Below, in pieces: positions 1 through 64,000 of a DNA stretch of 64,000 nt. The notes beneath the pieces are model-generated. The model had not been told where the DNA came from. It made no database searches and saw only the letters and a list, made by a program, of their open reading frames with translations. The position numbers were made by a program, and so were the translations under genes. This DNA is from Tessaracoccus antarcticus (GTDB taxonomy: Bacteria; Actinomycetota; Actinomycetes; Propionibacteriales; Propionibacteriaceae), in NCBI RefSeq assembly GCF_003688855.1, contig NZ_REFW01000001.1, forward strand, positions 248,001 through 312,000. Direction: 5' to 3'. How positions within the stretch are numbered: position 1 is the first letter of the stretch; every line of letters starts with the position of its first letter.

Positions 1-98
1 TGTCCTCCTCTGGGTCCACGCCACCGCGCGGTGGACTTCCTGCCCCACACAATGAGCCTTTTTCGCACTCGTCAACTTGTCGAAGCCTAGGGTTGAGT

Positions 99-668
99 AT
101 GCAAAAAACAGAGCCCCCGTGGGAGCCACCGGCCGCCGGCTCAGAGGCTGACCACCTGGTGGGCGCCCTGGACCGGCTCCGCTGGACGTTTCGTTGGAAG
201 TGCGATGGCCTGGACAGGGACGGGCTCACTGCGAGCGTCGGACCCTCCACCCTCACGCTGGGCGGTCTACTGAAGCACTTGGCGGTCTGCGAGGACGTCA
301 TCTTCTCCTGGAAGCTGGCGGGTGAGCCGCCGGTGGCGTGGCTCGCCGCCCCCGAGGGTTCCGACGAGGAGTGGCAGTTCAGCGTCACCGACGACGACAC
401 CCCCGCAAGTCTCTACGCCATGTGGGACGACGCCGTGGAGCGTTCGCGGGCACGCTTCACACAAGCGCTGAGGGATGGCGGGCTCGACCAACTCGCCCAC
501 CTGACCTTCGACGACGGAGAGCACGTGAGCATGCGCCGGCTGGTCTTCGACCTGGTGGAGGAGTACGGCCGGCACACCGGCCATGCGGACCTGCTCCGGG
601 AGGCCGTCGACGGCCGTGTCGGGGAGGATCCCCCGGCCACGTGGCATCCCATGGGGTCCGCCCCGTAA
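99..668 (+). CDS. DinB/DUF664 family protein
   Basis: This 189-residue protein looks like the DUF664 branch of the DinB four-helix-bundle superfamily, whose actinobacterial members are often mycothiol-dependent metalloenzymes. The N-terminal half has the family pattern of an LTLGGLLKHLA helix with a metal-ligand-type His, and the C-terminal helix ends in RHTGHADLLRE, which carries the other expected His residues. The substrate cannot be read from the sequence. The ATG at 99 is preferred over an in-frame TTG at 93 because AGGGTTGAG lies just upstream of it. The gene converges on metE, whose stop lies 42 bases away. Confidence 0.8.
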   Translation: MQKTEPPWEPPAAGSEADHLVGALDRLRWTFRWKCDGLDRDGLTASVGPSTLTLGGLLKHLAVCEDVIFSWKLAGEPPVAWLAAPEGSDEEWQFSVTDDDTPASLYAMWDDAVERSRARFTQALRDGGLDQLAHLTFDDGEHVSMRRLVFDLVEEYGRHTGHADLLREAVDGRVGEDPPATWHPMGSAP

Positions 669-710
669 CTGGATCGCCCCGTCACCGGCGCCCGGAGCGG
701 GCCGGGGCGG

Positions 711-3029
711 TCAGGCCCCGGCGATCCTGGCCCTCACGGCGCGCGTTGCCTCCACCATGTGGATCAGCGCGGGCTCAACCTCGGCATAGCCACGCGTTTT
801 CAGGCCGCAGTCGGGGTTGATCCAGAGCCGTTCGGCAGGAACCGATGTGAGGGCAAGGCCGATCAGCACCTCGATCTCGGCCTGGTCAGGAACTCGCGGC
901 GAGTGGATGTCGTAGACGCCGGGACCGATGTCACCGTCGAACCCACGCTCCGAGATTGATGCGAGCAGCTCCATGTCGGAGCGGGCGGCCTCGACGCTGG
1001 TCACATCAGCGTTGAGTCCGTCGATGGCTTCGATGATCTCACCGAACTCCGAGTAACAGAGATGGGTGTGCACCTGCGTGTGGGCGGCAACGCTGCTGGT
1101 GGCAAGCCTGAATGCCCCCACCGACCAGTCCAGGTATGCCTGGTGATCAACAGCACGCAGCGGCAACAGCTCACGCAGGGCCGGTTCGTCCACCTGAATC
1201 ATCGAGATCCCTGCTGCCTCGAGGTCGATGACCTCGTCGCGCAGGGCAAGCGCCACCTGATCCGCGGTGACGGCGCGCGGCTGGTCGTCCCGGACGAACG
1301 CCCAGGCCAGCATCGTGACCGGCCCTGTGAGCATTCCCTTGACGGGCTTGGCGGTGAGCCCCTGCGCGTAGGTCGCCCACTCCACGGTCATGGGCTCGGG
1401 TCGGTGCACGTCGCCGTACAGGATCGGCGGCCGGACGCAGCGGGACCCGTAGGACTGGACCCAGCCTGCGCGGGTACTTGCGTAGCCGTCCAGTTGTTCG
1501 GCGAAGTACTGGACCATGTCGTTGCGCTCGGGCTCGCCATGGACGAGTACGTCGAGCCCAATCCGCTCCTGGAGGGCGACGACGTCACGAATTTCGGCCT
1601 GCATCCGCTCCGTGTAGGCCGTGAGATCTGAGCGTCCCGCAGCAAAATCGGCGCGTGCCACCCTCACCGCACGGGTCTGCGGGAAGGACCCGATCGTCGT
1701 GGTCGGCAGGAGCGGGAGGGTCAGCCGCTCGCGCTGGGCGGTTTGGCGGACATGGCGGGGTTCACGCTGGCGGTCGTCAGCGGTCATGGCCGCGGCACGG
1801 GCGGTGACGTCGGGACGGAGCAGCCCCGGCACCAGGTCGCGCCGGGACACGACATCGTCGGATGCCGAGAAAGCGTCGGGGAAGCGTCCGTGCAGGGCGC
1901 CGTGGAGCGCCACGACTTCAGCGAGTTTCTGGTCGGCGAAGGCGAGTACCTCCTTCAGCGCCGGGTCAAGGTCGGTCTCGATCTCGACGTCGTAGGGGAC
2001 GTGGAGCAATGAGCAGGACGTCGAGACGGAGACGTCGCGGACGGCCCCACGCCACCGGTCGAGCTCGAGCCTGGATGCGGTGAGATCGTTTCGCCAGACG
2101 TTGCGCCCGTCGACCGCCCCCAGCACCAGGGACTTCTCGGCCAGGCCGGGTGTGCCGGCCACCTCGTCGAAATCCGGACCGCGGAGAAGGTCGAGGGCCA
2201 GCCCCTCGATGGCAGTGCCGGCCAGTACCGGGAGCGTCTCCACCGGCGAGCCGAAGTAGGTGGCCACCAGAATTTTCGGACGGTGCTTCACCGCTGCCAG
2301 TCGTTCGTAGGCCCGTGCGACCGCCCCCACCTGGGCGTCGTTCAGATCGCGCACGAGCGCTGGCTCGTCGATCTGGACCCAGGCAACCCCGGGGTCTGCC
2401 AGCACGGCCAGAAGCTCGGCGTAGACCTCCACGAGATCGTTGAGTCGGGACAGGGGGGAGAAGTCATCAGGTGCCCCTGCTTCAGCCTTGGCCAGGCTCA
2501 GGAAGGTGAAGGGACCCACCACGACGGGGCGGGGCGAGACCCCTCGTGCCACTGCCTCCGCGTACTCGGCGACCGGCTTGGTGGCCCTCAAGGTGAACCT
2601 GGTGTCGGGACCGATCTCGGGCACCAGGTAGTGGTAGTTGGTGTCGAACCACTTGGTCATCTCCAGTGGCGGGACCGTCCCGGTCCCGCGGGCCATGGCG
2701 AAGTAGCGAGCCGCGTCGAAGCCGGCGAGCACGTCGGTTCCGGAGACATCCCGGAACCGCGCGGGGATCGCGTCCACCAGCACGGCAGTGTCGAGCATGT
2801 GGTCGTACCAGCTGAAGGTGTTGACCGGAACCGTGTCGAGGCCCGCACCGGCCATGGTGTCCAGAGCGTCGAGGCGCACGGCCCTGGCGGCCTCGTTCAG
2901 CGCCGCCACGTCGATGTTCCCGGCCCAGTACTTCTCGAGCGCCTTCTTCAATTCTCGCGTGCGGCCGATGCGCGGATAGCCGAGCACCGTCGCGCCGATG
3001 GTGGTTTCGCTGTGTGGTGATGCATTCAT
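711..3029 (-). CDS. metE: cobalamin-independent methionine synthase MetE
   Basis: This 772-residue protein transfers a methyl group from 5-methyltetrahydropteroyl-polyglutamate to homocysteine to make methionine in the cytoplasm, without B12. Length and the two-barrel layout match MetE. The zinc ligands are all present as His656 and Cys658 (HTHLCYSEF), Glu680 (TSVEAAR) and Cys741 (NPDCGLKTR), with the same spacing as His641/Cys643/Glu665/Cys726 of the E. coli enzyme. The substrate-binding [10 protein letters not shown] segment is at about 611-620. The ATG has GAGGGTTGAG upstream. A cobalamin riboswitch precedes the gene, so expression should fall when B12 is available and a B12-dependent MetH can take over. 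Confidence 0.97.
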
Positions 3030-3171
3030 GACTCAACCCTCGTGAGCTTGCTGTTACGCAGCCCGGGTCCGCGGGGGAGATCAGCAGAGCAGCCGGGACG
3101 TGTGAGTGCCCGACAAACGGTGCCAGGCTCTTCCCACGAGAACCGCAGACCACCATGCATTGGGTACATGG

Positions 3172-3350
3172 TGCGCTGGCAGGTCTTCGGACTCGTGGGC
3201 TCCATGCCTGTGCCTACTGGATGTCGCTTCCCGGGCGCTGGCCCAGTGCTGATGACACCGTTCGTTCCCACTTACCGCTGCGGGGCAGTCCCGGATTCAC
3301 ACCGGGTTCCCTCTTGCGACGACATCCCTGGCGGGAAGTCGAACCAGCTG
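3172..3350 (-). promoter_or_regulatory. cobalamin riboswitch upstream of metE
   Basis: On the minus strand the stretch contains the two hallmark conserved blocks of the B12 riboswitch. Near its 5' side is GGTGTGAATCCGGGACTGCC followed by CCGCAGCGGTAAG (about 3262-3312). Near its 3' end is AGTCCGAAGACCTGCC (about 3173-3190). It sits about 140 bases upstream of the metE start, on the same strand. Outer limits are approximate. Established knowledge: such elements repress metE when adenosylcobalamin is bound. Whether this one stops transcription or translation was not resolved. Confidence 0.93.
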
Positions 3351-3471
3351 CAGGTTCGAGACTAGGGGGTTTTCGCCCGGGCAGCGCTCACGTCCGCCCC
3401 CTGGTCCTGTGACACAGGACCCTCACGCACCCGTGGGACCACTCCCAGCACGTGACAACTAGGATGCGGGC

Positions 3472-4227
3472 ATGAGCCTGTCCGGCGTCGAGCCCGTCTC
3501 CTCACGTGCACCGGAGCTGACCGGCCCGTTGATGATGAACCAGAACTGGCGGGACCTCACGTTCCTGCACTGGGCCGTCGACCCTGATGAGGTTGCCCAC
3601 CGCATGCCTCCCGGGGTCCGACCCGACACCCTCGACGGCGTCACCTACGTCGGCTTGATCCCGTTCCGGATGGTCGGTGCAGGGATCGCCGGCGGTCCCG
3701 GAATCCCCTGGCTGGGGTCGTTCCTGGAGACCAATGTGCGGCTCTATTCGGTCGACGACACCGGGCGCCGGGGCATAGTGTTCCTCAGCCTCGACGCTGA
3801 CCGCGCGGCGGTGGTGGTCGGTGCTCGCGCCGCGTTCGGGTTGCCCTACCGCTGGGCGCGGATGCGATACCGCAAGAGCGGCGACGTGCACTCTTACGAC
3901 ACCCAACTCCGCCATCCCGGCACACGGGCGGAAAGCCGCATCGTGATCCGCCCGGGGGCGAGGCGCCGCAGCACCGAGCTCGACGACTTCGTCAGCGCGC
4001 GCTGGGGATTGCACGTGCACTGGTGGGGAAGGACCCTGTACGTGCCCAACCACCATGAGGCCTGGCCTGTGCATGACGCGGAGGTGTTGGTGCTGGACGA
4101 CGGGCTGCTGGCGTCAGTGGGGCTGCCCGACCTCGCCGCCCGTCCGCCGGATCACGTGGCGTTCAGCCCCGGGGTTCACACTGAGTTCGGGTTTCCCGGA
4201 GACGCGGCTCGTCCACGTCGCTCGTGA
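3472..4227 (+). CDS. YqjF-like DUF2071 family protein
   Basis: This 251-residue soluble protein matches the DUF2071/YqjF family in length and pattern. Near the N-terminus is QNWRDLTFLHWAVDPDEVAHRMP, abbreviated here to its core WRDLTFLHW, and further on come VGLIPFRMVG, GIVFLSLDADRA and YRWARMRY, the usual family landmarks. The biochemical function of the family is unknown; the fold is related to acetoacetate decarboxylase-like proteins. The start ATG follows AGGATGCGGGC. It is a single gene between the metE riboswitch and a convergent VOC gene, and no regulatory partner is visible. Confidence 0.85.
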   Translation: MSLSGVEPVSSRAPELTGPLMMNQNWRDLTFLHWAVDPDEVAHRMPPGVRPDTLDGVTYVGLIPFRMVGAGIAGGPGIPWLGSFLETNVRLYSVDDTGRRGIVFLSLDADRAAVVVGARAAFGLPYRWARMRYRKSGDVHSYDTQLRHPGTRAESRIVIRPGARRRSTELDDFVSARWGLHVHWWGRTLYVPNHHEAWPVHDAEVLVLDDGLLASVGLPDLAARPPDHVAFSPGVHTEFGFPGDAARPRRS

Positions 4228-4562
4228 CGGGGCGCTTCAGGGGCCCAGGGCAGTGGTCACGCAGCACCCCCACGGGGACACACGGCAGAACCACGGCGGT
4301 ACCGCTCCCGAGACCGGGGCCACCTCCGCATCAGGTCGGGTCCCACCAGCCGGTCTCCCAGATCAGTTGCGTTGGTCGACCGTCTGCGAACACACGAATC
4401 GGTAGAGGCACCGGTGCACGCACTGGTGCCGTCGTTGCGCGGATCGGCTCGACTAGTGGGTGACTTCAGGCAGCAGTGACGCTGACCTCACCTCGCGGCG
4501 CCCCCGCAGCCATAGGGCGTGGTGGGTGAACCTTCCGCCTCACCACGCCCTCGGTAGCCCGC
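4228..4562. other. gene-free convergent gap
   Basis: This stretch lies between two convergent genes. I see no plausible coding region in it. The only structure found is the hairpin listed separately at 4514-4551. Confidence 0.6.
4514..4551. terminator. hairpin between convergent genes
   Basis: AGGGCGTGGTG at 4514-4524 pairs perfectly with CACCACGCCCT at 4541-4551 across a 16-base loop. It lies just past the VOC gene stop and downstream of the DUF2071 gene, so it could serve either strand. There is no U-tract, which is common in high-GC actinobacteria. Confidence 0.6.
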
Positions 4563-5471
4563 TCAGGCCCCCACACGAACCTGGATCTCGTTTTTCCAGG
4601 GGTCTTCGAAGGCAAGGACGTTGCCATCGTTGCGGATCGCGATACTGCGGCTCGTCAGCCGTTCCTGTAACCCGCCCAGGTCGTCCTCAGATCCCACGTC
4701 GATGGTGACCTCGCCGAGACCGAGGGCAGGCCAGCGTCCGGTCGCGCCACGACTGTGCCACGTGTTCATCGCCAGGTGGTGGTGGTATCCCCCAGCAGAC
4801 ACAAAAAGTGCCTGCGTCCCGATTTCGGCAGTGATTTCGAAGCCGACTGTGTCGACGTAGAACGCTCGCGCCGTCTCGATGTCACCCACCTTCAGATGCA
4901 CATGACCCACAGTCGCGGCCCCAACACTCGATTGACCTGCTCCATCCTCAGCGAGGTTGTCCCTCAGGAACTTATTCGGATCGAGGTAATCCGTGGTCAT
5001 CCGGACTCGACCATCTTTCCAACCCCACTCCGCCCGAGGACGATCCCAGTACAGCTCAACGCCGTTTCCCTCGGGATCATCGAAGTAGAACGCTTTCGAC
5101 ACGCTGTGGTCGGCGCTACCGGTGAACGAGGAGGGGTAATGCCGGGCCAGCGAGTAGATCGAGGACGCCAGACCCGCCGGGTCGTCGAAAAGTAGTGCTG
5201 TGTGGAACAGTCCCGCAGCGGATGTCGGAGCATGTGTGAGCAGCGGGGTGTGCTCGAGGACGACAGCCGGGACTCCCCGCTGACCCAGCGTGATGGTCGA
5301 GCCTTTCTGGTTCAGGACATGCAGACCGAGCCCGCCCGAGTAGTACGCCGCCATCGCGTCGAGGTCGCCAACCTTGAGCGTCACAGGTCCCACGCCGGTG
5401 GAGGGGCCGAGAATCTGGTTGGCGATGGCGGCGCCCATGGTTCCGGCGCCGGTGACCGTGACTGTGTTCAT
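4563..5471 (-). CDS. two-domain VOC (CatE-like) dioxygenase
   Basis: This 302-residue protein has two glyoxalase/extradiol-dioxygenase (VOC) modules, at about 25-145 and 190-300. This is the architecture of CatE-type catechol 2,3-dioxygenases. Module 2 keeps a credible metal triad: His in GHVHLKVGD, His in HHHLAMN and Glu in NEIQVRV. Module 1 has GPVTLKVGD, without the first His, so it is probably structural. Residues 3-20 (TVTVTGAGTMGAAIANQI) read like the first strand, GxGxxG turn and helix of a dinucleotide-binding protein, which is unusual for this family. The ATG at 5471 has GGGGTG upstream. It is divergent from a MarR regulator with shared operators, suggesting a role in catechol or quinone turnover. 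Confidence 0.82.
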   Translation of the reverse strand: MNTVTVTGAGTMGAAIANQILGPSTGVGPVTLKVGDLDAMAAYYSGGLGLHVLNQKGSTITLGQRGVPAVVLEHTPLLTHAPTSAAGLFHTALLFDDPAGLASSIYSLARHYPSSFTGSADHSVSKAFYFDDPEGNGVELYWDRPRAEWGWKDGRVRMTTDYLDPNKFLRDNLAEDGAGQSSVGAATVGHVHLKVGDIETARAFYVDTVGFEITAEIGTQALFVSAGGYHHHLAMNTWHSRGATGRWPALGLGEVTIDVGSEDDLGGLQERLTSRSIAIRNDGNVLAFEDPWKNEIQVRVGA

Positions 5472-5495
5472 GCTGCACACCCCTGATAGAATTAG

Positions 5496-5542
5496 TTGTT
5501 GCTACAAGCACTCTACCTTATAGTTGTCCCAACAAGTACTTG
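5496..5542. promoter_or_regulatory. MarR operator dyads in divergent promoter
   Basis: The gap between the VOC and MarR genes holds two similar dyads, TTGT-N4-ACAA at 5496-5507 and again at 5524-5535, with centres 28 bases apart. A perfect 10-base palindrome, CAAGTACTTG at 5533-5542, overlaps the second. Paired dyads of this size in a divergent MarR promoter are typical operators. I infer that the MarR protein binds here and represses both genes. Confidence 0.65.
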
Positions 5543-5555
5543 GTACGATCAGTCC

Positions 5556-6023
5556 ATGAGCGATGAACAGTGGCTGAGCCATGAGCAACTCGCGGCGTGG
5601 AGGAAGATGATCGCGGTCGTCGAACGTCTGCCCAACATCCTGGAAACCCAGCTGCAACGCGACTCCGCCATGAGCCACTTCGAGTACTTCACATTGGCAA
5701 TGCTCTCCGAAGCCAAGGATCGCAAGCTGCGGATCACCGAGCTTGCCCTGAAGACCAACGCCACCGTCGCCCGCCTGTCGCATGTGTTGTCCAGGCTGGA
5801 GAAACGCGGTCTGGTACGCCGGGAGCCGTGTCCGCACGACGGCCGCGCAACGAACGCGGCACTCACTGCCGCCGGCTGGGACGCCGTCGTCGCAGCAGCC
5901 CCCCATCACGTCCACACCGTACGAGACACCGTGATGCGGCCACTGACAAAGGCGGACGTCGCCGATTTGGACCGCATCATGGGGGCCATCCTCAGCCGGA
6001 TGGACGGAGGGGGCAGGACATAG
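5556..6023 (+). CDS. MarR family transcriptional regulator
   Basis: This 155-residue winged-helix protein has the MarR layout: an N-terminal dimer helix (EQLAAWRKM), the recognition region TELALKTNATVARLSHVLSR, and the wing with RREPCPHDGRA, where the D-x-R pattern is diagnostic. The longer open frame from 5496 has no ribosome-binding site and runs through the operators, so the ATG at 5556 is chosen. The divergent partner is a VOC dioxygenase, an arrangement known from MhqR-type regulators that sense quinones or catechols. That ligand assignment is inference from context. A Cys in the wing (EPCPH) could be a redox sensor. Confidence 0.9.
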   Translation: MSDEQWLSHEQLAAWRKMIAVVERLPNILETQLQRDSAMSHFEYFTLAMLSEAKDRKLRITELALKTNATVARLSHVLSRLEKRGLVRREPCPHDGRATNAALTAAGWDAVVAAAPHHVHTVRDTVMRPLTKADVADLDRIMGAILSRMDGGGRT

Positions 6024-6422
6024 CCCACAGCAACTGCTCATGGAAACGCCGGACACCTCGTGCGCACAACACGGTCCAGCCGGGCCACGGACCGAGCCGC
6101 CGCCGAGAGTCGCTGACTCTGGATCGGGTGCGTAGGCATTGGTGCTGGGCGGCCCGTTCTTCCCCGTCGCGGTGGCGGGGCCATCAGCCTGCGTCAGCAT
6201 CGTGTTCGGCCTCAAGCACCTCGCGCAGCGTTCGGAAGTCGTCTCGGTGCGAGGCCCCAGTGCGGTCATGAGGGAGAAGCGGATGGCGCCTGGAAGTCCG
6301 GTTCTCGGCAAGGCTGTCATGTCCGTTCGCATGGCGCAACGAACTCTCGAGCAGTTGGCGTCTGATGATTGGGCGCCGGACTTCCGGCCGGTGCGCGTAG
6401 GTACCCGTCGACGAGACACAGG
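6024..6422. other. gene-free convergent gap
   Basis: This 400-base interval separates the end of the MarR gene from the end of the convergent membrane-protein gene. Open frames exist on both strands but have low-complexity, Arg/Pro/Ser-rich translations and no ribosome-binding sites. I see no gene, repeat or strong hairpin here. Confidence 0.5.
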
Positions 6423-7187
6423 TCACGCCGATGGCGAAACCACGCTCGCCAGTCTTCGAGATCCGCGCGGATCCCCGCCGAACCCGAAGGAGGCGGAGCC
6501 AGCTATCACGAGCACGGCGACCGTGATCCATCCTGTTCCAGGAGGCGTGTCCCAGTTGTTCTGATTGAACAGCGTCATGCTCAGGTACTCAACGATTCCG
6601 TGCGCCATGCCGAACGCAGTGGCCCCCCACAGGACGAACGCCACACCGGGAAGGACCCCACTCCTGAGCTCGGTGTTTCTCCACCAGAGCACAAGCATCA
6701 CCACGACGGCCACTACGTCGACGGCTATCCACAGCCACCCCGAGATGTAGGCGTCGGGATGACGCCGGCGGTTCAGCGCCGCGAACAACCCCAAGACCGC
6801 GACGAGGGTAGGAGCCACGGCTGCGATGAGCGCGACGCAACGGGTTTCCCCACGGAGGCGGAGACCGAGAACCAGCACAACCCACGATGCGACTGCCAAC
6901 ACCATGCCGATTCCCGCGAGCTCGGACGCCCAGGGTGCCTGTTCAGCGATCTCAGGTGGGTACGGGAACGGGAGACCCGTGTCCATCCGCGCCAGGCAGG
7001 CGGTCGTGAACTCAGCGGTTGCCGTGGGTGCAAACACGGTGCCGACCAGCATGCTCCCCCGGCAGGGGATCCAGTGGAGATGGACCGAAACAGCCGTTGA
7101 CGCTGCCGAAGCAAACAGCAAGACGCCAGCAGCGAACCACGGCCAGCGTGGCTGCGCTTGCACACTCTCGTCCTTGGTGTATTCCAT
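6423..7187 (-). CDS. six-helix membrane protein, unknown
   Basis: I do not recognise this 254-residue protein. It has about six hydrophobic segments, at roughly 16-38, 88-111, 117-138, 149-168, 178-200 and 219-237. A long external loop (about 39-87) contains two cysteines that could form a disulfide, and the C-terminus is basic and short. The ATG at 7187 is preceded by a GGGGGCCGGTGA stretch. The gene stands alone between long non-coding gaps in an accessory-looking stretch, so context gives no clue to function. Hydrophobicity and the consistent codon bias support it as a real gene. Confidence 0.7.
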   Translation of the reverse strand: MEYTKDESVQAQPRWPWFAAGVLLFASAASTAVSVHLHWIPCRGSMLVGTVFAPTATAEFTTACLARMDTGLPFPYPPEIAEQAPWASELAGIGMVLAVASWVVLVLGLRLRGETRCVALIAAVAPTLVAVLGLFAALNRRRHPDAYISGWLWIAVDVVAVVVMLVLWWRNTELRSGVLPGVAFVLWGATAFGMAHGIVEYLSMTLFNQNNWDTPPGTGWITVAVLVIAGSASFGFGGDPRGSRRLASVVSPSA

Positions 7188-7662
7188 TCACCGGCCCCCG
7201 CGATCGGCTAGATGCCGTGACAGTAGCAAAGGTGAAGTACGCCCGCTGCTTAGACGTAAGGCTCAAGTGGTTGCCACAAGGGGGAGCTCTTGTGGGGCCC
7301 AGCTACCCGCCCATCTTTTCAAGCGTCTTCATCACGGTGACCAGCATCCTTGGAGACTACTGCGGACACAACAACGGGCAGCGCTCCCAATCGCGAGAAG
7401 AGTGATGCCGCTGCCGATTTTTGGTGGTGGCAGTCAAGTCGAGCGGCACTGCAGATTGAACACTTCCAGGCTCAGTACCTTCAACAAACGACCTATTCCG
7501 CGAATATGTCACGGTCGATGCGTCGTCGCTCGGCATCCAGTTGGTGGCTTCCCATCCTTGGCGGTGCCTGCCCGCACAGTTGAAGCGACTAGATCCTCAA
7601 GGGTCCGCAGGCAGCAGCCAAGTTTTGACTGCACCTCTGTAGCGTCAGTCAGGCGCCCGCGG
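7188..7662. other. long gene-free gap
   Basis: This interval is less GC-rich than the neighbouring genes. It holds repeat copy A at 7451-7493 and presumably the promoter of the membrane-protein gene. I see no convincing coding region. Confidence 0.5.
7451..7493 (+). repeat. dispersed repeat, copy A
   Basis: This 43-base stretch begins GCAGATTGAACACTTC and aligns without gaps to copy B at 9582-9624, with 35 of 43 bases identical. It is the most diverged copy and lacks the TGTCGA palindromic lead-in seen in B and C. Confidence 0.7.
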
Positions 7663-8052
7663 TCATGTCACTCGAAGCGTCGCGGTTCCCTCACCCAATC
7701 CCGAGACGACATTCAAGGAGACAAGGCCTGCCGCGACGGGCTTTTCGAATGTCACCTGCGTAGACGTGACACCAGTGCACTGGATTGGCAGGCGTAGGAC
7801 TTCCTCGCGGTCGACCAGAATCGCGATGACGACATCAGCTCGGTCGGTGCAGTCGGTGTCGAGACTGTACTCACCTTCGAGGGAGACCTCCGGCGTTTCC
7901 TCGACTCCCCTCATATCCGGGCCGAAAACAAGTTTCGCCACGTGGGGAGCCTCCGTGGGCTCCGGCCTCGCGCAGGCGGTTGACCCGCTCAGGACAACAA
8001 GAACTATGAGGGGAGCCGCGAGGGAGTACTTGGTGGTTCGTTTCCAGAACAT
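7663..8052 (-). CDS. small lipoprotein, unknown
   Basis: This 129-residue protein has a basic N-terminus, a hydrophobic stretch and a lipobox ending GSTAC, so it should be lipid-anchored outside the membrane. The mature part (about 100 residues) is beta-rich in appearance, with two cysteines (TDCTD and PIQCTG) that could pair, and no recognised domain. The ATG at 8052 is chosen over an upstream in-frame start because GGGAGGG lies 6 bases before it. It begins 14 bases after the single-pass protein at 8067-8768 and is the last gene of a three-gene operon led by an ECF sigma factor. That placement suggests it belongs to the same envelope-stress or signalling unit. Confidence 0.75.
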   Translation of the reverse strand: MFWKRTTKYSLAAPLIVLVVLSGSTACARPEPTEAPHVAKLVFGPDMRGVEETPEVSLEGEYSLDTDCTDRADVVIAILVDREEVLRLPIQCTGVTSTQVTFEKPVAAGLVSLNVVSGLGEGTATLRVT

Positions 8053-8066
8053 TGAAACCCTCCCGT

Positions 8067-8768
8067 TCACGCTACGTCAGAATTGTCGAGCTGCAACGGG
8101 ATCGCATCGGGCACGTCGGTGACCGAGCGTTCGTAGGTGCCGCTGCTGACCTCCTTGTAGGCGCCAGCAACTGCACCCGTCACGTAGTACAGGGTGGAGG
8201 GGTCCTGCGGCAGACCCGTGTGCTTCAGGAACAGCAGGTAGGTGTCACCTTCCTGAAGTTCGATGTCATAGTCGCGAAACGTTCGGACCTCGACAACGTC
8301 ACCCGGGCTGCAGGGGTCCGGTCCGGTCGTGGCCTGCTGGTGGAACACCGGCTGGGTCCCCACCACTCCACCAACGTCGAAACAGGCGGCCACCTCGAGG
8401 CGAGTCTCATCCGTAGAGGCCCCGCCCAAGGTTCCGCCGCGCGATGACGACGCCGTCACTTTCACGACCAGTGAAGAATCCCCAGCCAGCTCCATGAGGC
8501 TGTTGTAGATGTGGGCACGACTCATCCCGGAGTCTTGGCTGGTTTCAGCGGTCGTGGTCACCTCAGGGAAGGGAGCCCCTCCATTGGGGCTCGACCCACC
8601 CATTCTCACTCCAAGCGGGATGGCGACGGCGACTCCTAGCACTACCGCGGTTGCTCCGATGAGGTTGCGGGCCGTATGGCTTTTCGCAGCGGGCTTTTGT
8701 GTCACGGTGGTGATGAGTTCGCCCCGCAGCGCAGTGGCGATTTCCGGGTCCAACGTGGGGTGGGTCAT
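8067..8768 (-). CDS. single-pass protein, anti-sigma candidate
   Basis: This 233-residue protein has a short cytoplasmic N-terminus (1-34), one membrane helix (about 35-54) and a roughly 175-residue external domain with two cysteines. Its start overlaps the stop of the ECF sigma gene by four bases, so translation is coupled. That position and topology fit the usual slot of an anti-sigma factor or a sigma-cotranscribed sensor. However, the 34-residue cytoplasmic part is short and has no zinc HxxxCxxC motif, so a classical ZAS anti-sigma domain is not present. The external part resembles the proteins often found beside actinobacterial ECF sigma factors, but I cannot name a family with certainty. 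Confidence 0.72.
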   Translation of the reverse strand: MTHPTLDPEIATALRGELITTVTQKPAAKSHTARNLIGATAVVLGVAVAIPLGVRMGGSSPNGGAPFPEVTTTAETSQDSGMSRAHIYNSLMELAGDSSLVVKVTASSSRGGTLGGASTDETRLEVAACFDVGGVVGTQPVFHQQATTGPDPCSPGDVVEVRTFRDYDIELQEGDTYLLFLKHTGLPQDPSTLYYVTGAVAGAYKEVSSGTYERSVTDVPDAIPLQLDNSDVA

Positions 8769-9331
8769 GTCGTTGTCTCTCCTATCTGCGCTGACAACTT
8801 GGGGTGAAGTCGTCGACGGAGCCGATGCATGCGAGACTTCACAGCAGCCAGGCTGATACCAAGCACCTCTGCTGTTTCCGCCATGGTGTAGCCCTCCAAC
8901 GCGACAAGCGAGAGCATCTGCTGGTCTTGCCGTCCGAGGCTCTTCAACTCCGAGGCAAGGAGCGGTTCGAGCCCATCGATACTGCCGCCGAGAAATTCCT
9001 GAGCAGCATCTCGCGAAACATCAGAGCGCGGCAACCGGTCCAGCATCTCCCGGTATCTGAGCGAGGACCGCCTGACGTTGCGGGTGACATACGTTGCAGT
9101 CACCAGAAGCCACGGCATCACGGACCCGTTCACCACGCGCACGTCAATACGCCGTCGCCACAACTCCATGAACGCAATCGCGACCGTGTCCTCCGCGTCC
9201 GCAACCGACTCCACCAGGCGAAGGACATGCCGGAACACTCGGTCCCTGTGCAGGTCAAAGATGCGCGCGAACGACTCACCATCGCCCGCGATGGCTTCGC
9301 CCCAGAGCACCTGCTCCTCCTGTGCTTCCAT
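8765..9331 (-). CDS. ECF sigma-70 factor
   Basis: This 188-residue protein has sigma region 2 at about 20-85 (ESFARIFDLHRDRVFRHV, then AEDTVAIAFMELWRRR) and region 4 at about 125-175 (DQQMLSLVALEGYTMAE, then LGISLAAVKSRMHRLRRRL). It is therefore an extracytoplasmic-function sigma factor that redirects RNA polymerase. The ATG at 9331 is preferred, but a GTG at 9367 would add 12 residues and cannot be excluded. The gene heads a tight operon with a single-pass membrane protein (four-base overlap) and a lipoprotein, which are probably its regulators or outputs. No promoter matching its own specificity could be picked out. Confidence 0.9.
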   Translation of the reverse strand: MEAQEEQVLWGEAIAGDGESFARIFDLHRDRVFRHVLRLVESVADAEDTVAIAFMELWRRRIDVRVVNGSVMPWLLVTATYVTRNVRRSSLRYREMLDRLPRSDVSRDAAQEFLGGSIDGLEPLLASELKSLGRQDQQMLSLVALEGYTMAETAEVLGISLAAVKSRMHRLRRRLHPKLSAQIGETTT

Positions 9332-9925
9332 ACCCTGTAGTGTCCCCACATCCGCAAAAGGATTCACCTTCCACGCGGATGTGGAGAGGATTACCGGCTA
9401 GCTTCAGGAGTCGCATCCCTCTGGTGGGCCCACCGCTCAGAATGACCTTTGAATCGCCCGGCGTCTCCGGAGAGTCAAACGATTGGCAACGCAATGGCTG
9501 CCGCCTGCGATTGAGAATTCAGTTGCGTGGAATCGAGTGCCACTGAAGCCACGCTTCGCATGTGGGGTGTCGACACGCAGCGCAGATTGAACACTTCTCC
9601 GCTCAGCACATCGAACAAACGGCCCGATTCGGCGTAGGTATTCAAAGTACGTGAGTCATATGCAAGCGTTAGGAACCGGCTACTCGAAGCTGGCTCCGCT
9701 ATCCGGTGGATGTTGGGTTTTGAGTCGCGGGGCAGACCTGACACATCACCGAGACTGCCATTAAGGACGTCGTTGACTGCATCTCCGCGCCATGTGGTGC
9801 CAGTAACCGAAATCACTCACTTGTGCGGCTCAATTTCGAAGCAAAGAAGGCCTCCCAGTTAGTTGCACAACTGGAAAGCAAGTGAGATGGTGATGCCAAT
9901 ACTCGGACCGGAAGGATGTTCAATC
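9332..9925. other. long gene-free divergent gap
   Basis: This interval of about 590 bases separates the divergent sigma-factor operon and the membrane-protein/regulator pair. It carries repeat copy B. A minus-strand frame (9475-9816) stays open through it but has a weak GTG start and no ribosome-binding site. I treat it as non-coding while noting it in the findings. Confidence 0.5.
9567..9624 (+). repeat. dispersed repeat, copy B with palindrome
   Basis: The copy opens with the perfect palindrome GTGTCGACAC (9567-9576) and continues GCAGCGCAGATTGAACACT. The first 28 bases from 9568 match copy C at 27 positions. The stretch from 9582 matches copy A at 35 of 43 positions. Confidence 0.8.
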
Positions 9926-10408
9926 GTGGCCACGCCAGCACCAGGGGTTGAATCTGGCACGCAAGAAGAGCTGCGGGCCATCGAGTCCGCCCGACAGGCC
10001 GCCGTCGATAGCACCCCGCGCCCGGAGTGGCTGAACGTCCTTTTCGCCCTCACAGTTGGGGTGGCATTCGGCTTCGCAGTGCTCCGAACCCCGACCGGGT
10101 GGACAGTGGGGGCGGTCGTCTTCGTCGTGGGGTTGGTGGGATTCCTCGTGATCGACACTCATCTGAAGCGCCGCACGGGAGGGTTGCTGAACGTCAGCGG
10201 GCGCAACGCTCTGCGATTCTTCTTGATGTACGCCATCATCTTCGTCCTCGGCCAGATCCAACCGCCCATCAGCTGGCAGCCATGGTTTGCCATCGCGGCG
10301 GGGCTTTCAGTCGCAATTGCTGGCTACATCTATCTCCGCTGGGATGCCGCCGACACAGCCAAGAAACTGGCCACCGGAGACTTTGAATCCAGTGACCTGA
10401 TGCCGTGA
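9926..10408 (+). CDS. four-helix membrane protein, unknown
   Basis: This 160-residue protein has four hydrophobic segments at about 36-54, 58-77, 96-112 and 118-137, and hydrophilic ends. I do not recognise the family. The GTG at 9926 is chosen because GGAAGGA lies 8 bases upstream; in-frame ATGs at 9887 and 9893 lack such a site. Its stop overlaps the start of the winged-helix regulator at 10405 (GTGA), so the two are co-translated. Small membrane protein plus small regulator pairs of this sort are common in actinobacteria, and the regulator usually controls the pair itself. Confidence 0.78.
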   Translation: MATPAPGVESGTQEELRAIESARQAAVDSTPRPEWLNVLFALTVGVAFGFAVLRTPTGWTVGAVVFVVGLVGFLVIDTHLKRRTGGLLNVSGRNALRFFLMYAIIFVLGQIQPPISWQPWFAIAAGLSVAIAGYIYLRWDAADTAKKLATGDFESSDLMP

Positions 10409-10713
10409 CCCAACAACCGGACACCTTCGACGAACTCATCCACTCCCCAGTTCGACTAAAAATCTGCGCCGCGCTGGCCACAGCCACTGCATTGGAATTC
10501 ACAGCCATCGAGGACGCACTCAGGATCTCCACTTCCACACTGTCCAAACAGTTGGGGGTTTTGGGAGAAGCTGGCTATGTCACGCTCGACAAGCGCAAGC
10601 AGCCCTTCGGACGACCACGCACCTGGGTCTCGCTGACGCGAAAAGGCCGCCGCGCCTTCGATGCACACGTCGCCGCCCTGCGCCGACTCATCGGCGACGA
10701 CGTGACCCCATGA
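10405..10713 (+). CDS. winged-helix transcriptional regulator
   Basis: This 102-residue protein is a single winged-helix domain of the PadR/MarR-like single-domain type that regulates small membrane proteins. The HTH spans about 30-65 (FTAIEDALRISTSTLSKQLGVL) and is followed by a basic wing with GRPRTWVSLTRKGRRAF. There is no room for a separate ligand domain. The GTG start overlaps the stop of the preceding membrane-protein gene by four bases, giving a two-gene operon. Its target is most likely its own promoter somewhere in 9332-9925, which is inference. Confidence 0.85.
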   Translation: MTQQPDTFDELIHSPVRLKICAALATATALEFTAIEDALRISTSTLSKQLGVLGEAGYVTLDKRKQPFGRPRTWVSLTRKGRRAFDAHVAALRRLIGDDVTP

Positions 10714-10823
10714 GTTCCCCGGCGACCCGCCTGGAGCGACACCCATCGCTGGTTGAACGTGAAAGGGACGCTAGTTTTTGACCATGAATTTATAGAGGGC
10801 CGTTTTCAAAGACTGGAGGGCAC

Positions 10824-10859
10824 CTCGACAATGTCGAGACGCAGCGCAGATTGAACACT
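10824..10859 (+). repeat. dispersed repeat, copy C with palindrome
   Basis: The copy is led by a perfect palindrome, CTCGACA-a-TGTCGAG (10824-10838), and runs into GCAGCGCAGATTGAACACT. Bases 10832-10859 match copy B at 27 of 28 positions. The similarity stops abruptly after ACACT. Confidence 0.8.
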
Positions 10860-11059
10860 CAGCGTGAACGCCATCGTCACAAGCTTGACCCAGTGGCCAG
10901 CCAGTGGCTGGAACTGTCGACGCACAAGTCGAACCCCAGCACCTTGACGTGTCCGAGGGCCATGGACGAGGTGGTTGCTGCCGCCACTCATTGGCGACAG
11001 CGTCGGTTTCGGCCAGACACGCTCGATCGGGCGTGAGTGCGATGACACATGAAGTTAGA

Positions 11060-11085
11060 TTGTGCTCAATTCAGTTGTGTGCAAT
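11060..11085. promoter_or_regulatory. direct repeats in ohr promoter
   Basis: TTGTGCTCAAT at 11060-11070 and TTGTGTGCAAT at 11075-11085 are direct repeats with a 15-base period, each an imperfect ATTG/CAAT dyad. They lie about 80 bases before the ohr start, where an OhrR-type MarR repressor would be expected to bind. No ohrR gene is adjacent, so the regulator is unknown. Confidence 0.4.
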
Positions 11086-11162
11086 AGTTCTTCCACGAAG
11101 GAACCACAACTCTCGCGAGCCCTCCTGCTCGTCGAGGTCTTCGAAGATGAAAGGCACACACA

Positions 11163-11585
11163 ATGGAACCGCTCTACACTGCGGAAGCCCTCTCGACTGG
11201 CGCTGGTCGCAACGGTCACGTGAGAACGACATCCGGCACGGTCGACCTCGACCTGGCCATCCCGAAAGCAATGGGTGGATCCGGCGACGGTGCGAACCCG
11301 GAGGAGCTTTTCGCTGCCGGTTATGCCGCGTGCTTCCACTCTGCCCTGCAGATGGTCGCCCGTCAGGCCAAGGTCGCGATTTCTGACACCTCCGTCGGTA
11401 GCGAGGTGCACGTCCTGACCAACGAGAAAGGCGGGTTCACCCTGGCGGTCAACCTCGAGGTCGTGATTCCTGAACTCGCCCACGAACAGGCGCAAGCTCT
11501 TGCGGAGGCCGCCCACCAGGCCTGCCCGTACTCCAACGCCACCCGCGGCAACATCGACGTCACCGTCACTGTCTCGCAGGACTGA
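11163..11585 (+). CDS. ohr: organic hydroperoxide resistance protein
   Basis: This 140-residue OsmC/Ohr-fold protein should reduce organic and fatty-acid hydroperoxides with a reactive cysteine pair, in the cytoplasm. The two catalytic cysteines lie in AACFHSA (about residue 59) and ACPYSNAT (about 121), the exact motifs of the Ohr subgroup. The N-terminal Arg-containing segment (GRNGHVRT) and length also match. The ATG at 11163 is the natural family start (MEPLYTAEA). The gene is monocistronic, with direct repeats upstream and no linked ohrR. Confidence 0.95.
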   Translation: MEPLYTAEALSTGAGRNGHVRTTSGTVDLDLAIPKAMGGSGDGANPEELFAAGYAACFHSALQMVARQAKVAISDTSVGSEVHVLTNEKGGFTLAVNLEVVIPELAHEQAQALAEAAHQACPYSNATRGNIDVTVTVSQD

Positions 11586-11948
11586 TCCCAACCCTGCTGC
11601 GCGGGGTACACCTCAACAACTGACACGGCGCGGGACTGAATGAGCTAGCTCCAGTTCCGCGCCGATTGGCGTGGGGCGGTCGAATCCTCACACCGAGGTC
11701 GTGCCTCCTACTTGGTGGACACAAATCGACGGGCGCCGCCGACACACCAGGGATGCCTTCCAAGAGGGCCGAAACCGCACATTGAACGGTATCCAAGACA
11801 GAAAGGCGTTTGTCCAATCTAGGCTGCGTCTCGACAACAGGTGAGCGTCTCAGTCCACAGCGGCATCGAGTTACACGTATGTAGTTATCCACGGGCTGTG
11901 CACAACTCCGTGGATAACCCTGTGTTGAGCCCCGCATAGGCTGGAAGT
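11586..11948. other. gene-free gap upstream of MpaB gene
   Basis: This interval of about 360 bases contains repeat copy D and the upstream region of the MpaB-like gene. No coding region was recognised. Confidence 0.5.
11777..11836 (-). repeat. dispersed repeat, copy D (inverted pair)
   Basis: Bases 11815-11836 match the reverse complement of copy C at 20 of 22 positions (CAATCT..GCTGCGTCTCGACA). A short forward piece, GCACATTGAAC, is at 11777-11787. Two partial copies therefore face each other about 30 bases apart. Confidence 0.6.
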
Positions 11949-12836
11949 ATGCACAACCCCCTGTCCTCACTTCGTCGCGCCATCGGTGAAACTCTGCGTT
12001 CCCGCGTGGCTGGCCCCGACGCGGATGCCAAGGCCGCCGCCATCTGGGACTCCCCCGGCGAACGCTGGCACACCCCCGATTCCATGATCTGGCATGTCAA
12101 CGGCGACGCTGCCATGTATGCGGGCGGCATACGATCGTTGCTGTTGCAGGCCCTGCACCCCGCGGCCATGGCAGGGGTTGCCGGCCACTCGGGCTACCGC
12201 TCCGACCCGTGGGGCCGGCTGCAGCGCACCAGCGAGTTCCTCGCACTGACCACCTACGGTCCCATCCCCAAGGCCGAAGCCCTGATCGGCAAGATCCGCA
12301 GCATCCACGAACGAGTCCGCGGCAAGACTGACGACGGCACCCCCTATCGCGCCTCCGACCCACACTTGCTGGAGTGGGTCCACCTCGCAGAGACAGAGAG
12401 CTTCCTCACAGGCTTCCACCAGTTCGGGGACCGCAAGCTCACACAGGCCGAAGCGGACGCCTACGTGGCCGAGGCCGCCCCCGTCGGGGAGATGCTGGGA
12501 GCGGTCGATCTTCCGCGCACCGAAGCAGAACTCCATGCGGCGCTGGACGCCTACCGTCCCGAACTGCGGGCCTCGCAGGCAGCGCACGACACGGTGTCCT
12601 TCCTGGTGAACACACCTCCGGTGCCGTGGATCGCTCGGCCGGGATACTGGATGCTGGTGGCCGGGGCCATCAGCACGCTTCCGGTGTGGGCGCGGCGCGA
12701 GCTGAAGTTGCCAACCAGCAGATGGTTTGACCGTCTGGTGGGCAAACCGCTCGGCAGTTTCGCCACTGCCGTGGTGCGATGGGCACTCACCTCACCCGGC
12801 CGGGTCCAGTCGGGGACCTACTCCACGCCGAGCTGA
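11949..12836 (+). CDS. MpaB-family (DUF2236) oxygenase
   Basis: This 295-residue protein matches the DUF2236/MpaB family, all-alpha haem-type oxygenases related to latex-clearing protein Lcp and found widely in actinobacteria. The landmark LLLQALHPAAMAGVAGHS (about 64-81) carries the conserved His. DPWGRLQRTSEFL, IRSIHERVRG and LEWVHLAETESFL follow in the family order. The substrate is unknown. The C-terminal 6 codons overlap the end of the convergent NAD(P)-binding gene (12818-12836), so the two transcripts are antisense at their ends. The ATG at 11949 is the only sensible start. Confidence 0.88.
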   Translation: MHNPLSSLRRAIGETLRSRVAGPDADAKAAAIWDSPGERWHTPDSMIWHVNGDAAMYAGGIRSLLLQALHPAAMAGVAGHSGYRSDPWGRLQRTSEFLALTTYGPIPKAEALIGKIRSIHERVRGKTDDGTPYRASDPHLLEWVHLAETESFLTGFHQFGDRKLTQAEADAYVAEAAPVGEMLGAVDLPRTEAELHAALDAYRPELRASQAAHDTVSFLVNTPPVPWIARPGYWMLVAGAISTLPVWARRELKLPTSRWFDRLVGKPLGSFATAVVRWALTSPGRVQSGTYSTPS

Positions 12837-13576
12837 CGGACACTTCGATGCGGCAATCCGGACCGCTCCGGCTCCGGCGCCATTCGGTAGCCTTCCCGCC
12901 GTGGTGCGAAGGGTCGGCCGGCTGCTCGACGCGCCAGGCTTTCCATGGCCTCCCACACGCCGGTCCTGCCATCCCGGAAGCGAATGGTCACCCCCGCCAG
13001 GTCGGTGCGCCCCACTACGCCCACCAGGAGCTCGGCCACATTGCCGCGGGAGACCCTCCCCCCGGACACCTCGTCGCCGTACTGGATCCGTCCTGACTTC
13101 GGGTCGTCAGTCAGCTGACACGGCCCGAGAATGGTCCAGTTCAGGGAGGTTCCCCGCAGATATTCATCGGCTACAGCCTTGGCGTCCGCGTACGCGTGAA
13201 ACGGATTGTCCGCAGGGACGTTGTCGCGGCCTGACCCCACGTAGGAGAGCATGACGAACCTCCCCACTCCCTCGGCGACAGAGGCGTCGATGGTGCGGAT
13301 GGCAGCGTCCCTGTCCACAGCGTAGGTGCGTTGCGGAATACCGGCCCCGGCTCCCGCAGCCCAGATGACGGCGTCGCCACCTGCCACAAGGCGTCGCAGT
13401 TCCGCCTCGTCTGCCTGCTCCACATCGCTGACCAGCGCCTTCGCACCAGTGCCCTCGACCTCTGCCACATGGTCAGGATTACGCACCACCGATGTCACCC
13501 GGTGGCCGCCCCTGACGAGTAATGGCGCAGCCAACAGGGCAACCTGTCCGTGTCCTCCAATGATCACGATCCTCAT
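12818..13576 (-). CDS. NAD(P)-binding SDR-like protein, copy 1
   Basis: This 252-residue protein starts with IVIIGGHGQVALL, a GGxGxxA/G dinucleotide fold typical of atypical SDRs of the YwnB/NAD(P)-binding (PF13460-like) group. GRFVMLSYVGSG and FHAYADAKAVADEYLR provide the active-site-type Ser, Tyr and Lys region, although the classical YxxxK is here YADAK. The ATG at 13576 is chosen; the longer frame upstream has no family similarity. It is a clear paralogue of the next gene upstream (13668-14366) and carries a basic, Pro-rich C-terminal tail of about 20 extra residues. Likely a quinone or carbonyl reductase; the substrate is unknown. Confidence 0.85.
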   Translation of the reverse strand: MRIVIIGGHGQVALLAAPLLVRGGHRVTSVVRNPDHVAEVEGTGAKALVSDVEQADEAELRRLVAGGDAVIWAAGAGAGIPQRTYAVDRDAAIRTIDASVAEGVGRFVMLSYVGSGRDNVPADNPFHAYADAKAVADEYLRGTSLNWTILGPCQLTDDPKSGRIQYGDEVSGGRVSRGNVAELLVGVVGRTDLAGVTIRFRDGRTGVWEAMESLARRAAGRPFAPRREGYRMAPEPERSGLPHRSVRQLGVE

Positions 13577-13667
13577 GGGTCGACCATAACGCTGGCACGG
13601 ATGGAAGAATCTGATCCGTTGGCAAGCAATAGGTGAGGGACGACCTTGGCCGGATACGGCGAATCGA

Positions 13668-14366
13668 CTACTCGGGCTGACCTTCCCGCAGCGGGGCGAC
13701 GGGGGTGCCGTCGGCGCGCCGGGCCAGGCTCTCCATTGCCTCCCAGATGGCCACGTTGCCGTCCCGGAAGTTGATGGTGACACCACCGAGGTCGCTGCGG
13801 CCCACGACACCCGTCAGCAGTTCCGCCACGTTGGCACGGGAAGTCCTGCCCTCGGTGACGTGGTCGCCATACTCGATGCGACTCGTCCCCTCGTCGAGGG
13901 TGAGCTCGCCCGGACCGAGGATGGTCCAGTTGAGGCCGGTGGCACGAAGGTGGGCATCGGCCGCTGCTTTGGCATCCGCGTAGGCGTGGAACGGATCGTC
14001 CTCAGGGACGTTGTCCCGTCCAGCACCCACGTAGGACACCATGACGAACCTCCCGACCCCCTGCGTGACCGCCGCATCAATGGCGCGGATCGCCGCGTCC
14101 CTGTCCACGGCGTACGTCCGCTCCTGGCTTCCGCCACCTGCGCCGGCAGCCCACACGATGGCATCGCAGCCCAGCACAAGGTCGCGGGTCTCCATATCGT
14201 CCATACGCTCGACGTCGGCCACCACGGCGGTGGCACCCGTTGCCTCAACGTCGGACACATGGTCCTGGTTGCGCACCACGGACCTGACGTCATGACCCCC
14301 TCGGGCCAGCATCGGGGCGGCCAACAGGGCCACCTTCCCATGTCCACCGATGATCATGATCTTCAT
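13668..14366 (-). CDS. NAD(P)-binding SDR-like protein, copy 2
   Basis: This 232-residue protein is a tandem paralogue of the product of 12818-13576. The two share the IIGGHGxVALLAAPxL start, the RTYAVDRDAAIR segment, GRFVMxSYVGxGRDNVP, LNWTILGP and VWEAMESLARRA. Most differences are in surface positions and at the C-terminus, where this copy ends cleanly in LREGQPE. It has the same dinucleotide fold and likely reductase role. Only 91 bases separate the two genes, which indicates a local duplication. The ATG at 14366 fits the family start. Confidence 0.87.
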   Translation of the reverse strand: MKIMIIGGHGKVALLAAPMLARGGHDVRSVVRNQDHVSDVEATGATAVVADVERMDDMETRDLVLGCDAIVWAAGAGGGSQERTYAVDRDAAIRAIDAAVTQGVGRFVMVSYVGAGRDNVPEDDPFHAYADAKAAADAHLRATGLNWTILGPGELTLDEGTSRIEYGDHVTEGRTSRANVAELLTGVVGRSDLGGVTINFRDGNVAIWEAMESLARRADGTPVAPLREGQPE

Positions 14367-14404
14367 GGATCGACCCTACCCGGGGGGCCGGTTCGGCGAG
14401 GCGT

Positions 14405-14602
14405 ATGGTCGGGGTCGTGACAGCCGCAGTTCCCGCCGCACGCCCCCGCAAACGCCCCGACCCCAAGTGTCCCTTGCGACCCGGGGAGCCGTGCACTCTG
14501 TGCCAGGCGAGCGTCACGGGACCGCAGGACTGCGGCCTCGTCTACCTGATCATGGACGACCCGGAATCCCGGGACGAGCTGGCCGCCTGGAAGCGACGCT
14601 GA
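14405..14602 (+). CDS. small Cys-motif protein (DUF6767-like)
   Basis: This protein of about 61-65 residues has an Arg/Pro-rich N-terminus followed by KCPLRPGEPCTLCQ and GPQDCGLVYLIM. Four cysteines in this spacing suggest a metal-binding knuckle. The pattern matches a small conserved actinobacterial family that I recall as DUF6767, with no known function. The start may be the ATG at 14405 or the GTG at 14417. The gene is divergent from the NAD(P)-binding pair and convergent with a lipoprotein gene. Confidence 0.65.
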   Translation: MVGVVTAAVPAARPRKRPDPKCPLRPGEPCTLCQASVTGPQDCGLVYLIMDDPESRDELAAWKRR

Positions 14603-14617
14603 CCCCGGGATGGTCAA

Positions 14618-15217
14618 TCAGTTGACGACGAGGACGGTGTCGGCGGATCCCTGTGTGCAGCGTTCGGGGATGCCTGCAACGCTGGTCTTGAGGACCGCGG
14701 TGGTGGCGACGCTGAACTGACGGCCCACGAGGTGCTCGGTGCCGGCGATGGTCGCAGACGGCTTGCCCTCCTGCAGCACGAACGTGGCGTCGGCGGGGAA
14801 CACCAGCAGCTGCGGCTTACCCTCGTTGGTGAGCGCGAAGCAGCCGCCGGGACCAGCGATGAGCTTTTGGTTGGTCGGACCGGCCGTGCCCGTGGGGACG
14901 GTGCCGGAGTGCTGCAGCGCCAGGATGCCCTGGTCCCCTGCGACGGTGACGTCAACGACGCCGCTCTCATCGTTCGGTCCAATGGTCTCAGCCGGCGTCG
15001 ACGGTTCGGTGGGGGCGGACTCTGGCTCGGAAGTCTCCGTCATCGGCTCGATGGACTCGCCCATCGGCTCGGACGTCGCGGTGGTTGCCTCTTCACCCGG
15101 CGCCGTCACTGTGACGGTGGGCGTCGGGGCGGAGTCATCCGGGGCGCACGCGGTCACGCCCAGCGCAACGGCAGCCAGGGCGAAGGGGACAACAAAACGA
15201 AGACGGTTGAACGACAT
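14618..15217 (-). CDS. lipoprotein with Thr/Glu/Pro-rich linker
   Basis: This 199-residue protein has a lipoprotein signal peptide ending in LGVTAC (Cys about 24). A low-complexity Thr/Ser/Glu/Pro linker (about 25-85) follows, then a compact C-terminal domain of about 110 residues with two cysteines (GGCFAL and ERCTQ) that probably pair. It should be tethered to the outer face of the membrane. The domain is not recognised. The ATG at 15217 has GGAGG nearby, and in-frame codons further upstream lack one. It is a monocistronic gene converging on the small Cys protein. Confidence 0.75.
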   Translation of the reverse strand: MSFNRLRFVVPFALAAVALGVTACAPDDSAPTPTVTVTAPGEEATTATSEPMGESIEPMTETSEPESAPTEPSTPAETIGPNDESGVVDVTVAGDQGILALQHSGTVPTGTAGPTNQKLIAGPGGCFALTNEGKPQLLVFPADATFVLQEGKPSATIAGTEHLVGRQFSVATTAVLKTSVAGIPERCTQGSADTVLVVN

Positions 15218-15386
15218 CAATTTCCTCCAGGGAATTCTTGTGCGGCGCGCGGCAATACACACGCGGCCTGCGATGAGTAGCCGAACAATATTAGATCCCC
15301 ATGGCCGAGTTGCCCAATCGGCAGCGCTGAGCGGCCACTCTTCACACAGACGCCGTGGTGGCTGAGCCGCCCCACCCGTCGATGAA

Positions 15387-16109
15387 TCAGGCCCGTGCAG
15401 AACTCCCGCCAGGGTCCGGCTCGAACACGATGGGGCCCGGCCGCAAGCTCTCCAACCACGCCCTTGTCACTCGTACATGCTGCATGGACAGGTACCGGGC
15501 GGATTCGGGATCACGGTTCCTGATGGCCAAAGCGATCTCCCCATGCGCGTGATCGCTGATGCCCTTCAACGTGTCCCCTTCAGACATCTCGAACATCCGG
15601 TAATCGCGGCCACGCCGGCGCATGACCTCCAGGAGAGACGCGACCATCTCGTCGCCAGCACCACGAATGATCATTGAATGGAACTCGGCGTCCAGCGTCT
15701 GCGCGAGATCTGAAGGCGGCGTCGTTGCCAACTCTTCGGCCAGTTCGACGAGGCGGCCGCACTCGGCATCGGTCATCCGTGCTGCCGCCTGGGCCGCAAC
15801 GTGACCCTCCAGGACCTCCCTCAGCGAGAACAGTTCCAGGTAGCGGTCCAATGGAAGCAGCGGCATCACCATCTCCAGCCCCGACATGATCTGGGGAGCC
15901 TTCATCTCAGACACGGCGGACCTGCGACCCGGCCGCGAGGTCAGCACGCCAGCCACCGAGAGCATCTTCTGCGCCTCGCGCAGCGAACTCCGCGACACAC
16001 CAAAACGCTCACAGAGGTCAGCCTCGCTGGGAAGAAGTTGCCCTGCGCCCAACTCCCCCGAAGCAATCATCCGGGCAAGCCCGGTCCTTGCGGTCTCCAC
16101 AGCGCTCAT
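15387..16109 (-). CDS. FadR-subfamily GntR regulator
   Basis: This 240-residue protein has an N-terminal GntR winged helix (about 10-75, with LLPSEADLCERFGVSRSSLREA) and an all-helical FCD ligand domain (about 90-225, with LFSLREVLEGHVAAQAA, DAEFHSMII and HGEIALAI, whose acidic and His residues usually hold a metal). This is the FadR branch, which senses sugar acids, fatty acids or similar carboxylates. The ATG at 16109 has a perfect AGGAGG 4 bases before it. It is divergent from the aminotransferase and sugar ABC genes and flanked by matching operators, so it very likely represses that operon and itself. Confidence 0.93.
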   Translation of the reverse strand: MSAVETARTGLARMIASGELGAGQLLPSEADLCERFGVSRSSLREAQKMLSVAGVLTSRPGRRSAVSEMKAPQIMSGLEMVMPLLPLDRYLELFSLREVLEGHVAAQAAARMTDAECGRLVELAEELATTPPSDLAQTLDAEFHSMIIRGAGDEMVASLLEVMRRRGRDYRMFEMSEGDTLKGISDHAHGEIALAIRNRDPESARYLSMQHVRVTRAWLESLRPGPIVFEPDPGGSSARA

Positions 16110-16152
16110 CTCGCCTCCTGTGTCGATCATCCCATCCCGCGCCCACCTCAGG

Positions 16153-16227
16153 ATTGTCTGACAATAGCGATGTTTTCACGTCCATCCATAGCCAAAAGCG
16201 AGTACTTGTCGCATACTTGTCCGACAG
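16153..16227. promoter_or_regulatory. two FadR/GntR-type operators
   Basis: ATTGTCtGACAAT at 16153-16165 is a perfect 13-base palindrome of the TTGTCnGACAA class bound by FCD-domain GntR regulators. A near copy, TTGTCCGACAG, is at 16217-16227, just before the aminotransferase ribosome-binding site. Half-sites ACTTGTC at 16204-16210 and 16216-16222 lie between. The first site is near the regulator's own start and the second near the operon start. Confidence 0.75.
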
Positions 16228-16237
16228 GAGGCAATCA

Positions 16238-17452
16238 ATGTCGAAATCCCCTTCGAAGGTCCCATCAACGGCATGGTCCGATCCCGAGCCGCGATGGTCG
16301 CTCGATCCTGTGGTGCACCACATGAACCACGGCTCCTTCGGCGCTGTGCCCGTGACAGTGCAGGAGGAGCAGGCCCGACTGCGTGGCCTCATGGAGTGGA
16401 ACCCCGTGAGGTGGTTCGCCACGTTGGCACCTCGCATCGCATCCGCCAGGGAAGACATGGCAACACTTCTCGCCGTCGACCCCGCCCACATGGCGTTCGT
16501 GCTGAACGCCTCAGCCGGCGCCTCGGTTGTCTTCCAGTCGCTGCTGGGTGCAGATCCCGTCGATGTTCTGGTCACCGACCACGGCTACGGCGCCATCACC
16601 ATGGGTGCCGACCGCCTTGCGCAGCGCACCGGAGGGCGGATGGGCACGGCGCGGATCCCGCTGTGTGCAACGGCCGACGAGGCGATCTCCATCATCGTCG
16701 CAGCCCTCGATCACCACAGGCCCCACCTCTTGGTGGTGGACCAAGTGACCTCTGCCACGGCCCGCCAGTTCCCGGTCGACGACATCTGCCGGGCAGCACG
16801 GGAGAGGGGGGTGCTGACGCTTGTCGACGGCGCCCACGCCCCGGGTGTTCTTGCCGATCCCGTGTGCAAGGAAGCCGACTACTGGGTGGGGAACCTGCAC
16901 AAGTTCGTGTGCGCGCCCCGGGGCGCAGCGGTTCTGGTTTCACGGGGAACGGGACAGGACCTCTACCCCGTGATCGACTCATGGGGTTCGCCAAGCCCAT
17001 TCCCACAGCGCTTCGACCACAACGGCACCCTGGACATCACCGCCTGGTTGACCGCCCCGTTCGCGTGGCGCCACTTGGACGAGTCCATTGGCTGGTCCCA
17101 GATCCGTGACCACGCGCGCGCAGTGATGGATGCCGGTTGCGCGTTAGTCGCTGAGTCGTTGGACGGTCTCGTGGAGAATCCCTGTCCAGATGTGGGACAA
17201 CCGGTCGGACCCATGAGGCTGCTCCGCCTTCCGGGAACCCTGGCCAGCACACATTCCGAGGCAGATGCTCTCCGGGTTCCGTTCGGGGACGCCACGGGAA
17301 TCGCAGCCGCCTTCACGAACTTCGATGGATCCGGCTACATGCGACTGTCAGCACACGCCTACACCTCCATCCACGACTTCGAGTATCTGGCCAGCGTGGG
17401 AATCCCCCTGCTTCACGCATGGTCATCCGACCAGACCAGGGGGATCACGTGA
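16238..17452 (+). CDS. class V aminotransferase-like PLP enzyme
   Basis: This 404-residue fold-type I PLP enzyme is of the aminotransferase class V group nearest to isopenicillin-N epimerases and cysteine desulfurase-like proteins. Supporting motifs are MNHGSFGAVP near the N-terminus, the PLP-phosphate loop, Asp in LVDGAHAPG, and the Schiff-base Lys in NLHKFVCAPRG. The ATG at 16238 has AGGAGG 7 bases upstream, and the longer upstream frame crosses the operators. It is the first gene of an operon with an ABC importer, so its substrate is probably an imported amino compound such as an amino sugar or amino acid conjugate. The exact reaction is unknown. Confidence 0.88.
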   Translation: MSKSPSKVPSTAWSDPEPRWSLDPVVHHMNHGSFGAVPVTVQEEQARLRGLMEWNPVRWFATLAPRIASAREDMATLLAVDPAHMAFVLNASAGASVVFQSLLGADPVDVLVTDHGYGAITMGADRLAQRTGGRMGTARIPLCATADEAISIIVAALDHHRPHLLVVDQVTSATARQFPVDDICRAARERGVLTLVDGAHAPGVLADPVCKEADYWVGNLHKFVCAPRGAAVLVSRGTGQDLYPVIDSWGSPSPFPQRFDHNGTLDITAWLTAPFAWRHLDESIGWSQIRDHARAVMDAGCALVAESLDGLVENPCPDVGQPVGPMRLLRLPGTLASTHSEADALRVPFGDATGIAAAFTNFDGSGYMRLSAHAYTSIHDFEYLASVGIPLLHAWSSDQTRGIT

Positions 17453-17487
17453 ACACGACACACCATCATCATCATCAAGGAGGATCG

Positions 17488-18795
17488 ATGCGCAAGAAGC
17501 TTCTGACCACAGTGGCCGCCGTCTCAGCGCTCGCACTGTCATTGACCGGATGTTCCGGCAGCGGCGGCGGGGGCGACGACAAGTCCGATGGCGGGGACGT
17601 CACCATCACCATGGTGGAGAGCCTCACCAACCCCGCTCGCACCGAGTTGCTCAAGGGCATGCTCTCCGAGTTCGAGACCGAGAATCCCGGGATCAAGGTG
17701 CAACTCATCTCACCGCCAACCGAGCAGGCTGATCAGAAGATCCAGCAGATGCTCCAGTCAGGATCCGGCGTGGATGTGCTGGAGGTCCGCGACCTCACGG
17801 TGGGCCCCTTCAGCAACAACACATGGCTGTACGACATGTCCGGGGACCTCAAGAGCTGGGAGGGCCTGGACAAGTTGACCGACCAAGCCAAGACCGTCGC
17901 AGTCGGCGAGGACGGGAAGTCGTATTACGTTCCCTACGGGTTCTACGGGCTCAGCCTGTTCTACCGGACAGACATGGTCAAGGAGGCCGGCTTCGACGGC
18001 GCACCCAAGAGTTGGGATGACCTGATCACGCAGGCAGCCAAGATCCAGGACCCGACGAAGAACAAGTACGGCTACGCCTTCCGTGGCGGGAAGAACTCGG
18101 CCGGCCAGGTGCTCAGCATCCTTCAGGCCTACAACGCCGACAATCTGGACGTCACCAACGCCTACAAGGTGACGAGCGGCAAGACCATCTTCTCCACGCC
18201 GGAGTCGCAGACGGCGATCGACCGCTACATCGACCTGTTCAAGACGGGCTCGCCAGAATCGTCAGTGTCATGGGGTTATTCCGAGATGGTCCAGGCCTTC
18301 ACCAACGGGTCCACCGCATTCCTGCTCCAGGATCCGGAAGTGATCGCCGTGGTCAACGATTCCACGCTGACCGCTGATCAGTGGGGTGTTGCCCCCAACC
18401 CGGTTGGGCCCACAGGCAAGGCCGCCTGGCCCATGGCCACTGCAGGCTGGGGCGTGGCAGAGGCATCGAAGCACAAGCCGGAAGCGGTGAAGCTGGTCCA
18501 GTGGCTGTCCGGGGACATCTCCACGAAGTTCGCCAAGGAGAACTCGCTGGTGCCGATTCTGAAGTCTGCCGGCGAGGACGAGTTCTTCAAGACCGGCCCC
18601 TGGGCGGCCTATGTGGAGATGACCTCCCAACCAGAGACGTGGATCAGCGTCACGGAACCCCGTGACGTCGCATGGTGGACCGAGTGGATGCAGAAGTCGG
18701 AAACGGACCTGCAGCAGGTCCTGCTCGGCAAGATGTCCACGGCTGACATGCTCAAGAGCTGGGACACGTTCTGGACCGAAAAGTGGAACGGCTGA
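17488..18795 (+). CDS. sugar ABC transporter substrate-binding lipoprotein
   Basis: This 435-residue extracytoplasmic binding protein of the MalE/UgpB type has a lipoprotein signal (MRKKLL to LTGCSG), a Gly/Asp-rich linker, and a two-lobed periplasmic-binding fold with ITMVESLTNPAR, YVPYGFYGLSLFYRTDMV and late WWTEWMQ segments. The ATG at 17488 directly follows AGGAGGATCG. A GTG at 17449, overlapping the previous stop, would add a His-rich leader (five consecutive His). I consider the ATG more likely. The substrate is undetermined. The operon order is aminotransferase, binding protein, two permeases. Confidence 0.93.
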   Translation: MRKKLLTTVAAVSALALSLTGCSGSGGGGDDKSDGGDVTITMVESLTNPARTELLKGMLSEFETENPGIKVQLISPPTEQADQKIQQMLQSGSGVDVLEVRDLTVGPFSNNTWLYDMSGDLKSWEGLDKLTDQAKTVAVGEDGKSYYVPYGFYGLSLFYRTDMVKEAGFDGAPKSWDDLITQAAKIQDPTKNKYGYAFRGGKNSAGQVLSILQAYNADNLDVTNAYKVTSGKTIFSTPESQTAIDRYIDLFKTGSPESSVSWGYSEMVQAFTNGSTAFLLQDPEVIAVVNDSTLTADQWGVAPNPVGPTGKAAWPMATAGWGVAEASKHKPEAVKLVQWLSGDISTKFAKENSLVPILKSAGEDEFFKTGPWAAYVEMTSQPETWISVTEPRDVAWWTEWMQKSETDLQQVLLGKMSTADMLKSWDTFWTEKWNG

Positions 18796-18798
18796 CCC

Positions 18799-19746
18799 AT
18801 GTCAGCCTCGACCGATGAGGTCGCCGAGCGGGGGCGCACACACGAGGCGCCCCCGCCCAGGCGGCGACAGTTCACCAAACGCACGTCGCTCACGATCCTC
18901 GCCTACCTCACGCCCGCGTTCATTTTCGTCATCATCTTCACCTACTACCCCCTCGTGGTCGGTGGGCAGATGGCGTTTCGCAAGTGGTCGCTGTACGACC
19001 TGACCAGCACGCCGTTCATCGGGCTGGAGAACTTCACGACCCTGATCGCGAACCCGCTCTTCAGCAAGGTGATGCTCAACTCGCTGGTGTGGGTGGTCGC
19101 CTCCTTGGTGGTGCAGTTCCTCATCGGTTTCATGCTGGCACTGGGGCTGCGCAAGAAGTTCCGCTTCCGCGGCGTGTACCAGGCGATGATCTTCTACCCA
19201 TGGGCCGTGTCCGGCTTCCTCATCGGCATCCTCTTCCGCTGGATGTTCAACTCGGAGTTCGGTGTCTTCAACGACATGCTGATGAGGACGGGCGTCAGCG
19301 CCAAGCCCATCCCCTGGCTGGCGAATCCCGACCTCGCACTCGTCGCCGTCATCGTCGCCAACGTCTGGTACGGCGTGGCCTTCTTCGCCATCATGATCCT
19401 CGCCGCGCTGCAATCAGTACCGCACGAGTTGCACGAGGCCGCAGCCATCGACGGGGCTGGCAGGTGGCGGACCCTGACGCGCGTCACCATCCCCACGATT
19501 CGCACCACACTGGTCCTGACCGTTCTCCTGCGAGTGATCTGGATATTCAACTTCCCCGACATCATCTATGGAATGACCGGAGGCGGCCCCGGCAACCAGA
19601 CCCAGATTGCCACCACGTGGATGATCCAGTTCACGCAGCAGGGTGACTACGGCCTGGCGTCTGCACTCGGGTTCATCGTCATGGGCGTCCTCGTGGTCTT
19701 CACAGGCGTGTACCTCACGCTGCTCACGAGGGAGCGAAAGCCATGA
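18799..19746 (+). CDS. ABC sugar permease, MalF/UgpA type
   Basis: This 315-residue inner-membrane permease has six expected helices after a charged, Pro-rich cytoplasmic N-terminus (1-33). The EAA-type loop for ATPase docking is HEAAAIDGAGRWRTLTRVTIP (core EAAAIDGAG), about residue 213. It belongs to the carbohydrate uptake class 1 (CUT1) permeases. The start lies 4 bases after the binding-protein stop, and its end overlaps the second permease by 4 bases. No ATPase gene is present in the operon, so a shared MsiK/MalK-type ATPase elsewhere is implied. Confidence 0.93.
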   Translation: MSASTDEVAERGRTHEAPPPRRRQFTKRTSLTILAYLTPAFIFVIIFTYYPLVVGGQMAFRKWSLYDLTSTPFIGLENFTTLIANPLFSKVMLNSLVWVVASLVVQFLIGFMLALGLRKKFRFRGVYQAMIFYPWAVSGFLIGILFRWMFNSEFGVFNDMLMRTGVSAKPIPWLANPDLALVAVIVANVWYGVAFFAIMILAALQSVPHELHEAAAIDGAGRWRTLTRVTIPTIRTTLVLTVLLRVIWIFNFPDIIYGMTGGGPGNQTQIATTWMIQFTQQGDYGLASALGFIVMGVLVVFTGVYLTLLTRERKP

Positions 19747-20579
19747 TCCAGAAAGATCCGCTGTGGGTGAGCATTCCGCGGGCTGCAGGTCTGGGAGTCT
19801 GGGCCCTCATCTCGTTGTTCCCCCTGTATTGGATACTGCTGACCTCGTTCAAACCGGCCAATCAAATCGCCGAATATCCGGTCCGCTACTGGCCGCGGGA
19901 GTTCTCATTCAGCAACTACACCAGCCTCTTCCAGAAGTCGGAGTTTGGCGCCTACCTGCTCAACAGCCTGGTGGTGTCTGCATCTGCAGCGTTCGTGGCC
20001 ACGACCATCGCGCTGCTGAGTGCCTACGTCTTGTCACGGTTCCACTTCCGCAGCAAGGGTGCGGTGATGATGGCCTTCCTGGTCACCCAGATGATCCCGG
20101 CCTTCATCGCACTGGGGCCCCTCTACCAGATGTTCACCAACCTGGGGCTGGTCGACAAGCGTTTCGGCCTCGTACTGGTCTACATCGCGATGTCCATCCC
20201 GTTTGCCTCCATCATGCTGCGCGGCTTCTTCGACAACGTCCCCGACAGCCTCGAGGAGGCAGCCATGGTGGACGGCGCCAGCCGCTTCGGGGCGCTGTGG
20301 AGGGTCATCGTTCCGGTGATGACGCCCGGCATCATTGCCACGTTCATCTTCAATTTTGTGAACAGCTGGAACGAACTGTTTCTTGCGGTGACGCTCATCA
20401 ACACCGATGACCGCAAGACCATCCCCACGGCGCTGAACGGCTTCATCTCGAACTTCAACATCGAATGGGGGCCCATGTCAGCCGCCGCCGTCCTGACGAT
20501 CCTTCCCACCATGGTGCTGTTCGCCTTCGCAAGCCGATGGATCGTGGCAGGGCTGACCCAGGGCGCCACCAAGGGCTGA
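19743..20579 (+). CDS. ABC sugar permease, MalG/UgpE type
   Basis: This 278-residue CUT1 permease partners the preceding MalF-like subunit. It has six hydrophobic helices and the EAA loop EEAAMVDGASRFGALWRVI (core EEAAMVDGAS), about residue 175. It starts at an ATG inside the end of the previous gene (ATGA overlap), so translation is coupled. It is the last gene of the operon and is followed within 15 bases by a strong perfect hairpin. Confidence 0.94.
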   Translation: MIQKDPLWVSIPRAAGLGVWALISLFPLYWILLTSFKPANQIAEYPVRYWPREFSFSNYTSLFQKSEFGAYLLNSLVVSASAAFVATTIALLSAYVLSRFHFRSKGAVMMAFLVTQMIPAFIALGPLYQMFTNLGLVDKRFGLVLVYIAMSIPFASIMLRGFFDNVPDSLEEAAMVDGASRFGALWRVIVPVMTPGIIATFIFNFVNSWNELFLAVTLINTDDRKTIPTALNGFISNFNIEWGPMSAAAVLTILPTMVLFAFASRWIVAGLTQGATKG

Positions 20580-20591
20580 GAAACCCTCTAC

Positions 20592-20635
20592 AACGCAGAA
20601 GAACCCCGGCCAGGTGGCCGGGGTTCTTCTGCGTT
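20592..20635. terminator. strong bidirectional terminator hairpin
   Basis: A perfect 20-base-pair stem (20592-20611 with 20616-20635) encloses the four-base loop AGGT. The outer part is A/T-containing (AACGCAGAAGAA) and the core is CCCCGGCC. It sits between the convergent sugar ABC operon and the ribosomal rpsF-rplI operon and can act on both. Confidence 0.93.
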
Positions 20636-20647
20636 GCTGGGTTGCGC

Positions 20648-21094
20648 TCAGCTGGCTACGACCTCGAAAGGAACGTGCGCGGTGACCGCGTTGTGCAGCT
20701 TGATGGCTGCGGTGTGCTGACCGACCGACTTCACCGGCTTGGCGAAGGAGACGGAGCGCTTGTCGATCGAGGGGCCGCCAGCCTTCTTCACGGCAACGAC
20801 GAGGTCGCTGGTCGTGACGGAGCCGAACAGGTGACCCGAGTCGGAGACGCGGGCCGGGACCTTGATCTGCAGGCCCTCAATCTGGGTACGGATCTCAGCG
20901 GCATGGTCTGCGCCGCGGATTTCGCGTGCGTCACGAGAGCGCTTGATGCCCTCGATCTGCTTCTCGGTGCCACGGGTCCAGCGGATCGCCTTGCCCTGGG
21001 GCAGGAGGAAGTTACGGCCGTAGCCGTCCTTGACCTCGACGACGTCGCCGGCGATACCGATTTTTTCAACGGTGCTGGTGAGAATGAGCTTCAT
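20648..21094 (-). CDS. rplI: 50S ribosomal protein L9
   Basis: This 148-residue protein is L9 of the large ribosomal subunit. The N-terminal rRNA-binding domain (MKLILTSTVEKIG, GDVVEVKDGYGRNFLLPQG) and the C-terminal domain (LFGSVTTSDLVVAV, VKSVGQHTAAIKLH) are separated by the usual long central helix. It is the last gene of the operon rpsF-ssb-rpsR-rplI, 14 bases after rpsR, and ends at the shared terminator. Confidence 0.98.
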   Translation of the reverse strand: MKLILTSTVEKIGIAGDVVEVKDGYGRNFLLPQGKAIRWTRGTEKQIEGIKRSRDAREIRGADHAAEIRTQIEGLQIKVPARVSDSGHLFGSVTTSDLVVAVKKAGGPSIDKRSVSFAKPVKSVGQHTAAIKLHNAVTAHVPFEVVAS

Positions 21095-21108
21095 AATGCA
21101 CTCCCCAA

Positions 21109-21348
21109 TCAGCGAGCGGTTGAGGCGTAAGGCAGCAGAGCAACCTCACGCGCGTTCTTGACGGCAATAGCGACCTTGCGCTGGTCCTGGACCGAAAGGC
21201 CAGTGACGCGGCGGGCGCGGATCTTTCCTCGTTCTGAAATGAACTTCTTCAGAAGGTTGGTGTCTTTGTAGTCGACGTTGGCGACGCGAGTCGTCTTCAC
21301 CGGCATGATCTTCTTCTTGTTCACAGGTTTGCGCTGTGGACCGGCCAT
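21109..21348 (-). CDS. rpsR: 30S ribosomal protein S18
   Basis: This 79-residue S18 is a small-subunit protein that pairs with S6. The family core [20 protein letters not shown] (shortened: [12 protein letters not shown]) and [23 protein letters not shown] are intact. There is no cysteine at all, so this is the zinc-independent (C-minus) version; a zinc-containing paralogue, if present, lies outside the window. It lies between ssb and rplI, with a small hairpin in the 105-base gap before it. Confidence 0.98.
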
Positions 21349-21421
21349 TGTGGTGCTCTCCTTGTGGTGCAGGCGCCGGCGGCGCCCAATGGAAGCCCGT
21401 CCCTAAGACGGAATGTGCCAG

Positions 21422-21440
21422 CTGACCTTGGCAAGGTCAG
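21422..21440 (-). terminator. small hairpin between ssb and rpsR
   Basis: CTGACCT and AGGTCAG pair around a five-base loop, 14 bases past the ssb stop. It lacks a U-tract and probably tunes rather than ends transcription into rpsR, or stabilises the ssb message. Confidence 0.4.
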
Positions 21441-21453
21441 TTGTGGTGGTGGA

Positions 21454-22014
21454 TCAGAACGGGGGCTCTTCGGCATTGCTCTGCGCCCACGGATCGCTTG
21501 CTCCGCGGTTGCCGCCTGCCGGCGAACTGCTGCTGCTGCTGCTGCTGCTGGACCAGGGATCCTGGCCTCCGCCGCCGCCGCTGCTGTTTGAGCCACCAGT
21601 GTTCTGGTTGCCCTGCCACTGGCCACCGCCGCCGCCACCGGAACCACCAGCGGTGGTTCGTGTGAGCTTGGCGGTGGAGTAACGGAGGGCGGGACCGACC
21701 TCTTCGACATCAACCTCGAACACGGTGCGCTTCTCACCCTCGCGGGTTTCGTAGCTGCGTGACTTCAGCCGGCCGGAAACGATGACGCGGGACCCCTTCT
21801 GCAGGGATTCCGCCACGTTCTCGGCGTACTGACGCCAGACCGAGCAGGTGATGAACATGGCGTCGCCGTCTTTCCATTCATTGGTCTGACGGTCGAACAT
21901 GCGGGGCGTGGACGCGACAGTGAAGTTCGCGACGGCTGCACCGCTCGGGGTGAAGCGCAGCTCGGGGTCGGCGGTGAGGTTGCCGACCAGTGTGATCTGT
22001 GTTTCGCCTGCCAT
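21454..22014 (-). CDS. ssb: single-stranded DNA-binding protein
   Basis: This 186-residue SSB has an OB fold at 1-110 ([19 protein letters not shown], then [18 protein letters not shown] and [19 protein letters not shown]). A disordered linker very rich in Gly, Gln, Asn and Ser follows, then the conserved acidic tip ending AEEPPF that recruits repair and replication partners. The linker has a run of ten serines, eight coded by a pure CTG/CAG triplet repeat. Its place between rpsF and rpsR is the standard bacterial arrangement. Confidence 0.98.
21527..21550. repeat. eight-unit CTG/CAG microsatellite in ssb
   Basis: Eight uninterrupted CTG triplets (CAG/AGC on the coding strand) encode part of the poly-Ser run in the SSB linker. 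Slippage by whole units would keep the reading frame and change only linker length. Confidence 0.9.
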
Positions 22015-22108
22015 GTTTCCTCCGGGATCGGACGTTGGGATTGTTGACGTGCACTGTGGGCATCAGCCCGAGTGCATCATCAATCCCGACTGGATGTGTT
22101 GAAAGGAC

Positions 22109-22459
22109 TCAGTCCTCGGACTTCACGGCCTTGGACTCCTTGGAGTCCTTGTCCTTGTCCTTGGACTTCTTGGGCTCCTCAACGCGCAGGACCTTGGTCC
22201 GCACGATTGCCTCGTCGATGCCCATGAGGCGATCCATCTCCTGGACAACGGCCGGTTCGGCGGTGATCCTGAGGACGGCGTAGATGCCTTCGGACTTCTT
22301 GTTGATGTCGTAGGCGAGACGACGACGACCCCAGAGGTCGTTGTTGTCGACGGTGCCACCACCCTTGGTGATGGTTTCGAGGTGCTTCTCGACCAGAGCC
22401 GGAACCTGACGCTCATCGACGTCGGAGTCGATGATGACCATGACTTCGTACTTACGCAT
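22109..22459 (-). CDS. rpsF: 30S ribosomal protein S6
   Basis: This 116-residue S6 is a small-subunit protein and partner of S18. It begins MRKYEVMVIIDSDVDE and has the usual core GGTVDNNDLWGRRRLAYDI (core DLWGRRRLAY). The last 24 residues are a charged Lys/Asp/Ser/Glu tail, longer than in many bacteria. The ATG at 22459 is the family start, with AGGAGG 12 bases upstream; a TTG at 22471 touches the AGGAGG itself and is unlikely. It is the first gene of the rpsF-ssb-rpsR-rplI operon. Confidence 0.97.
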   Translation of the reverse strand: MRKYEVMVIIDSDVDERQVPALVEKHLETITKGGGTVDNNDLWGRRRLAYDINKKSEGIYAVLRITAEPAVVQEMDRLMGIDEAIVRTKVLRVEEPKKSKDKDKDSKESKAVKSED

Positions 22460-22626
22460 GCTTTGGCACAACCTCCTGTGGACTGACGGCCGCGAGGATG
22501 TCCCGCGGCAGGAGTGCGTGGCCGGCTGAATGCCGACCGACGCCCGACTCTACCGGAGTGGGGCCCCTCGAGCGAAAGCGGACCCCGGGAAGCCCCGCTG
22601 TCGACGCGTCCGGCCGGGTTCTGCCC

Positions 22627-23391
22627 TCAAGGTGAAGCCGGGGCGTCCTCCGCCGGCGGGATCTGCGCCAGATCATCCAGGCGCCCCGATGCGACGATGG
22701 CATCCCAGAACGCCTGCGCCCAGCTGGCGTAGCCCTTGTCGTTGGGGTGGAACAGGTCCTGCGCCGTGTAGCGCAGGTAGGCCAGCCGACCCACGGCCCT
22801 GGACGCCTCGTGGATCGCCACCAGGTGGTGGCCGGAAAGTCGTACCAGGGCTGCGGCGGCCGCCGCCATGTTGCGCGACTGCTTGTCGAGGCCCGGGATC
22901 ATGAACCACGGCACGTCCGCCACGAAACTTCCCCGCGGCAGCGCTTCCAGAATGACGCGCATGGAACGGGTGAACGTGTCGGTGTCGTGCCCCGGGAACA
23001 CGACGTCGTTGGCCCCGATGTCCATGGTGATGATGTCGGGGGTGAACGGGAGGTCCGCCAGTTGGGGCAGTTGGTGGGCCACGACGTCGTCGCTGACTGC
23101 GCCCGAGACCGACAGGTTGGTGACGGCCACCTCACGGCCCGTCTGCTCAGCGAGGCGTGCCGCGATGATCGCCACGTACGACGCCCCCACGCGGGAGGCC
23201 CCCACGCCCTGGGCGGCGGAGTCGCCGAGCGCCACGTAGTGCAGCACCCCCTCGGGGAGCTGGCCGGGCCGGATACCCCAGTGCGTTGCGTAGTCGGTGA
23301 CGTGCGTGTCGATGACCCGTCGCCCCACCAGATAGGAACCCACCGCGCCCACGAGGCCCGCCCCGGCAGCGGCCGGTACGACCCACTTCAT
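22627..23391 (-). CDS. SGNH/GDSL-type hydrolase, membrane-anchored
   Basis: This 254-residue protein has an N-terminal hydrophobic segment (about 4-23) that acts as signal or anchor, then an SGNH-fold esterase or lipase domain. The catalytic blocks are GDSAAQG (Ser), an SGA turn, GANDVVF (Asn) and FHPNDKGY (Asp/His). It should act outside the membrane on an ester. The ATG at 23391 overlaps the stop of the rhodanese fusion gene, so it is the third gene of an operon with acyl-CoA synthetase. The operon suggests work on fatty-acyl or lipid esters. Confidence 0.9.
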   Translation of the reverse strand: MKWVVPAAAGAGLVGAVGSYLVGRRVIDTHVTDYATHWGIRPGQLPEGVLHYVALGDSAAQGVGASRVGASYVAIIAARLAEQTGREVAVTNLSVSGAVSDDVVAHQLPQLADLPFTPDIITMDIGANDVVFPGHDTDTFTRSMRVILEALPRGSFVADVPWFMIPGLDKQSRNMAAAAAALVRLSGHHLVAIHEASRAVGRLAYLRYTAQDLFHPNDKGYASWAQAFWDAIVASGRLDDLAQIPPAEDAPASP

Positions 23392-24149
23392 CGGCGGCGG
23401 TACGGGCCGGGGATGGAGGGGTTGCCGTCGCGAATCCAGGCGAACAAGCCACCGGCCACGGATTCGGCCAGCAACCCCTTGCTGCGCAGTTCTGCGGCCG
23501 CCACCGACGACCGCAGTCCGTTGTCGCACATGACGATGATGGCTGCGTCACGCTCGGCGAGTGGGTCGTCGCCATGGATCGCCAGATCAGGATCATCGTG
23601 AAGGGCTTTCGGATCCACGGGCCGGGCGCCGGGGGCGTGGCCGTTCTCGTACTCGGCCTTGGTGCGGACGTCAATCAGCACGGCCCCCTTGCTGAGTGCC
23701 ATCAATGTCTCGTCGACGCTCAGCCCCGGCATGCGCTTGCTGAGGAAATCCATCAGTCCCATAGCCGCAATCGTGCCCCGGGTTGGCGCGCCACGCAAAG
23801 GGCGGTCCCAGAGTAAGAGGATTCCCATCATCCCCAGACCCACGGCAAGGACAACTCCGCTGCCCGCGAGCCCTGCCAGGGTCCAGCCCAGCCACCTTTT
23901 ACGGGCGAGTACCACCACCGCTACCGGAAGAGCCAACGCCGCAACGGCCAGCACCATCCACAGCACCCGCAGCCCGACGCCGGGGGCATCCGCCACCCCG
24001 ACGTCGGTGCCGGACGGGTCGGAGGTGGCCAGCAGGGAGAACAGCGCCAACGGCACAGCCCCGGCCAGCACCATCATCAGCGAGACAAGCCCCACCGCCA
24101 GAGCGCCGGGCCACGAGGCCCACCAGATCCGACGGTTCCGAACGGCCAT
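23388..24149 (-). CDS. membrane-anchored rhodanese fusion
   Basis: This 253-residue protein has three hydrophobic segments (about 14-40, 60-82, 88-114) followed by a cytoplasmic rhodanese domain (about 143-245). The rhodanese loop is MCDNGLRSS with the active Cys208, and LIDVRTKAEYENGH is the usual first motif. Sulfur transfer or redox signalling at the membrane is the likely role. The soluble part begins with MGLMDFLSKRMPG after an internal Met (130), which looks like the start of a free rhodanese, so the gene is probably a fusion. It starts 2 bases after the acyl-CoA synthetase stop and overlaps the SGNH gene. Confidence 0.85.
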   Translation of the reverse strand: MAVRNRRIWWASWPGALAVGLVSLMMVLAGAVPLALFSLLATSDPSGTDVGVADAPGVGLRVLWMVLAVAALALPVAVVVLARKRWLGWTLAGLAGSGVVLAVGLGMMGILLLWDRPLRGAPTRGTIAAMGLMDFLSKRMPGLSVDETLMALSKGAVLIDVRTKAEYENGHAPGARPVDPKALHDDPDLAIHGDDPLAERDAAIIVMCDNGLRSSVAAAELRSKGLLAESVAGGLFAWIRDGNPSIPGPYRRR

Positions 24150-24151
24150 CC

Positions 24152-25936
24152 TCAGCGGTCGGAGCGGAGACGATCAAGGCGTGCGTACATGTCCTCGATC
24201 AACGCCTTGAACCGTTCCTCCACCTGACGCCGACGCACCTTCAGCGTGGGAGTCAGCATGCCGTTGTCCATGGTGAGCTCATCATCCATGACCGCCGTCT
24301 CACGGGGCCGTTCCTGACTGGGCAGCATGGCAGTCAGCTCGGCGACGCGACGCTTGACCTCGTCGAGGAGTTCGTTGCCGGCGAGCCAGTCGGCCACCTC
24401 TCCAGGCCACTGCTTCATCTTCCCCAGTTCCTCCACCTGCGGGAGGGCAGGCTTGACGAGGAGCGTGATGTAGGGGCGGTTGTCGCCCAGCAGTACGGCA
24501 TGTTCGAAGAGCGGATCAGCGAGGATCATGCCCTCGATGGGCTGCGGCGCAACATTCTTGCCCCCCAGCGTGACGATGATGTCCTTCAACCGGTCGGTGA
24601 TCACGAGGTAACCGTCGGTGTCCACGTAGCCGATGTCGCCCGTGTGCAGCCAGCCGTCCTGGATGGCCTCAGCCGTTGCCTCATCGTTGTGCCAGTACCC
24701 GGCCATGACGTTGGGGCCCTTGTACAGGATCTCCCCGAGCTCACCGACACGCAGTTCACCTCCGACGATGACCCTTCCCGCCGTGCCGAACTTGAACCCA
24801 CCCGGCGAGTTGAAGCTCACCAGCGGGGACGCCTCCGTGAGGCCGTAGCCGGTGTAGATGGGCATGCCGATGGAGGAGAAGAACTCCTCGATCTCCTTGC
24901 GGAGCGGTGCCCCGCCGCATGCCAGCACCGTCTTGGTACCGCCCATCGCGGCGCGCACGTTGGAGTGGACGAGCTTGTCAGCCAATGGCAGCTGGGCGCG
25001 CCACCACAGGCTGGGGGTCCGTCCCTTGCGGAAGGAGTGCTGGTTGCGTGCACCCACCTGAAGCGCCCACGTGAAGATGTGACGCTTCACAGCTGACGAC
25101 GACACCTTGGCGTGCGCCGTCGAGAACACCGTCTCGTACAGCTTAGGAACACTCACGAGCAGCGTGGGCCTGGCCAGCACCAACTGGTCGGCCACGGTGC
25201 GGGCGTTCTCCACGTAGGTGTTCATGCATCCCTTGAGCAGCACGACGGTGGTCCATGCACGCTCCAGGGTGTGGGAGAGCGGAAGGAAAGCCAACGAATG
25301 ATCCTCGGGGCCGAATTCGAAAACCTTCTCGAGGGCCTCCTTCTGCCGCACCAGCGCCTTGTGCTCCAGCATGACGCCCTTAGGATCGCCGGTAGTGCCG
25401 GAGGTGTAGATGATGGAGGCGAGGTCAGAGCCCTCCGCCTCCCCCAGACGCGCTGCCAGCGCCGCGTCATCGGGCGTCGAGAGGAAATCGGCGAACGAGA
25501 TCACGCCCTCGGGAAGGTCGTCGTAGGGCTTGACGATGACGATGGTCTCGAGGCAGGGCAGCTCCGACTTCACCGAGAGCACGCGCTCACACTCGCTGCG
25601 GTTACCGACGAACAGGATGCGCAGCTCGGAGTCCCCCACGATGTGGCGGATCTGCGTGGGTGTGGACGTGGCGTACAGCGGAACCAGCACCCCCCGCACC
25701 GTGGCCACGCCGAAGTCGATTTCCGACCATTCAGGACAGTTGTTCAGGAACAGACCAACGCGGTCGCCGGCCTCGATGCCGATGTCCAGCAGACCCTGCG
25801 CAACGGCGTCGATGCGCTTCCCGAACTCCGTGAACGTCTGGGTGCGCCAGGCATCATCGACGCGGATGCGCGTGGCAGTGTTGTGGGGATGCTCGGCGAT
25901 GGTGGCTCGCATCCGCACGGCAATCTGTTCGATCAT
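24152..25936 (-). CDS. long-chain acyl-CoA synthetase
   Basis: This 594-residue AMP-forming ligase (FadD15-like) activates long-chain fatty acids to acyl-CoA via acyl-AMP. The P-loop-like motif YTSGTTGDPKGVMLEH is at about 175-190, TGYGLTEASP at about 355, GWLHTGDIGYVDTDGYL at about 430, and the hinge DRLKDIIVTLGGKNV follows. The adenylation lid ends with the Lys/Arg-rich segment LKVRRRQVEERF. The ATG at 25936 has a GGGGAG site; a TTG 15 bases upstream is less likely. It leads the operon with the rhodanese fusion and SGNH hydrolase. Confidence 0.94.
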   Translation of the reverse strand: MIEQIAVRMRATIAEHPHNTATRIRVDDAWRTQTFTEFGKRIDAVAQGLLDIGIEAGDRVGLFLNNCPEWSEIDFGVATVRGVLVPLYATSTPTQIRHIVGDSELRILFVGNRSECERVLSVKSELPCLETIVIVKPYDDLPEGVISFADFLSTPDDAALAARLGEAEGSDLASIIYTSGTTGDPKGVMLEHKALVRQKEALEKVFEFGPEDHSLAFLPLSHTLERAWTTVVLLKGCMNTYVENARTVADQLVLARPTLLVSVPKLYETVFSTAHAKVSSSAVKRHIFTWALQVGARNQHSFRKGRTPSLWWRAQLPLADKLVHSNVRAAMGGTKTVLACGGAPLRKEIEEFFSSIGMPIYTGYGLTEASPLVSFNSPGGFKFGTAGRVIVGGELRVGELGEILYKGPNVMAGYWHNDEATAEAIQDGWLHTGDIGYVDTDGYLVITDRLKDIIVTLGGKNVAPQPIEGMILADPLFEHAVLLGDNRPYITLLVKPALPQVEELGKMKQWPGEVADWLAGNELLDEVKRRVAELTAMLPSQERPRETAVMDDELTMDNGMLTPTLKVRRRQVEERFKALIEDMYARLDRLRSDR

Positions 25937-26027
25937 GGACTCCCCTGTCAATCATGTTCGGGTCAGCTTATCCACGTCAGCGTAACCACGGCCCCGGGGC
26001 CCCACAACCAGCAAGGAGGGGATGAAG

Positions 26028-26513
26028 ATGAAGCATCGTTTCCACACCACGGAGGTCGGTGACTACGTCCTGGTCCTGGACGACGGCGCCCTCACGGGGC
26101 TCTACCGACTCGAGCAGAAGCACATGCCCGCCGCCAGCGACCTGGGGGAACGTGACGACGCGGCCGGCGCTGAGGTGGTGACCCAGCTCGATGAGTACTT
26201 CGCGGGCGAGCGTCGCGACTTCCACCTCCGGCTGGCGCCCCGGGGTACGACTTTCCAGATCATGGTGTGGGATGCCCTGCGGGAGATCCCGTACGCGCAG
26301 ACCATGAGCTACGGGGAGCTGGCGGCGTCGCTCGGCCGCCCGACGGCGAGCCGGGCAGTCGGTGGTGCCACCGGTCGCAACCCGCTCAGCATCATCGTGC
26401 CGTGTCACCGTTTGGTGGGGTACTCCGGACAGTTGATCGGCTACGCCGGGGGCGCCACCACGAAACAGCTCCTGCTGGATCATGAACGGCGCATTGCCGC
26501 TGCAGACCAGTAG
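26028..26513 (+). CDS. ogt: O6-methylguanine-DNA methyltransferase
   Basis: This 161-residue protein repairs O6-alkylguanine by irreversible transfer of the alkyl group to its cysteine. The acceptor site is IIVPCHRLVG, and the helix-turn-helix and arginine-finger region SYGELAASLGRPTASRAVG is complete, as is the C-terminal GYAGG. ATG 26028 (MKHRFH) sits 8 bases after AGGAGG; the ATG at 26022 is too close to it. It is a single gene converging on the NPG-repeat genes. Confidence 0.95.
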   Translation: MKHRFHTTEVGDYVLVLDDGALTGLYRLEQKHMPAASDLGERDDAAGAEVVTQLDEYFAGERRDFHLRLAPRGTTFQIMVWDALREIPYAQTMSYGELAASLGRPTASRAVGGATGRNPLSIIVPCHRLVGYSGQLIGYAGGATTKQLLLDHERRIAAADQ

Positions 26514-26542
26514 GAGCTGTCCGTCCTTCGACCAACCACACG

Positions 26543-26773
26543 TCAGACCAGTTCAGGCCCCGGGTTGTCCGAACCCTCGCCCGGAACCTCTTCCGGCTCA
26601 TCGGCGGTGTGGCCGCCCGGGTTCTGTGAACCCCTGTGCGGGCGTTCCTCCGGCACGTCGCCGGGGTGACCGCCCGGGTTCAGCGTCCCCATCGCTGGAA
26701 CCTCCTCGGGTACTTCCGGCGAGTGTCCGCCGGGATTTTCCGACCCGTGTCGGGGATGTGGTTTTTGACTCAT
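26543..26773 (-). CDS. NPG-repeat small acidic protein 1
   Basis: I do not recognise this 76-residue protein. It is made almost entirely of four units of about 18 residues. Each unit carries a G-(S/T)-x-N-P-G core: HGSENPGG, MGTLNPGG, RGSQNPGG and EGSDNPGP. The units are joined by PEEVP- or PEERP-type acidic linkers. It has no Cys, Trp, Tyr or Phe and is predicted to be disordered. It ends in NPGPELV, like the next gene (NPGPELA). GAGGAAGGA lies 6-7 bases before the ATG. It is the third of three small related genes on the same strand and is likely co-transcribed with them. Confidence 0.75.
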   Translation of the reverse strand: MSQKPHPRHGSENPGGHSPEVPEEVPAMGTLNPGGHPGDVPEERPHRGSQNPGGHTADEPEEVPGEGSDNPGPELV

Positions 26774-26817
26774 GGCAAATCCTTCCTCAGTTGGGATGAG
26801 TTCCTGGGTGAGATGAC

Positions 26818-27051
26818 TCAGGCGAGTTCCGGACCCGGGTTCTGGGACCCCTCCTCGGGGACCTTCTCCTCAATTCCGTCGAGGTTCGGGCCGGGGTTCT
26901 CGGATCCGTCCGCCGGGACCTCCTTGACCACGTCCCCCAGGTTGGGCCCAGGGTTACCCGAACCCTCTTCGGGTACCTCTTCGACCACCTGTTCCCCGTA
27001 GCCCCCAGGGTTGTCGGACCCCTCGTCCGGGAGGTCCTGCACTTCGGTCAT
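26818..27051 (-). CDS. NPG-repeat small acidic protein 2
   Basis: This 77-residue protein is built from four tandem units: LPDEGSDNPGGYGEQV, VPEEGSGNPGPNLGDV, VPADGSENPGPNLDGI and VPEEGSQNPGPELA. The GS-x-NPG core is invariant. It is strongly acidic, has no Cys or Trp, and shows no signal peptide or membrane helix. AAGGAG lies 6 bases before the ATG. It is 44 bases upstream of repeat protein 1 and 105 bases downstream of repeat protein 3. Function is unknown; the conserved core and short regular linkers imply a selected structural or binding role. Confidence 0.78.
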   Translation of the reverse strand: MTEVQDLPDEGSDNPGGYGEQVVEEVPEEGSGNPGPNLGDVVKEVPADGSENPGPNLDGIEEKVPEEGSQNPGPELA

Positions 27052-27156
27052 CTTGACTCCTTCGTCATTGCCGACGGCGTGCGCGTCGGCGCGCATCTAC
27101 CGCCATTATCACCCCATGCGATGGGTGCCTGCCGCGATCGGACGCCACCTGTTGCC

Positions 27157-27315
27157 TCAGCGCTGAGCGGGTTCATCGGGGTCGACGCCCTCTGCCGGGT
27201 CCTGTGCATGGGGCGTGCCCGCAGTGGTGTCGTCGCCGGGGTTCTCCGCCCCTTCTGCTGGCGCCTCGGTGGTGACGCGGTCAACATCCTCGGATGGTTG
27301 ATTCTGTTCGCTCAT
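27157..27315 (-). CDS. NPG-repeat small acidic protein 3
   Basis: This 52-residue protein (MSEQNQPSEDVDRV...) has one clear unit, TEAPAEGAENPGDD, and a weaker one, DPAEGVDPDEPAQR, in which NPG has become DPD. It is acidic and disordered, with no Cys or aromatic residues. AAGGAG lies 6 bases before the ATG. It is the first of the three related small genes and is divergent from the GPH symporter gene. It is the least repetitive member, perhaps the ancestral form or a degraded copy. Confidence 0.68.
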   Translation of the reverse strand: MSEQNQPSEDVDRVTTEAPAEGAENPGDDTTAGTPHAQDPAEGVDPDEPAQR

Positions 27316-27451
27316 GGCAACTCCTTCGTGGTGCTTGTCAGCCCGCTTCCGTGACCTCACGGACCTCCATTGTGTCGGGCATCGGGTCTCCTGAGGGGAT
27401 GAATGGCGAACTGCTGCTGCTGTAACCAGCAGGCGTGCAACACTGACGCCC

Positions 27452-28855
27452 ATGAGTGGACTCGGGGGGGATCCGACGTCGTCGGACGGGTCCGTGGCGC
27501 CTGATCGGTGGCGCAACAGGCTGAGCTTCGGATTGGGAACCATCGGCCGGGACATGTCGGCCGCGTTGGTCAGCCTCTACCTTGTGTACTACCTCACCGA
27601 GGTGGTCAACATCTCCCAGGCCACACTGGTGGGCGTGACCGTCATCATCGTGGTCATGCGTATCTTCGACGCACTGAACGACCCGGTGATGGGTGTCGTC
27701 GTCGACAACACCCGCTCCCGGTGGGGGAAGTTCAAGCCATGGATCGCCGTCGGCGCCGTGCTGTGGGCGGTCTCCACCCTCATCCTGTTCGTCGACACAG
27801 GACTGCGGGGAACCGGGTTCCTCCTGGTGTTCGCCGTGGCCTACCTGATGTGGGGCATCAGCTACACCATCAACGACATCTCCTTCTACGGCATGCTCCC
27901 GTCCCTGTCACGGAACCTGAAGGAGCGCGAAGCCATTGGGGTGGTGGCACGCATCGCCGCCAACGTCGGCCTTTTCAGTGTCGTGGTGGGTGTCATCCCC
28001 ATCACGAACCAGCTCACGGCCCTGCTGGGTAGTGAGGAGAAGGCCTGGTTCGTCTTCGCCGTGATCCTCGTGTCCCTGATGCTGGCGTTCCAGTCCCTCA
28101 CACTCATCTTCACGCGACAGCGGGTTGCGACCCCCACTGCCCGCACCCCTCTGCGTGAACTGTTCGCCGTCATCACCCGCAACGACCAACTGCTCGTGGT
28201 GACAGCCGCCATGCTGCTGTTCATGGCCGGGTACACCGCCACCACCAGCCTGGGCATCTACTACTTCAAGTATGTGTACGGCGACGAGGGGATGTACCCC
28301 ATCTTCGCCCTCATCCTCGGGGTGGCGCAGCTCACCGGCCTGGCCATCTTCCCGCTCGTCTCTGCCCGGCTGACGCGTCGCCAGATCCACGGGGTGGCCT
28401 CCGCGATGTGCGCCGCGGGGCTGGCCGTCTTCGCTCTCGCCGGCTCATCGATGGCGCTCATCGCCGTGGCCGGTGTGTTGCTGTTCATGGGGCAGGCGTT
28501 CATCCAGCTCCTGATGCTGCTGTTCATCGCAGATTGTGTCGAGTACGGGGAGTGGAAGCTGGGCCGTCGCAACGAGTCCATCACGTTCGCCCTGCAGCCG
28601 TTCATCTACAAGGCCTCGAACGCGCTCGGCACCGGCCTTGTTGGTATCGCCCTCGTGGTCTCCGGCATCAGTCGGGCGCAGTCCGCGGCCGACCTCACGG
28701 CCTCGGGCGTGGTGTCGTTCAAAGTGGTGATGATGGTGGTGCCCATGGTGCTGGTGATCATCAGCTGGGTGGTGTTGCGACGCTGGTACACACTGGATGA
28801 GAAGCGCTATGCCGGCATCGTCTCGGACCTGCGCACGAGGGAAGGTTTGTCGTGA
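27452..28855 (+). CDS. GPH-family glycoside:cation symporter
   Basis: This 467-residue membrane protein has about twelve helices and belongs to the glycoside-pentoside-hexuronide:cation symporter (MelB/LacS-like) branch of the MFS. Evidence is the N-terminal SFGLGTIGRDMSAALVSLYLVYYLTEV (core GTIGRDM), FDALNDPVMGVVVDNTRSRWGKFKPW (core DALNDPVMG) and the loop DCVEYGEWKLGRRNE in the second half, all family hallmarks. There is no IIA-like C-terminal domain. The stop overlaps the GH13 gene, so the pair imports an alpha-glucoside and hydrolyses it. Confidence 0.93.
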   Translation: MSGLGGDPTSSDGSVAPDRWRNRLSFGLGTIGRDMSAALVSLYLVYYLTEVVNISQATLVGVTVIIVVMRIFDALNDPVMGVVVDNTRSRWGKFKPWIAVGAVLWAVSTLILFVDTGLRGTGFLLVFAVAYLMWGISYTINDISFYGMLPSLSRNLKEREAIGVVARIAANVGLFSVVVGVIPITNQLTALLGSEEKAWFVFAVILVSLMLAFQSLTLIFTRQRVATPTARTPLRELFAVITRNDQLLVVTAAMLLFMAGYTATTSLGIYYFKYVYGDEGMYPIFALILGVAQLTGLAIFPLVSARLTRRQIHGVASAMCAAGLAVFALAGSSMALIAVAGVLLFMGQAFIQLLMLLFIADCVEYGEWKLGRRNESITFALQPFIYKASNALGTGLVGIALVVSGISRAQSAADLTASGVVSFKVVMMVVPMVLVIISWVVLRRWYTLDEKRYAGIVSDLRTREGLS

Positions 28856-30795
28856 TGCAGCGAGAGCACCGTTCGTCGAGACGTGGCCTGGACCGCCACT
28901 CAACCGTGGGGGACGTCTATGCCCACCCGTTGGGGCGCGACGTGATCGGCAGAATCCTGCTCCAGATGGGCCGCTCCCGACTCTGGGTGGACAACCCCGT
29001 CATCCGCCCACTGCCACTTGGTCTCATCGAACGCGTCGGAGGGCGTCTGATGGGGCCCGGCTTCATGGACACCCTGCTGGAACTCCTCAACGACGTCTCC
29101 GACTCCCCGGCCCGCACCACCGGCCCCGTTGTCCCCCACTGGTGGAAGGAGGCAGTGTTCTACCAGGTCTACCCACGGTCCTTCGCCGACTCCAATGGCG
29201 ACGGCGTCGGTGACCTGCGGGGTGTCATCAACCACCTCGACCACCTCACCGAGCTGGGTGTCGACTGCCTGTGGCTGTCCCCGATCTTCGCGTCACCCAA
29301 TGAGGACAACGGCTACGACATCTCCGACTATCGCGCCGTCATGACCGAGATGGGCACCCAGGAGGACATCGACGAACTGATCGCCGCCTGCCACGAGCGG
29401 GGGATGCGGATCATCCTCGACCTGGTGGTGAACCACACCTCCGACCAGCACGCGTGGTTCAGAGCGGCACGCAAGGACCCGGACGGACCGTACGGCAGCT
29501 ACTACATGCTTCGCCGTGGGGAGCCGGAGTTGCTCCCCAACAACTGGGGCTCGTACTTCTACGGCCCTGCCTGGCGATGGCTCGACGACGCGAAACGCTG
29601 GGCGCTGCACCTGTTCGCCCCTGGTCAGGTAGACCTCAACTGGGACAACCCGGCAGTGCGACGCGAAGTGGCCGACATCGTGCAGTGGTGGCTCGCTCGC
29701 GGCATCGATGGTTTCCGACTCGACGTCATCAACTTCATTTCCAAGCGGCCGGGTCTGCCCGACGGCAACGAGCTCGTCGGTCGGCTCATGCAGTATCCCG
29801 GGGTGGAGCACTACTTCCACGGCCCCAACCTCCACCGGTACCTGGCCGAGCTGCGTCGGGAGGGGTTTACCCGCCCGGGCGACACCACGGAGGGGCCGGG
29901 CTGCGATCCCGTGGCCGTCATGATCGGCGAGACCCCCGGCATCGGCGTTGAGACCGGCCGACTCCTCACAGGTGAGGATCGCCAGGAGCTGGATCTCCTC
30001 TTTGGCTTCGACCTGCTGGACAATCCGGGCAAAACGCGGTGGGACGACTACCGCTACGACCTCAACGAGCTCAAGGCCCAGATGGTGTCCCGTGAATCCC
30101 GCCTCGGTTCCGGGGACTGGGTGAGCCTGTTCTGGGAGAACCACGACAACCCGCGCATGATCTCGAAAGTGGACGCCGATCCGCGCCACCGCACCGCTCT
30201 GGGCAAGGCTCTGGCGGCGATCCAGCTGCTCTCGCGGGGCACCTCGTTCATCTACCAGGGCCAGGAGATCGCGGCCGTCAACCAGGCTTTCCCGGACGCC
30301 GCGTCCTTCCGCGACATCGAGACCCTGAACCGTCTGGCGTTGCAGCAGGACCCTGAGAGCATCGATGGGGTGATGGCCGGGTCGCGTGACCATGCGCGCA
30401 CTCCCATGCGATGGGACGATTCCGCGTCCCACGGGTTCACCACGGGCACACCGTGGATCGGATTCCATGAGCAGTCCACCGGGTACACCGTGGCGGAACA
30501 GCGGCAGGACCCAAACTCCGTGCTGAACTTCTACCGCCGCCTCATCGAACTGCGCCGGCAACACCGGGCACTCAGGCTGGGCGATGTCCACTACGTCGAC
30601 GCCCACCGTCGCGACTACTTCGCCTGGCGGCGCGAGCTCGACGGCGACTCCTGGCTCATCGAAGTCAACCTCTCGGGGCGCCATCTGCACCGCCCACACC
30701 GCGACGAACTCGTGCGCACGGTCCTGGCAACCGGCAGCGGCGACCCGGCACGACTCGACCCCTACGAGGTGCGGCTCCACCACCTGCTCGGCTGA
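28852..30795 (+). CDS. GH13 alpha-glucosidase, oligo-1,6-type
   Basis: This 647-residue protein has a complete GH13 barrel starting at about residue 97 (WWKEAVFYQVYPRSFADSNGDG; core FYQVYPRSF). The catalytic residues are Asp291 (GFRLDVINF), Glu360 (VMIGET) and Asp432 (ENHDNPR). The residue after the nucleophile is Val, which in characterised relatives goes with alpha-1,6 specificity (oligo-1,6-glucosidase, isomaltase). The first 90 residues are an unusual helical extension (HSTVGDVYAHPLGRDVIGRI...). The start is the GTG at 28852 or the ATG at 28855, overlapping the symporter stop. Oligosaccharides enter by the symporter and are cut in the cytoplasm. Confidence 0.93.
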   Translation: MMQREHRSSRRGLDRHSTVGDVYAHPLGRDVIGRILLQMGRSRLWVDNPVIRPLPLGLIERVGGRLMGPGFMDTLLELLNDVSDSPARTTGPVVPHWWKEAVFYQVYPRSFADSNGDGVGDLRGVINHLDHLTELGVDCLWLSPIFASPNEDNGYDISDYRAVMTEMGTQEDIDELIAACHERGMRIILDLVVNHTSDQHAWFRAARKDPDGPYGSYYMLRRGEPELLPNNWGSYFYGPAWRWLDDAKRWALHLFAPGQVDLNWDNPAVRREVADIVQWWLARGIDGFRLDVINFISKRPGLPDGNELVGRLMQYPGVEHYFHGPNLHRYLAELRREGFTRPGDTTEGPGCDPVAVMIGETPGIGVETGRLLTGEDRQELDLLFGFDLLDNPGKTRWDDYRYDLNELKAQMVSRESRLGSGDWVSLFWENHDNPRMISKVDADPRHRTALGKALAAIQLLSRGTSFIYQGQEIAAVNQAFPDAASFRDIETLNRLALQQDPESIDGVMAGSRDHARTPMRWDDSASHGFTTGTPWIGFHEQSTGYTVAEQRQDPNSVLNFYRRLIELRRQHRALRLGDVHYVDAHRRDYFAWRRELDGDSWLIEVNLSGRHLHRPHRDELVRTVLATGSGDPARLDPYEVRLHHLLG

Positions 30796-30837
30796 GCGAT
30801 AGCGACAGCTGTTGATTTCAGCTCCTTCGGCCAAAAG

Positions 30838-30857
30838 TATATGCTTGCATCATGCAA
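30838..30857 (+). promoter_or_regulatory. -10 box and operator at leaderless MarR start
   Basis: TATATG at 30838-30843 looks like a -10 element, placing the transcript start at about 30850-30852, the A of the start codon itself. The perfect palindrome TTGCATcATGCAA (30845-30857) overlaps the start codon. There is no Shine-Dalgarno sequence, so the message is probably leaderless and autoregulated by the MarR protein. Confidence 0.6.
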
Positions 30858-31271
30858 CTAACCGATGAGATGGCGAGGCTGTTCGCAAACCTGGGGCGGG
30901 CACTGGCGAAACGTCCCCATCAGGGCATGGATCACCAGGACTTCTCGACGCTGGTGACCCTCTCCTCCGGCGCCTGCTCAGAGGGCGCGCGTCTCAGCGA
31001 CCTCGCCGCCATGCGCGGTTTCGACGTTTCCACCATGAGCCGCCGCGTCGCGCACCTGTGCGACAGCGGGCTCCTCGAGCGCCACCCCGACCCACAGGAC
31101 GGACGCGCACACCTGCTGTCCCTCAACGACGCAGGGCGCCATGCCCTCTCCGCCGAACGCGCCCGACGCGTACACCTCATCACCGAATCGCTGGGCGAGT
31201 GGACCCCCGAGGACAAGAGCGAGCTCGCCCGCCTACTCAGCCGATTGAACGACAGCCTGGAGAACGCATGA
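30852..31271 (+). CDS. MarR family regulator of efflux pump
   Basis: This 139-residue winged-helix protein has the MarR fold: recognition region RLSDLAAMRGFDVSTMSRRVAHL (core FDVSTMSRRV) and wing LERHPDPQDGRAHLLSL with the D-x-R motif. The ATG at 30852 has no ribosome-binding site but matches a predicted leaderless start. A 13-base palindrome overlaps the ATG. Its stop overlaps the start of the DHA2 pump gene by four bases (ATGA), the classical arrangement of a local repressor that is released by the pump's substrate. Confidence 0.9.
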   Translation: MQLTDEMARLFANLGRALAKRPHQGMDHQDFSTLVTLSSGACSEGARLSDLAAMRGFDVSTMSRRVAHLCDSGLLERHPDPQDGRAHLLSLNDAGRHALSAERARRVHLITESLGEWTPEDKSELARLLSRLNDSLENA

Positions 31272-33361
31272 CCAAGACCCCCACAGCGCCCACAACCGCG
31301 TACAAACTCTCACCGCAGGACCGGCAGGTCTTCATAGGCCTCATGATCGGCATGCTCGTGGCCTCCGTGAGCCAGACGATCGTCGGCCCTGCCATGCCGC
31401 GCATCGTCGCCGACCTCGGCGGCATCGACCACTACTCCTGGGTGGCCACGGCCGCCATGCTGACCTCCGCCGTCAGCGTCCCCATCATGGGCAAACTGTC
31501 CGACCTGTACGGGCGCCGCCTGTTCTACATCGGCGGCCTAGCCGTCTTCATGCTCGGCTCGATCGTCAGCGGGTTCAGTGTCTCCTTCGAGATGCTCGTC
31601 GCCGGCCGCGCCATCCAGGGCCTCGGCATGGGCACGATCATGCCGCTGTCGCAGACAATCATTGGCGACATCATCCCGCCGCGGCAGCGCGGCAAGTACC
31701 AGGGCTTCATGGGCGCCATCTTCGGCGTCACCTCCGTGGCGGGCCCGCTGGCCGGTGGCCTCATCACCGACAACCTGGGATGGCGCTGGAACTTCTTCTC
31801 CACCATCCCGCTCGGCATCGTGGCGCTCTTCTTCGTGGTCCGCTTCCTGAAGTTGCCGCACGTGCAACGCAAAGCCAAGGTGGACGTGTGGGGCATCCTG
31901 ACGCTCGCACCGTCGCTCGTCATGATTCTTCTGGCCACCTCGTGGGGTGGCACCACCTACGCGTGGAACTCCGCCGTCATCATCTCCCTGTTCGTCCTGG
32001 GCGGGCTGGGCGTCGTGGCATTCGTGTTCGTCGAGATGAAGGCCGAGGAGCCCCTCCTGCCGCTGCGCCTGTTCCGCAACTCCGTGTTCACGGCCGCCAA
32101 CATTGCAGCCTTCTCGGTGTCCATGGTCATGTTCGGCGCCACCATCTACATTCCCGTCTACGCGCAGGGCGTGCTCGGCGTCAGCGCCACCGACTCCGGC
32201 CTGATCCTGCTGCCGCTCATGATCGGCTTCATCCTCGTTGGCATCGGCGCAGGCCTGCTCATCACGCGCACCGGCCGCTACAAGGAGATCATGCTGCTCG
32301 GCGTGCTCACCATGTTCGCCGGGGTATGGCTCATGAGCCGACTGGACGCTGAATCCACCCAGACCCAGCTGAGCATCGCCATGGTGGTGCTGGGCATCGG
32401 CCTCGGCGCCTCCATGCAGCAATACACCCTCGTGGTGCAAAACGCCGTGGCCCGCCGCGATCTCGGAATCGCGACGGCCTCCACGCAGTTCTTCCGCAAC
32501 GTGGGCGCCACCGTCGGCATTGCCGTCTTCGGCTCCCTCATGACTGGCGGACTGGCCAAGGCCATCACCTCCCACCTTCCTCCGGGAGTGGCGGAGCAGA
32601 TGGGCGACCGGGTCAACAACGTCGGCGTCGGCGACGTCCTCGACCCCTCCGCCACGGCGGGACTCCCCCCGGCAGTCGCCGACGCGATCCGTCACGGCCT
32701 GGCTGACAGGCTGCACATCGTCTTCCTCGCGATCCTGCCCATCCTGGTGATCTCGTTCTTCGCCACCCTGGCCATCAAGGCCATGCCCCTGCGCGACACC
32801 ATCTCGACACCGGATGAGGCACGCCGCGAATTCCTCGACACCATGTCCCAGAGCAGCGGTCGCAGCGAAGTGGTCCCGAGCCTGAACCACTACGACGACG
32901 AGGGTGCCCGCACCCGCGAACGTGTACTGGCCCTGCAGATGCACCTCATGGTTCGCGAATCCAAGCGCCCCGAGCGGGAGCTGCTGCGCCGCGCCATCAC
33001 CGAGATCGGCGAGGGGAAGCTCGAGAACGGCCAGGCCGTCCTGGAACGGACAGCCACCATGCTGTCCTCCGAGGACCCCGCAGACGTCGCGGAGGCGGAG
33101 AAGTACGCCGCCACGCTCGCCAAACTGGCCTCCCGCAAGGGCGGCATCCTCAGCAACGGCATCCGCCAGGACATCGCCGTGAGGGTGGCTGAGGGCCGGG
33201 ACCGCACCGATGTGCTGTCCGGCTACGAGGACGCCGTCACCGACAACTACGAGGCAGTCGACGTCACGCAGCTGCGTGCAGCAGCCAACGACCTGTCCAC
33301 GGTGCTGTTGCTCGACCTCGACGTGCACGCCGGTCGACGCCCGGAGCCCGCAACCAGGTAG
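31268..33361 (+). CDS. DHA2-family MFS drug efflux pump, long tail
   Basis: This 697-residue protein has about fourteen membrane helices in residues 20-505 and belongs to the DHA2 drug:proton antiporter group. GPAMPRIVADLGG is the usual helix 1 end, GKLSDLYGRRLFYIGG is motif A, and GVTSVAGPLAGGLI fits antiporter motif C. About 190 hydrophilic, helical, charged residues follow in the cytoplasm (505-697); typical family members end near 520. It is co-translated with its MarR regulator. The substrate is unknown. A terminator follows the stop. Confidence 0.92.
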   Translation: MTKTPTAPTTAYKLSPQDRQVFIGLMIGMLVASVSQTIVGPAMPRIVADLGGIDHYSWVATAAMLTSAVSVPIMGKLSDLYGRRLFYIGGLAVFMLGSIVSGFSVSFEMLVAGRAIQGLGMGTIMPLSQTIIGDIIPPRQRGKYQGFMGAIFGVTSVAGPLAGGLITDNLGWRWNFFSTIPLGIVALFFVVRFLKLPHVQRKAKVDVWGILTLAPSLVMILLATSWGGTTYAWNSAVIISLFVLGGLGVVAFVFVEMKAEEPLLPLRLFRNSVFTAANIAAFSVSMVMFGATIYIPVYAQGVLGVSATDSGLILLPLMIGFILVGIGAGLLITRTGRYKEIMLLGVLTMFAGVWLMSRLDAESTQTQLSIAMVVLGIGLGASMQQYTLVVQNAVARRDLGIATASTQFFRNVGATVGIAVFGSLMTGGLAKAITSHLPPGVAEQMGDRVNNVGVGDVLDPSATAGLPPAVADAIRHGLADRLHIVFLAILPILVISFFATLAIKAMPLRDTISTPDEARREFLDTMSQSSGRSEVVPSLNHYDDEGARTRERVLALQMHLMVRESKRPERELLRRAITEIGEGKLENGQAVLERTATMLSSEDPADVAEAEKYAATLAKLASRKGGILSNGIRQDIAVRVAEGRDRTDVLSGYEDAVTDNYEAVDVTQLRAAANDLSTVLLLDLDVHAGRRPEPATR

Positions 33362-33377
33362 CCGACCCGCTTGCGAC

Positions 33378-33415
33378 AAACGGCCCTGCCGATCCACGGA
33401 TCGTCAGGGCCGTTT
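33378..33415. terminator. terminator between convergent operons
   Basis: AAACGGCCCTG (33378-33388) pairs with CAGGGCCGTTT (33405-33415), and an inner CGATCC/GGATCG extends the stem apart from one C:T mismatch. The 3' end runs into TTT. It lies between the DHA2 pump gene and the convergent amino-acid ABC operon. Confidence 0.88.
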
Positions 33416-33507
33416 CCATGAAAGGACCACCCACACCTCACCAACTCTTCGACACACCGCCACTTCGTCCCCCACGGGCGGCACTCAGGGAACAGACGAC
33501 GAGCAGC

Positions 33508-34314
33508 TCAGTGGTCGGAGAGCTCCGAGAGGAAGTGTTGGGCCCGCTCGGTCACCGGATGGTCCAGCACCTGGTCAGGTGGGCCCTGCTCGGCGATGCC
33601 GTGGTCGGCAATGAGGACCACCCTGTCCGCCACGCGACGCGCGAAACGCATCTCGTGCGTGACGCACATCATGGTCATGCCCTCCTCGGCCAGGTCCTTC
33701 ATGACTGCCAGTACTTCACCCACGAGTTCCGGGTCCAGGGCCGACGTGGGCTCGTCGAAGAGCATGACCGCCGGGTCCATGGCCAGTGCTCGGGCGATGG
33801 CCACACGCTGCTGCTGGCCCCCCGACAGGCTGCCGGGGTAGGCGTCGGCCTTGTGGGACAAACCCACCCTCTCCAGCAGGCTGTGCGCCTTCTGGATGGC
33901 CTCGTCCTTGCCGCGTCCCAGCACATCGCGCTGCGCCACGGCAATGTTCTCCGTCACGCTCATGTGCGGGAACAGGTTGAAGGACTGGAACACCATGCCG
34001 ATCCGGGAGCGGATGCGGTTGAGGTGTTTCTGGTCATAGCTGAGCGTCTGCCCAGCCACGACGATCTCGCCGGAGGTGATCTCCTCCAGCCCGTTGACGC
34101 AGCGCAGGAGGGTGGACTTGCCGGCGCCCGAGGGTCCGATGAGCACCACCACCTCGCTGACACCCACCTCGAGGTCCACGTCGGAGAAGACGACGGTCTC
34201 CCCGAACTTCTTGGTCACCCCGCGCAGCTGCACGATGGACTCGCCCTTGTCGGCATCGCCTGCAAGGAAGCGGTCCTGTGCGCTCTGGTCGGGGTTGTTC
34301 TCTGAATCAGGCAT
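33508..34314 (-). CDS. polar amino-acid ABC transporter ATPase
   Basis: This 268-residue ATPase is of the GlnQ/PAAT type and drives amino-acid import. Walker A is GPSGAGKST, the Q-loop is [11 protein letters not shown], the signature is LSGGQQQR, and Walker B is [15 protein letters not shown], with the switch His in CVTHEM. The first 30 residues are an acidic Gln/Asp-rich extension. The ATG at 34314 follows GAGGTGACC. It starts 7 bases after the permease stop and is the last gene of the operon binding protein-permease-ATPase. Confidence 0.95.
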
Positions 34315-34321
34315 GGTCACC

Positions 34322-34975
34322 TCACGACTTGTGCCGGCCCAGGCGCTTCTCCATGCGGTTCACCACGGCGGTCAGCACGAGCACGATCGCCAGGTAGTAC
34401 ACGGAGACGATCGCGTAGGTGGACAGGGGTTTGTAGGTCGCCGCAGCCGTGTTCTGGGCGGTGCGGAACAACTCGGTGAGCCCGATGAAGGCCACCAGCG
34501 ACGAGTCCTTCACGGCAATGATGAACTGGCTTCCCAGAACCGGGAGGATGGCACGAAACGCGAGCGGGGCCTGGACCCGTCGCAGCGTCCGCTCACGGGA
34601 CATCCCGAGCGACCGGGCAGCCTCCACGAGGCCCTTGGGAACCGACTGGAATCCTGACCGGATGATCTCGGCGATGTAGGCCGAGTTGTGCACACCCAGC
34701 GCGATGGCTCCAGCCCAGAACTTGTCCAGCACCACGATGCTGGAGAGCCCGAAGTACAGCAGGAACAGTTGCGCGATGAGTGGGGTGCCACGGATGAGAC
34801 CGATGAACCCGGCCGCCAGCCACTTCAGCGGCGCGATCCGGCTCATGGCCATGGCCGCCACACCCGCCCCGAGGATGCCCGCGAAGACGAGCGCGACCGC
34901 CGTCAGCGAAAGGGTGACCCACGTCGCCTTGAGGAAGATCGGCGCGTACTCCGCGAACATCTCGAAGAAGTTCAC
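34322..34975 (-). CDS. polar amino-acid ABC transporter permease
   Basis: This 217-residue permease is of the HisM/GlnP family, with five hydrophobic helices and the EAA loop [21 protein letters not shown] (core EAARSLGMS) about residue 127. [17 protein letters not shown] and [17 protein letters not shown] are family hallmarks. It uses a GTG start at 34975 that shares one base with the stop of the binding-protein gene. GAGGA lies 9 bases upstream. A single permease forms a homodimer in such systems. Confidence 0.95.
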
Positions 34976-35760
34976 TAGGAAATGTCCTCGCCGAACCACT
35001 TGTTGCTGATGTCGGCGTAGGTGCCGTTGTCCTTGATGCTTTTCAGCGCCGCGTCGATGTCAGCCTTCAGGGGATTGCCCTTGGCGACGGCGACGGCGGG
35101 CGACTCGGTGTACAACGGCTCACCACACGCCCGGATGTCGCGCTTGGCGTCCTGGATCTGGAACAGCCCCACGAGCAGGCCCGTGATGGTGCCGTCGAGA
35201 CGGCCGGCCTCGGTGTCCTCGAGTGCGGTGATGTCGGACTCGAAGCTCACCACCTCGCCCTTGAAGCCCTCGTCCTTCAGGTACTGGTCGTAGGTGGTGC
35301 CGTTGGCGACGCCCACCTTCGTCGCGGAGCCAATGTCGAACGCCTCGCAGTCCGAATCCTTCTTGACGAAGTACTGCGCGCCGTCGGTGTAGTAGGACTC
35401 GGTGAAGTCCACCACTTCCTTGCGCTTGTCGGTGGGCGTCATCGACGCGATGAGCGCGTCATAGCGGTTGGACTGCAGGCCCTGGATCAGGGAAGCGAAC
35501 GACGCCGTCTCGGGCTTGAGGGTGAGCCCCATCTCGTCGGCAATCGCGGCTGCGATGTCGTAGTCGAACCCGGTGAGGGTGTTGTTCTCGAAGTGGCTGA
35601 ACGGCTTGAATTCGCCACTCATGGCGACAACGAGTTCGCCCTTCGTGATGAGCTTGGCCTCGTCGCCGTCGCCGCCGCCGGAGCCGGAGCAGGCGGTCAG
35701 CGCCACGGCGCAGGCAAGGGCCGCTGCTGCCGCGCGTGCATGCTGTCGGAAAGTCTTCAT
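34975..35760 (-). CDS. amino-acid ABC binding lipoprotein
   Basis: This 261-residue substrate-binding protein belongs to the GlnH/ArtJ family (SBP_bac_3). The lipobox is ALTACSG (Cys at about 24), with a Gly/Asp linker and the two-lobed fold. GEFKPFSHFENNTLTGFDYDIAAAI (core TGFDYDIA) is the typical N-lobe signature, and RYDALIASMTPTDKRKEVVDFTESYY (core TPTDKRKEVVDF) the hinge region. Two further cysteines (CEAF, CGEP) may pair. The ATG at 35760 starts the operon that continues with permease and ATPase. The ligand is a polar or charged amino acid; which one is not determined. Confidence 0.93.
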   Translation of the reverse strand: MKTFRQHARAAAAALACAVALTACSGSGGGDGDEAKLITKGELVVAMSGEFKPFSHFENNTLTGFDYDIAAAIADEMGLTLKPETASFASLIQGLQSNRYDALIASMTPTDKRKEVVDFTESYYTDGAQYFVKKDSDCEAFDIGSATKVGVANGTTYDQYLKDEGFKGEVVSFESDITALEDTEAGRLDGTITGLLVGLFQIQDAKRDIRACGEPLYTESPAVAVAKGNPLKADIDAALKSIKDNGTYADISNKWFGEDIS

Positions 35761-35929
35761 GGGTGTCGCTCCTCGAGTATCGGCGCAGGCCTGTCCCGCG
35801 CCGGAAATCCACCACCACGCAGGTCGTGTACATGTGCGTCGAGGCAGCAAAAAATGTCCTCAGGCGCAGCGGATGACTTTTCGACCATACGTAGGTGCCG
35901 GTGCAATGGAGAACTCCAGTGAGCTTCCG

Positions 35930-37189
35930 TTACCAATCCGTTACCTCTCCTTTATGGATCCCGGGCACGCAACAGGCTGCAAGTTCCCTTGCCAGATCCC
36001 CTTTGGAAGCAACCACCACGTCGTCGAGGTGCAGCCAGTCGGCCATGGAAAACAATTCTTGGGCGAGCTCCTCGGCGGTGCCCATGGGTGCACCGGGCTC
36101 CTGCCATGCCGACTGGACCAGGAGACGCCCGGAAGCCCTGTCGGCCTTGAGGTCGACGCGGCCAACAAGGTCGCCGTCGAGTAGGAACGGGAGGACGTAG
36201 TAGCCGTGCACCCTCTGTTCGGCTGGGGTGTAGATACCGATCCTGTAGTGGAAGCCGAACAGCCACAGCGCCCGGTCGCGCTCCCACACCAGCGGGTCGA
36301 AGGGACTGAGCAGCGCCCGCGCGCGCACCCGTCGGGGGACGGCCGCCTCGACGTGCAGGTAGGCCGGTGTCCCGTCCACCGACACGGGGACCAGGGCGCC
36401 CTCCTCGACGAGTTCGTCGACGGCCCTGCGCGTCGGCGCAGCCTTGAGTCGCCAGTAGTCGGCGAGGCACTTCACAGTCCCGATCCCGTGGGCCCTGGCG
36501 GCAATCTCGACGAGCCGACGGTGAGCCTCCTCCACCGACGGGGTCGGTGCGCCGAGCACGTCGGCTGGCAGGACCCGCTCGGGGAGGTCGAAAACACGCT
36601 CGAACTGGGACGTCCGTGCCGCCGTGGCGATCTGACCGGTGAAGAAGAGGAACTCACACACCGTCTTCACCACGTTCCAGTTCCACCCCCAGTGCGCGCG
36701 CAGCGAGGCAGGATCGTGACCGAGTTCGACGGTGAGCCGGCTGGGCGTGATGGGGCCCAGATCGCCGATGGCGGCCAGCACCTCATGCACCAGACCGGCA
36801 TGCTGCGTCTCCGCACGCCGGATGGAACCCCATGCCTCCTCTGCATACGCCTGCATCCGCCAGCGGAACAATGGGTGCAGCGCCACGGGGATGAAGGCTG
36901 CCTGGTGCGCCCAGTACTCGGTGATGCGGCGCGGCGCAGTGTGCGCGGCCCTGGCCAGCAGCGTCTGGTCGTAGGGGCCAAGGCGGGAGAACAGCGGCAG
37001 GAACTGGCTGCGCGCCAGCACGTTCACGGAGTCGATCTGCAGGGTGCCCATCCGCCTTATGGTGGCGTCGACCTGCCTCATGGTGACGCTCACCGGGCGC
37101 GGGCGGGCCAGACCCTGCGCGGCGACGGCGATCCTCCGGGCCTGGGGCAGCGTCACATTCCGCCGTGGTTCATGCGGTGTCCGGGGCAT
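35930..37189 (-). CDS. YcaQ/AlkX-like DNA glycosylase
   Basis: This 419-residue protein belongs to the AlkZ/YcaQ (HTH_42) superfamily of winged-helix DNA glycosylases, whose members unhook interstrand crosslinks and remove bulky N7-alkylpurines. The catalytic segment GTLQIDSVNVLARSQ carries the Q-x-D pattern of the YcaQ branch rather than Q-x-Q of AlkZ. EYWAHQAAFIPV, LSPFDPLVWERDR and FHYRIGIYTPAEQRVHGYYVLPFL (core YTPAEQRVHGYYVLP) are family blocks. It is divergent from endonuclease IV across 114 bases, which fits a glycosylase plus AP-endonuclease repair pair. Confidence 0.9.
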   Translation of the reverse strand: MPRTPHEPRRNVTLPQARRIAVAAQGLARPRPVSVTMRQVDATIRRMGTLQIDSVNVLARSQFLPLFSRLGPYDQTLLARAAHTAPRRITEYWAHQAAFIPVALHPLFRWRMQAYAEEAWGSIRRAETQHAGLVHEVLAAIGDLGPITPSRLTVELGHDPASLRAHWGWNWNVVKTVCEFLFFTGQIATAARTSQFERVFDLPERVLPADVLGAPTPSVEEAHRRLVEIAARAHGIGTVKCLADYWRLKAAPTRRAVDELVEEGALVPVSVDGTPAYLHVEAAVPRRVRARALLSPFDPLVWERDRALWLFGFHYRIGIYTPAEQRVHGYYVLPFLLDGDLVGRVDLKADRASGRLLVQSAWQEPGAPMGTAEELAQELFSMADWLHLDDVVVASKGDLARELAACCVPGIHKGEVTDW

Positions 37190-37303
37190 GCGTCATTGTC
37201 GCAGCCGCCACCGTTCACCAGCTGCGGCGGGGAGGTCGTCGTGGAGCACAGCCGCCCACGCCTGAGAGGCATCGCGCCGGGCCGCAACGCTAGGCTCGTG
37301 ACC

Positions 37304-38092
37304 ATGAACAGCCTGCACATCGGAGCCCACGTCGACCAGATCGATCCCATCGCCGAGGCAGCGGCACGCGGCGCCGACATCGTGCAGTTCTTCCTGGGTG
37401 AGCCGCAGAGCTGGAAGAAGCCCGCCACCCGGTACGAGGGGGGCGCTGCCGCCCTGCGCGCCGCTGCGGAGGAAGCCGGCATCGGCCTCTACATTCATGC
37501 CCCCTACATCATCAACGTGGCATCCCCGAACAACCGGATCCGGATTCCCTCCCGCAAACTGCTGCAGCAGACCGTCACCGAGGCCGCTGCCGTCGGTGCC
37601 CGTGGCGTCATCGTGCACGGGGGGCACGTCACGGCCGACGACGACCCGGCCGTCGGCTACGACAACTGGCGCAAGGCCGTCGACGGTCTGAACCTCGAGG
37701 TGCCGATCCTCATCGAGAACACCGCCGGCGGCAACAACGCCATGGCCCGGCACCTGGAGGCCATCCGGGGCGTGTGGGAGGCCATCTCCACCTCCGACAA
37801 CCTCGACTCGGTGGGTTTCTGCGTCGACACCTGCCACGCCCATGCCGGCGGACTGGACCTGGCGACCCTGGTGGACGACATCCTCGGTATCACGGGGCGC
37901 ATCGACCTGGTGCACTGCAACGACTCCCGCGACATCGCCGGTTCCGGAGCCGACAGGCACACGGGACTCGGCAACGGAGAGATCAACCGGGACGACATCG
38001 CCGCCGTGGTGCGTGGAGCCAACGCCCCCGTCATTCTGGAGACCCCGGGCGACGGGCATGTGTCCGAGATTGCATGGCTGCGCGGCCTGTGA
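37304..38092 (+). CDS. nfo: deoxyribonuclease IV (AP endonuclease)
   Basis: This 262-residue TIM-barrel enzyme cuts the DNA backbone at abasic sites. The three-zinc cluster ligands are present in IGAHVDQ, IHAPY, IVHGGH, ILIENTAGG (Glu), FCVDTCHAHAGG (Asp, His), LVHCNDS and LETPG. The ATG at 37304 is preferred; a GTG two codons earlier is possible. The stop overlaps an in-frame ATG for the dehydrogenase by one base (TGATG), so the two genes are coupled. The divergent YcaQ-like glycosylase would create its abasic substrate. Confidence 0.95.
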   Translation: MNSLHIGAHVDQIDPIAEAAARGADIVQFFLGEPQSWKKPATRYEGGAAALRAAAEEAGIGLYIHAPYIINVASPNNRIRIPSRKLLQQTVTEAAAVGARGVIVHGGHVTADDDPAVGYDNWRKAVDGLNLEVPILIENTAGGNNAMARHLEAIRGVWEAISTSDNLDSVGFCVDTCHAHAGGLDLATLVDDILGITGRIDLVHCNDSRDIAGSGADRHTGLGNGEINRDDIAAVVRGANAPVILETPGDGHVSEIAWLRGL

Positions 38093-38106
38093 TGTTGGAT
38101 GGGTCC

Positions 38107-39051
38107 ATGAAGGTTCTGCTGCCCGACACCATCGATCTTGATCCGCGCCTCCCCGACGGGGTGGTGGGGGTCCGCTATGACCACCGCTCCCCCATCCCGG
38201 ACGAGCACACTGACGCCGAGGTGCTGGTGGACTGGGGCCGTGGCAGCAGGAGCCTCGCGGACGACGCTGCCCGGCTGCCACGCCTGAAGCTGGTGCAGGC
38301 CCTGTCTGCAGGCGCCGACGCCGCGCTGGCGGCCCCCTTCGACAAGTCGGTGGCCATTTGCTCCGGCGTCGGGCTGCACGACGGTCCCGTCACCGAGCAT
38401 GCCCTGGCCCTGATCCTGGCCCTGCTGCGGAGGCTCCCCGCATGCTTCGAAGCGCAGAAGCGCCACGAGTGGGCAGGGGAACTGGGTGGCATGCAGACGC
38501 AACTCACCCCGGATCACATCACCTCGCTGCTGGGCGCTGACGTCCTCATCTGGGGCTTCGGCTCCATCGGGCAGACCCTCGCCCCTCTGCTGACCGCACT
38601 GGGCGCCCATGTCCGCGGCGTGGCACGCTCCGCCGGCACCCGCGCCGGCTTCGACGTGGTTACCGAGGCGGAACTGGAGAAGGAACTCCCCCGCACCGAT
38701 CTGCTCGTCATGATCCTTCCCGGCACACCCGACACCGTGAACGCCCTGAACGCCGAAAGGTTGGCGCTGATGTCACAGCGGGCGCTGGTGGTCAACGTGG
38801 GCCGTGGCTCCACCGTCGACGAGGACGCGCTCTGCTCAGCGCTCACCTCAGGCGGCATCGCCGGTGCAGCCCTGGACGTGACCGCCAAGGAGCCACTTCC
38901 AGCCGACTCCGCACTGTGGGACACGCCCCACCTCATCGTGACGCCACACGCTGCCGGTGGACGCCCCGTGGGTGCTGCCGAGCTGATCGTCGCCAACGTC
39001 GAGGCGCTCCGCGCGGGCGGGGAGTTGCGCAACCACGAGACGCGCGCCTGA
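38107..39051 (+). CDS. D-2-hydroxyacid dehydrogenase family protein
   Basis: This 314-residue NAD-dependent 2-hydroxyacid dehydrogenase has the nucleotide motif IWGFGSIGQTLAPLL at about 140-153. The catalytic residues are Arg (VNVGRGSTVDEDAL), Glu (DVTAKEPLP) and His (VTPHAAGGRP). The family interconverts 2-keto acids and D-2-hydroxy acids; the substrate is unknown. The ATG at 38107 has a weak GGATGGG site. An in-frame ATG at 38092 overlapping the nfo stop would add five residues. It is the second gene of the nfo operon, with no obvious repair role. Confidence 0.92.
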   Translation: MKVLLPDTIDLDPRLPDGVVGVRYDHRSPIPDEHTDAEVLVDWGRGSRSLADDAARLPRLKLVQALSAGADAALAAPFDKSVAICSGVGLHDGPVTEHALALILALLRRLPACFEAQKRHEWAGELGGMQTQLTPDHITSLLGADVLIWGFGSIGQTLAPLLTALGAHVRGVARSAGTRAGFDVVTEAELEKELPRTDLLVMILPGTPDTVNALNAERLALMSQRALVVNVGRGSTVDEDALCSALTSGGIAGAALDVTAKEPLPADSALWDTPHLIVTPHAAGGRPVGAAELIVANVEALRAGGELRNHETRA

Positions 39052-39117
39052 CAGAGACCCCCGTCAGGGGTTCGGGAACATTCACGGGGTCAGTGGCGCC
39101 GCGCATGCACCCGCACC

Positions 39118-40545
39118 TCAGGCGCGGGTCGGGTCGCCGTCGAGCACCGGCGAGTGAGGCAGCAGGTTCTCCACGGCCAGGACCTTCTCCAGCGTCTCCT
39201 CGTCGAGTAGTCCCCGCTCCAGCACGATGTCACGGACGCTCCGGCCGGTGGCGGCGGCCTCTCGGCCCACCTCGTCGCCGGCGGTGTGGCCGATCCAGTT
39301 GTTGAGGAACGTCACCACGGAGATGGAGTTCTGCACGTAGGACAGGCACACGTCGGCGTTGGCGGTGATGCCGTCGACGCACTTGGTGCGCAGGCTGTCA
39401 GCGGCGTTGTGCAGCAGGGAGATCGACTCGAAAAGCGCCTGCGCGATCACGGGCTCCATGGCGTTGAGTTGCAGCTGCCCGGCCTCGGCGCCCAGGCCGA
39501 CGCAGACATCGTTGCCCAGCACCTTGAAGCACACCTGGTTGACCACCTCCGGGATGACGGGGTTGACCTTGGCCGGCATGATCGATGAACCAGCCTGCAG
39601 TGCCGGCAGGTTGATCTCGTTGAACCCGGCGCGCGGACCGGAGGACAGGAGTCGCAGGTCGTTGCTGATCTTCGACAGCTTCACGGCCAGCCGCTTGCAT
39701 GCGGCGTGCGCCATCACGTAGTCGCCGCAGTCGCTCGTGGCCTCAATGAGGTTGGTCGCCAGGACGCATGGCCTGCCCGTGATCTCGTTGAGATGCAGGA
39801 CGGCCAGCTCCGCGTACCCGTGCGGGGCGTTGATACCGGTGCCGATGGCGGTGGCTCCCAGATTCACCTCGAGCAGGACGTCGCGGGTGTAGTCGATGTG
39901 CCGCAGTTCCTCGTCGACCATCTCCCCGAAGGCGGTGAACTCCTGGCCGAGCGTCATGGGCACCGCGTCCTGCAGTTGCGTCCTTCCCATCTTCACCACG
40001 TCCTGGAACTCGGCCCCCTTTGCCCGCAATGACCTGGCGAGCTCCTCCACCGCGCCGGACAGCCGCCCCAGCACCGCATCCAGCGCCACCCTGAGCCCTG
40101 TGGGGAAGGCGTCGTTGGTGGACTGGCTGCGGTTGACGTCGTCGTTGGGGTGGATGACGTGGTAGTCGCCCCTGGCATGCCCCAGCCGTTCCAGCGCCAG
40201 GTTGGCGATCACCTCGTTGGTGTTCATGTTCACCGACGTGCCCGCCCCGCCCTGCAGGACATCGATGGGGAACTGGTCCATGCAGCGGCCCTCATCCAGG
40301 ATCTGGTCGCAGGCCCACAGGATGGCGTCCGTTTTGGTGGAGTCCAGGACACCCAGCTCCCGGTTGGCGAGGGCCGCGGCCTTCTTGACCTGCACCATGC
40401 CCCGGATCAGCTGGGGCAGATCATTGATCGTGGAGTCGCTGATGGCGAAGTTCTGGATGGCGCGCACGGTGTGGATGCCGTAATAGGCGGCCACCGGGAC
40501 CTCCCGGGTCCCGAGAAAGTCGGTCTCAACTCGTGTGCGTGTCAA
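39118..40545 (-). CDS. aspA: aspartate ammonia-lyase
   Basis: This 475-residue homotetrameric lyase reversibly converts aspartate to fumarate and ammonia, feeding fumarate respiration or succinate/propionate formation. The superfamily signature [15 protein letters not shown] is intact, as are the substrate-binding [10 protein letters not shown] and [14 protein letters not shown] segments. These discriminate aspartase from fumarase less strictly, but the N-terminus ([14 protein letters not shown]) is aspartase-like. The start is a TTG at 40545 with AAGGAG 6 bases upstream, a good case for a genuine TTG start. It is divergent from pta. Confidence 0.95.
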
Positions 40546-40646
40546 CGCTGACTCCTTGCGAACGTGGATCCTGGCCCCAACGTACGCGAGACACCGTCCC
40601 CGCGGGCGGCCCCCACCGCAGAATGTGGGGGCGCTAGGGTGGGGGC

Positions 40647-42707
40647 GTGACTCGCAGCGTATTCATTGCCTCATCGGAGCGGCAGGTAAGCAAGAGTGTG
40701 ATCGCGCTGGGCGTGGTCGAACTCTTCAACCGCCAGGTTCGGACCGTCGGCGTCTTCCGTCCCCTCGTGGAGTCCACGGACTCCGATGCCGTGGCGCTCG
40801 CACTGCTGGATTTGAACTCTGTGAAGAGGCAGACGTTCGACGAGGCCGTCGGTGTCACGCACGCCGAGTTCGCGGAGGACCCCGACGCCTCCATCGACAA
40901 GATCGTGGCCAAGTACACCGAGCTGGCAGCCCGGTGCGACGCCGTCGTGGTGGTGGGCTCCGACTACTCCGGCTTCTACTCCAGCACCGAGCTGGACCAC
41001 AACGCCGTCATCGCCGCCAACCTGAACGCGCCCGTCTTCTACGTCTGTGGGGCCACGGACCGGACCCCGGAGCAGGTGCGCGGCATCGTCGAGGAGACCA
41101 TCGAGTCCTTCGAGGAGCGACACAACACCGTGGTGGGGGTGGCCATCACCCGCACCAACCCGGACGACATGGAGGCCATGCGCGAGGCGGTCGCCCACAT
41201 CCGTGACGCCGCCTTCGTCCTGCCCCACGACCCCGTGCTCGGCGCGCCGTCGGTGCGCATGCAACTGGAGGCAGTCAACGCGACGCACTGGCTCGGGAAC
41301 GCGGACTTCCTGGACAAGGAAGCCGTCCACACCATCGTGGCCGCCATGACGCTGCCCAACCTTTTGTCCCGTCTGAAGCCGGAATGCTCCGTCATCATGG
41401 CCTCGGACCGCCTGGACCTGCTGCCCGGCCTGCTGATGGCGCACCACTCGTCGGTGTTCGGCCCGCTGGCCTCCATCATCCTCACCGGTGGCTTCGAGGT
41501 CCCCGAGTCCATCGCCACGCTCCTTCGCGGTGTCGAGGTGGACCTCCCCATCGCTTTCACCCAGGAGGACACGTTCGCGACCGCCTCCAGGCTGCAGCGC
41601 GTCAATGGTGTCTCCACCTCCACGTCGCGCAAAACCGACGTTGCCCGGGCCCTGTTCGGCGCCCACGTGGACGAGAACCGGCTGCTGGCGGCCATCGACC
41701 TGCCCCGCTCCGAGATCCGCACGCCCACCATGTTCGAGCACCAACTCATGCAACTGGCCCGCTCCCACCGGAAGCGCATCGTGCTGCCCGAGGGCTCCGA
41801 CGATCGTGTCCTGACGGCCGCCTCCATCGTGCTGCAGCGCCAGGTGGCCGACATCGTGATCCTTGGCGACCCCGCCGTCATCAGTCGCCGCGCCTCCGAG
41901 CTGGGCCTGAACCTGCACGACGCCAGGCTCGTGAACGTCCGCGACCCGAAGATGCTCGACGAGTTCGCGGCCGAGTACGCGCGACTCCGCGCCCACAAGG
42001 GCATCTCCCTCGAACAGGCCCGCGCACAGTTCGACGACCCCTCCTACGTGGGCACCATGATGGTCCATCTGGGACTGGCCGACGGCATGGTCTCAGGTGC
42101 CATCAACACCACCGCCAACACCATCCGCCCCTCGCTGGAGTTCATCAAGACGAGGCCAGGCGTCGGTGTGGTCTCCGGCTCGTTCCTGATGGCCATGAGC
42201 AACCGCGTTGTCGTGTACGCCGACTGCGCCGTGAACCCGGACCCGACCCCGGAGCAGCTCGCCGACATCGCGATCTCCTCGGCCGAGACGGCGCTGGCGT
42301 TCGACATCGAACCCCGCATCGCCATGCTCAGCTACTCCACCGGCACGTCCGGCAGCGGGGCGGACGTGGACAAGGTGCGCGAGGCCACCCGCATCGTGAA
42401 GGAACGGGCGCCCGAACTCAAGGTGGAGGGACCCATCCAGTTCGACGCAGCCGTCGACGCCACGGTGGCGGCCAAGAAGATGCCCGGCTCGCAGGTGGCG
42501 GGGCAGGCCTCCGTGTTCATCTTCCCGGACCTCAACACCGGCAACAACACCTACAAGGCGGTGCAGCGCACCTCCGGAGCAGTCGCCGTCGGACCGATCC
42601 TGCAGGGCCTGAAGAAGCCGGTGAACGACCTGTCCCGCGGTGCGCTGGTGGATGACATCGTCTCCACCATCACCATCACCGCCATCCAGGCGCAGAAGAA
42701 CGACTGA
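40647..42707 (+). CDS. pta: phosphate acetyltransferase
   Basis: This 686-residue enzyme interconverts acetyl-CoA and acetyl phosphate. It is the long form: an N-terminal P-loop (BioD-like) domain at 1-200, a DRTGG domain at about 215-330, and the catalytic PTA domain at about 360-686. Catalytic landmarks are [32 protein letters not shown] (core DGMVSGA), [16 protein letters not shown] and the final [14 protein letters not shown]. The GTG start has GGGTGG nearby. It is followed by ackA, forming the classical acetate/ATP pathway. Confidence 0.97.
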
Positions 42708-42740
42708 CGCTCCACCAAACCTGAGGAAGTGCATTCCACC

Positions 42741-43925
42741 GTGTCCCAGCCGATCCTGCTGCTCAACTGCGGCTCGTCGTCCATCAAGTACCAGCTCCTC
42801 CAGACCGACACGCAGCAGCCCACGGCGATGGGGATCGTGCAGCGTGTGGGTCAGGGGTCCAGCACGCTGGACCATGAGACCGGCGGCCAGAAGTTCCATC
42901 TGGACCAGGACTTCGCGAACCACACCGAGGCGATGGCGGCGGTCGTGGCGATGTTCCACGAGCACGGACCCGCACTGGACGAAGTCATCGCAGTCGGCCA
43001 CCGCACCGTCCACGGCGGCGACACCTTCCAGGAGTCGGTGCTCATCGACGATGCAGTCATCGCCACCCTCATCGAGCTGTCCGACCTGGCACCCCTGCAC
43101 AACCCTCCGGCCATCGCGGGGATCGAGGCGGCGATGCTGGTGCTGCCGAACGTGCCGCATGTTGCCATCTTCGACACAGCCTTCTTCTCCACGCTCCCGC
43201 CGGAGGCGTACACGTACGCCATCGACCGCGAGGTCACCGCCCGCTACGGCATCCGCAAGTACGGGTTCCACGGTACGTCCCACCAGTACGTCTCACAGAA
43301 GGTGGCCGAGTTCCTTGACCGGCCGCTGAGTGAACTGAAGACCATCGTGTGCCATCTCGGCAACGGCGCCTCCATCTCTGCCGTCGACGGCGGCGTGGCC
43401 GTCGAGACCTCCATGGGTCTGACCCCCCTGGCGGGCCTCGTGATGGGCACCCGTTCAGGCGACGTCGATCCCGGCCTGCACAAGTTCCTTGGCAGCAAGG
43501 GCATGTCCCTCGACGACATCGACACCTCCCTCAACAAGCAGTCCGGCATGCTCGGCCTGTGTGGATTCACCGACATGCGTGACGTGGCCACCGAGATCGC
43601 GGCTGGCAACGCCGACGCGAAGCTCGCCCGCGACGTGTACGTCCACCGACTGGTCAGCTACATCGGCGCCTACATCGCCATCCTCGGCGGGGTGGATGCC
43701 GTCTGCTTCACGGCCGGCGTCGGCGAGAACGCCGCCCACATCCGCGGACCCGTCATCGAACGCCTCAAGGGCATGGGATTCGAGCTCGACGTCGCCGCCA
43801 ACGAGCAGCGATCCACCGAGGCACGCGAAATCTCGACGCCTGACTCGAAGGTCCACGTCCTGGTGATTCCCACCAACGAGGAACTCGCCATGGCCCGCGA
43901 GACCATGGCGGTCATCGGCCGGTAG
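42741..43925 (+). CDS. ackA: acetate kinase
   Basis: This 394-residue enzyme uses acetyl phosphate to make ATP and acetate. Motifs in order are LLNCGSSSIKY, GHRTVHGGD, NPPAIAGIEA, FDTAFF, YGFHGTSHQYV, VCHLGNGASI, MGTRSGDVDPG and FTAGVGENAAHIR, all intact. The GTG at 42741 is placed 12 bases after GAGGAA. A GTG at 42729 would add four residues but overlaps that site. It is the second gene of the pta-ackA operon and gives substrate-level ATP in fermentation. Confidence 0.96.
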   Translation: MSQPILLLNCGSSSIKYQLLQTDTQQPTAMGIVQRVGQGSSTLDHETGGQKFHLDQDFANHTEAMAAVVAMFHEHGPALDEVIAVGHRTVHGGDTFQESVLIDDAVIATLIELSDLAPLHNPPAIAGIEAAMLVLPNVPHVAIFDTAFFSTLPPEAYTYAIDREVTARYGIRKYGFHGTSHQYVSQKVAEFLDRPLSELKTIVCHLGNGASISAVDGGVAVETSMGLTPLAGLVMGTRSGDVDPGLHKFLGSKGMSLDDIDTSLNKQSGMLGLCGFTDMRDVATEIAAGNADAKLARDVYVHRLVSYIGAYIAILGGVDAVCFTAGVGENAAHIRGPVIERLKGMGFELDVAANEQRSTEAREISTPDSKVHVLVIPTNEELAMARETMAVIGR

Positions 43926-43987
43926 TCCTCACCGCGTCCGTCGCGTTCCCACGACGCTGGCGGTGAGCACTTCCAGGCCTCCTCACA

Positions 43988-45697
43988 TCACTCGAGGATC
44001 GCCCCACCCGAGGCCGACTGGACGAGCTTGATGTACTTGCCCAGTACTCCGCGGGTGAACGTGGGCGGCAGCGGCGCCCACCCCACGGCCCGGCGGGCCA
44101 ACTCCTCCTCATCCACCAGGACGTCGAGGGTGCCGGCGGACACGTCAAGGCGGATCCTGTCACCGTCCTCCACGAACGCGATGGGGCCGGCGTCGACTGC
44201 CTCCGGTGCGACGTGTCCCACGCACAATCCGGTGGTGCCACCGGAGAAGCGCCCGTCCGTGAGCAGCAGGACGTCCTTTCCCAGCCCCGCACCCTTGATG
44301 GCGCCGGTGATGGCCAGCATCTCCCGCATGCCCGGCCCACCCTTGGGGCCCTCGTAGCGGATGACGACGACGTCGCCGTGGGTGATCGTGCCGTCCTCCA
44401 GGGCGTCCATCGCGGCCCGTTCCCTGTCGAAGACCCGTGCGGTGCCCTCGAAGACGTCCGTCTCGAAGCCCGCGGTCTTCACCACGGCACCGTCGGGGGC
44501 CAGGGAGCCGTGGAGGATGGTGATGCCACCGGTGGCGGCGATGGGGTCGGCGACGCTGCGCAGCACCTTGCCATCCGGTGCGGGCGGGTCGAGGATCTCC
44601 AGATTCTCCGCCACGGTCCTGCCGGTCACGGTCAGGCAGTCCCCGTTGATCAACCCGGCGCTCAGCAACTCCTTCATCACCACCTGGATGCCACCCACGC
44701 GGTCCACGTCGTTCATGACGTAGCGGCCGTAGGGCTTGAGGTTGGCCAAATGCGGCACCTTGGCGCCGATGCGTGCGAAGTCCGCGAGCGTCAGGTCGAC
44801 GTCCGCCTCGTGGGCGATGGCCAGCAGATGGAGTACGGCGTTCGTGGAGCCACCGAACGCCTGCACCACCGCGATCGCGTTCTCAAACGCCTCCTTGGTC
44901 ATGATGTCGCGGGCGGTGATGCCCAGACGGAGCATCCCCACCACGGCCTCCCCAGCCCGGCGCGCCATTTCGTCACGACGGCGGTCCGCCGACGGCGGCG
45001 ACGCCGAACCGGGGATGGACATGCCGATGGCCTCGGCGACGCTGGCCATGGTGTTGGCCGTGAAGTATCCACCGCAGGCCCCCTCACCGGGACAGATGGC
45101 CCGTTCGATGCGGCCGACGTCGTCCCTGCTCATCAGCCCCCGCGCGCAGGCGCCCACCGCCTCGAATGCGTCGATGATGGTGACGTCCTTCTCCTGGCCA
45201 TCAGACAGCTTCACGCGGCCCGGCATGATGGTGCCGGCGTAGATGAAGACGCTGGCCAGGTCCAGGCGTGCAGCCGCCATCAGCATGCCGGGCAGCGACT
45301 TGTCGCAGCCCGCCAGGAGGATCGAGCCGTCCAGTCGTTCGGCCATGATGACGGTCTCCACCGAGTCTGCGATCACATCACGGGAGACGAGCGAGAAGTG
45401 CATGCCCTCATGCCCCATGGAGATGCCGTCGGAGACCGAGATGGTGCCGAACTCCAGCGGGTACCCGCCTCCCGCATGCACGCCCTCCTTCGCGGCCTGC
45501 GCGAGCCGGTCCAGGGACAGGTTGCAGGGGGTGATCTCGTTCCAGGAACTGGCGACGCCGATCTGCGGCTTGGCGAAGTCCGCGTCACCCATCCCCACGG
45601 CCCGCAGCATGCCCCGGGAGGCGGTGGCCTCGAGGCCGTCTGTGACTGTTCGGCTGCGGGGCTTGATGTCGGGTGTTGTGCGAGCGTCATTGGTCAT
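43988..45697 (-). CDS. ilvD: dihydroxy-acid dehydratase
   Basis: This 569-residue iron-sulfur enzyme converts dihydroxy acids to 2-keto acids in valine, leucine and isoleucine synthesis. The three cluster cysteines are in [22 protein letters not shown] and [18 protein letters not shown]. The Mg-binding Lys and acidic residues lie in the ACAR/MSRDD segment region, and the C-terminal [19 protein letters not shown] is the substrate-site signature. ATG 45697 is the family start. It is convergent with ackA; no other ilv gene is present. Confidence 0.97.
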
Positions 45698-45893
45698 GAG
45701 GGCAGTCTAATTCTCACCGGTCACCGGGGTCCTCGTTCGCCCATCACCTGGAGGGCGTCCACTGCCCGTCGTCGCCGACGACTGTTCCAAGTGCACAAGT
45801 GGGGACTTCCCCTGTTGTGGGATTGCGACCAACGCCACACCGGCCACCCGTACCAGCTTCCACGGGTTCGGCCGGGGGGATACCGTAGGCACC

Positions 45894-46670
45894 ATGGCCA
45901 CAGCTTTGATCACCGGCGGCACCTCCGGCATCGGTTTGGCGTTCGCGCGCGAACTCGCCAGCCGGGGCACGGACCTGGTGCTCGTCGCACGTGACGCGCA
46001 GCGACTCGACGAGGTGGCACAGGAGTTGCGGACGGCGCACGGGATCACCGTGGAGACCCTGTCAGCCGATCTCTCGGACCGTGCCGACATGACCCGGGTG
46101 GCCAAGCGGGTGGAGTCGGACGACGCCCCCATCGACATGCTCATCAACAATGCCGGCTTCGGTCTGCACTCCACCGTGCTGAACCCCGATGACGTCGAGA
46201 CGCACGCCAAGGCCCTCGACGTGATGTGCCTTGCACTGCTGGTGCTGGGCGGAGCTGCGGGCCGGGCCATGCGGGAGCGCGGCCGGGGGCAGATCATCAA
46301 TGTTGCCTCCTCGTCGTCCGTCATCTTCACGGGCAACTACTCCGCCGTGAAGGCCTGGGCCCGGACATACTCCACGAGCCTTGCGCTGGAACTCAGGAAC
46401 ACCGGCGTCACCGTGACCGCGCTGCTGCCCGGATGGGTGCGCACCGAGTTCCATGAGCGGGCCGGTATCACGGCCCACTCCCTGCCTGACATCGTGTGGA
46501 TCGACACTGACGTCCTCATCCGCGAGTGCCTCGCCGACGTCGACAAGGGCAAACTCGAGTCGATTCCGACATGGAAGTGGAAGGCTGCCATGCTCCTGGC
46601 CGACCACGGTCCCCGCGCATTCATCCGGTGGTTCTCCGTCAAGCTCACCAACAGCCGTAAGAAGCGCTGA
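45894..46670 (+). CDS. SDR family oxidoreductase
   Basis: This 258-residue classical short-chain dehydrogenase has the cofactor motif ITGGTSGIGLAFA, the LINNAGFG motif and the catalytic Ser/Tyr/Lys in VASSSS and YSAVKAW. Basic residues after strand 2 (VARDAQR) suggest NADPH. The extended C-terminal region with KWKAAMLLADHGPRAFIRWF is amphipathic and may bind membranes. It is the first of three tightly spaced genes with PlsC-like acyltransferase and alkyl-DHAP synthase homologues. This fits an acyl/alkyl-DHAP reductase role, which is inference from the neighbourhood. Confidence 0.9.
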   Translation: MATALITGGTSGIGLAFARELASRGTDLVLVARDAQRLDEVAQELRTAHGITVETLSADLSDRADMTRVAKRVESDDAPIDMLINNAGFGLHSTVLNPDDVETHAKALDVMCLALLVLGGAAGRAMRERGRGQIINVASSSSVIFTGNYSAVKAWARTYSTSLALELRNTGVTVTALLPGWVRTEFHERAGITAHSLPDIVWIDTDVLIRECLADVDKGKLESIPTWKWKAAMLLADHGPRAFIRWFSVKLTNSRKKR

Positions 46671-46682
46671 GGCATTTCCACT

Positions 46683-47507
46683 GTGGCCAGAGAGAAGGAC
46701 CTGAGCGGACGGTATTCGTCCAAGGTCAACGCGACGACACGACAAACGGCGCAGCTGATGCTGCTGAAGCCGTATGTCTGGCGACTGCTGCGCGTGCACG
46801 TGCACGGAGCCGCGAACCTTGACGCCCTGGATGGGGCGTTCGTGGCGTTCTCCAACCACTCGTCCCACCTCGACGCCCCGCTGATCTTCGGTGCTCTGCC
46901 GAACCGGCTGTCGCGCTATCTGGCCACCGGGGCGGCAGCGGACTTCTTCTACGACAAGTGGTGGAAGTCAGGCCCGATGGCCTTGTTCTTCAACAGCTTC
47001 CCCGTGGACCGCGGCAAGGACAGGAGCGAGCCGAAGACGTCGAAACGCAGCCAGAAGCGCGGCATGTCCGCCTCCCTGCTGGCCGACGGCGTCCCCCTCC
47101 TGATCTTCCCCGAGGGCACGCGCTCCCGCACCGGTGCCATGGCCCCGTTCAAGCCGGGTGTGGCGGCGCTCTGCATCTCCCGTGGCGTCCCGGCCGTGCC
47201 CATCGCCCTCGTCGGCGCCTACGCAGCATGGCCGTCGCACCAGAAGCACCTGCCGCGGGGCCGACCCGAGGTGCACGTGGTCATCGGCCGACCGATGCAT
47301 CCTTTGCCCGGCGAGATTGCCCACGAGTTCAGCGAGCGGATGCGCCGTCAGGTGCTCGAGCTCCACGACTCGACGGCCCGCGCCTACGGCGCCAAGACCC
47401 TGGCCGAGTACGCCCGCGTGGTGGCCCTGGAGAAGTCCGTAAAAAATGAGATCACTGCGCTGGCCGACGACGCCAGGCAACGTGCGAACAAGCAGGAGGA
47501 CCAATGA
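46683..47507 (+). CDS. PlsC-type acyltransferase
   Basis: This 274-residue member of the glycerolipid acyltransferase family has the catalytic NHSSHLD block (NH-x4-D, about 60-66) and the acceptor-binding FPEGTRSRTG motif about 145. The Lys/Arg-rich C-terminal third is soluble. A GTG start at 46683 follows the SDR stop by 12 bases, and its stop overlaps the start of the next gene (ATGA). In PlsC it acylates lysophosphatidate; in this operon it might instead acylate dihydroxyacetone phosphate. Confidence 0.92.
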   Translation: MAREKDLSGRYSSKVNATTRQTAQLMLLKPYVWRLLRVHVHGAANLDALDGAFVAFSNHSSHLDAPLIFGALPNRLSRYLATGAAADFFYDKWWKSGPMALFFNSFPVDRGKDRSEPKTSKRSQKRGMSASLLADGVPLLIFPEGTRSRTGAMAPFKPGVAALCISRGVPAVPIALVGAYAAWPSHQKHLPRGRPEVHVVIGRPMHPLPGEIAHEFSERMRRQVLELHDSTARAYGAKTLAEYARVVALEKSVKNEITALADDARQRANKQEDQ

Positions 47508-49210
47508 TCGAAGGCGTGAAGCAGCAGAAGTGGTGGGGTTGGGGCGAGGAAGGCAAGGCCTACAGTCACCACGACAAGCCGAAGTTCGCGCCCTTCGTGA
47601 AGAGGATCGTCGGCGTCGACATCAACGTGTCCAAGACGTCGGTGCCGCCGTTCTCCTCCCTTGATGTGCCCGCCACGCAGCTCACCGATGAGCTCCGCAC
47701 GAAACTGGAGGGCATCGTCGGCGCCACGTACGCGCAGACCGACGACGAAACCCGCGTGGTGCACGCCTTCGGCAAGGGTGTCCGCGACCTCGTCCGCGTG
47801 CGTCGCGGCGAACTCGGCCGGGTGCCGGACGTCGTGGTGTACCCCGGCGACGAGGACGAGGTCGTTGCCCTCGTCAACGCCGCGGTCGAGGACGACTTCG
47901 TACTGATTCCGTTCGGCGGCGGTTCCAACATCGTCGCTGCCACCGAGGCTGTTCCCGGTGAGCCCCGCAACGTGGTGGTCGCCAACCTCGGCCGCATGAA
48001 GAGCCTTCTGGAGATCGACGAGATCTCCGGCATGGCCCGCATCCAGGCCGGTGTCTTCGGCCCCGACATGGAGGACCAACTGCAGGCCCGGGGCTGGACC
48101 ATGGGCCACCAGCCCGACTCCTTCGTCTGGTCGACTCTGGGCGGCTGGATCGCCACCCGCAGCTCCGGTATGCAGTCCGACAAGTACGGCGACATCTCCG
48201 ACATCGTGCGCGGTCTGCGCATGGTCATGCCCGGGCAGGTGCTGACGCTCCGGCCTCTGCCGTCGACGTCGTCCGGCCCCAGCGTCCGGGAGATGGTGCT
48301 CGGTTCCGAGGGTCGTCTCGGTATCATCACCGAGGCCTGGGTGCAGGTACACCGCATCCCCGAGCAGCGCGAGCTGCAGGCATATTTCTTCGCCACCTAC
48401 GCCGACGGGTTGAAGGCGTGCGAGCAGATCGCCGCCTCCGACGCCAACGTGATCCTGGCCCGCGTCTCCGATCCGCTGGAGACGCAGTACATCATGGCCA
48501 ACGGCAAGGCCTCCGGTCGCGTCGGCAAACTCGCCAACAAGGCCATCCAGAAGCTCATGGAGCGCAAGGGATGGGACCTCGACGGGATCTGCATGTCCTT
48601 CGTCGGCTTCGAGGGCAGCGCCAACCACGTGAGGTACCACAAGGGGTTGGTCTCCAAGATCATCAAGGCCAACAACGGCATGGGCGTGGGCAAGGGTCCG
48701 GGCTCGCTGTACGACCAGAAGAAGTACGACACCCCCTACATCCGCGACTTCATGCTGGACCACGGCCTCGTGGCCGACGTGTCGGAGACCACCACCCCAT
48801 GGGCCCACGCGCTGGAAATCCACACCAACACCGTCGCGGCTGCCCACAAGGCACTGGAGGAACGCGGTGTGCGGGGCGTGGTGTTCTGCCACCTGAGCCA
48901 CTCCTACCACTCGGGGGCGTGCCAGTACTTCACGTTCGCGATTGCGGATGACTCCGAGGACAACCTCGTCTCCTACGACGCGGTGAAGCGCGCCATCCAG
49001 CAGTCGTTCATGGACAACCACGGCACCGTCTCCCACCACCACGGTGTGGGCGAGGAACACAGCCCATGGCTGGACCAGGACATCTCCCCCGCAGGCGTCC
49101 ACATGCAGCGCACGCTGTTCGAGGGCATCGACCCGGGCAACAACCTGAACCCCGGCAAGATCATCCACGATGGCAAGCCGGGCATCAGCAGCAACTCCGC
49201 CGACGCCTGA
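47504..49210 (+). CDS. alkyl-DHAP synthase-like FAD enzyme
   Basis: This 568-residue FAD-dependent protein of the VAO/PCMH fold is closest in pattern to alkyldihydroxyacetonephosphate synthase (AGPS), which swaps the acyl chain of acyl-DHAP for a fatty alcohol, creating the ether bond. The FAD pyrophosphate loop is PFGGGSNIVAA (about 140). The C-terminal active-site Tyr475 (SGACQYFTF) and the HHHG run at His511-513 have AGPS-like spacing. The N-terminal KQQKWWGWGEEGKAY is also typical. It starts within the end of the PlsC gene. The alternative is a D-lactate or glycolate-type oxidase of the same fold, which I think less likely. Confidence 0.88.
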   Translation: MIEGVKQQKWWGWGEEGKAYSHHDKPKFAPFVKRIVGVDINVSKTSVPPFSSLDVPATQLTDELRTKLEGIVGATYAQTDDETRVVHAFGKGVRDLVRVRRGELGRVPDVVVYPGDEDEVVALVNAAVEDDFVLIPFGGGSNIVAATEAVPGEPRNVVVANLGRMKSLLEIDEISGMARIQAGVFGPDMEDQLQARGWTMGHQPDSFVWSTLGGWIATRSSGMQSDKYGDISDIVRGLRMVMPGQVLTLRPLPSTSSGPSVREMVLGSEGRLGIITEAWVQVHRIPEQRELQAYFFATYADGLKACEQIAASDANVILARVSDPLETQYIMANGKASGRVGKLANKAIQKLMERKGWDLDGICMSFVGFEGSANHVRYHKGLVSKIIKANNGMGVGKGPGSLYDQKKYDTPYIRDFMLDHGLVADVSETTTPWAHALEIHTNTVAAAHKALEERGVRGVVFCHLSHSYHSGACQYFTFAIADDSEDNLVSYDAVKRAIQQSFMDNHGTVSHHHGVGEEHSPWLDQDISPAGVHMQRTLFEGIDPGNNLNPGKIIHDGKPGISSNSADA

Positions 49211-49236
49211 CCGAAAGGCAGGCCGCCGAAGGGCCA

Positions 49237-49284
49237 GGGTGGTTGACGTTCCCGTTCGTCGTCGAACGGGAACGTCAACCACCC
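49237..49284. terminator. perfect 22-bp hairpin after lipid operon
   Basis: Arms at 49237-49258 and 49263-49284 are perfectly complementary around the loop TCGT. It starts 27 bases past the alkyl-DHAP synthase-like stop and ends 29 bases before the next start, so it should terminate or insulate that operon. There is no T-tract. Confidence 0.85.
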
Positions 49285-49313
49285 ATCCGAATTCGTCCAG
49301 CGAGGAGGCCGGG

Positions 49314-50912
49314 ATGCAGGCGGCCCGTGGCATCCTCCTCACGGGGCTTGCGGCCACGCTGCTGTGGTGCGCGCTGACCCTTCCCAGCGCGGTTCATCAG
49401 GTGGAGCCCGCAACCTTCGCCCGCCTGCCGCTGGAGGCTGTGGGTCTCCTGGCCCTCCTGGTGGTGCTACCCGGCCGCGCATCGCGAACCCGCGCGGTGG
49501 TGGCCGTCGTCGCCGGTGTCCTCCTGGCTGGGTTGAGCGTCCTCAGGCTCCTCGACATGGGCTTTCTGGAAGCGCTGGGGCGACCCTTCAACCCTGTGGT
49601 CGACTGGGGCAACATCGCCTCCGGCGCCACACTCGTGCTCGACGCCGTCGGCCGGGCAGCAGGGCTGGGGCTGCTGGCGTTGACCGGGGTCGTCATCCTC
49701 GGCCTGTTCGTGGCCATGCCGTTGGCCGTGGCGCGGATCGCCGGGTCCGCCTCGCGGCACCGGTTCACGGCGCGACGCGTCACGGTCGTCCTGGCTGGGA
49801 TCTGGCTGGTGCTCGCCCTCGGCGGCGTGAAGGTCGGCGGGGCACCCCTGGCCTCGAGTGATGCGTCGCAGTACGCGTACCGCCAGGTGGCCGCCATCCC
49901 GCAGGGCCTACGCGACCAGCGTGAGTTTTCCGCCGCGGCGGCGCAGGACCCGCTCCGCTCGATGCTCTCCGACCAGCTCCTCGCAGGTCTGCGCGGCAAG
50001 GACGTCCTGTTCGTGTTCGTCGAGAGCTACGGGCGCGTGGCGCTGGAGGACCCTGAACTCTCCGGCGGCATCAGGGAACTCCTCACGTCCGAGGGCGGCA
50101 GTCTGCGTGCCCGCGGCTTCGCCTCCCGCAGCGCCTTCCTCACCTCCCCCACCGTCGGGGGGACCAGCTGGCTGGCGCACTCGACGCTGCAGTCCGGCCT
50201 GTGGGTGGACAGCACGCAACGCTACGACGTCCTCCTGGACAGCGACCGACTGACCCTCAGCCATGCCTTCGCCAGGGCGGGCTGGCGGACTGTGGTGGAC
50301 GTCCCCGCCAACACGGCGGACTGGCGGCGGCGTTCGTTCTATCACTGGGACCAGCTCTACGACTCCCGCAACGTCGGCTACACGGGACCTCGCTTCGGAT
50401 ATCCGACGATCCCGGACCAGTACACGCTGGAGGCCCTCCACCGGCTGGAACTGGCCACCGCTGATCGTCAGCCGATCATGGCGGAGGTGGACCTGGTCTC
50501 CAGCCACGCCCCATGGGCGCCGCTGCCGCAACTGGTCCCGCAGGAGGAGATCGGCGACGGGTCCGTCTACGGAGCCATGCCCCAGAGGACTGCCCCCTCT
50601 GGTGTCGCCGCCACGCGGGCCGCCTATGCCCACTCCATCGAGTACTCGCTGGCCTCCGTGTTCTCCTTCCTGGAGGCCCACGGCGACGACGACACAGTCG
50701 TGGTGGTGATGGGCGACCACCAGCCCGCCACCATCGTGACGGGCACAGACCGCGGGCATGACGTACCCATCACGATCATCGCCAGAGACCCAGCCGTGCT
50801 TGAGCAGATCGACGAGTGGGGCTGGGATGAGGGCCTGATACCGGCTCCGGACGCCCCGCTCTGGCGGATGGATTCCGTCCGCGACAGGTTCCTTGACGCC
50901 TTCCACTCCTGA
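49314..50912 (+). CDS. membrane sulfatase-like (LtaS-type) protein
   Basis: This 532-residue protein has four to five N-terminal membrane helices (about 1-175) and an external alkaline-phosphatase/sulfatase-superfamily domain (about 225-530). FVFVESYGRVA gives the metal-binding Glu, SPTVGGTSWLAH provides the nucleophile-type Thr/Ser, SSHAPW a His, and VVVMGDHQPA the Asp-His metal pair. This is the architecture of lipoteichoic-acid synthase-like and phosphoglycerol-transferase enzymes. The ATG at 49314 has AGGAGG 5 bases upstream. A role in polar-lipid or cell-wall polymer modification is likely; the substrate is unknown. Confidence 0.85.
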   Translation: MQAARGILLTGLAATLLWCALTLPSAVHQVEPATFARLPLEAVGLLALLVVLPGRASRTRAVVAVVAGVLLAGLSVLRLLDMGFLEALGRPFNPVVDWGNIASGATLVLDAVGRAAGLGLLALTGVVILGLFVAMPLAVARIAGSASRHRFTARRVTVVLAGIWLVLALGGVKVGGAPLASSDASQYAYRQVAAIPQGLRDQREFSAAAAQDPLRSMLSDQLLAGLRGKDVLFVFVESYGRVALEDPELSGGIRELLTSEGGSLRARGFASRSAFLTSPTVGGTSWLAHSTLQSGLWVDSTQRYDVLLDSDRLTLSHAFARAGWRTVVDVPANTADWRRRSFYHWDQLYDSRNVGYTGPRFGYPTIPDQYTLEALHRLELATADRQPIMAEVDLVSSHAPWAPLPQLVPQEEIGDGSVYGAMPQRTAPSGVAATRAAYAHSIEYSLASVFSFLEAHGDDDTVVVVMGDHQPATIVTGTDRGHDVPITIIARDPAVLEQIDEWGWDEGLIPAPDAPLWRMDSVRDRFLDAFHS

Positions 50913-51022
50913 GCGCCCGTCATACGGCCGTTGCACAAGATTGCACTGCACCCGAAAATCCCCGGCCCCGTTGACTATGTTGTGGCGTCCGGGCAGCAAT
51001 GATGCGCCCAGAGGGGGTAGGC

Positions 51023-52456
51023 ATGCGACTTCACACGGAGGGCTCAGTCCTGCGGGACGAGCACGGGCGCCAACGGGTGCTGCACGGCATCAACCTGGTC
51101 CACAAGGGACGACCCGGTGCCAGGGACGCTGAGGAGTTCATGGGTCCGTGGAGCACCGCGGACGTCGCGGATCTTTCCGCTCGCGGGTTCACCGTCGTGC
51201 GCCTCGGCATGATCTGGGCCGCCGTCGAGCCGGAGCCGGGGGTCTACTCGGAGGACTATCTCGCGTGGTTGGCCAGCCAGCTCGACCTGCTGGGCGAGCA
51301 CGGCATCGGCGTGGTGCTGGATGCCCACCAGGACCTGTACTCACAGTCGTTCTGCGACGGCGCCCCCGGCTGGGCCACCCTCACCAACGAGAGGTTCGAG
51401 GCCACCGACCTGTGGAGCGACGCCTACCTCACGAGCCCAGCGGTCCACGGCGCCCTCGACGCGTTCTGGGCCAATGCGCCGGGCCCGGAGGGGATCGGCC
51501 TGCAGGACTCCTTCGCCGCCATGTGGGCCCACGTCGCCGAACGGTTCCGCGGGCACCCGGCCCTCATCGGCTACGACATCCTCAACGACCCCACCCCCGG
51601 CACGGCGTCCAAGGAGGTCTTCGGTGCCCTCATGCACGCCTTCGGGGCGGCCACCGGGCAGGACCACAACCAGATCGCGGCCGAGTTCATGGAGCCCGAC
51701 ACGAAGCTGTCCCAGCTGGAACGGCTGGACGATGTCGCCGTGCACCGGGCCATCGGCAACACCGTGGCGCCGTTGCTGGCCGCGTTCGAGAAGCAGGCCG
51801 TGGCGCCGATGATGGCACGGGTCGCCGCCGCTGTGCGGGCCGTGGATCCCGACTCACTGCTGGTGCGCGAGCACTCGTACTTCGCCAACCTCGGGATACC
51901 GTCGGGGCAGCCGCCTCTCAACGACCACTCCTGGGTGTACTCGCCGCACGGTTACGACCTGACGGTCGACACACCGGCCATCGCTGCTTCGAGCAACATC
52001 CGGGCCGGCACCATCTTCGCCCGGCACGCCGAGACCCAGGCACGGCTGGGGGCACCCGTGCTGGTGGGCGCGTGGGGCGCCTTCGGTGACGCCGTGGGCG
52101 TGGCCCACCACGCCACGTTCCTGCTGGACACCTTCGACACCCTCGGCTGGTCGTGGACCTACTGGTCCTGGGCCGAGGACTTCGCCGGCTCCGAGGCCGC
52201 CGTCGCACTGAGGCGTCCCCGGCCGATTGCCTTCGCCGGGGACGCCATCTCCTGGTGTGTCGACGGCGATCGGTTCACAGCAGTGTGGCAGGGCCGCGGC
52301 TGCTCAGTGCCCTCGGAGTTCTGGTTCCCCGATGCCGCGGCGACGGAGGTGGCCGTGGAGTGCAACGGGGTGGGCACGCCCGTGAGCCGCACTGCAGACC
52401 GGGTTCTGGTTGAGGCGGCCGCCGGACGGTTCAGCCTGACCGCCACCTGGCGCTGA
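51023..52456 (+). CDS. GH5 endoglycoceramidase-like, catalytic Glu lost
   Basis: This 477-residue protein has a GH5-type TIM barrel (about 1-385) with a C-terminal beta domain (about 395-477), as in endoglycoceramidases. LHGINLVHKG opens the barrel, GFTVVRLGMIWAAVEPEPG and VVLDAHQDLYSQ are typical, and the family order is kept. However, the acid/base NEP is here Asn188-Asp189-Pro, and the nucleophile GE(F/W)G is Gly-Ala350-Trp-Gly. Both catalytic glutamates therefore appear replaced, and ordinary glycosidase activity is doubtful. There is no signal peptide. The ATG at 51023 with GAGGGGG is preferred over an ATG at 50999. It is monocistronic. Confidence 0.85.
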   Translation: MRLHTEGSVLRDEHGRQRVLHGINLVHKGRPGARDAEEFMGPWSTADVADLSARGFTVVRLGMIWAAVEPEPGVYSEDYLAWLASQLDLLGEHGIGVVLDAHQDLYSQSFCDGAPGWATLTNERFEATDLWSDAYLTSPAVHGALDAFWANAPGPEGIGLQDSFAAMWAHVAERFRGHPALIGYDILNDPTPGTASKEVFGALMHAFGAATGQDHNQIAAEFMEPDTKLSQLERLDDVAVHRAIGNTVAPLLAAFEKQAVAPMMARVAAAVRAVDPDSLLVREHSYFANLGIPSGQPPLNDHSWVYSPHGYDLTVDTPAIAASSNIRAGTIFARHAETQARLGAPVLVGAWGAFGDAVGVAHHATFLLDTFDTLGWSWTYWSWAEDFAGSEAAVALRRPRPIAFAGDAISWCVDGDRFTAVWQGRGCSVPSEFWFPDAAATEVAVECNGVGTPVSRTADRVLVEAAAGRFSLTATWR

Positions 52457-52661
52457 CATGGCCCTGACGCTGCGGTAGCGCGCGCTGCTGGCGACGCGCC
52501 TGCCTGCGGCGTGGATGTCCCACGTCATCATCCACAACGCGTACGTGAAGTTCTGCACCGACGTGATCGGACCGGACCCGGCATCGGAGGAGGACCTGAA
52601 TCCCCACGATGCCGACCCCCGTCGCGACGAAGCACCGCGACAGGCGCGACGGTTCACGTGA
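52457..52661 (+). other. gap with possible gene remnant
   Basis: An in-frame stretch from about 52470 to the TGA at 52661 (ATG at 52515, 48 codons) reads ..LLATRLPAAWMSHVIIHNAYVKF.., protein-like in its hydrophobic pattern but too short and without a ribosome-binding site. It may be the tail of a lost gene. It stops just at the end of the convergent small membrane-protein gene. Low confidence. Confidence 0.25.
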
Positions 52662-52997
52662 TCAGGACACGGTGAGGACCACCACAGCCACGAGGCCACC
52701 CAGGATGGACAGGGTCAGCGCTGCACCAGCGTGCTTCTTGGACTTCCCCTTCTGGAACAGCGCCACCAGCGACAGGGCAATGGCGATCGTCAGCAGAATC
52801 AGGCCGACGATGGGCGGCAGCACCCGCCACATCGTGACGGCCAATCCCAGGGACGCCGCTGCGAACGCCGCGACGCCCAGGGGGTTGGGTCCCCTCGGCA
52901 AGGGAACCGTGGAGTGGAATTGAGGCTGGGGACCCGCACGGTGGCTTCCGGGAACGAAGGGCTGACGCGGATCCTGGTGTCCGGGTGTGCTGGTCAT
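52662..52997 (-). CDS. small membrane protein, DUF4190-like
   Basis: This 111-residue protein has a Pro/Gln/His-rich cytoplasmic N-terminus (1-40) and two to three hydrophobic helices (about 43-60, 62-82, 92-110). A short Lys-rich loop (KGKSKK) lies between the last two. The layout resembles the DUF4190 group of small actinobacterial membrane proteins of unknown function. The ATG at 52997 has GGAGG 5 bases upstream. It is monocistronic, between the GH5 homologue and the LctP permease. Confidence 0.72.
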   Translation of the reverse strand: MTSTPGHQDPRQPFVPGSHRAGPQPQFHSTVPLPRGPNPLGVAAFAAASLGLAVTMWRVLPPIVGLILLTIAIALSLVALFQKGKSKKHAGAALTLSILGGLVAVVVLTVS

Positions 52998-53257
52998 GAA
53001 GTCCTCCAAGGGTCTTGTTCGGGATGTGTGCTGGGTGGCGGCATGGAGGTAGCGTCACGAACGAGCCATGGCTGCCGGGCCCCGGCTGATCGTAGTGTCT
53101 GGGGCGCCAAGCCCTGCATCCTCCGCCTCCCACCGGCAACCTTGCGGCTGCACCGTGAGCAACGAGGAGGTACCACCGACAACCCCGGAAGCAACTGTGG
53201 GAAGCTTCCTCGGGACGCTGACATTGCCCATCGAACACAGAAAGCCGAGCCATACCG

Positions 53258-54715
53258 TTGAGCCTGCTGCTGGCCGCCCTGCCCATCGTCGCTGTCGTGC
53301 TGCTGATGATCCTGAAAATTCCCACCCTCCGGGTGGTGCTGATCACCCTCGCACTGACAGCTGTGCTTTCGCTCCTCTGGTTCCCCATCCTGATGGCCGA
53401 CTTCGTGAAGCTCGGGCCGGCGCTCGGGGAGACGATCCTGATTGTCGTGGTGATCGTGATCGGCGGTACGAGCCTCGCCGAACTCCTCACCGCCACGGGG
53501 GCGCAGGCACGGATTGCGGAGTGGCTGCAACAGTCCGCGCACAACCAGGGTCGGGCGATCCTGATAGTCGGTCTCGGTGTGGCACCGTTCGCTGAGACGA
53601 TCATCGGGTGGGGCCTGGGCCTGATCGTGTCGGTGCCACTGCTCATTCGTATCGGACTCTCGGTGCGCCAATCCGCAACAATCGGACTGCTCGGCATTCT
53701 GCTGGGTCCGTGGGGATCCCTGGCCCCGGCAGTCCTGATCATGGCTGAACTGGGCGACGTGTCCTTCCACACCCTGGGACTGTGGATCGCCGTGCTCTCG
53801 CTCCCCCTCATCGTCATCATGAGCGTCGCCATCCTCGTGGTGGGTGTCGGAAGGCGCGAGGCCAGGGCTCACGTTGGTGAGGCGGCCGTCGCCGTCATCA
53901 CGATGTGGCTGGTCATCCTGGGCGTCAGCTGGCTGTTGGGTCCGCCCCTGGCGGGTGTGTCCGGCGCAGTTGCGGCCATCGTCTCCCTCCTGCTCATGGG
54001 CCGCCTCAAGCACGGACAGCCCATCCGGATGGATGGCACCGTTCTTCGAGCGCTGTCACCGTACGTGTTCCTCGGGGCGGGGCTCCTGCTCTCCGCGGTG
54101 ATCGTGCGCCTCCTCGACATCGGCAAGATCGGCGAGGTTCTCTCCGGGCCGGCGTTCTGGCTGACCGTGACCGTGTTCGTGGCCCCACGACTCCTCGGTG
54201 CGGAGCGACGGATCGTCTCAACGGCTCGGCGGGAGGGGTGGCGCCGGGCAGTCCCCGTCGCCCTCACAACCACGCTGTTCGTCGCCTTCGGCGGAGTGTT
54301 GTCGTTGAACGGCATGAGCGCCGTCCTGGCGGGCGCTGTCGCCGGGCTCGGCTCGGGGTTCGCCATCGCCACCCCGCTGATCAGCGCGCTGGCCGGATAC
54401 GTAACCGGATCCAACTCAGCGTCGGCCGCAATGCTGGCGCCGGGATTGAGCGACGCCGCCACCGGACTGGGAATGGACCCCGCCCAGGTCCTTGCGGTGG
54501 TGATGATTGCCGCCTCCTCGGCGGTGATGGTGAATCCGCCGCGTCTGGCGCTCGCCGTCAGCCTGGCCCAGAGCTCCCCGGGACCCACCGGGGCAGCCGG
54601 TCACGTGGAAGTCGACGTCGCCACCACCAGCGAGGTCATGAAGACCGTGGTGATGGCCAACGGTGTACTCCTGCTGGCTCTCATGGGACTCTTCTTCACC
54701 GTCATCATGACCTGA
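53258..54715 (+). CDS. LctP-family L-lactate permease-like protein
   Basis: This 485-residue, roughly 12-helix protein belongs to the lactate permease (LctP/GlcA) family, which imports L-lactate or glycolate with protons. Evidence is the N-terminal hydrophobic ALPIVAVVLLMI, LLTATGAQARIAEWL, PFAETIIGWGLGL and GYVTGSNSASAAMLAPGLSDA (core GYVTGSNS), all family blocks in order. The start is a TTG at 53258 with only a weak site; no better start is visible. It is slightly shorter than E. coli LctP (551). It would connect to lactate use or export in a fermenter. Confidence 0.82.
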   Translation: MSLLLAALPIVAVVLLMILKIPTLRVVLITLALTAVLSLLWFPILMADFVKLGPALGETILIVVVIVIGGTSLAELLTATGAQARIAEWLQQSAHNQGRAILIVGLGVAPFAETIIGWGLGLIVSVPLLIRIGLSVRQSATIGLLGILLGPWGSLAPAVLIMAELGDVSFHTLGLWIAVLSLPLIVIMSVAILVVGVGRREARAHVGEAAVAVITMWLVILGVSWLLGPPLAGVSGAVAAIVSLLLMGRLKHGQPIRMDGTVLRALSPYVFLGAGLLLSAVIVRLLDIGKIGEVLSGPAFWLTVTVFVAPRLLGAERRIVSTARREGWRRAVPVALTTTLFVAFGGVLSLNGMSAVLAGAVAGLGSGFAIATPLISALAGYVTGSNSASAAMLAPGLSDAATGLGMDPAQVLAVVMIAASSAVMVNPPRLALAVSLAQSSPGPTGAAGHVEVDVATTSEVMKTVVMANGVLLLALMGLFFTVIMT

Positions 54716-54752
54716 GTACTTTCATGCGTCTTGCGCGAACATGCCCATGGTT

Positions 54753-54833
54753 CGTGACGGATATGTGCCCCAGGATTCGATTTCTGGGCCTCAGTACGCC
54801 GGGAAACCTATCTGGTAACACTTATCCGTCACG
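54753..54833. repeat. 11-bp inverted repeat, probable terminator
   Basis: CGTGACGGATA at 54753-54763 is exactly complementary to TATCCGTCACG at 54823-54833. A nested CCCAG/CTGGG hairpin lies in the 59-base loop. It sits between the convergent LctP and PaiB-like genes and overlaps the last five bases of the latter. Confidence 0.5.
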
Positions 54834-55575
54834 GGGTGGACGGACCCTGCACCCCGCGGGGCAGCGGCGGAGCGGCGGCCACCTCGTCGGCAACCCTGTG
54901 GTCACGGTCCCGGCCCCGTTCACGCAGGCCCTGCACCACGCCGTCGCGGTCCACGGCGGTCCGGTTGCGCGACACCTTGAACCGCCCCACCACGTCGGTG
55001 ATCTCCAGCTCCAGCCCGACAATGCCCTGCAGCATGGCGTCGGTGAAGTCGTGCGGCGCCTCGTCCCGGTTCCACGGACCGCGCACGGCATCACCCACGT
55101 GCGGCGTCTCCACCAGACGCGCGGCGTCGAGCTGCTCGGCCTGATCCATGACCTCGGTGCGCAACCGGTCCCGGTCACGGTGCACACGAAGCCAGCCGGC
55201 CACCTGCACCTGCGTGTAGTCCCACGTCCCCACGCCCCTGAACTCGGCCCGGCCGCGGGCGGACCCGCCGAGGTCAGGCGGCTGGACGCTCGGGTACCAG
55301 CGCGGCGTCACGTAGGTGTGCGGGCCCTGCACCACGACGCGACACGGCACCGGGGTGGCCTCGGGCAGGTCGAACTGGAGGTTGTGGGCGGCGGCATGGG
55401 CCAGGAGGAGCGAACCGCGCCACATCGTGGGCAGCAGCGTGACATTCGGAACGCCGTGGCCGCCCGTGATCCACGAGGCAGCACCCACGTCATCGAGGAG
55501 TGCCCGGCACTGTTCCCAGTCGTCGACGCGCTGACTGGCGGGGCAGTAGACACGGCTCAGCGGCACAGGATCCAT
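54829..55575 (-). CDS. PaiB-like FMN-binding protein
   Basis: This 248-residue protein matches the PaiB/FMN-binding negative regulator family, with a split-barrel flavin fold. Landmarks in order are GSLLLAHAAAHN (the family HxARxN region), VQGPHTYVTPRWY and VGTWDYTQVQVAGWLRV. The late segment LQGIVGLELEITDVVGRFKVSRNR (core GLELEITDVVGRFK) is the most conserved part. Length is 30-40 longer than typical, with a low-complexity tail. In Bacillus the homologue reduces sporulation and protease genes; here the function is unknown. The ATG at 55575 is preferred to an in-frame TTG further upstream. Confidence 0.85.
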   Translation of the reverse strand: MDPVPLSRVYCPASQRVDDWEQCRALLDDVGAASWITGGHGVPNVTLLPTMWRGSLLLAHAAAHNLQFDLPEATPVPCRVVVQGPHTYVTPRWYPSVQPPDLGGSARGRAEFRGVGTWDYTQVQVAGWLRVHRDRDRLRTEVMDQAEQLDAARLVETPHVGDAVRGPWNRDEAPHDFTDAMLQGIVGLELEITDVVGRFKVSRNRTAVDRDGVVQGLRERGRDRDHRVADEVAAAPPLPRGVQGPSTP

Positions 55576-55624
55576 GCAGGAGATGCTATCGGGACCGGTG
55601 TTCCACCACGTATCCAAGCCCAGT

Positions 55625-55639
55625 CCTCACATGGTGAGG
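55625..55639. promoter_or_regulatory. palindrome in divergent promoter
   Basis: CCTCAC-atg-GTGAGG is a perfect 6+3+6 palindrome midway between the divergent PaiB-like gene and the small protein at 55695. Possible regulator-binding site; no regulator is assigned. Confidence 0.35.
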
Positions 55640-55694
55640 GAACTGTGAGTCAACCGTCAAAGGCCCGCCATGTCCACCCCCCAGACTGGGGAAC

Positions 55695-55970
55695 GTGACA
55701 ACTCCACAGCCTCCGGGCCCACACGACCAGGAGCAGTCCCTCGACGCGCTCCTCGACGCCGTCGTGCGGCAGGAGCACGTGGTGACCACGCACATGGCCG
55801 TGATCGAGGGCTGGCTGGGGCTGCTGGAGGATGGCGTGCTCCCGGACAGCCAGGGATGCCGCGGGGCCCGCGTGGTGCGGGAGCGCACCGAGGCGTTGCG
55901 TGGTGACCTCACCACGCTGTTGCGCATGGTCAAGGACTGGACCCGGCACACCGACCTGCCCCAATCCTGA
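55695..55970 (+). CDS. small HisKA-like helical protein
   Basis: This 91-residue all-helical protein has GTG as start. The central segment VVTTHMAVIEGWLGLLEDGVLP (core THMAVIEGWLGLL) has the spacing and hydrophobic pattern of a histidine-kinase dimerisation helix (H-x-x-x-x-x-x-GWxxLL). A second helix of about 30 residues follows (RGARVVRERTEALRGDLTTLLRMVKDW). It has no ATPase domain. It converges on a response regulator and an Hpt gene, so it could be a docking or phosphotransfer partner. That role is inference, and the family is not recognised. Confidence 0.65.
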   Translation: MTTPQPPGPHDQEQSLDALLDAVVRQEHVVTTHMAVIEGWLGLLEDGVLPDSQGCRGARVVRERTEALRGDLTTLLRMVKDWTRHTDLPQS

Positions 55971-56018
55971 ATCCTTGCCGGTCCTTGTCACAGCGGCGAG
56001 TGGACCGGCACCCATTGC

Positions 56019-56708
56019 TCAGGACGTGAAGCGGAACCCCACCCCGCGCACCGCGTGCGCGACGCGAGGGCCGCCTGCCGCAGTGACCCTGTGGCGCAGC
56101 CTGGAGAGGTGCACGTCGAGGTGGTGGTCGTTGCCGTACCACTCCCCCCAGACGCGTTCGACGAGTTGCTCCCGGGTCAGGACCCGCGTGGGGTTCTCCG
56201 CCATCGCGGCCAACAGGTCGAACTGGATGCGGGTCAGGTCCACGAGTTGATCGTTCAGTGTGACGGTCCTGGCGTTGAGATCGATGTCGATGCCCCCATG
56301 CCCGATCCGGGTGGCCTCCGTCGTGCGCCGTGGCCCCTCCTGGCGACGCAGGACCGCGGCGAGCCGCGCCAGCAGGAGGCGGTGGTTGACCGGCTTGGTG
56401 AGGTAGTCGTCGGCGCCCGTGGAGAACCCGATGATCTGGTCGATGTCCTCGCCATGGGTGGTGAGGAACACGATGGGGACGTCGCTGTCCCGACGGATCC
56501 GTCGGCACACCTCCAGCCCGTCGATGGTGTGGGGGCCGAGCGAGATGTCGAGGAGAACGAGGTGGGGTGCATGTGTGTGGAACTTCTCAAGCGCTGATTC
56601 GCCGTTGCTCGCCTCCAGCGTCCGGTACCCGGAGTTGGTGAGTGTCACAGTCATGAGCTCACGCAGGTCGGGGTCGTCCTCAACCACGAGGACCAGTGGC
56701 TGGTTCAC
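56019..56708 (-). CDS. OmpR-family response regulator
   Basis: This 229-residue two-domain response regulator has a receiver at 1-120, with acidic Asp11/Asp12, phospho-accepting Asp54 (LVLLDISL), Thr83/84 and Lys105 (LTKPVNH). The OmpR-type winged helix is at 130-229 (LTRIQFDLLAAMAENPTRVLTREQL, core TREQLVERVWG, and VDVHLSRLRHRV-like DVHLSRLRHRV). It should bind DNA and regulate transcription when phosphorylated. It overlaps the stop of the Hpt gene by four bases. No histidine kinase gene is next to it, which is unusual. Confidence 0.95.
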   Translation of the reverse strand: MNQPLVLVVEDDPDLRELMTVTLTNSGYRTLEASNGESALEKFHTHAPHLVLLDISLGPHTIDGLEVCRRIRRDSDVPIVFLTTHGEDIDQIIGFSTGADDYLTKPVNHRLLLARLAAVLRRQEGPRRTTEATRIGHGGIDIDLNARTVTLNDQLVDLTRIQFDLLAAMAENPTRVLTREQLVERVWGEWYGNDHHLDVHLSRLRHRVTAAGGPRVAHAVRGVGFRFTS

Positions 56709-56989
56709 GACACCTCCCGGAGGTCCGCGTCGAGCAGTGCCACGATGTCTGCCACTCTGCCGGGCACCTGTGACTCATCGACGCCGTCCTGGAGGTCGAG
56801 CATGAGCCGTCGTGCGGCGTCGCCAGCGGACTCGTACCCGAACACGCCCAATTTCCCGGCCAGTCGGTGCGTCAATGCGGGGAGTTCGGTCATGCTGGCC
56901 TGCCGCAGCTCCTGTGCTGCCGTGCGGGCCACTGCCTCACGCCGGGAAGAAATGAAATCTGCAGCCTGCGGTGCCACGTCGTCAATCAT
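56705..56989 (-). CDS. stand-alone Hpt phosphotransfer protein
   Basis: This 94-residue helical protein has the histidine-phosphotransfer motif LPALTHRLAGKLGVFGYESAG, in which the phospho-accepting His is His41 followed by the small-residue/Lys/Gly pattern. It should relay phosphate between a hybrid kinase elsewhere and the adjacent response regulator. Its stop overlaps the regulator start, so both are made together. Single-domain Hpt proteins are uncommon in actinobacteria. No hybrid kinase is present in the window. Confidence 0.85.
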   Translation of the reverse strand: MIDDVAPQAADFISSRREAVARTAAQELRQASMTELPALTHRLAGKLGVFGYESAGDAARRLMLDLQDGVDESQVPGRVADIVALLDADLREVS

Positions 56990-57059
56990 GAATGTTCCTC
57001 ATGTGCCCTCGTCCAGGGCTGGGGGGCGCCCTGGTGAGGGAGAGACTACCGCCGAGGGG

Positions 57060-57617
57060 CTACCGGGCGTCGGCCAGGGCGGCGCGCGCGGGACGAGGGC
57101 CGCTGGGCAGGCCGATGAGGAGGGCGACAATGCCCAGCCCTGCCGCCAGCAGCAACTGTGACGTCGCCTGCGGGAGCACCGGCAGGTGCAGTCCGTGGAT
57201 GGGGATGACGGCCACGTACGCAGGCACGGTCTTCGACGTCACGTCGAGCAGCCAGGCGTCCGGGGCGGGGTTGTTGTCGCCCCGGGTGGTGACCGTGGTG
57301 TGACCGGCCGCACGATCGACGCTGGTGAGTCGGTGGATGAACATGCTGGAGCTGTTGGGGTCCGGCAGAACCACCACGTCGCCCTTCTCGATGGCAGTGA
57401 CGGGGGCGTCGCGCACGATGACGAGGTCTCCCGCGCTGAAGGCCGGCTGCATGCTGTTGGAGAGCACGCGGGTGGCGTGGTAGCCACCCACGGTCGTGGC
57501 GAGCGCGACGGTGAGGGCGGCCCCGACCACGACGACCAGCAGCATCCAGCCGATCACGGAGCGGACGCGCGCGAAGGATGACCGGGTCTCGGTGGCGAAC
57601 GCGTGGCGAGGGTTCAT
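57060..57617 (-). CDS. sipW: signal peptidase I, SipW type
   Basis: This 185-residue signal peptidase has an N-terminal helix (about 20-42), catalytic Ser55 (SNSMQPAF), His95 (MFIHRLT) and Asp114 (RGDNNPAPD), and a C-terminal helix (about 148-172). The Ser-His-Asp arrangement, rather than Ser-Lys, is that of ER-type peptidases such as Bacillus SipW. Such enzymes process a small set of special precursors, here most likely the two secreted proteins encoded just upstream. The ATG at 57617 is chosen; the longer frame has no similarity. Confidence 0.9.
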   Translation of the reverse strand: MNPRHAFATETRSSFARVRSVIGWMLLVVVVGAALTVALATTVGGYHATRVLSNSMQPAFSAGDLVIVRDAPVTAIEKGDVVVLPDPNSSSMFIHRLTSVDRAAGHTTVTTRGDNNPAPDAWLLDVTSKTVPAYVAVIPIHGLHLPVLPQATSQLLLAAGLGIVALLIGLPSGPRPARAALADAR

Positions 57618-57640
57618 GGTGGCAGTTCTTTCTACGGGGA

Positions 57641-58195
57641 TCAGTTGTTGGTGAGGGTGGCTGCGCGGACGTGGTCCCGAGCGACGGAGACGTTGACGGT
57701 GGAGGTGAACGCCCCCCAGTACCACGGGGTGCTCACGTTGACGCTGTAGCGCCCGCCCGGAGCCAGCGGCACAGTGGAGGTGAAGTTCCCGGACGTGTTT
57801 GTCCCGAGGGACACCTCGCCGCCAGCACACCTACCCGCTTTCCAGGCCCCGGTGGGGCAGAGCACCACGGTCAGTGTGGGATTGCGTGGACCGGCAAAAC
57901 CGGGGTCCGTCCTGATCTGGAATGTGTGGCCCACCAGCGGCAGGGTCCCGAGGTTGACCACGTCGAAGTCCTGCGAGAGACCGACGAAGGCGGATGTGCT
58001 GGCCGTGAAAGACCTTCCCGCCACGGGGGCACCGCCGACGGGTGCTGCCACCGCCCCCCACGAACCTGCTGCAGTGACCGCAACAGCAGAGCGAGCCGCC
58101 GCCCTTGTCTGGGCCGCGGCGGTGCTCGGTACCAGGAGGAGAAGGAGGACGGCGAGCAGAGCAGCGACGGCGCTGGCCGAGCGGGTGTGCTTCAT
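57641..58195 (-). CDS. secreted protein, SipW-cluster
   Basis: This 184-residue protein has a signal peptide with a very long hydrophobic core (VAALLAVLLLLLVPSTAAAQ) and a mature beta-rich domain. Two cysteines (VLCPTGA and GRCAGG) are positioned to pair. The C-terminal half (GGRYSVNVSTPWYWGAFTSTVNVSV, core RYSVNVSTPWYW) is Ser/Thr/Val-rich and would form beta strands. It is not a recognised family. It lies between the SipW peptidase (24 bases away) and the TasA-like gene. Either ATG (58195 or 58198) follows GAGGAAG. Confidence 0.8.
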   Translation of the reverse strand: MKHTRSASAVAALLAVLLLLLVPSTAAAQTRAAARSAVAVTAAGSWGAVAAPVGGAPVAGRSFTASTSAFVGLSQDFDVVNLGTLPLVGHTFQIRTDPGFAGPRNPTLTVVLCPTGAWKAGRCAGGEVSLGTNTSGNFTSTVPLAPGGRYSVNVSTPWYWGAFTSTVNVSVARDHVRAATLTNN

Positions 58196-58330
58196 CATCT
58201 TCCTCTCTCCTTCAGCGGTGCTGGGTGCAGCGGTGGACGCGGCTCCCCCGAGCCGCGCCCACCTGCCTTCGGGGGTGAGGGTGGGTGCGTCCCCCCCGGA
58301 CCGCACCCACATGGTCTGTGTGGCTGTGTA

Positions 58331-58981
58331 TCAGCGGTTGGTGGTGGCGGGGCTGGCCTGAGCCTCCGTGAAGGAGTAGGTCAGGCTCACGGAGCCACCC
58401 TGAACCGTGCCCACCGGGGCCACGCCGTTGAGCGTTGTCTCGCTCTGGTCGGGCAGCGAAATGCTGACCTGCAGGCGGCTGATGGCCCCGACGGTGAGAC
58501 CGGTGGTGGTCGTGAAGGCGCGGGCTGCGGACAGCGAGGACAGCGGCGCGGCGGCGATCTCGGTCTTGGTGGTGCCGGTGCAGGTGCCGTTGGTGAGGTC
58601 CCAGGCGACCGGGCAGGACTTGACCGTGACGCGCAGCGCCTTGCTGGTGGAGCCGTCGGTGATGAGGGACGGGGTGCCGGTGGCGACGACGTCCAGGCTG
58701 AGGCCGGTGGAGGCGAGCGTGCCGCCGTTGGTGAGGTCGACGTAGCGGTTGGACACGTCACCGGGAGCCAGGTTGTCGATCTTCGTGCCGAAGCCGGCGG
58801 AGCCGGTGCCCGGGATCATGGTGAGGCTGAGGGTGCCGCTGTCGGCGACCTGCGGGGTGACGTTGGTGGCCTTGGCGTTCAGCGTGGCGTAGACGCCGTT
58901 GGCGCCGATGGAGAGGGCGGAGAGGCCGATGAGGGCGACGGCGCCGATACGGAGGGTGTTCTTCATCTTGATGCGGTCCAT
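58331..58981 (-). CDS. TasA/CalY-like SipW-dependent secreted protein
   Basis: This 216-residue protein has a SipW-type signal (MKNTLRIGAVALIGLSALSIG, core IGLSALSIGANGVYA) and an all-beta mature region. SGTLSLTM, IDNLAPGDVSNRYVDLTNGGTL (core LAPGDVSNRYVDLTN), SLPDQSETTLNG and a final SLTYSFTEAQ carry the pattern of the TasA/camelysin family. These proteins polymerise into extracellular fibres or act as metalloproteinase-like surface proteins. A pair of Cys (KSCPVAW, NGTCTG) may form a disulfide. AAGGAG lies 7 bases before the ATG at 58981. Confidence 0.85.
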   Translation of the reverse strand: MDRIKMKNTLRIGAVALIGLSALSIGANGVYATLNAKATNVTPQVADSGTLSLTMIPGTGSAGFGTKIDNLAPGDVSNRYVDLTNGGTLASTGLSLDVVATGTPSLITDGSTSKALRVTVKSCPVAWDLTNGTCTGTTKTEIAAAPLSSLSAARAFTTTTGLTVGAISRLQVSISLPDQSETTLNGVAPVGTVQGGSVSLTYSFTEAQASPATTNR

Positions 58982-59352
58982 GGTGGGCTCCTTGAGCATG
59001 TGGGGCGACGTTGCCGCCCGGTGGTGTTCGTTGCTGATGTCCCTTACACAACCGTGCAAAGTTTGCTGTTGCGGCACCCGGTCCTCACTGATCAGGCTCG
59101 GCTTCCTCACATTTTGTGAACACTGGGAGGGGAGGCGTGGGATGGCGGTGCCATGGTGGGGCGATGCGGGAAGTGCACGGCGGCCCGCTCGGCTTGTACC
59201 TTTCCCACAACCATCGGGCCGCAACTTTGTTTGGGCCTGTCGCGGAGCGTCGATTGCATCGCAAGGTGGCATCCTGAGTCGCGCAACCCACGCCCGGACT
59301 GACAGATTTGATCGAATCCACATCTGGTTGTGTGGACATGAGGAGGCAACAG
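58982..59352. other. divergent intergenic region
   Basis: This stretch of about 370 bases separates the TasA-like gene and the acyl-CoA carboxylase gene. It is expected to hold both promoters. I could not assign specific boxes. An AGGAGG ribosome-binding site for the carboxylase is at 59341-59346. Confidence 0.5.
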
Positions 59353-62300
59353 GTGTTCAAGCGCATCGCCATCGTCAACCGCGGTGAGGCAGCCATGCGG
59401 CTGATCCATGCCGTCCGCGATCTCAACGCGGAGCATCCTGACCGGGAGCCGGTCACCACGATCGCCCTGTGCACCGACGCCGAGCGCTCGGCCATGTTCG
59501 CACGCGAGGCCGACGAGTCGTACCCCATCGGGCCAGCCTCGGAGCGTCCCTACCTCAACCATCAACTCCTGGCCCGCGTGCTCACCGAGGTCAGGGCCGA
59601 CGCCGTGTGGGTGGGCTGGGGCTTCGTGGCAGAGGATGCCGCCTTCGCGGACCTCGTCGACTCCCTGGGCATCACCTTCATAGGGCCCTCCGGCGACGCC
59701 ATGCGCAAGCTGGGCGACAAGATCGGCTCGAAGCTCATTGCCGAGGAGGTCGGGGTCCCCGTGGCGCCGTGGTCGCGTGGCGCCGTCGACACGCTCGACG
59801 ACGCGCTCGCCTCCGCGGAGCGCGTCGGCTACCCCCTCATGCTGAAGGCGACCGCGGGTGGCGGCGGCCGTGGCATTCGCAAGGTCACCTCGGCCGAGGA
59901 ACTCACCGAGGCGTACCAGCGCACCCGCGACGAGGCGCAGCGTGCCTTCGGCTCCGGCGTGGTGTTCCTCGAGAAGCTTGTCACCGGTGCCCGACACATC
60001 GAGGTGCAGCTCATCGCCGACAGCCACGGCACGGCGTGGGCCATCGGGGTGCGCGACTGCACGGTGCAGCGCCGCAACCAGAAGGTCATCGAGGAGTCCT
60101 CCTCCCCCCTGCTCACCAGTGCGCAGACTGACGAGGTGAAGGCATCCGCGGAGCGCCTGGCGCTGGCCGTCGGCTACGAGGGGGCCGGCACGGTGGAGTT
60201 CCTCTACCACCCCGGCGAGAAGCTGTTCGCATTCCTCGAGGTCAACACGCGCCTGCAGGTGGAACATCCCATCACCGAGGTCACCAACCAGTTCGACCTC
60301 GTCCGGGCCCAGATCCATGTGGCGGCCGGAGGTCGTCTGGAGGAGCGACCCACCGAGTTCGGTCATGCCGTCGAGGCTCGCCTCAACGCCGAGGACCCGG
60401 ACCGCGACTTCGCTCCCGCCCCCGGCCTCATCACCCGTCTCGACCTGCCCGCAGGGCCGGGCATCCGCGTCGACACGGGCGTGACGGAGGGTGACACGAT
60501 CCCCGCCGACTTCGACTCGATGATCGCCAAGATCATCGCCCACGGCCGCACGCGCAGCGAGGCACTCGGCCGACTGCGCCGCGCCATGGCGGAGACCACC
60601 GTGGTCATCGACGGCGGCGCCACCAACAAGAGCTTCATCCTGGAACTGCTCCGCCACCGCGAGGTGACGGGCCCGGCCGAGGGTCAGGACTGGGCCGACA
60701 CCGCCTGGATCGACCGCATCCGCGCCGACGGCGGCCTCGTGGCGGACCGGCACGCCGGTGTCGCGCTCGTGGTGGCCGCCATCGAGGCCTACGAGGAGTC
60801 CACCTCCTTCGAGACCGAACGATTGCTGGCCACGGCCCGCGGTGGCCGGCCGCAGACGCAGCACGGCTCCGGGCTGAAGGTGGACCTGAAGCTGCGCGGC
60901 GCCGCCCACACAGTCACCACCTACGCCATCGCCCCCGGCCGCTACAGGGTGGTCGTCGACGGCCAGCCCACCGAGGCCGAGATCAACCGCCTCGACGACG
61001 TCCACGGCCGCATCACCGTCGGCGACGAACACCACCGGATCATCTCCGCCATGCACGGCCCCCTCCACCTCATCGAGGTGGACGGCGTCACGCACCGCGT
61101 CTCCCGCGACGAGGGCGGCGTGATGCGCTCCCCCGCCCCCGCCCTCGTAGTGGCCACTCCGGTTGCCGTCGGCGACGTGGTGGAGGCCGGCGCCACGATC
61201 GTCGTCCTCGAGTCCATGAAAATGGAAACCGCCATCCACGCACCCTTCGCCGCCCGCGTGAGGGAACTGCTCGTCATGACGGGCTCACAGGTGGAGTCCA
61301 TGGCGCCTCTGGTGCGCCTCGAGCCCCTGGGCGACGGCGTCGAGGTGGCCGCCGTGGAGGCGACCGCCGTGTACGTCCCCACCCGCCACGAGCGCCCGGA
61401 CCCGGCTGGACGGGCACACACCCTGGTGGCGGACCTGTCTGCCACCCTCATGGGCTTCGACATCGACCCGTCCTCCACGACGCTGCCCAGCTACCTGAAG
61501 GTCCGGGAGGAGGCGCTGGCCGCCGGGGCCGACGTCATGGCCGACGAGATCCAGCTACTGAGGCTGTTCGCCGACCTTGCCGAGCTGAGCCGCAACCGTC
61601 CGTTCGACGAGCAGAGCAGCACGGAACTTCGCGTGCACTCCGATCGTGAGCACTTCCACCGATACCTGACCACGCTCGATGCCGAACGCGCCGGGCTTCC
61701 CACGCAGTTCGTCGACCGCTTGTCGGCCGCCCTGCGCCACTACGGCGTCGACACGCTGGAGCGTTCACCGGAGCTGGAGGGGGCCGTCTTCCGCATCTTC
61801 CTGGCGCAGAAACGCATCGCCTCCGACGTGCCACTGGTGCTCGGCATCCTCGACCGCTGGATTGCGGAAGAAGCCCCCGACACCGACCGTGCCGCCTCCG
61901 CGCGTGCCCAGCTGGAACGCCTCGTGCGCGCCACCCAGCTCCGGTTCCCCGCCGTGGGTGACCTGGCCCGCTCCGTCCGGTTCCGCTGGTTCGACCAGCC
62001 GCTGGTGGACGAGCAGCGGGTCGCCGTCGTGGCCGGGGTGGGTGACGAGGTCGAGTACCTCGCCGAGCATCCGGATGCCCCCGACTACGACGAGCGCATC
62101 GCGACGCTGGCCGCCATCCCGGAATGGACCGCAAACTTTCTGGCCACCCGGCTGGGCCCGGGCACACCCGCCCACGAGCCCATGCTGGAGGTGCTGCTGC
62201 GGAAGTACTACAGCGAGCACGAACTCACGGGTGTGACCAGGCTCACGGTGGACGGCCGCTCCGTCATCGTCGCCGACCATGTCCTCGACGGCCGTCCGCG

Positions 62301-64000
62301 CCTTTTCGTGGGGACGGTCGGGACGGCCGAAGAACTGGCCGCCGACGGCGCGCTCGCAACACTGGTGGCCCAGCAGGTGGCCGCCCGCACCCCGGGCCAC
62401 GACGCCGTCGTCGAACTGTACGTGGCCTGGCCGGGTCACCCCGACGGGGATGAGCTGTCCCACGAACTCCTCCGGCGGTTGCGGTCCTGGACGTGGGACC
62501 CGGCGGTGCACCGCGTCGCCGTCGGCGTGTGCACGGACAACGGCACCGTGGACTACCGCACGTTCCTGTTCTCAGCGGAAGGGATTGAGGAGGACGAACG
62601 CATCCGCGACCTGCACCCGATGGCTGGGCGGCAACTGGACCTGTGGCGTCTGCGTGAGTTCCACACCACGCGCCTCCCCGCGCCCGCCGACGTGCTGCTG
62701 TTCGACTGCGTCGCCAAGTCCAACCCCGGCGACCGCCGCCTCGTGGCGATGGCGCAGGTCCGCCAGCTCGCCGTCATCCGCGACGACAGCGGTGCGCTCA
62801 TCAGCATCCCGCACGCCGAGCGGGCCGTTGCCAACTGCCTGGAGGCCATTCGGCGCACCCGCTCCGCCCTCGGAGCTGCCGGCGCCCGCCTGGACGTGAA
62901 CCACGTCTGGGTGCACGTGTGGCCGGAGATCGACGCCGACCTCGCCGACATCACCCCGCTGAAGGACCGGATCACCCCGCTCTCCGACGGCGCGGGCATC
63001 GAGGAGGTGTTGTGTCAGGGTCGGTTCGTCCGCGGCAACCGGCTCATCCCCCTGGCGGTGCGTTTCCACGCCCAGCCCGGCGCCGGGGTGACCACCACGA
63101 TCACGGCCCCACCCTCCGAGCCCCTGAAACCCCTCGACGACTACGCCGGCAAGGTGTTGCGCGCCCGCCGTCGCGGACTCGTGTACCCGTATGAGTTGAC
63201 GTCGGCGCTGGCCGGCGACGGCGGCACCCTCACGGAACTCGACCTCGACGCCGACGGCCGCCTCGTGGAGGTGGACCGTGAACCGGGCCTCAACAAGGCG
63301 GGCATCATCGCCGCCCGCGTCACCACGCCGACGACGCTCCACCCGGAGGGCATCACCCGCATCGTGCTCTCGGGCGACCCCACCAGGGGGCTCGGCGCCG
63401 TTGCGGAGCCGGAGTGCGCCCGCATCATCGCGGCCATCGACCTGGCCGAGCAGCTGGGCGTCCCTGTGGAGTGGTTCACACTCTCCTCCGGAGCCCGCAT
63501 CTCCATGGACTCCGGCACGGAGAACATGGACTGGGTGGGGGCGGCGCTGCGTCGCATCGTCGAGTTCACGCAGGCGGGCGGCGAGATCAACGTCGTCGTG
63601 GCCGGCATCAACGTGGGCGCCCAGCCGTACTGGAACGCCGAGGCCACCATGCTCATGCACACCAAGGGCATCCTCGTGATGACCCCCGACTCGGCCATGG
63701 TGCTGACGGGCAAGCAGTCGCTGGACTTCTCCGGCGGCGTCTCCGCCGAGGACAACTTCGGTATCGGCGGCTACGACCGGGTGATGGGCCCCAACGGCCA
63801 GGCGCAGTACTGGGCGCGTGACCTGGGCGCGGCCATGGCCATTCTGATCTCCCACTACGACCACACGTTCGTGGCCAGTGGCGAGACGGGGCCCCGCCGT
63901 GCACCCACCAGCGACCCCGTCGAGCGTGACGTGTCCTCGTACCCGCACGCGGGCGAGTTCGCGACGGTGGGTCAGATCTTTTCCGCGGAGTACAACAAGG
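59353..64000 (+). CDS. single-chain acyl-CoA carboxylase (partial)
   Basis: This frame stays open to the window edge (1549 codons so far). It starts with GTG, 6 bases after AGGAGG. Residues 1-450 are a biotin carboxylase (KRIAIVNRGEAAMR, then KATAGGGGRGIRKV, and EVNTRLQVEHPITE). Biotin attaches to Lys623 in ESMKMET. A central region of about 550 residues follows. From about 1200 a carboxyltransferase begins (GLVYPYEL, AEQLGVPVEWF, GINVGAQPYWNAEA, LDFSGGVSAEDNFGIGG). All activities in one chain resemble the long-chain acyl-CoA carboxylase of mycobacteria. It probably makes malonyl- or methylmalonyl-CoA. The C-terminus is cut off by the window. Confidence 0.93.
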   Translation, partial: MFKRIAIVNRGEAAMRLIHAVRDLNAEHPDREPVTTIALCTDAERSAMFAREADESYPIGPASERPYLNHQLLARVLTEVRADAVWVGWGFVAEDAAFADLVDSLGITFIGPSGDAMRKLGDKIGSKLIAEEVGVPVAPWSRGAVDTLDDALASAERVGYPLMLKATAGGGGRGIRKVTSAEELTEAYQRTRDEAQRAFGSGVVFLEKLVTGARHIEVQLIADSHGTAWAIGVRDCTVQRRNQKVIEESSSPLLTSAQTDEVKASAERLALAVGYEGAGTVEFLYHPGEKLFAFLEVNTRLQVEHPITEVTNQFDLVRAQIHVAAGGRLEERPTEFGHAVEARLNAEDPDRDFAPAPGLITRLDLPAGPGIRVDTGVTEGDTIPADFDSMIAKIIAHGRTRSEALGRLRRAMAETTVVIDGGATNKSFILELLRHREVTGPAEGQDWADTAWIDRIRADGGLVADRHAGVALVVAAIEAYEESTSFETERLLATARGGRPQTQHGSGLKVDLKLRGAAHTVTTYAIAPGRYRVVVDGQPTEAEINRLDDVHGRITVGDEHHRIISAMHGPLHLIEVDGVTHRVSRDEGGVMRSPAPALVVATPVAVGDVVEAGATIVVLESMKMETAIHAPFAARVRELLVMTGSQVESMAPLVRLEPLGDGVEVAAVEATAVYVPTRHERPDPAGRAHTLVADLSATLMGFDIDPSSTTLPSYLKVREEALAAGADVMADEIQLLRLFADLAELSRNRPFDEQSSTELRVHSDREHFHRYLTTLDAERAGLPTQFVDRLSAALRHYGVDTLERSPELEGAVFRIFLAQKRIASDVPLVLGILDRWIAEEAPDTDRAASARAQLERLVRATQLRFPAVGDLARSVRFRWFDQPLVDEQRVAVVAGVGDEVEYLAEHPDAPDYDERIATLAAIPEWTANFLATRLGPGTPAHEPMLEVLLRKYYSEHELTGVTRLTVDGRSVIVADHVLDGRPRLFVGTVGTAEELAADGALATLVAQQVAARTPGHDAVVELYVAWPGHPDGDELSHELLRRLRSWTWDPAVHRVAVGVCTDNGTVDYRTFLFSAEGIEEDERIRDLHPMAGRQLDLWRLREFHTTRLPAPADVLLFDCVAKSNPGDRRLVAMAQVRQLAVIRDDSGALISIPHAERAVANCLEAIRRTRSALGAAGARLDVNHVWVHVWPEIDADLADITPLKDRITPLSDGAGIEEVLCQGRFVRGNRLIPLAVRFHAQPGAGVTTTITAPPSEPLKPLDDYAGKVLRARRRGLVYPYELTSALAGDGGTLTELDLDADGRLVEVDREPGLNKAGIIAARVTTPTTLHPEGITRIVLSGDPTRGLGAVAEPECARIIAAIDLAEQLGVPVEWFTLSSGARISMDSGTENMDWVGAALRRIVEFTQAGGEINVVVAGINVGAQPYWNAEATMLMHTKGILVMTPDSAMVLTGKQSLDFSGGVSAEDNFGIGGYDRVMGPNGQAQYWARDLGAAMAILISHYDHTFVASGETGPRRAPTSDPVERDVSSYPHAGEFATVGQIFSAEYNK

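Follow-up and report, generated by a model that had tools for sequence, protein, structure and literature searches.

Genes at the locus

The window, the whole 64,000-nucleotide stretch of Tessaracoccus antarcticus DNA analysed here (genome G000), carries three very small genes in tandem, hereinafter referred to as genes 1 to 3 (Table 1). The three minus-strand open reading frames of 52, 77 and 76 residues described in the original prediction were confirmed together with their strong ribosome-binding sites, an AAGGAG/GGAAGG-type Shine-Dalgarno sequence being located 6-9 nt upstream of each. The start of gene 2 was assigned to position 27051, preceded by a GAAGGAG that is kept in related species; an in-frame ATG at 27096 was rejected as its start, since it has no conserved ribosome-binding site. 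Of the loci compared, those of G000 and G013 alone carry the Ogt-type gene at this position, so it does not count as a consistent neighbour. A sigma-70 promoter scan returned no match, and a terminator scan returned plus-strand matches only, at chance level.

Table 1. Features of the tiny-gene locus (positions in the window).
Feature	Position	Strand	Basis
Gene 1, 52 aa, acidic, 'PAEG' family	27157..27315	-	ORF; orthologues at fadD-MFS locus; dN/dS
Gene 2, 77 aa, four NPG units, 19-residue spacing	26818..27051	-	ORF; orthologues in G013, G032, 2-261
Gene 3, 76 aa, paralogue of gene 2, four NPG units, 19-residue spacing	26543..26773	-	ORF; orthologue in G013
Shine-Dalgarno of gene 1, GAAGGAG	27322..27328	-	Sequence; same motif upstream of orthologues
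Shine-Dalgarno of gene 2, GAAGGAG	27058..27064	-	Sequence
Shine-Dalgarno of gene 3, GAGGAAGG region	26780..26787	-	Sequence
fadD-like acyl-CoA ligase, downstream of the tiny genes, flanks them in related species	24152..25951	-	Locus comparison
Ogt-type methylguanine-DNA methyltransferase, convergent	26022..26513	+	Locus comparison
GPH-family sugar symporter, divergent; conserved other flank	27452..28855	+	Locus comparison

Repeat architecture of genes 2 and 3

The Asn-Pro-Gly (NPG) motif was counted nine times over genes 1, 2 and 3 (1 + 4 + 4), as originally reported. The spacing from NPG to NPG is exactly 19, 19, 19 residues in genes 2 and 3, which replaces the earlier figure of about 18 residues per unit. 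When the residues of each protein were shuffled 200,000 times, three or more NPG motifs arose 33 times for gene 2 and 22 times for gene 3 and four never did, so that the number of NPG motifs does not reflect compositional chance. The same 19, 19, 19 spacing was found in the homologues of G163, G166, G170, G174 and G178, with small departures elsewhere and diverging linkers; it was looser (20, 22, 18) in the G159 and G160 members, 18 residues in the protein of uncultured Arachnia 2-261, and 16 in that of G133. Most members have four units in this register, and in most the chain ends 2-4 residues past the last NPG(P). The unit consensus, derived from 56 aligned units, was (G/A/S)-(S/I/V)-x-N-P-G-(P/G/S)-x6-(E/D)-x8, in which the core Gly was invariant. 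An acidic residue was present 10 positions after the Asn in 84 % of 43 units; a few of the units are loose NLG matches within linkers.

Distribution of the NPG family

Within the Arachnia group, to which the window's genome belongs, orthologues of both genes 2 and 3 were identified in G013, and orthologues of gene 2 in G032 and uncultured Arachnia 2-261 (L089), the latter two also harboring gene 1. These three loci share the flanks of the window genes, namely the fadD-like acyl-CoA ligase and the GPH sugar symporter, and rpsF-ssb-rpsR-rplI lies close by where the compared stretch extends that far. Profile iteration added members from genus g29 (G163, G166, G170, G174, G178, G180, G159, and G160) and genus g24 (G133, G134, and G135). 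The G135 member (L096 5771-6451 (-)) is a longer, Asp-rich protein in which DRDGDG-type segments recur and only two NPG copies, both NPGP, are present, at the C-terminus; its gene adjoins a ClpB-like gene.

Homologues outside this strain, on which the original prediction made a functional reading depend, thus exist in several species of three genera. The NPG family comprises about 15 members, all from Propionibacteriaceae within the genomes searched, a range that is a lower bound given partial sampling and a loose first pass of the search. When 395 genomes sampled from the class were searched, the window's own genome was the only one to match at E <= 0.001. Weak profile matches in other genera (e.g., L052, L105, L109, L110, and L111) corresponded to overlapping or unrelated frames with no repeat array, and were discarded. 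The Arachnia and g24/g29 genes probably descend from a single ancestor, since they have the same architecture and an Arachnia-only profile reached an E-value near 1e-6 per genome; convergence of low-complexity repeats would be a less likely alternative. The plasmid and phage collections searched gave no match, and hence no sign of a mobile origin.

No match for the proteins was found in Pfam, NCBIfam, PHROGs, PADLOC, or PDB, which supports the earlier remark that the pattern fits no family known to its author. In Pfam, this holds at E up to 10 for the three window proteins and at E up to 0.1 for any member. A literature search returned nothing on these proteins. Judged from their sequences, the three genes are real, conserved members of two undescribed small-protein families.

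Gene 1 and the PAEG module

The original prediction had treated all three genes as one NPG family, but sequence comparison places gene 1 in a separate, PAEG-type family of similar acidic composition. Orthologues of gene 1 were found at the fadD-MFS locus in G032, uncultured Arachnia 2-261, G007, and G025, the last two having no NPG genes at that locus, and directly upstream of fadD in G026. The single NPG of gene 1 is replaced in five other members (NTPG, DQPG, VDPG, VDPG, and VAPG), so only eight of the nine NPG motifs described as retained are a conserved feature. What the gene 1 family keeps instead is a pair of (A/P)AEG units of the HxQ(D/E)PAEG type, with HxQ standing ahead of the second (HAQDPAEG in gene 1).

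A search of 197 genomes with a degenerate nucleotide pattern encoding H-(A/P/S/T)-Q-(D/E)-(P/A)-A-E-G returned 12 sites, 10 of them in the gene 1 module, and none with the reversed control. The matches in L191 and L192 were located in long ORFs and look like out-of-frame reading. In three Arachnia-group species (G029, G031, and G068; L118, L119, and L120), a DivIVA-like coiled-coil protein ends in the module, read in frame as its C-terminal tail. Within the longer frame, the module has an AGGAGG and an ATG of its own ahead of it, so that these species could produce it in two forms, attached as a tail and free. The DivIVA-like coiled-coil protein carries unrelated acidic tails in other species. 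In genus g28, ribosomal protein S2 of G153 ends in the module (L182; VHTETAAEG ... VHAQDPAEG), and the same tail, interrupted by a run of N, occurs in a second species (G155; L181 and L195); the S2 part is complete only in G153 and was recognised by eye from the sequence, not by a family search. A stand-alone module was present in G003 in a comparable neighbourhood (glycosyltransferase and nucleotidyltransferase) with no DivIVA-like gene.

Selection and predicted disorder

The dN/dS ratios ranged from 0.06 to 0.28 overall, with 0.10-0.22 for gene 1, 0.16 for gene 2 (against G013), and 0.06 for gene 3 (against its G013 orthologue), values that are approximate, dS being high (0.8-2.7) and near saturation. 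In five homologue pairs, core residues were changed at 1 of 63 positions versus 124 of 345 elsewhere (Fisher P 4e-10), and silent differences were present in 42 of the 63 core codons. This comparison, which had been proposed as a check on the NPG core, thus pointed to strong selection. Ribosome-binding sites, starts, and synteny were also conserved across relatives. The frozen core, the silently drifting codons, and the low dN/dS together indicate functional proteins under purifying selection.

The acidic composition noted originally was confirmed, with net charges of -12, -18, and -10 for the products of genes 1, 2, and 3, and none of the three contained Cys or Trp. Their GRAVY values were -1.40, -1.02, and -1.38, and their Gly contents 7.7, 16.9, and 17.1 %, respectively. 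Hydrophilins are reportedly defined (Garay-Arroyo, 2000) by glycine above 6 % and a hydrophilicity index above 1, and all three window proteins had such a composition; a few homologues fell short of the hydropathy mark (G166, -0.81; gene 2 of G013, -0.92; G159, -0.95). The window proteins were on the disordered side of the charge-hydropathy plot, and AlphaFold2 prediction gave a mean pLDDT of 59, a pTM of 0.12, and no secondary structure. By composition, charge-hydropathy, and AlphaFold alike, they are predicted to be unfolded.

Stress-related context of homologues

A SigF consensus promoter has been described as GTTT-N(14-19)-GGGTA (PMC4694148). An exact SigF-type promoter was present within 160 bp upstream of 3 of the 10 non-Arachnia members (G166, G174, and G178; P 2e-5, against a background of 0.56 % of stretches), and allowing one mismatch added G159 and G160 (5 of 10; P 3e-7); both P values are optimistic, the pattern having been spotted by eye before testing. 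Gene 2 of the Arachnia genome G032 was also preceded by such a promoter with one mismatch, and no SigF-type promoter was found upstream of window genes 1-3.

Neighbouring genes were called by a simple GC3 rule throughout the comparison of loci. In G160, the NPG gene is surrounded by DUF892, CsbD, an SDR, and genes for a SigB/SigF/SigG-type sigma factor and an ANTAR/PAS regulator, and most of this neighbourhood is shared by G159. DUF892 and CsbD are generally regarded as stress genes. The window genome has no close relative of the G160 sigma factor, the only matches looking like SigA and a primary-like SigB; as genes 1-3 have no SigF-type promoter either, the stress link is one carried over from relatives. 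The NPG repeats of G160 are encoded within a 402 aa protein (L156 3552-4760 (-)) with a possible membrane segment and a weak match, falling below the cutoff, to a membrane domain of the holin type, and the G159 counterpart has 123 aa. Given this larger protein and the looser spacing in both genomes, the stress-cluster members are the least typical of the family. A further small protein with no Pfam match is encoded next to the NPG gene in G159 (101 aa; L169 6614-6919 (+)), and a related ORF is present in G160 (L156 2589-3200 (-)).

Possible functions

Of the roles originally suggested, that of a disordered stress protectant gained indirect support, through the SigF-type promoters and stress cluster of homologues and the predicted disorder. 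We tentatively propose, with a probability of roughly 0.42, that genes 2 and 3 encode hydrophilin-like cytoplasmic stress protectants, in which case the sequence family would be new and the kind of protein known. Each product would be an acidic, intrinsically disordered protein of the cytoplasm, about 76 residues long, in which linkers of 16 residues, acidic and containing proline, connect four Asn-Pro-Gly turns. Small, soluble, and glycine-rich, these proteins would accumulate under stress and may protect the cytoplasm or other proteins against loss of water, crowding, or aggregation, the Arachnia members presumably doing the same job as the relatives with a stress link. The product of gene 1 would be a short companion from the second family.

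A pure hydrophilin, however, would not need an exact 19-residue register. The maintenance of this register across G000 genes 2 and 3 and five g29 members while linkers diverge, together with the acidic residue 10 positions after the Asn and the chain end just after the last NPG(P), would suit a multivalent adaptor or scaffold, in which the G-x-N-P-G turn and acidic linker act as a docking motif, so that a partner of repetitive or oligomeric build would meet four sites. This originally suggested role is still a credible, if somewhat unlikely, alternative: no partner gene is conserved as a neighbour across the family, AlphaFold predicts no fold, and the spacing shifts in 2-261 and G133. A broader reading, which we consider doubtful, is that both families are portable linear-motif modules, the tetravalent NPG arrays organising a specific repetitive partner and the gene 1 module, also found as the S2 and DivIVA-like tail, serving as a tag read by a dedicated partner.

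High net negative charge and small size would also be expected of a regulatory, anti-factor, or nucleic-acid-mimic protein inhibiting a basic partner via its acidic linkers. Known folded DNA mimics differ in disorder and Gly/Pro content, and no conserved target gene lies alongside, which makes such a role improbable. Repeated cores in a short peptide, and the location of the G163 and G166 members near a glutamate-cysteine-ligase-like gene, could suggest a RiPP precursor or leaderless bacteriocin. This precursor role, also raised originally, is very unlikely, because the proteins are Cys-free and acidic, show no constant leader with a varying core, and have no maturation, export, or immunity genes recurring beside them; as stated in the original prediction, the genes flanking the tiny genes (acyl-CoA ligase, DNA methyltransferase, and sugar symporter) include no maturation enzyme, nor is one shared near distant homologues. 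Low-complexity repeats arise easily by slippage, but the low dN/dS, silent drift of the NPG codons, and conserved ribosome-binding sites, starts, and synteny leave almost no room for the view that these are non-functional repeats which expanded and by chance stayed open.

If the protectant reading is correct, Propionibacteriaceae, including oral Arachnia, would have their own small-protein families filling a GsiB/LEA-like role, and the sequences concerned form a class that none of the family libraries searched contains. With its 19-residue register and an NPG core that hardly varies, the NPG family would offer a compact, testable model of selection on a disordered repeat protein.

Comparison with known systems

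The NPG units contain NPGP, often after an acidic residue (GSENPGP), and in this respect resemble 2A (StopGo) peptides, whose skipping is known from eukaryotic ribosomes. A 2A identity is not supported, as the D(V/I)ExNPGP motif is absent, the units reading GS[EQDG]NPGP and several having NPGG or NPGS. Pup is likewise a small, acidic, disordered actinobacterial protein, but the NPG proteins have neither a C-terminal GGQ/GGE nor a Pfam match, and Pup lacks the repeat architecture.

Hydrophilins are charged, glycine-rich, and mostly devoid of Trp and Cys (PMC3691520). The NPG proteins have no sequence relation to hydrophilins or LEA-like proteins such as GsiB of Bacillus and YciG of E. coli, and neither the KGG repeat domain of GsiB/YciG nor an LEA domain was detected in Pfam, at E up to 10 for the window proteins and up to 0.1 for any family member; they also differ in being acidic and in their Asn-Pro-Gly turns and 19-residue period. 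They nevertheless share with them small size, very high hydrophilicity, glycine richness, short repeats, the lack of Cys and Trp, and predicted disorder, and some NPG relatives appear under a stress sigma factor.
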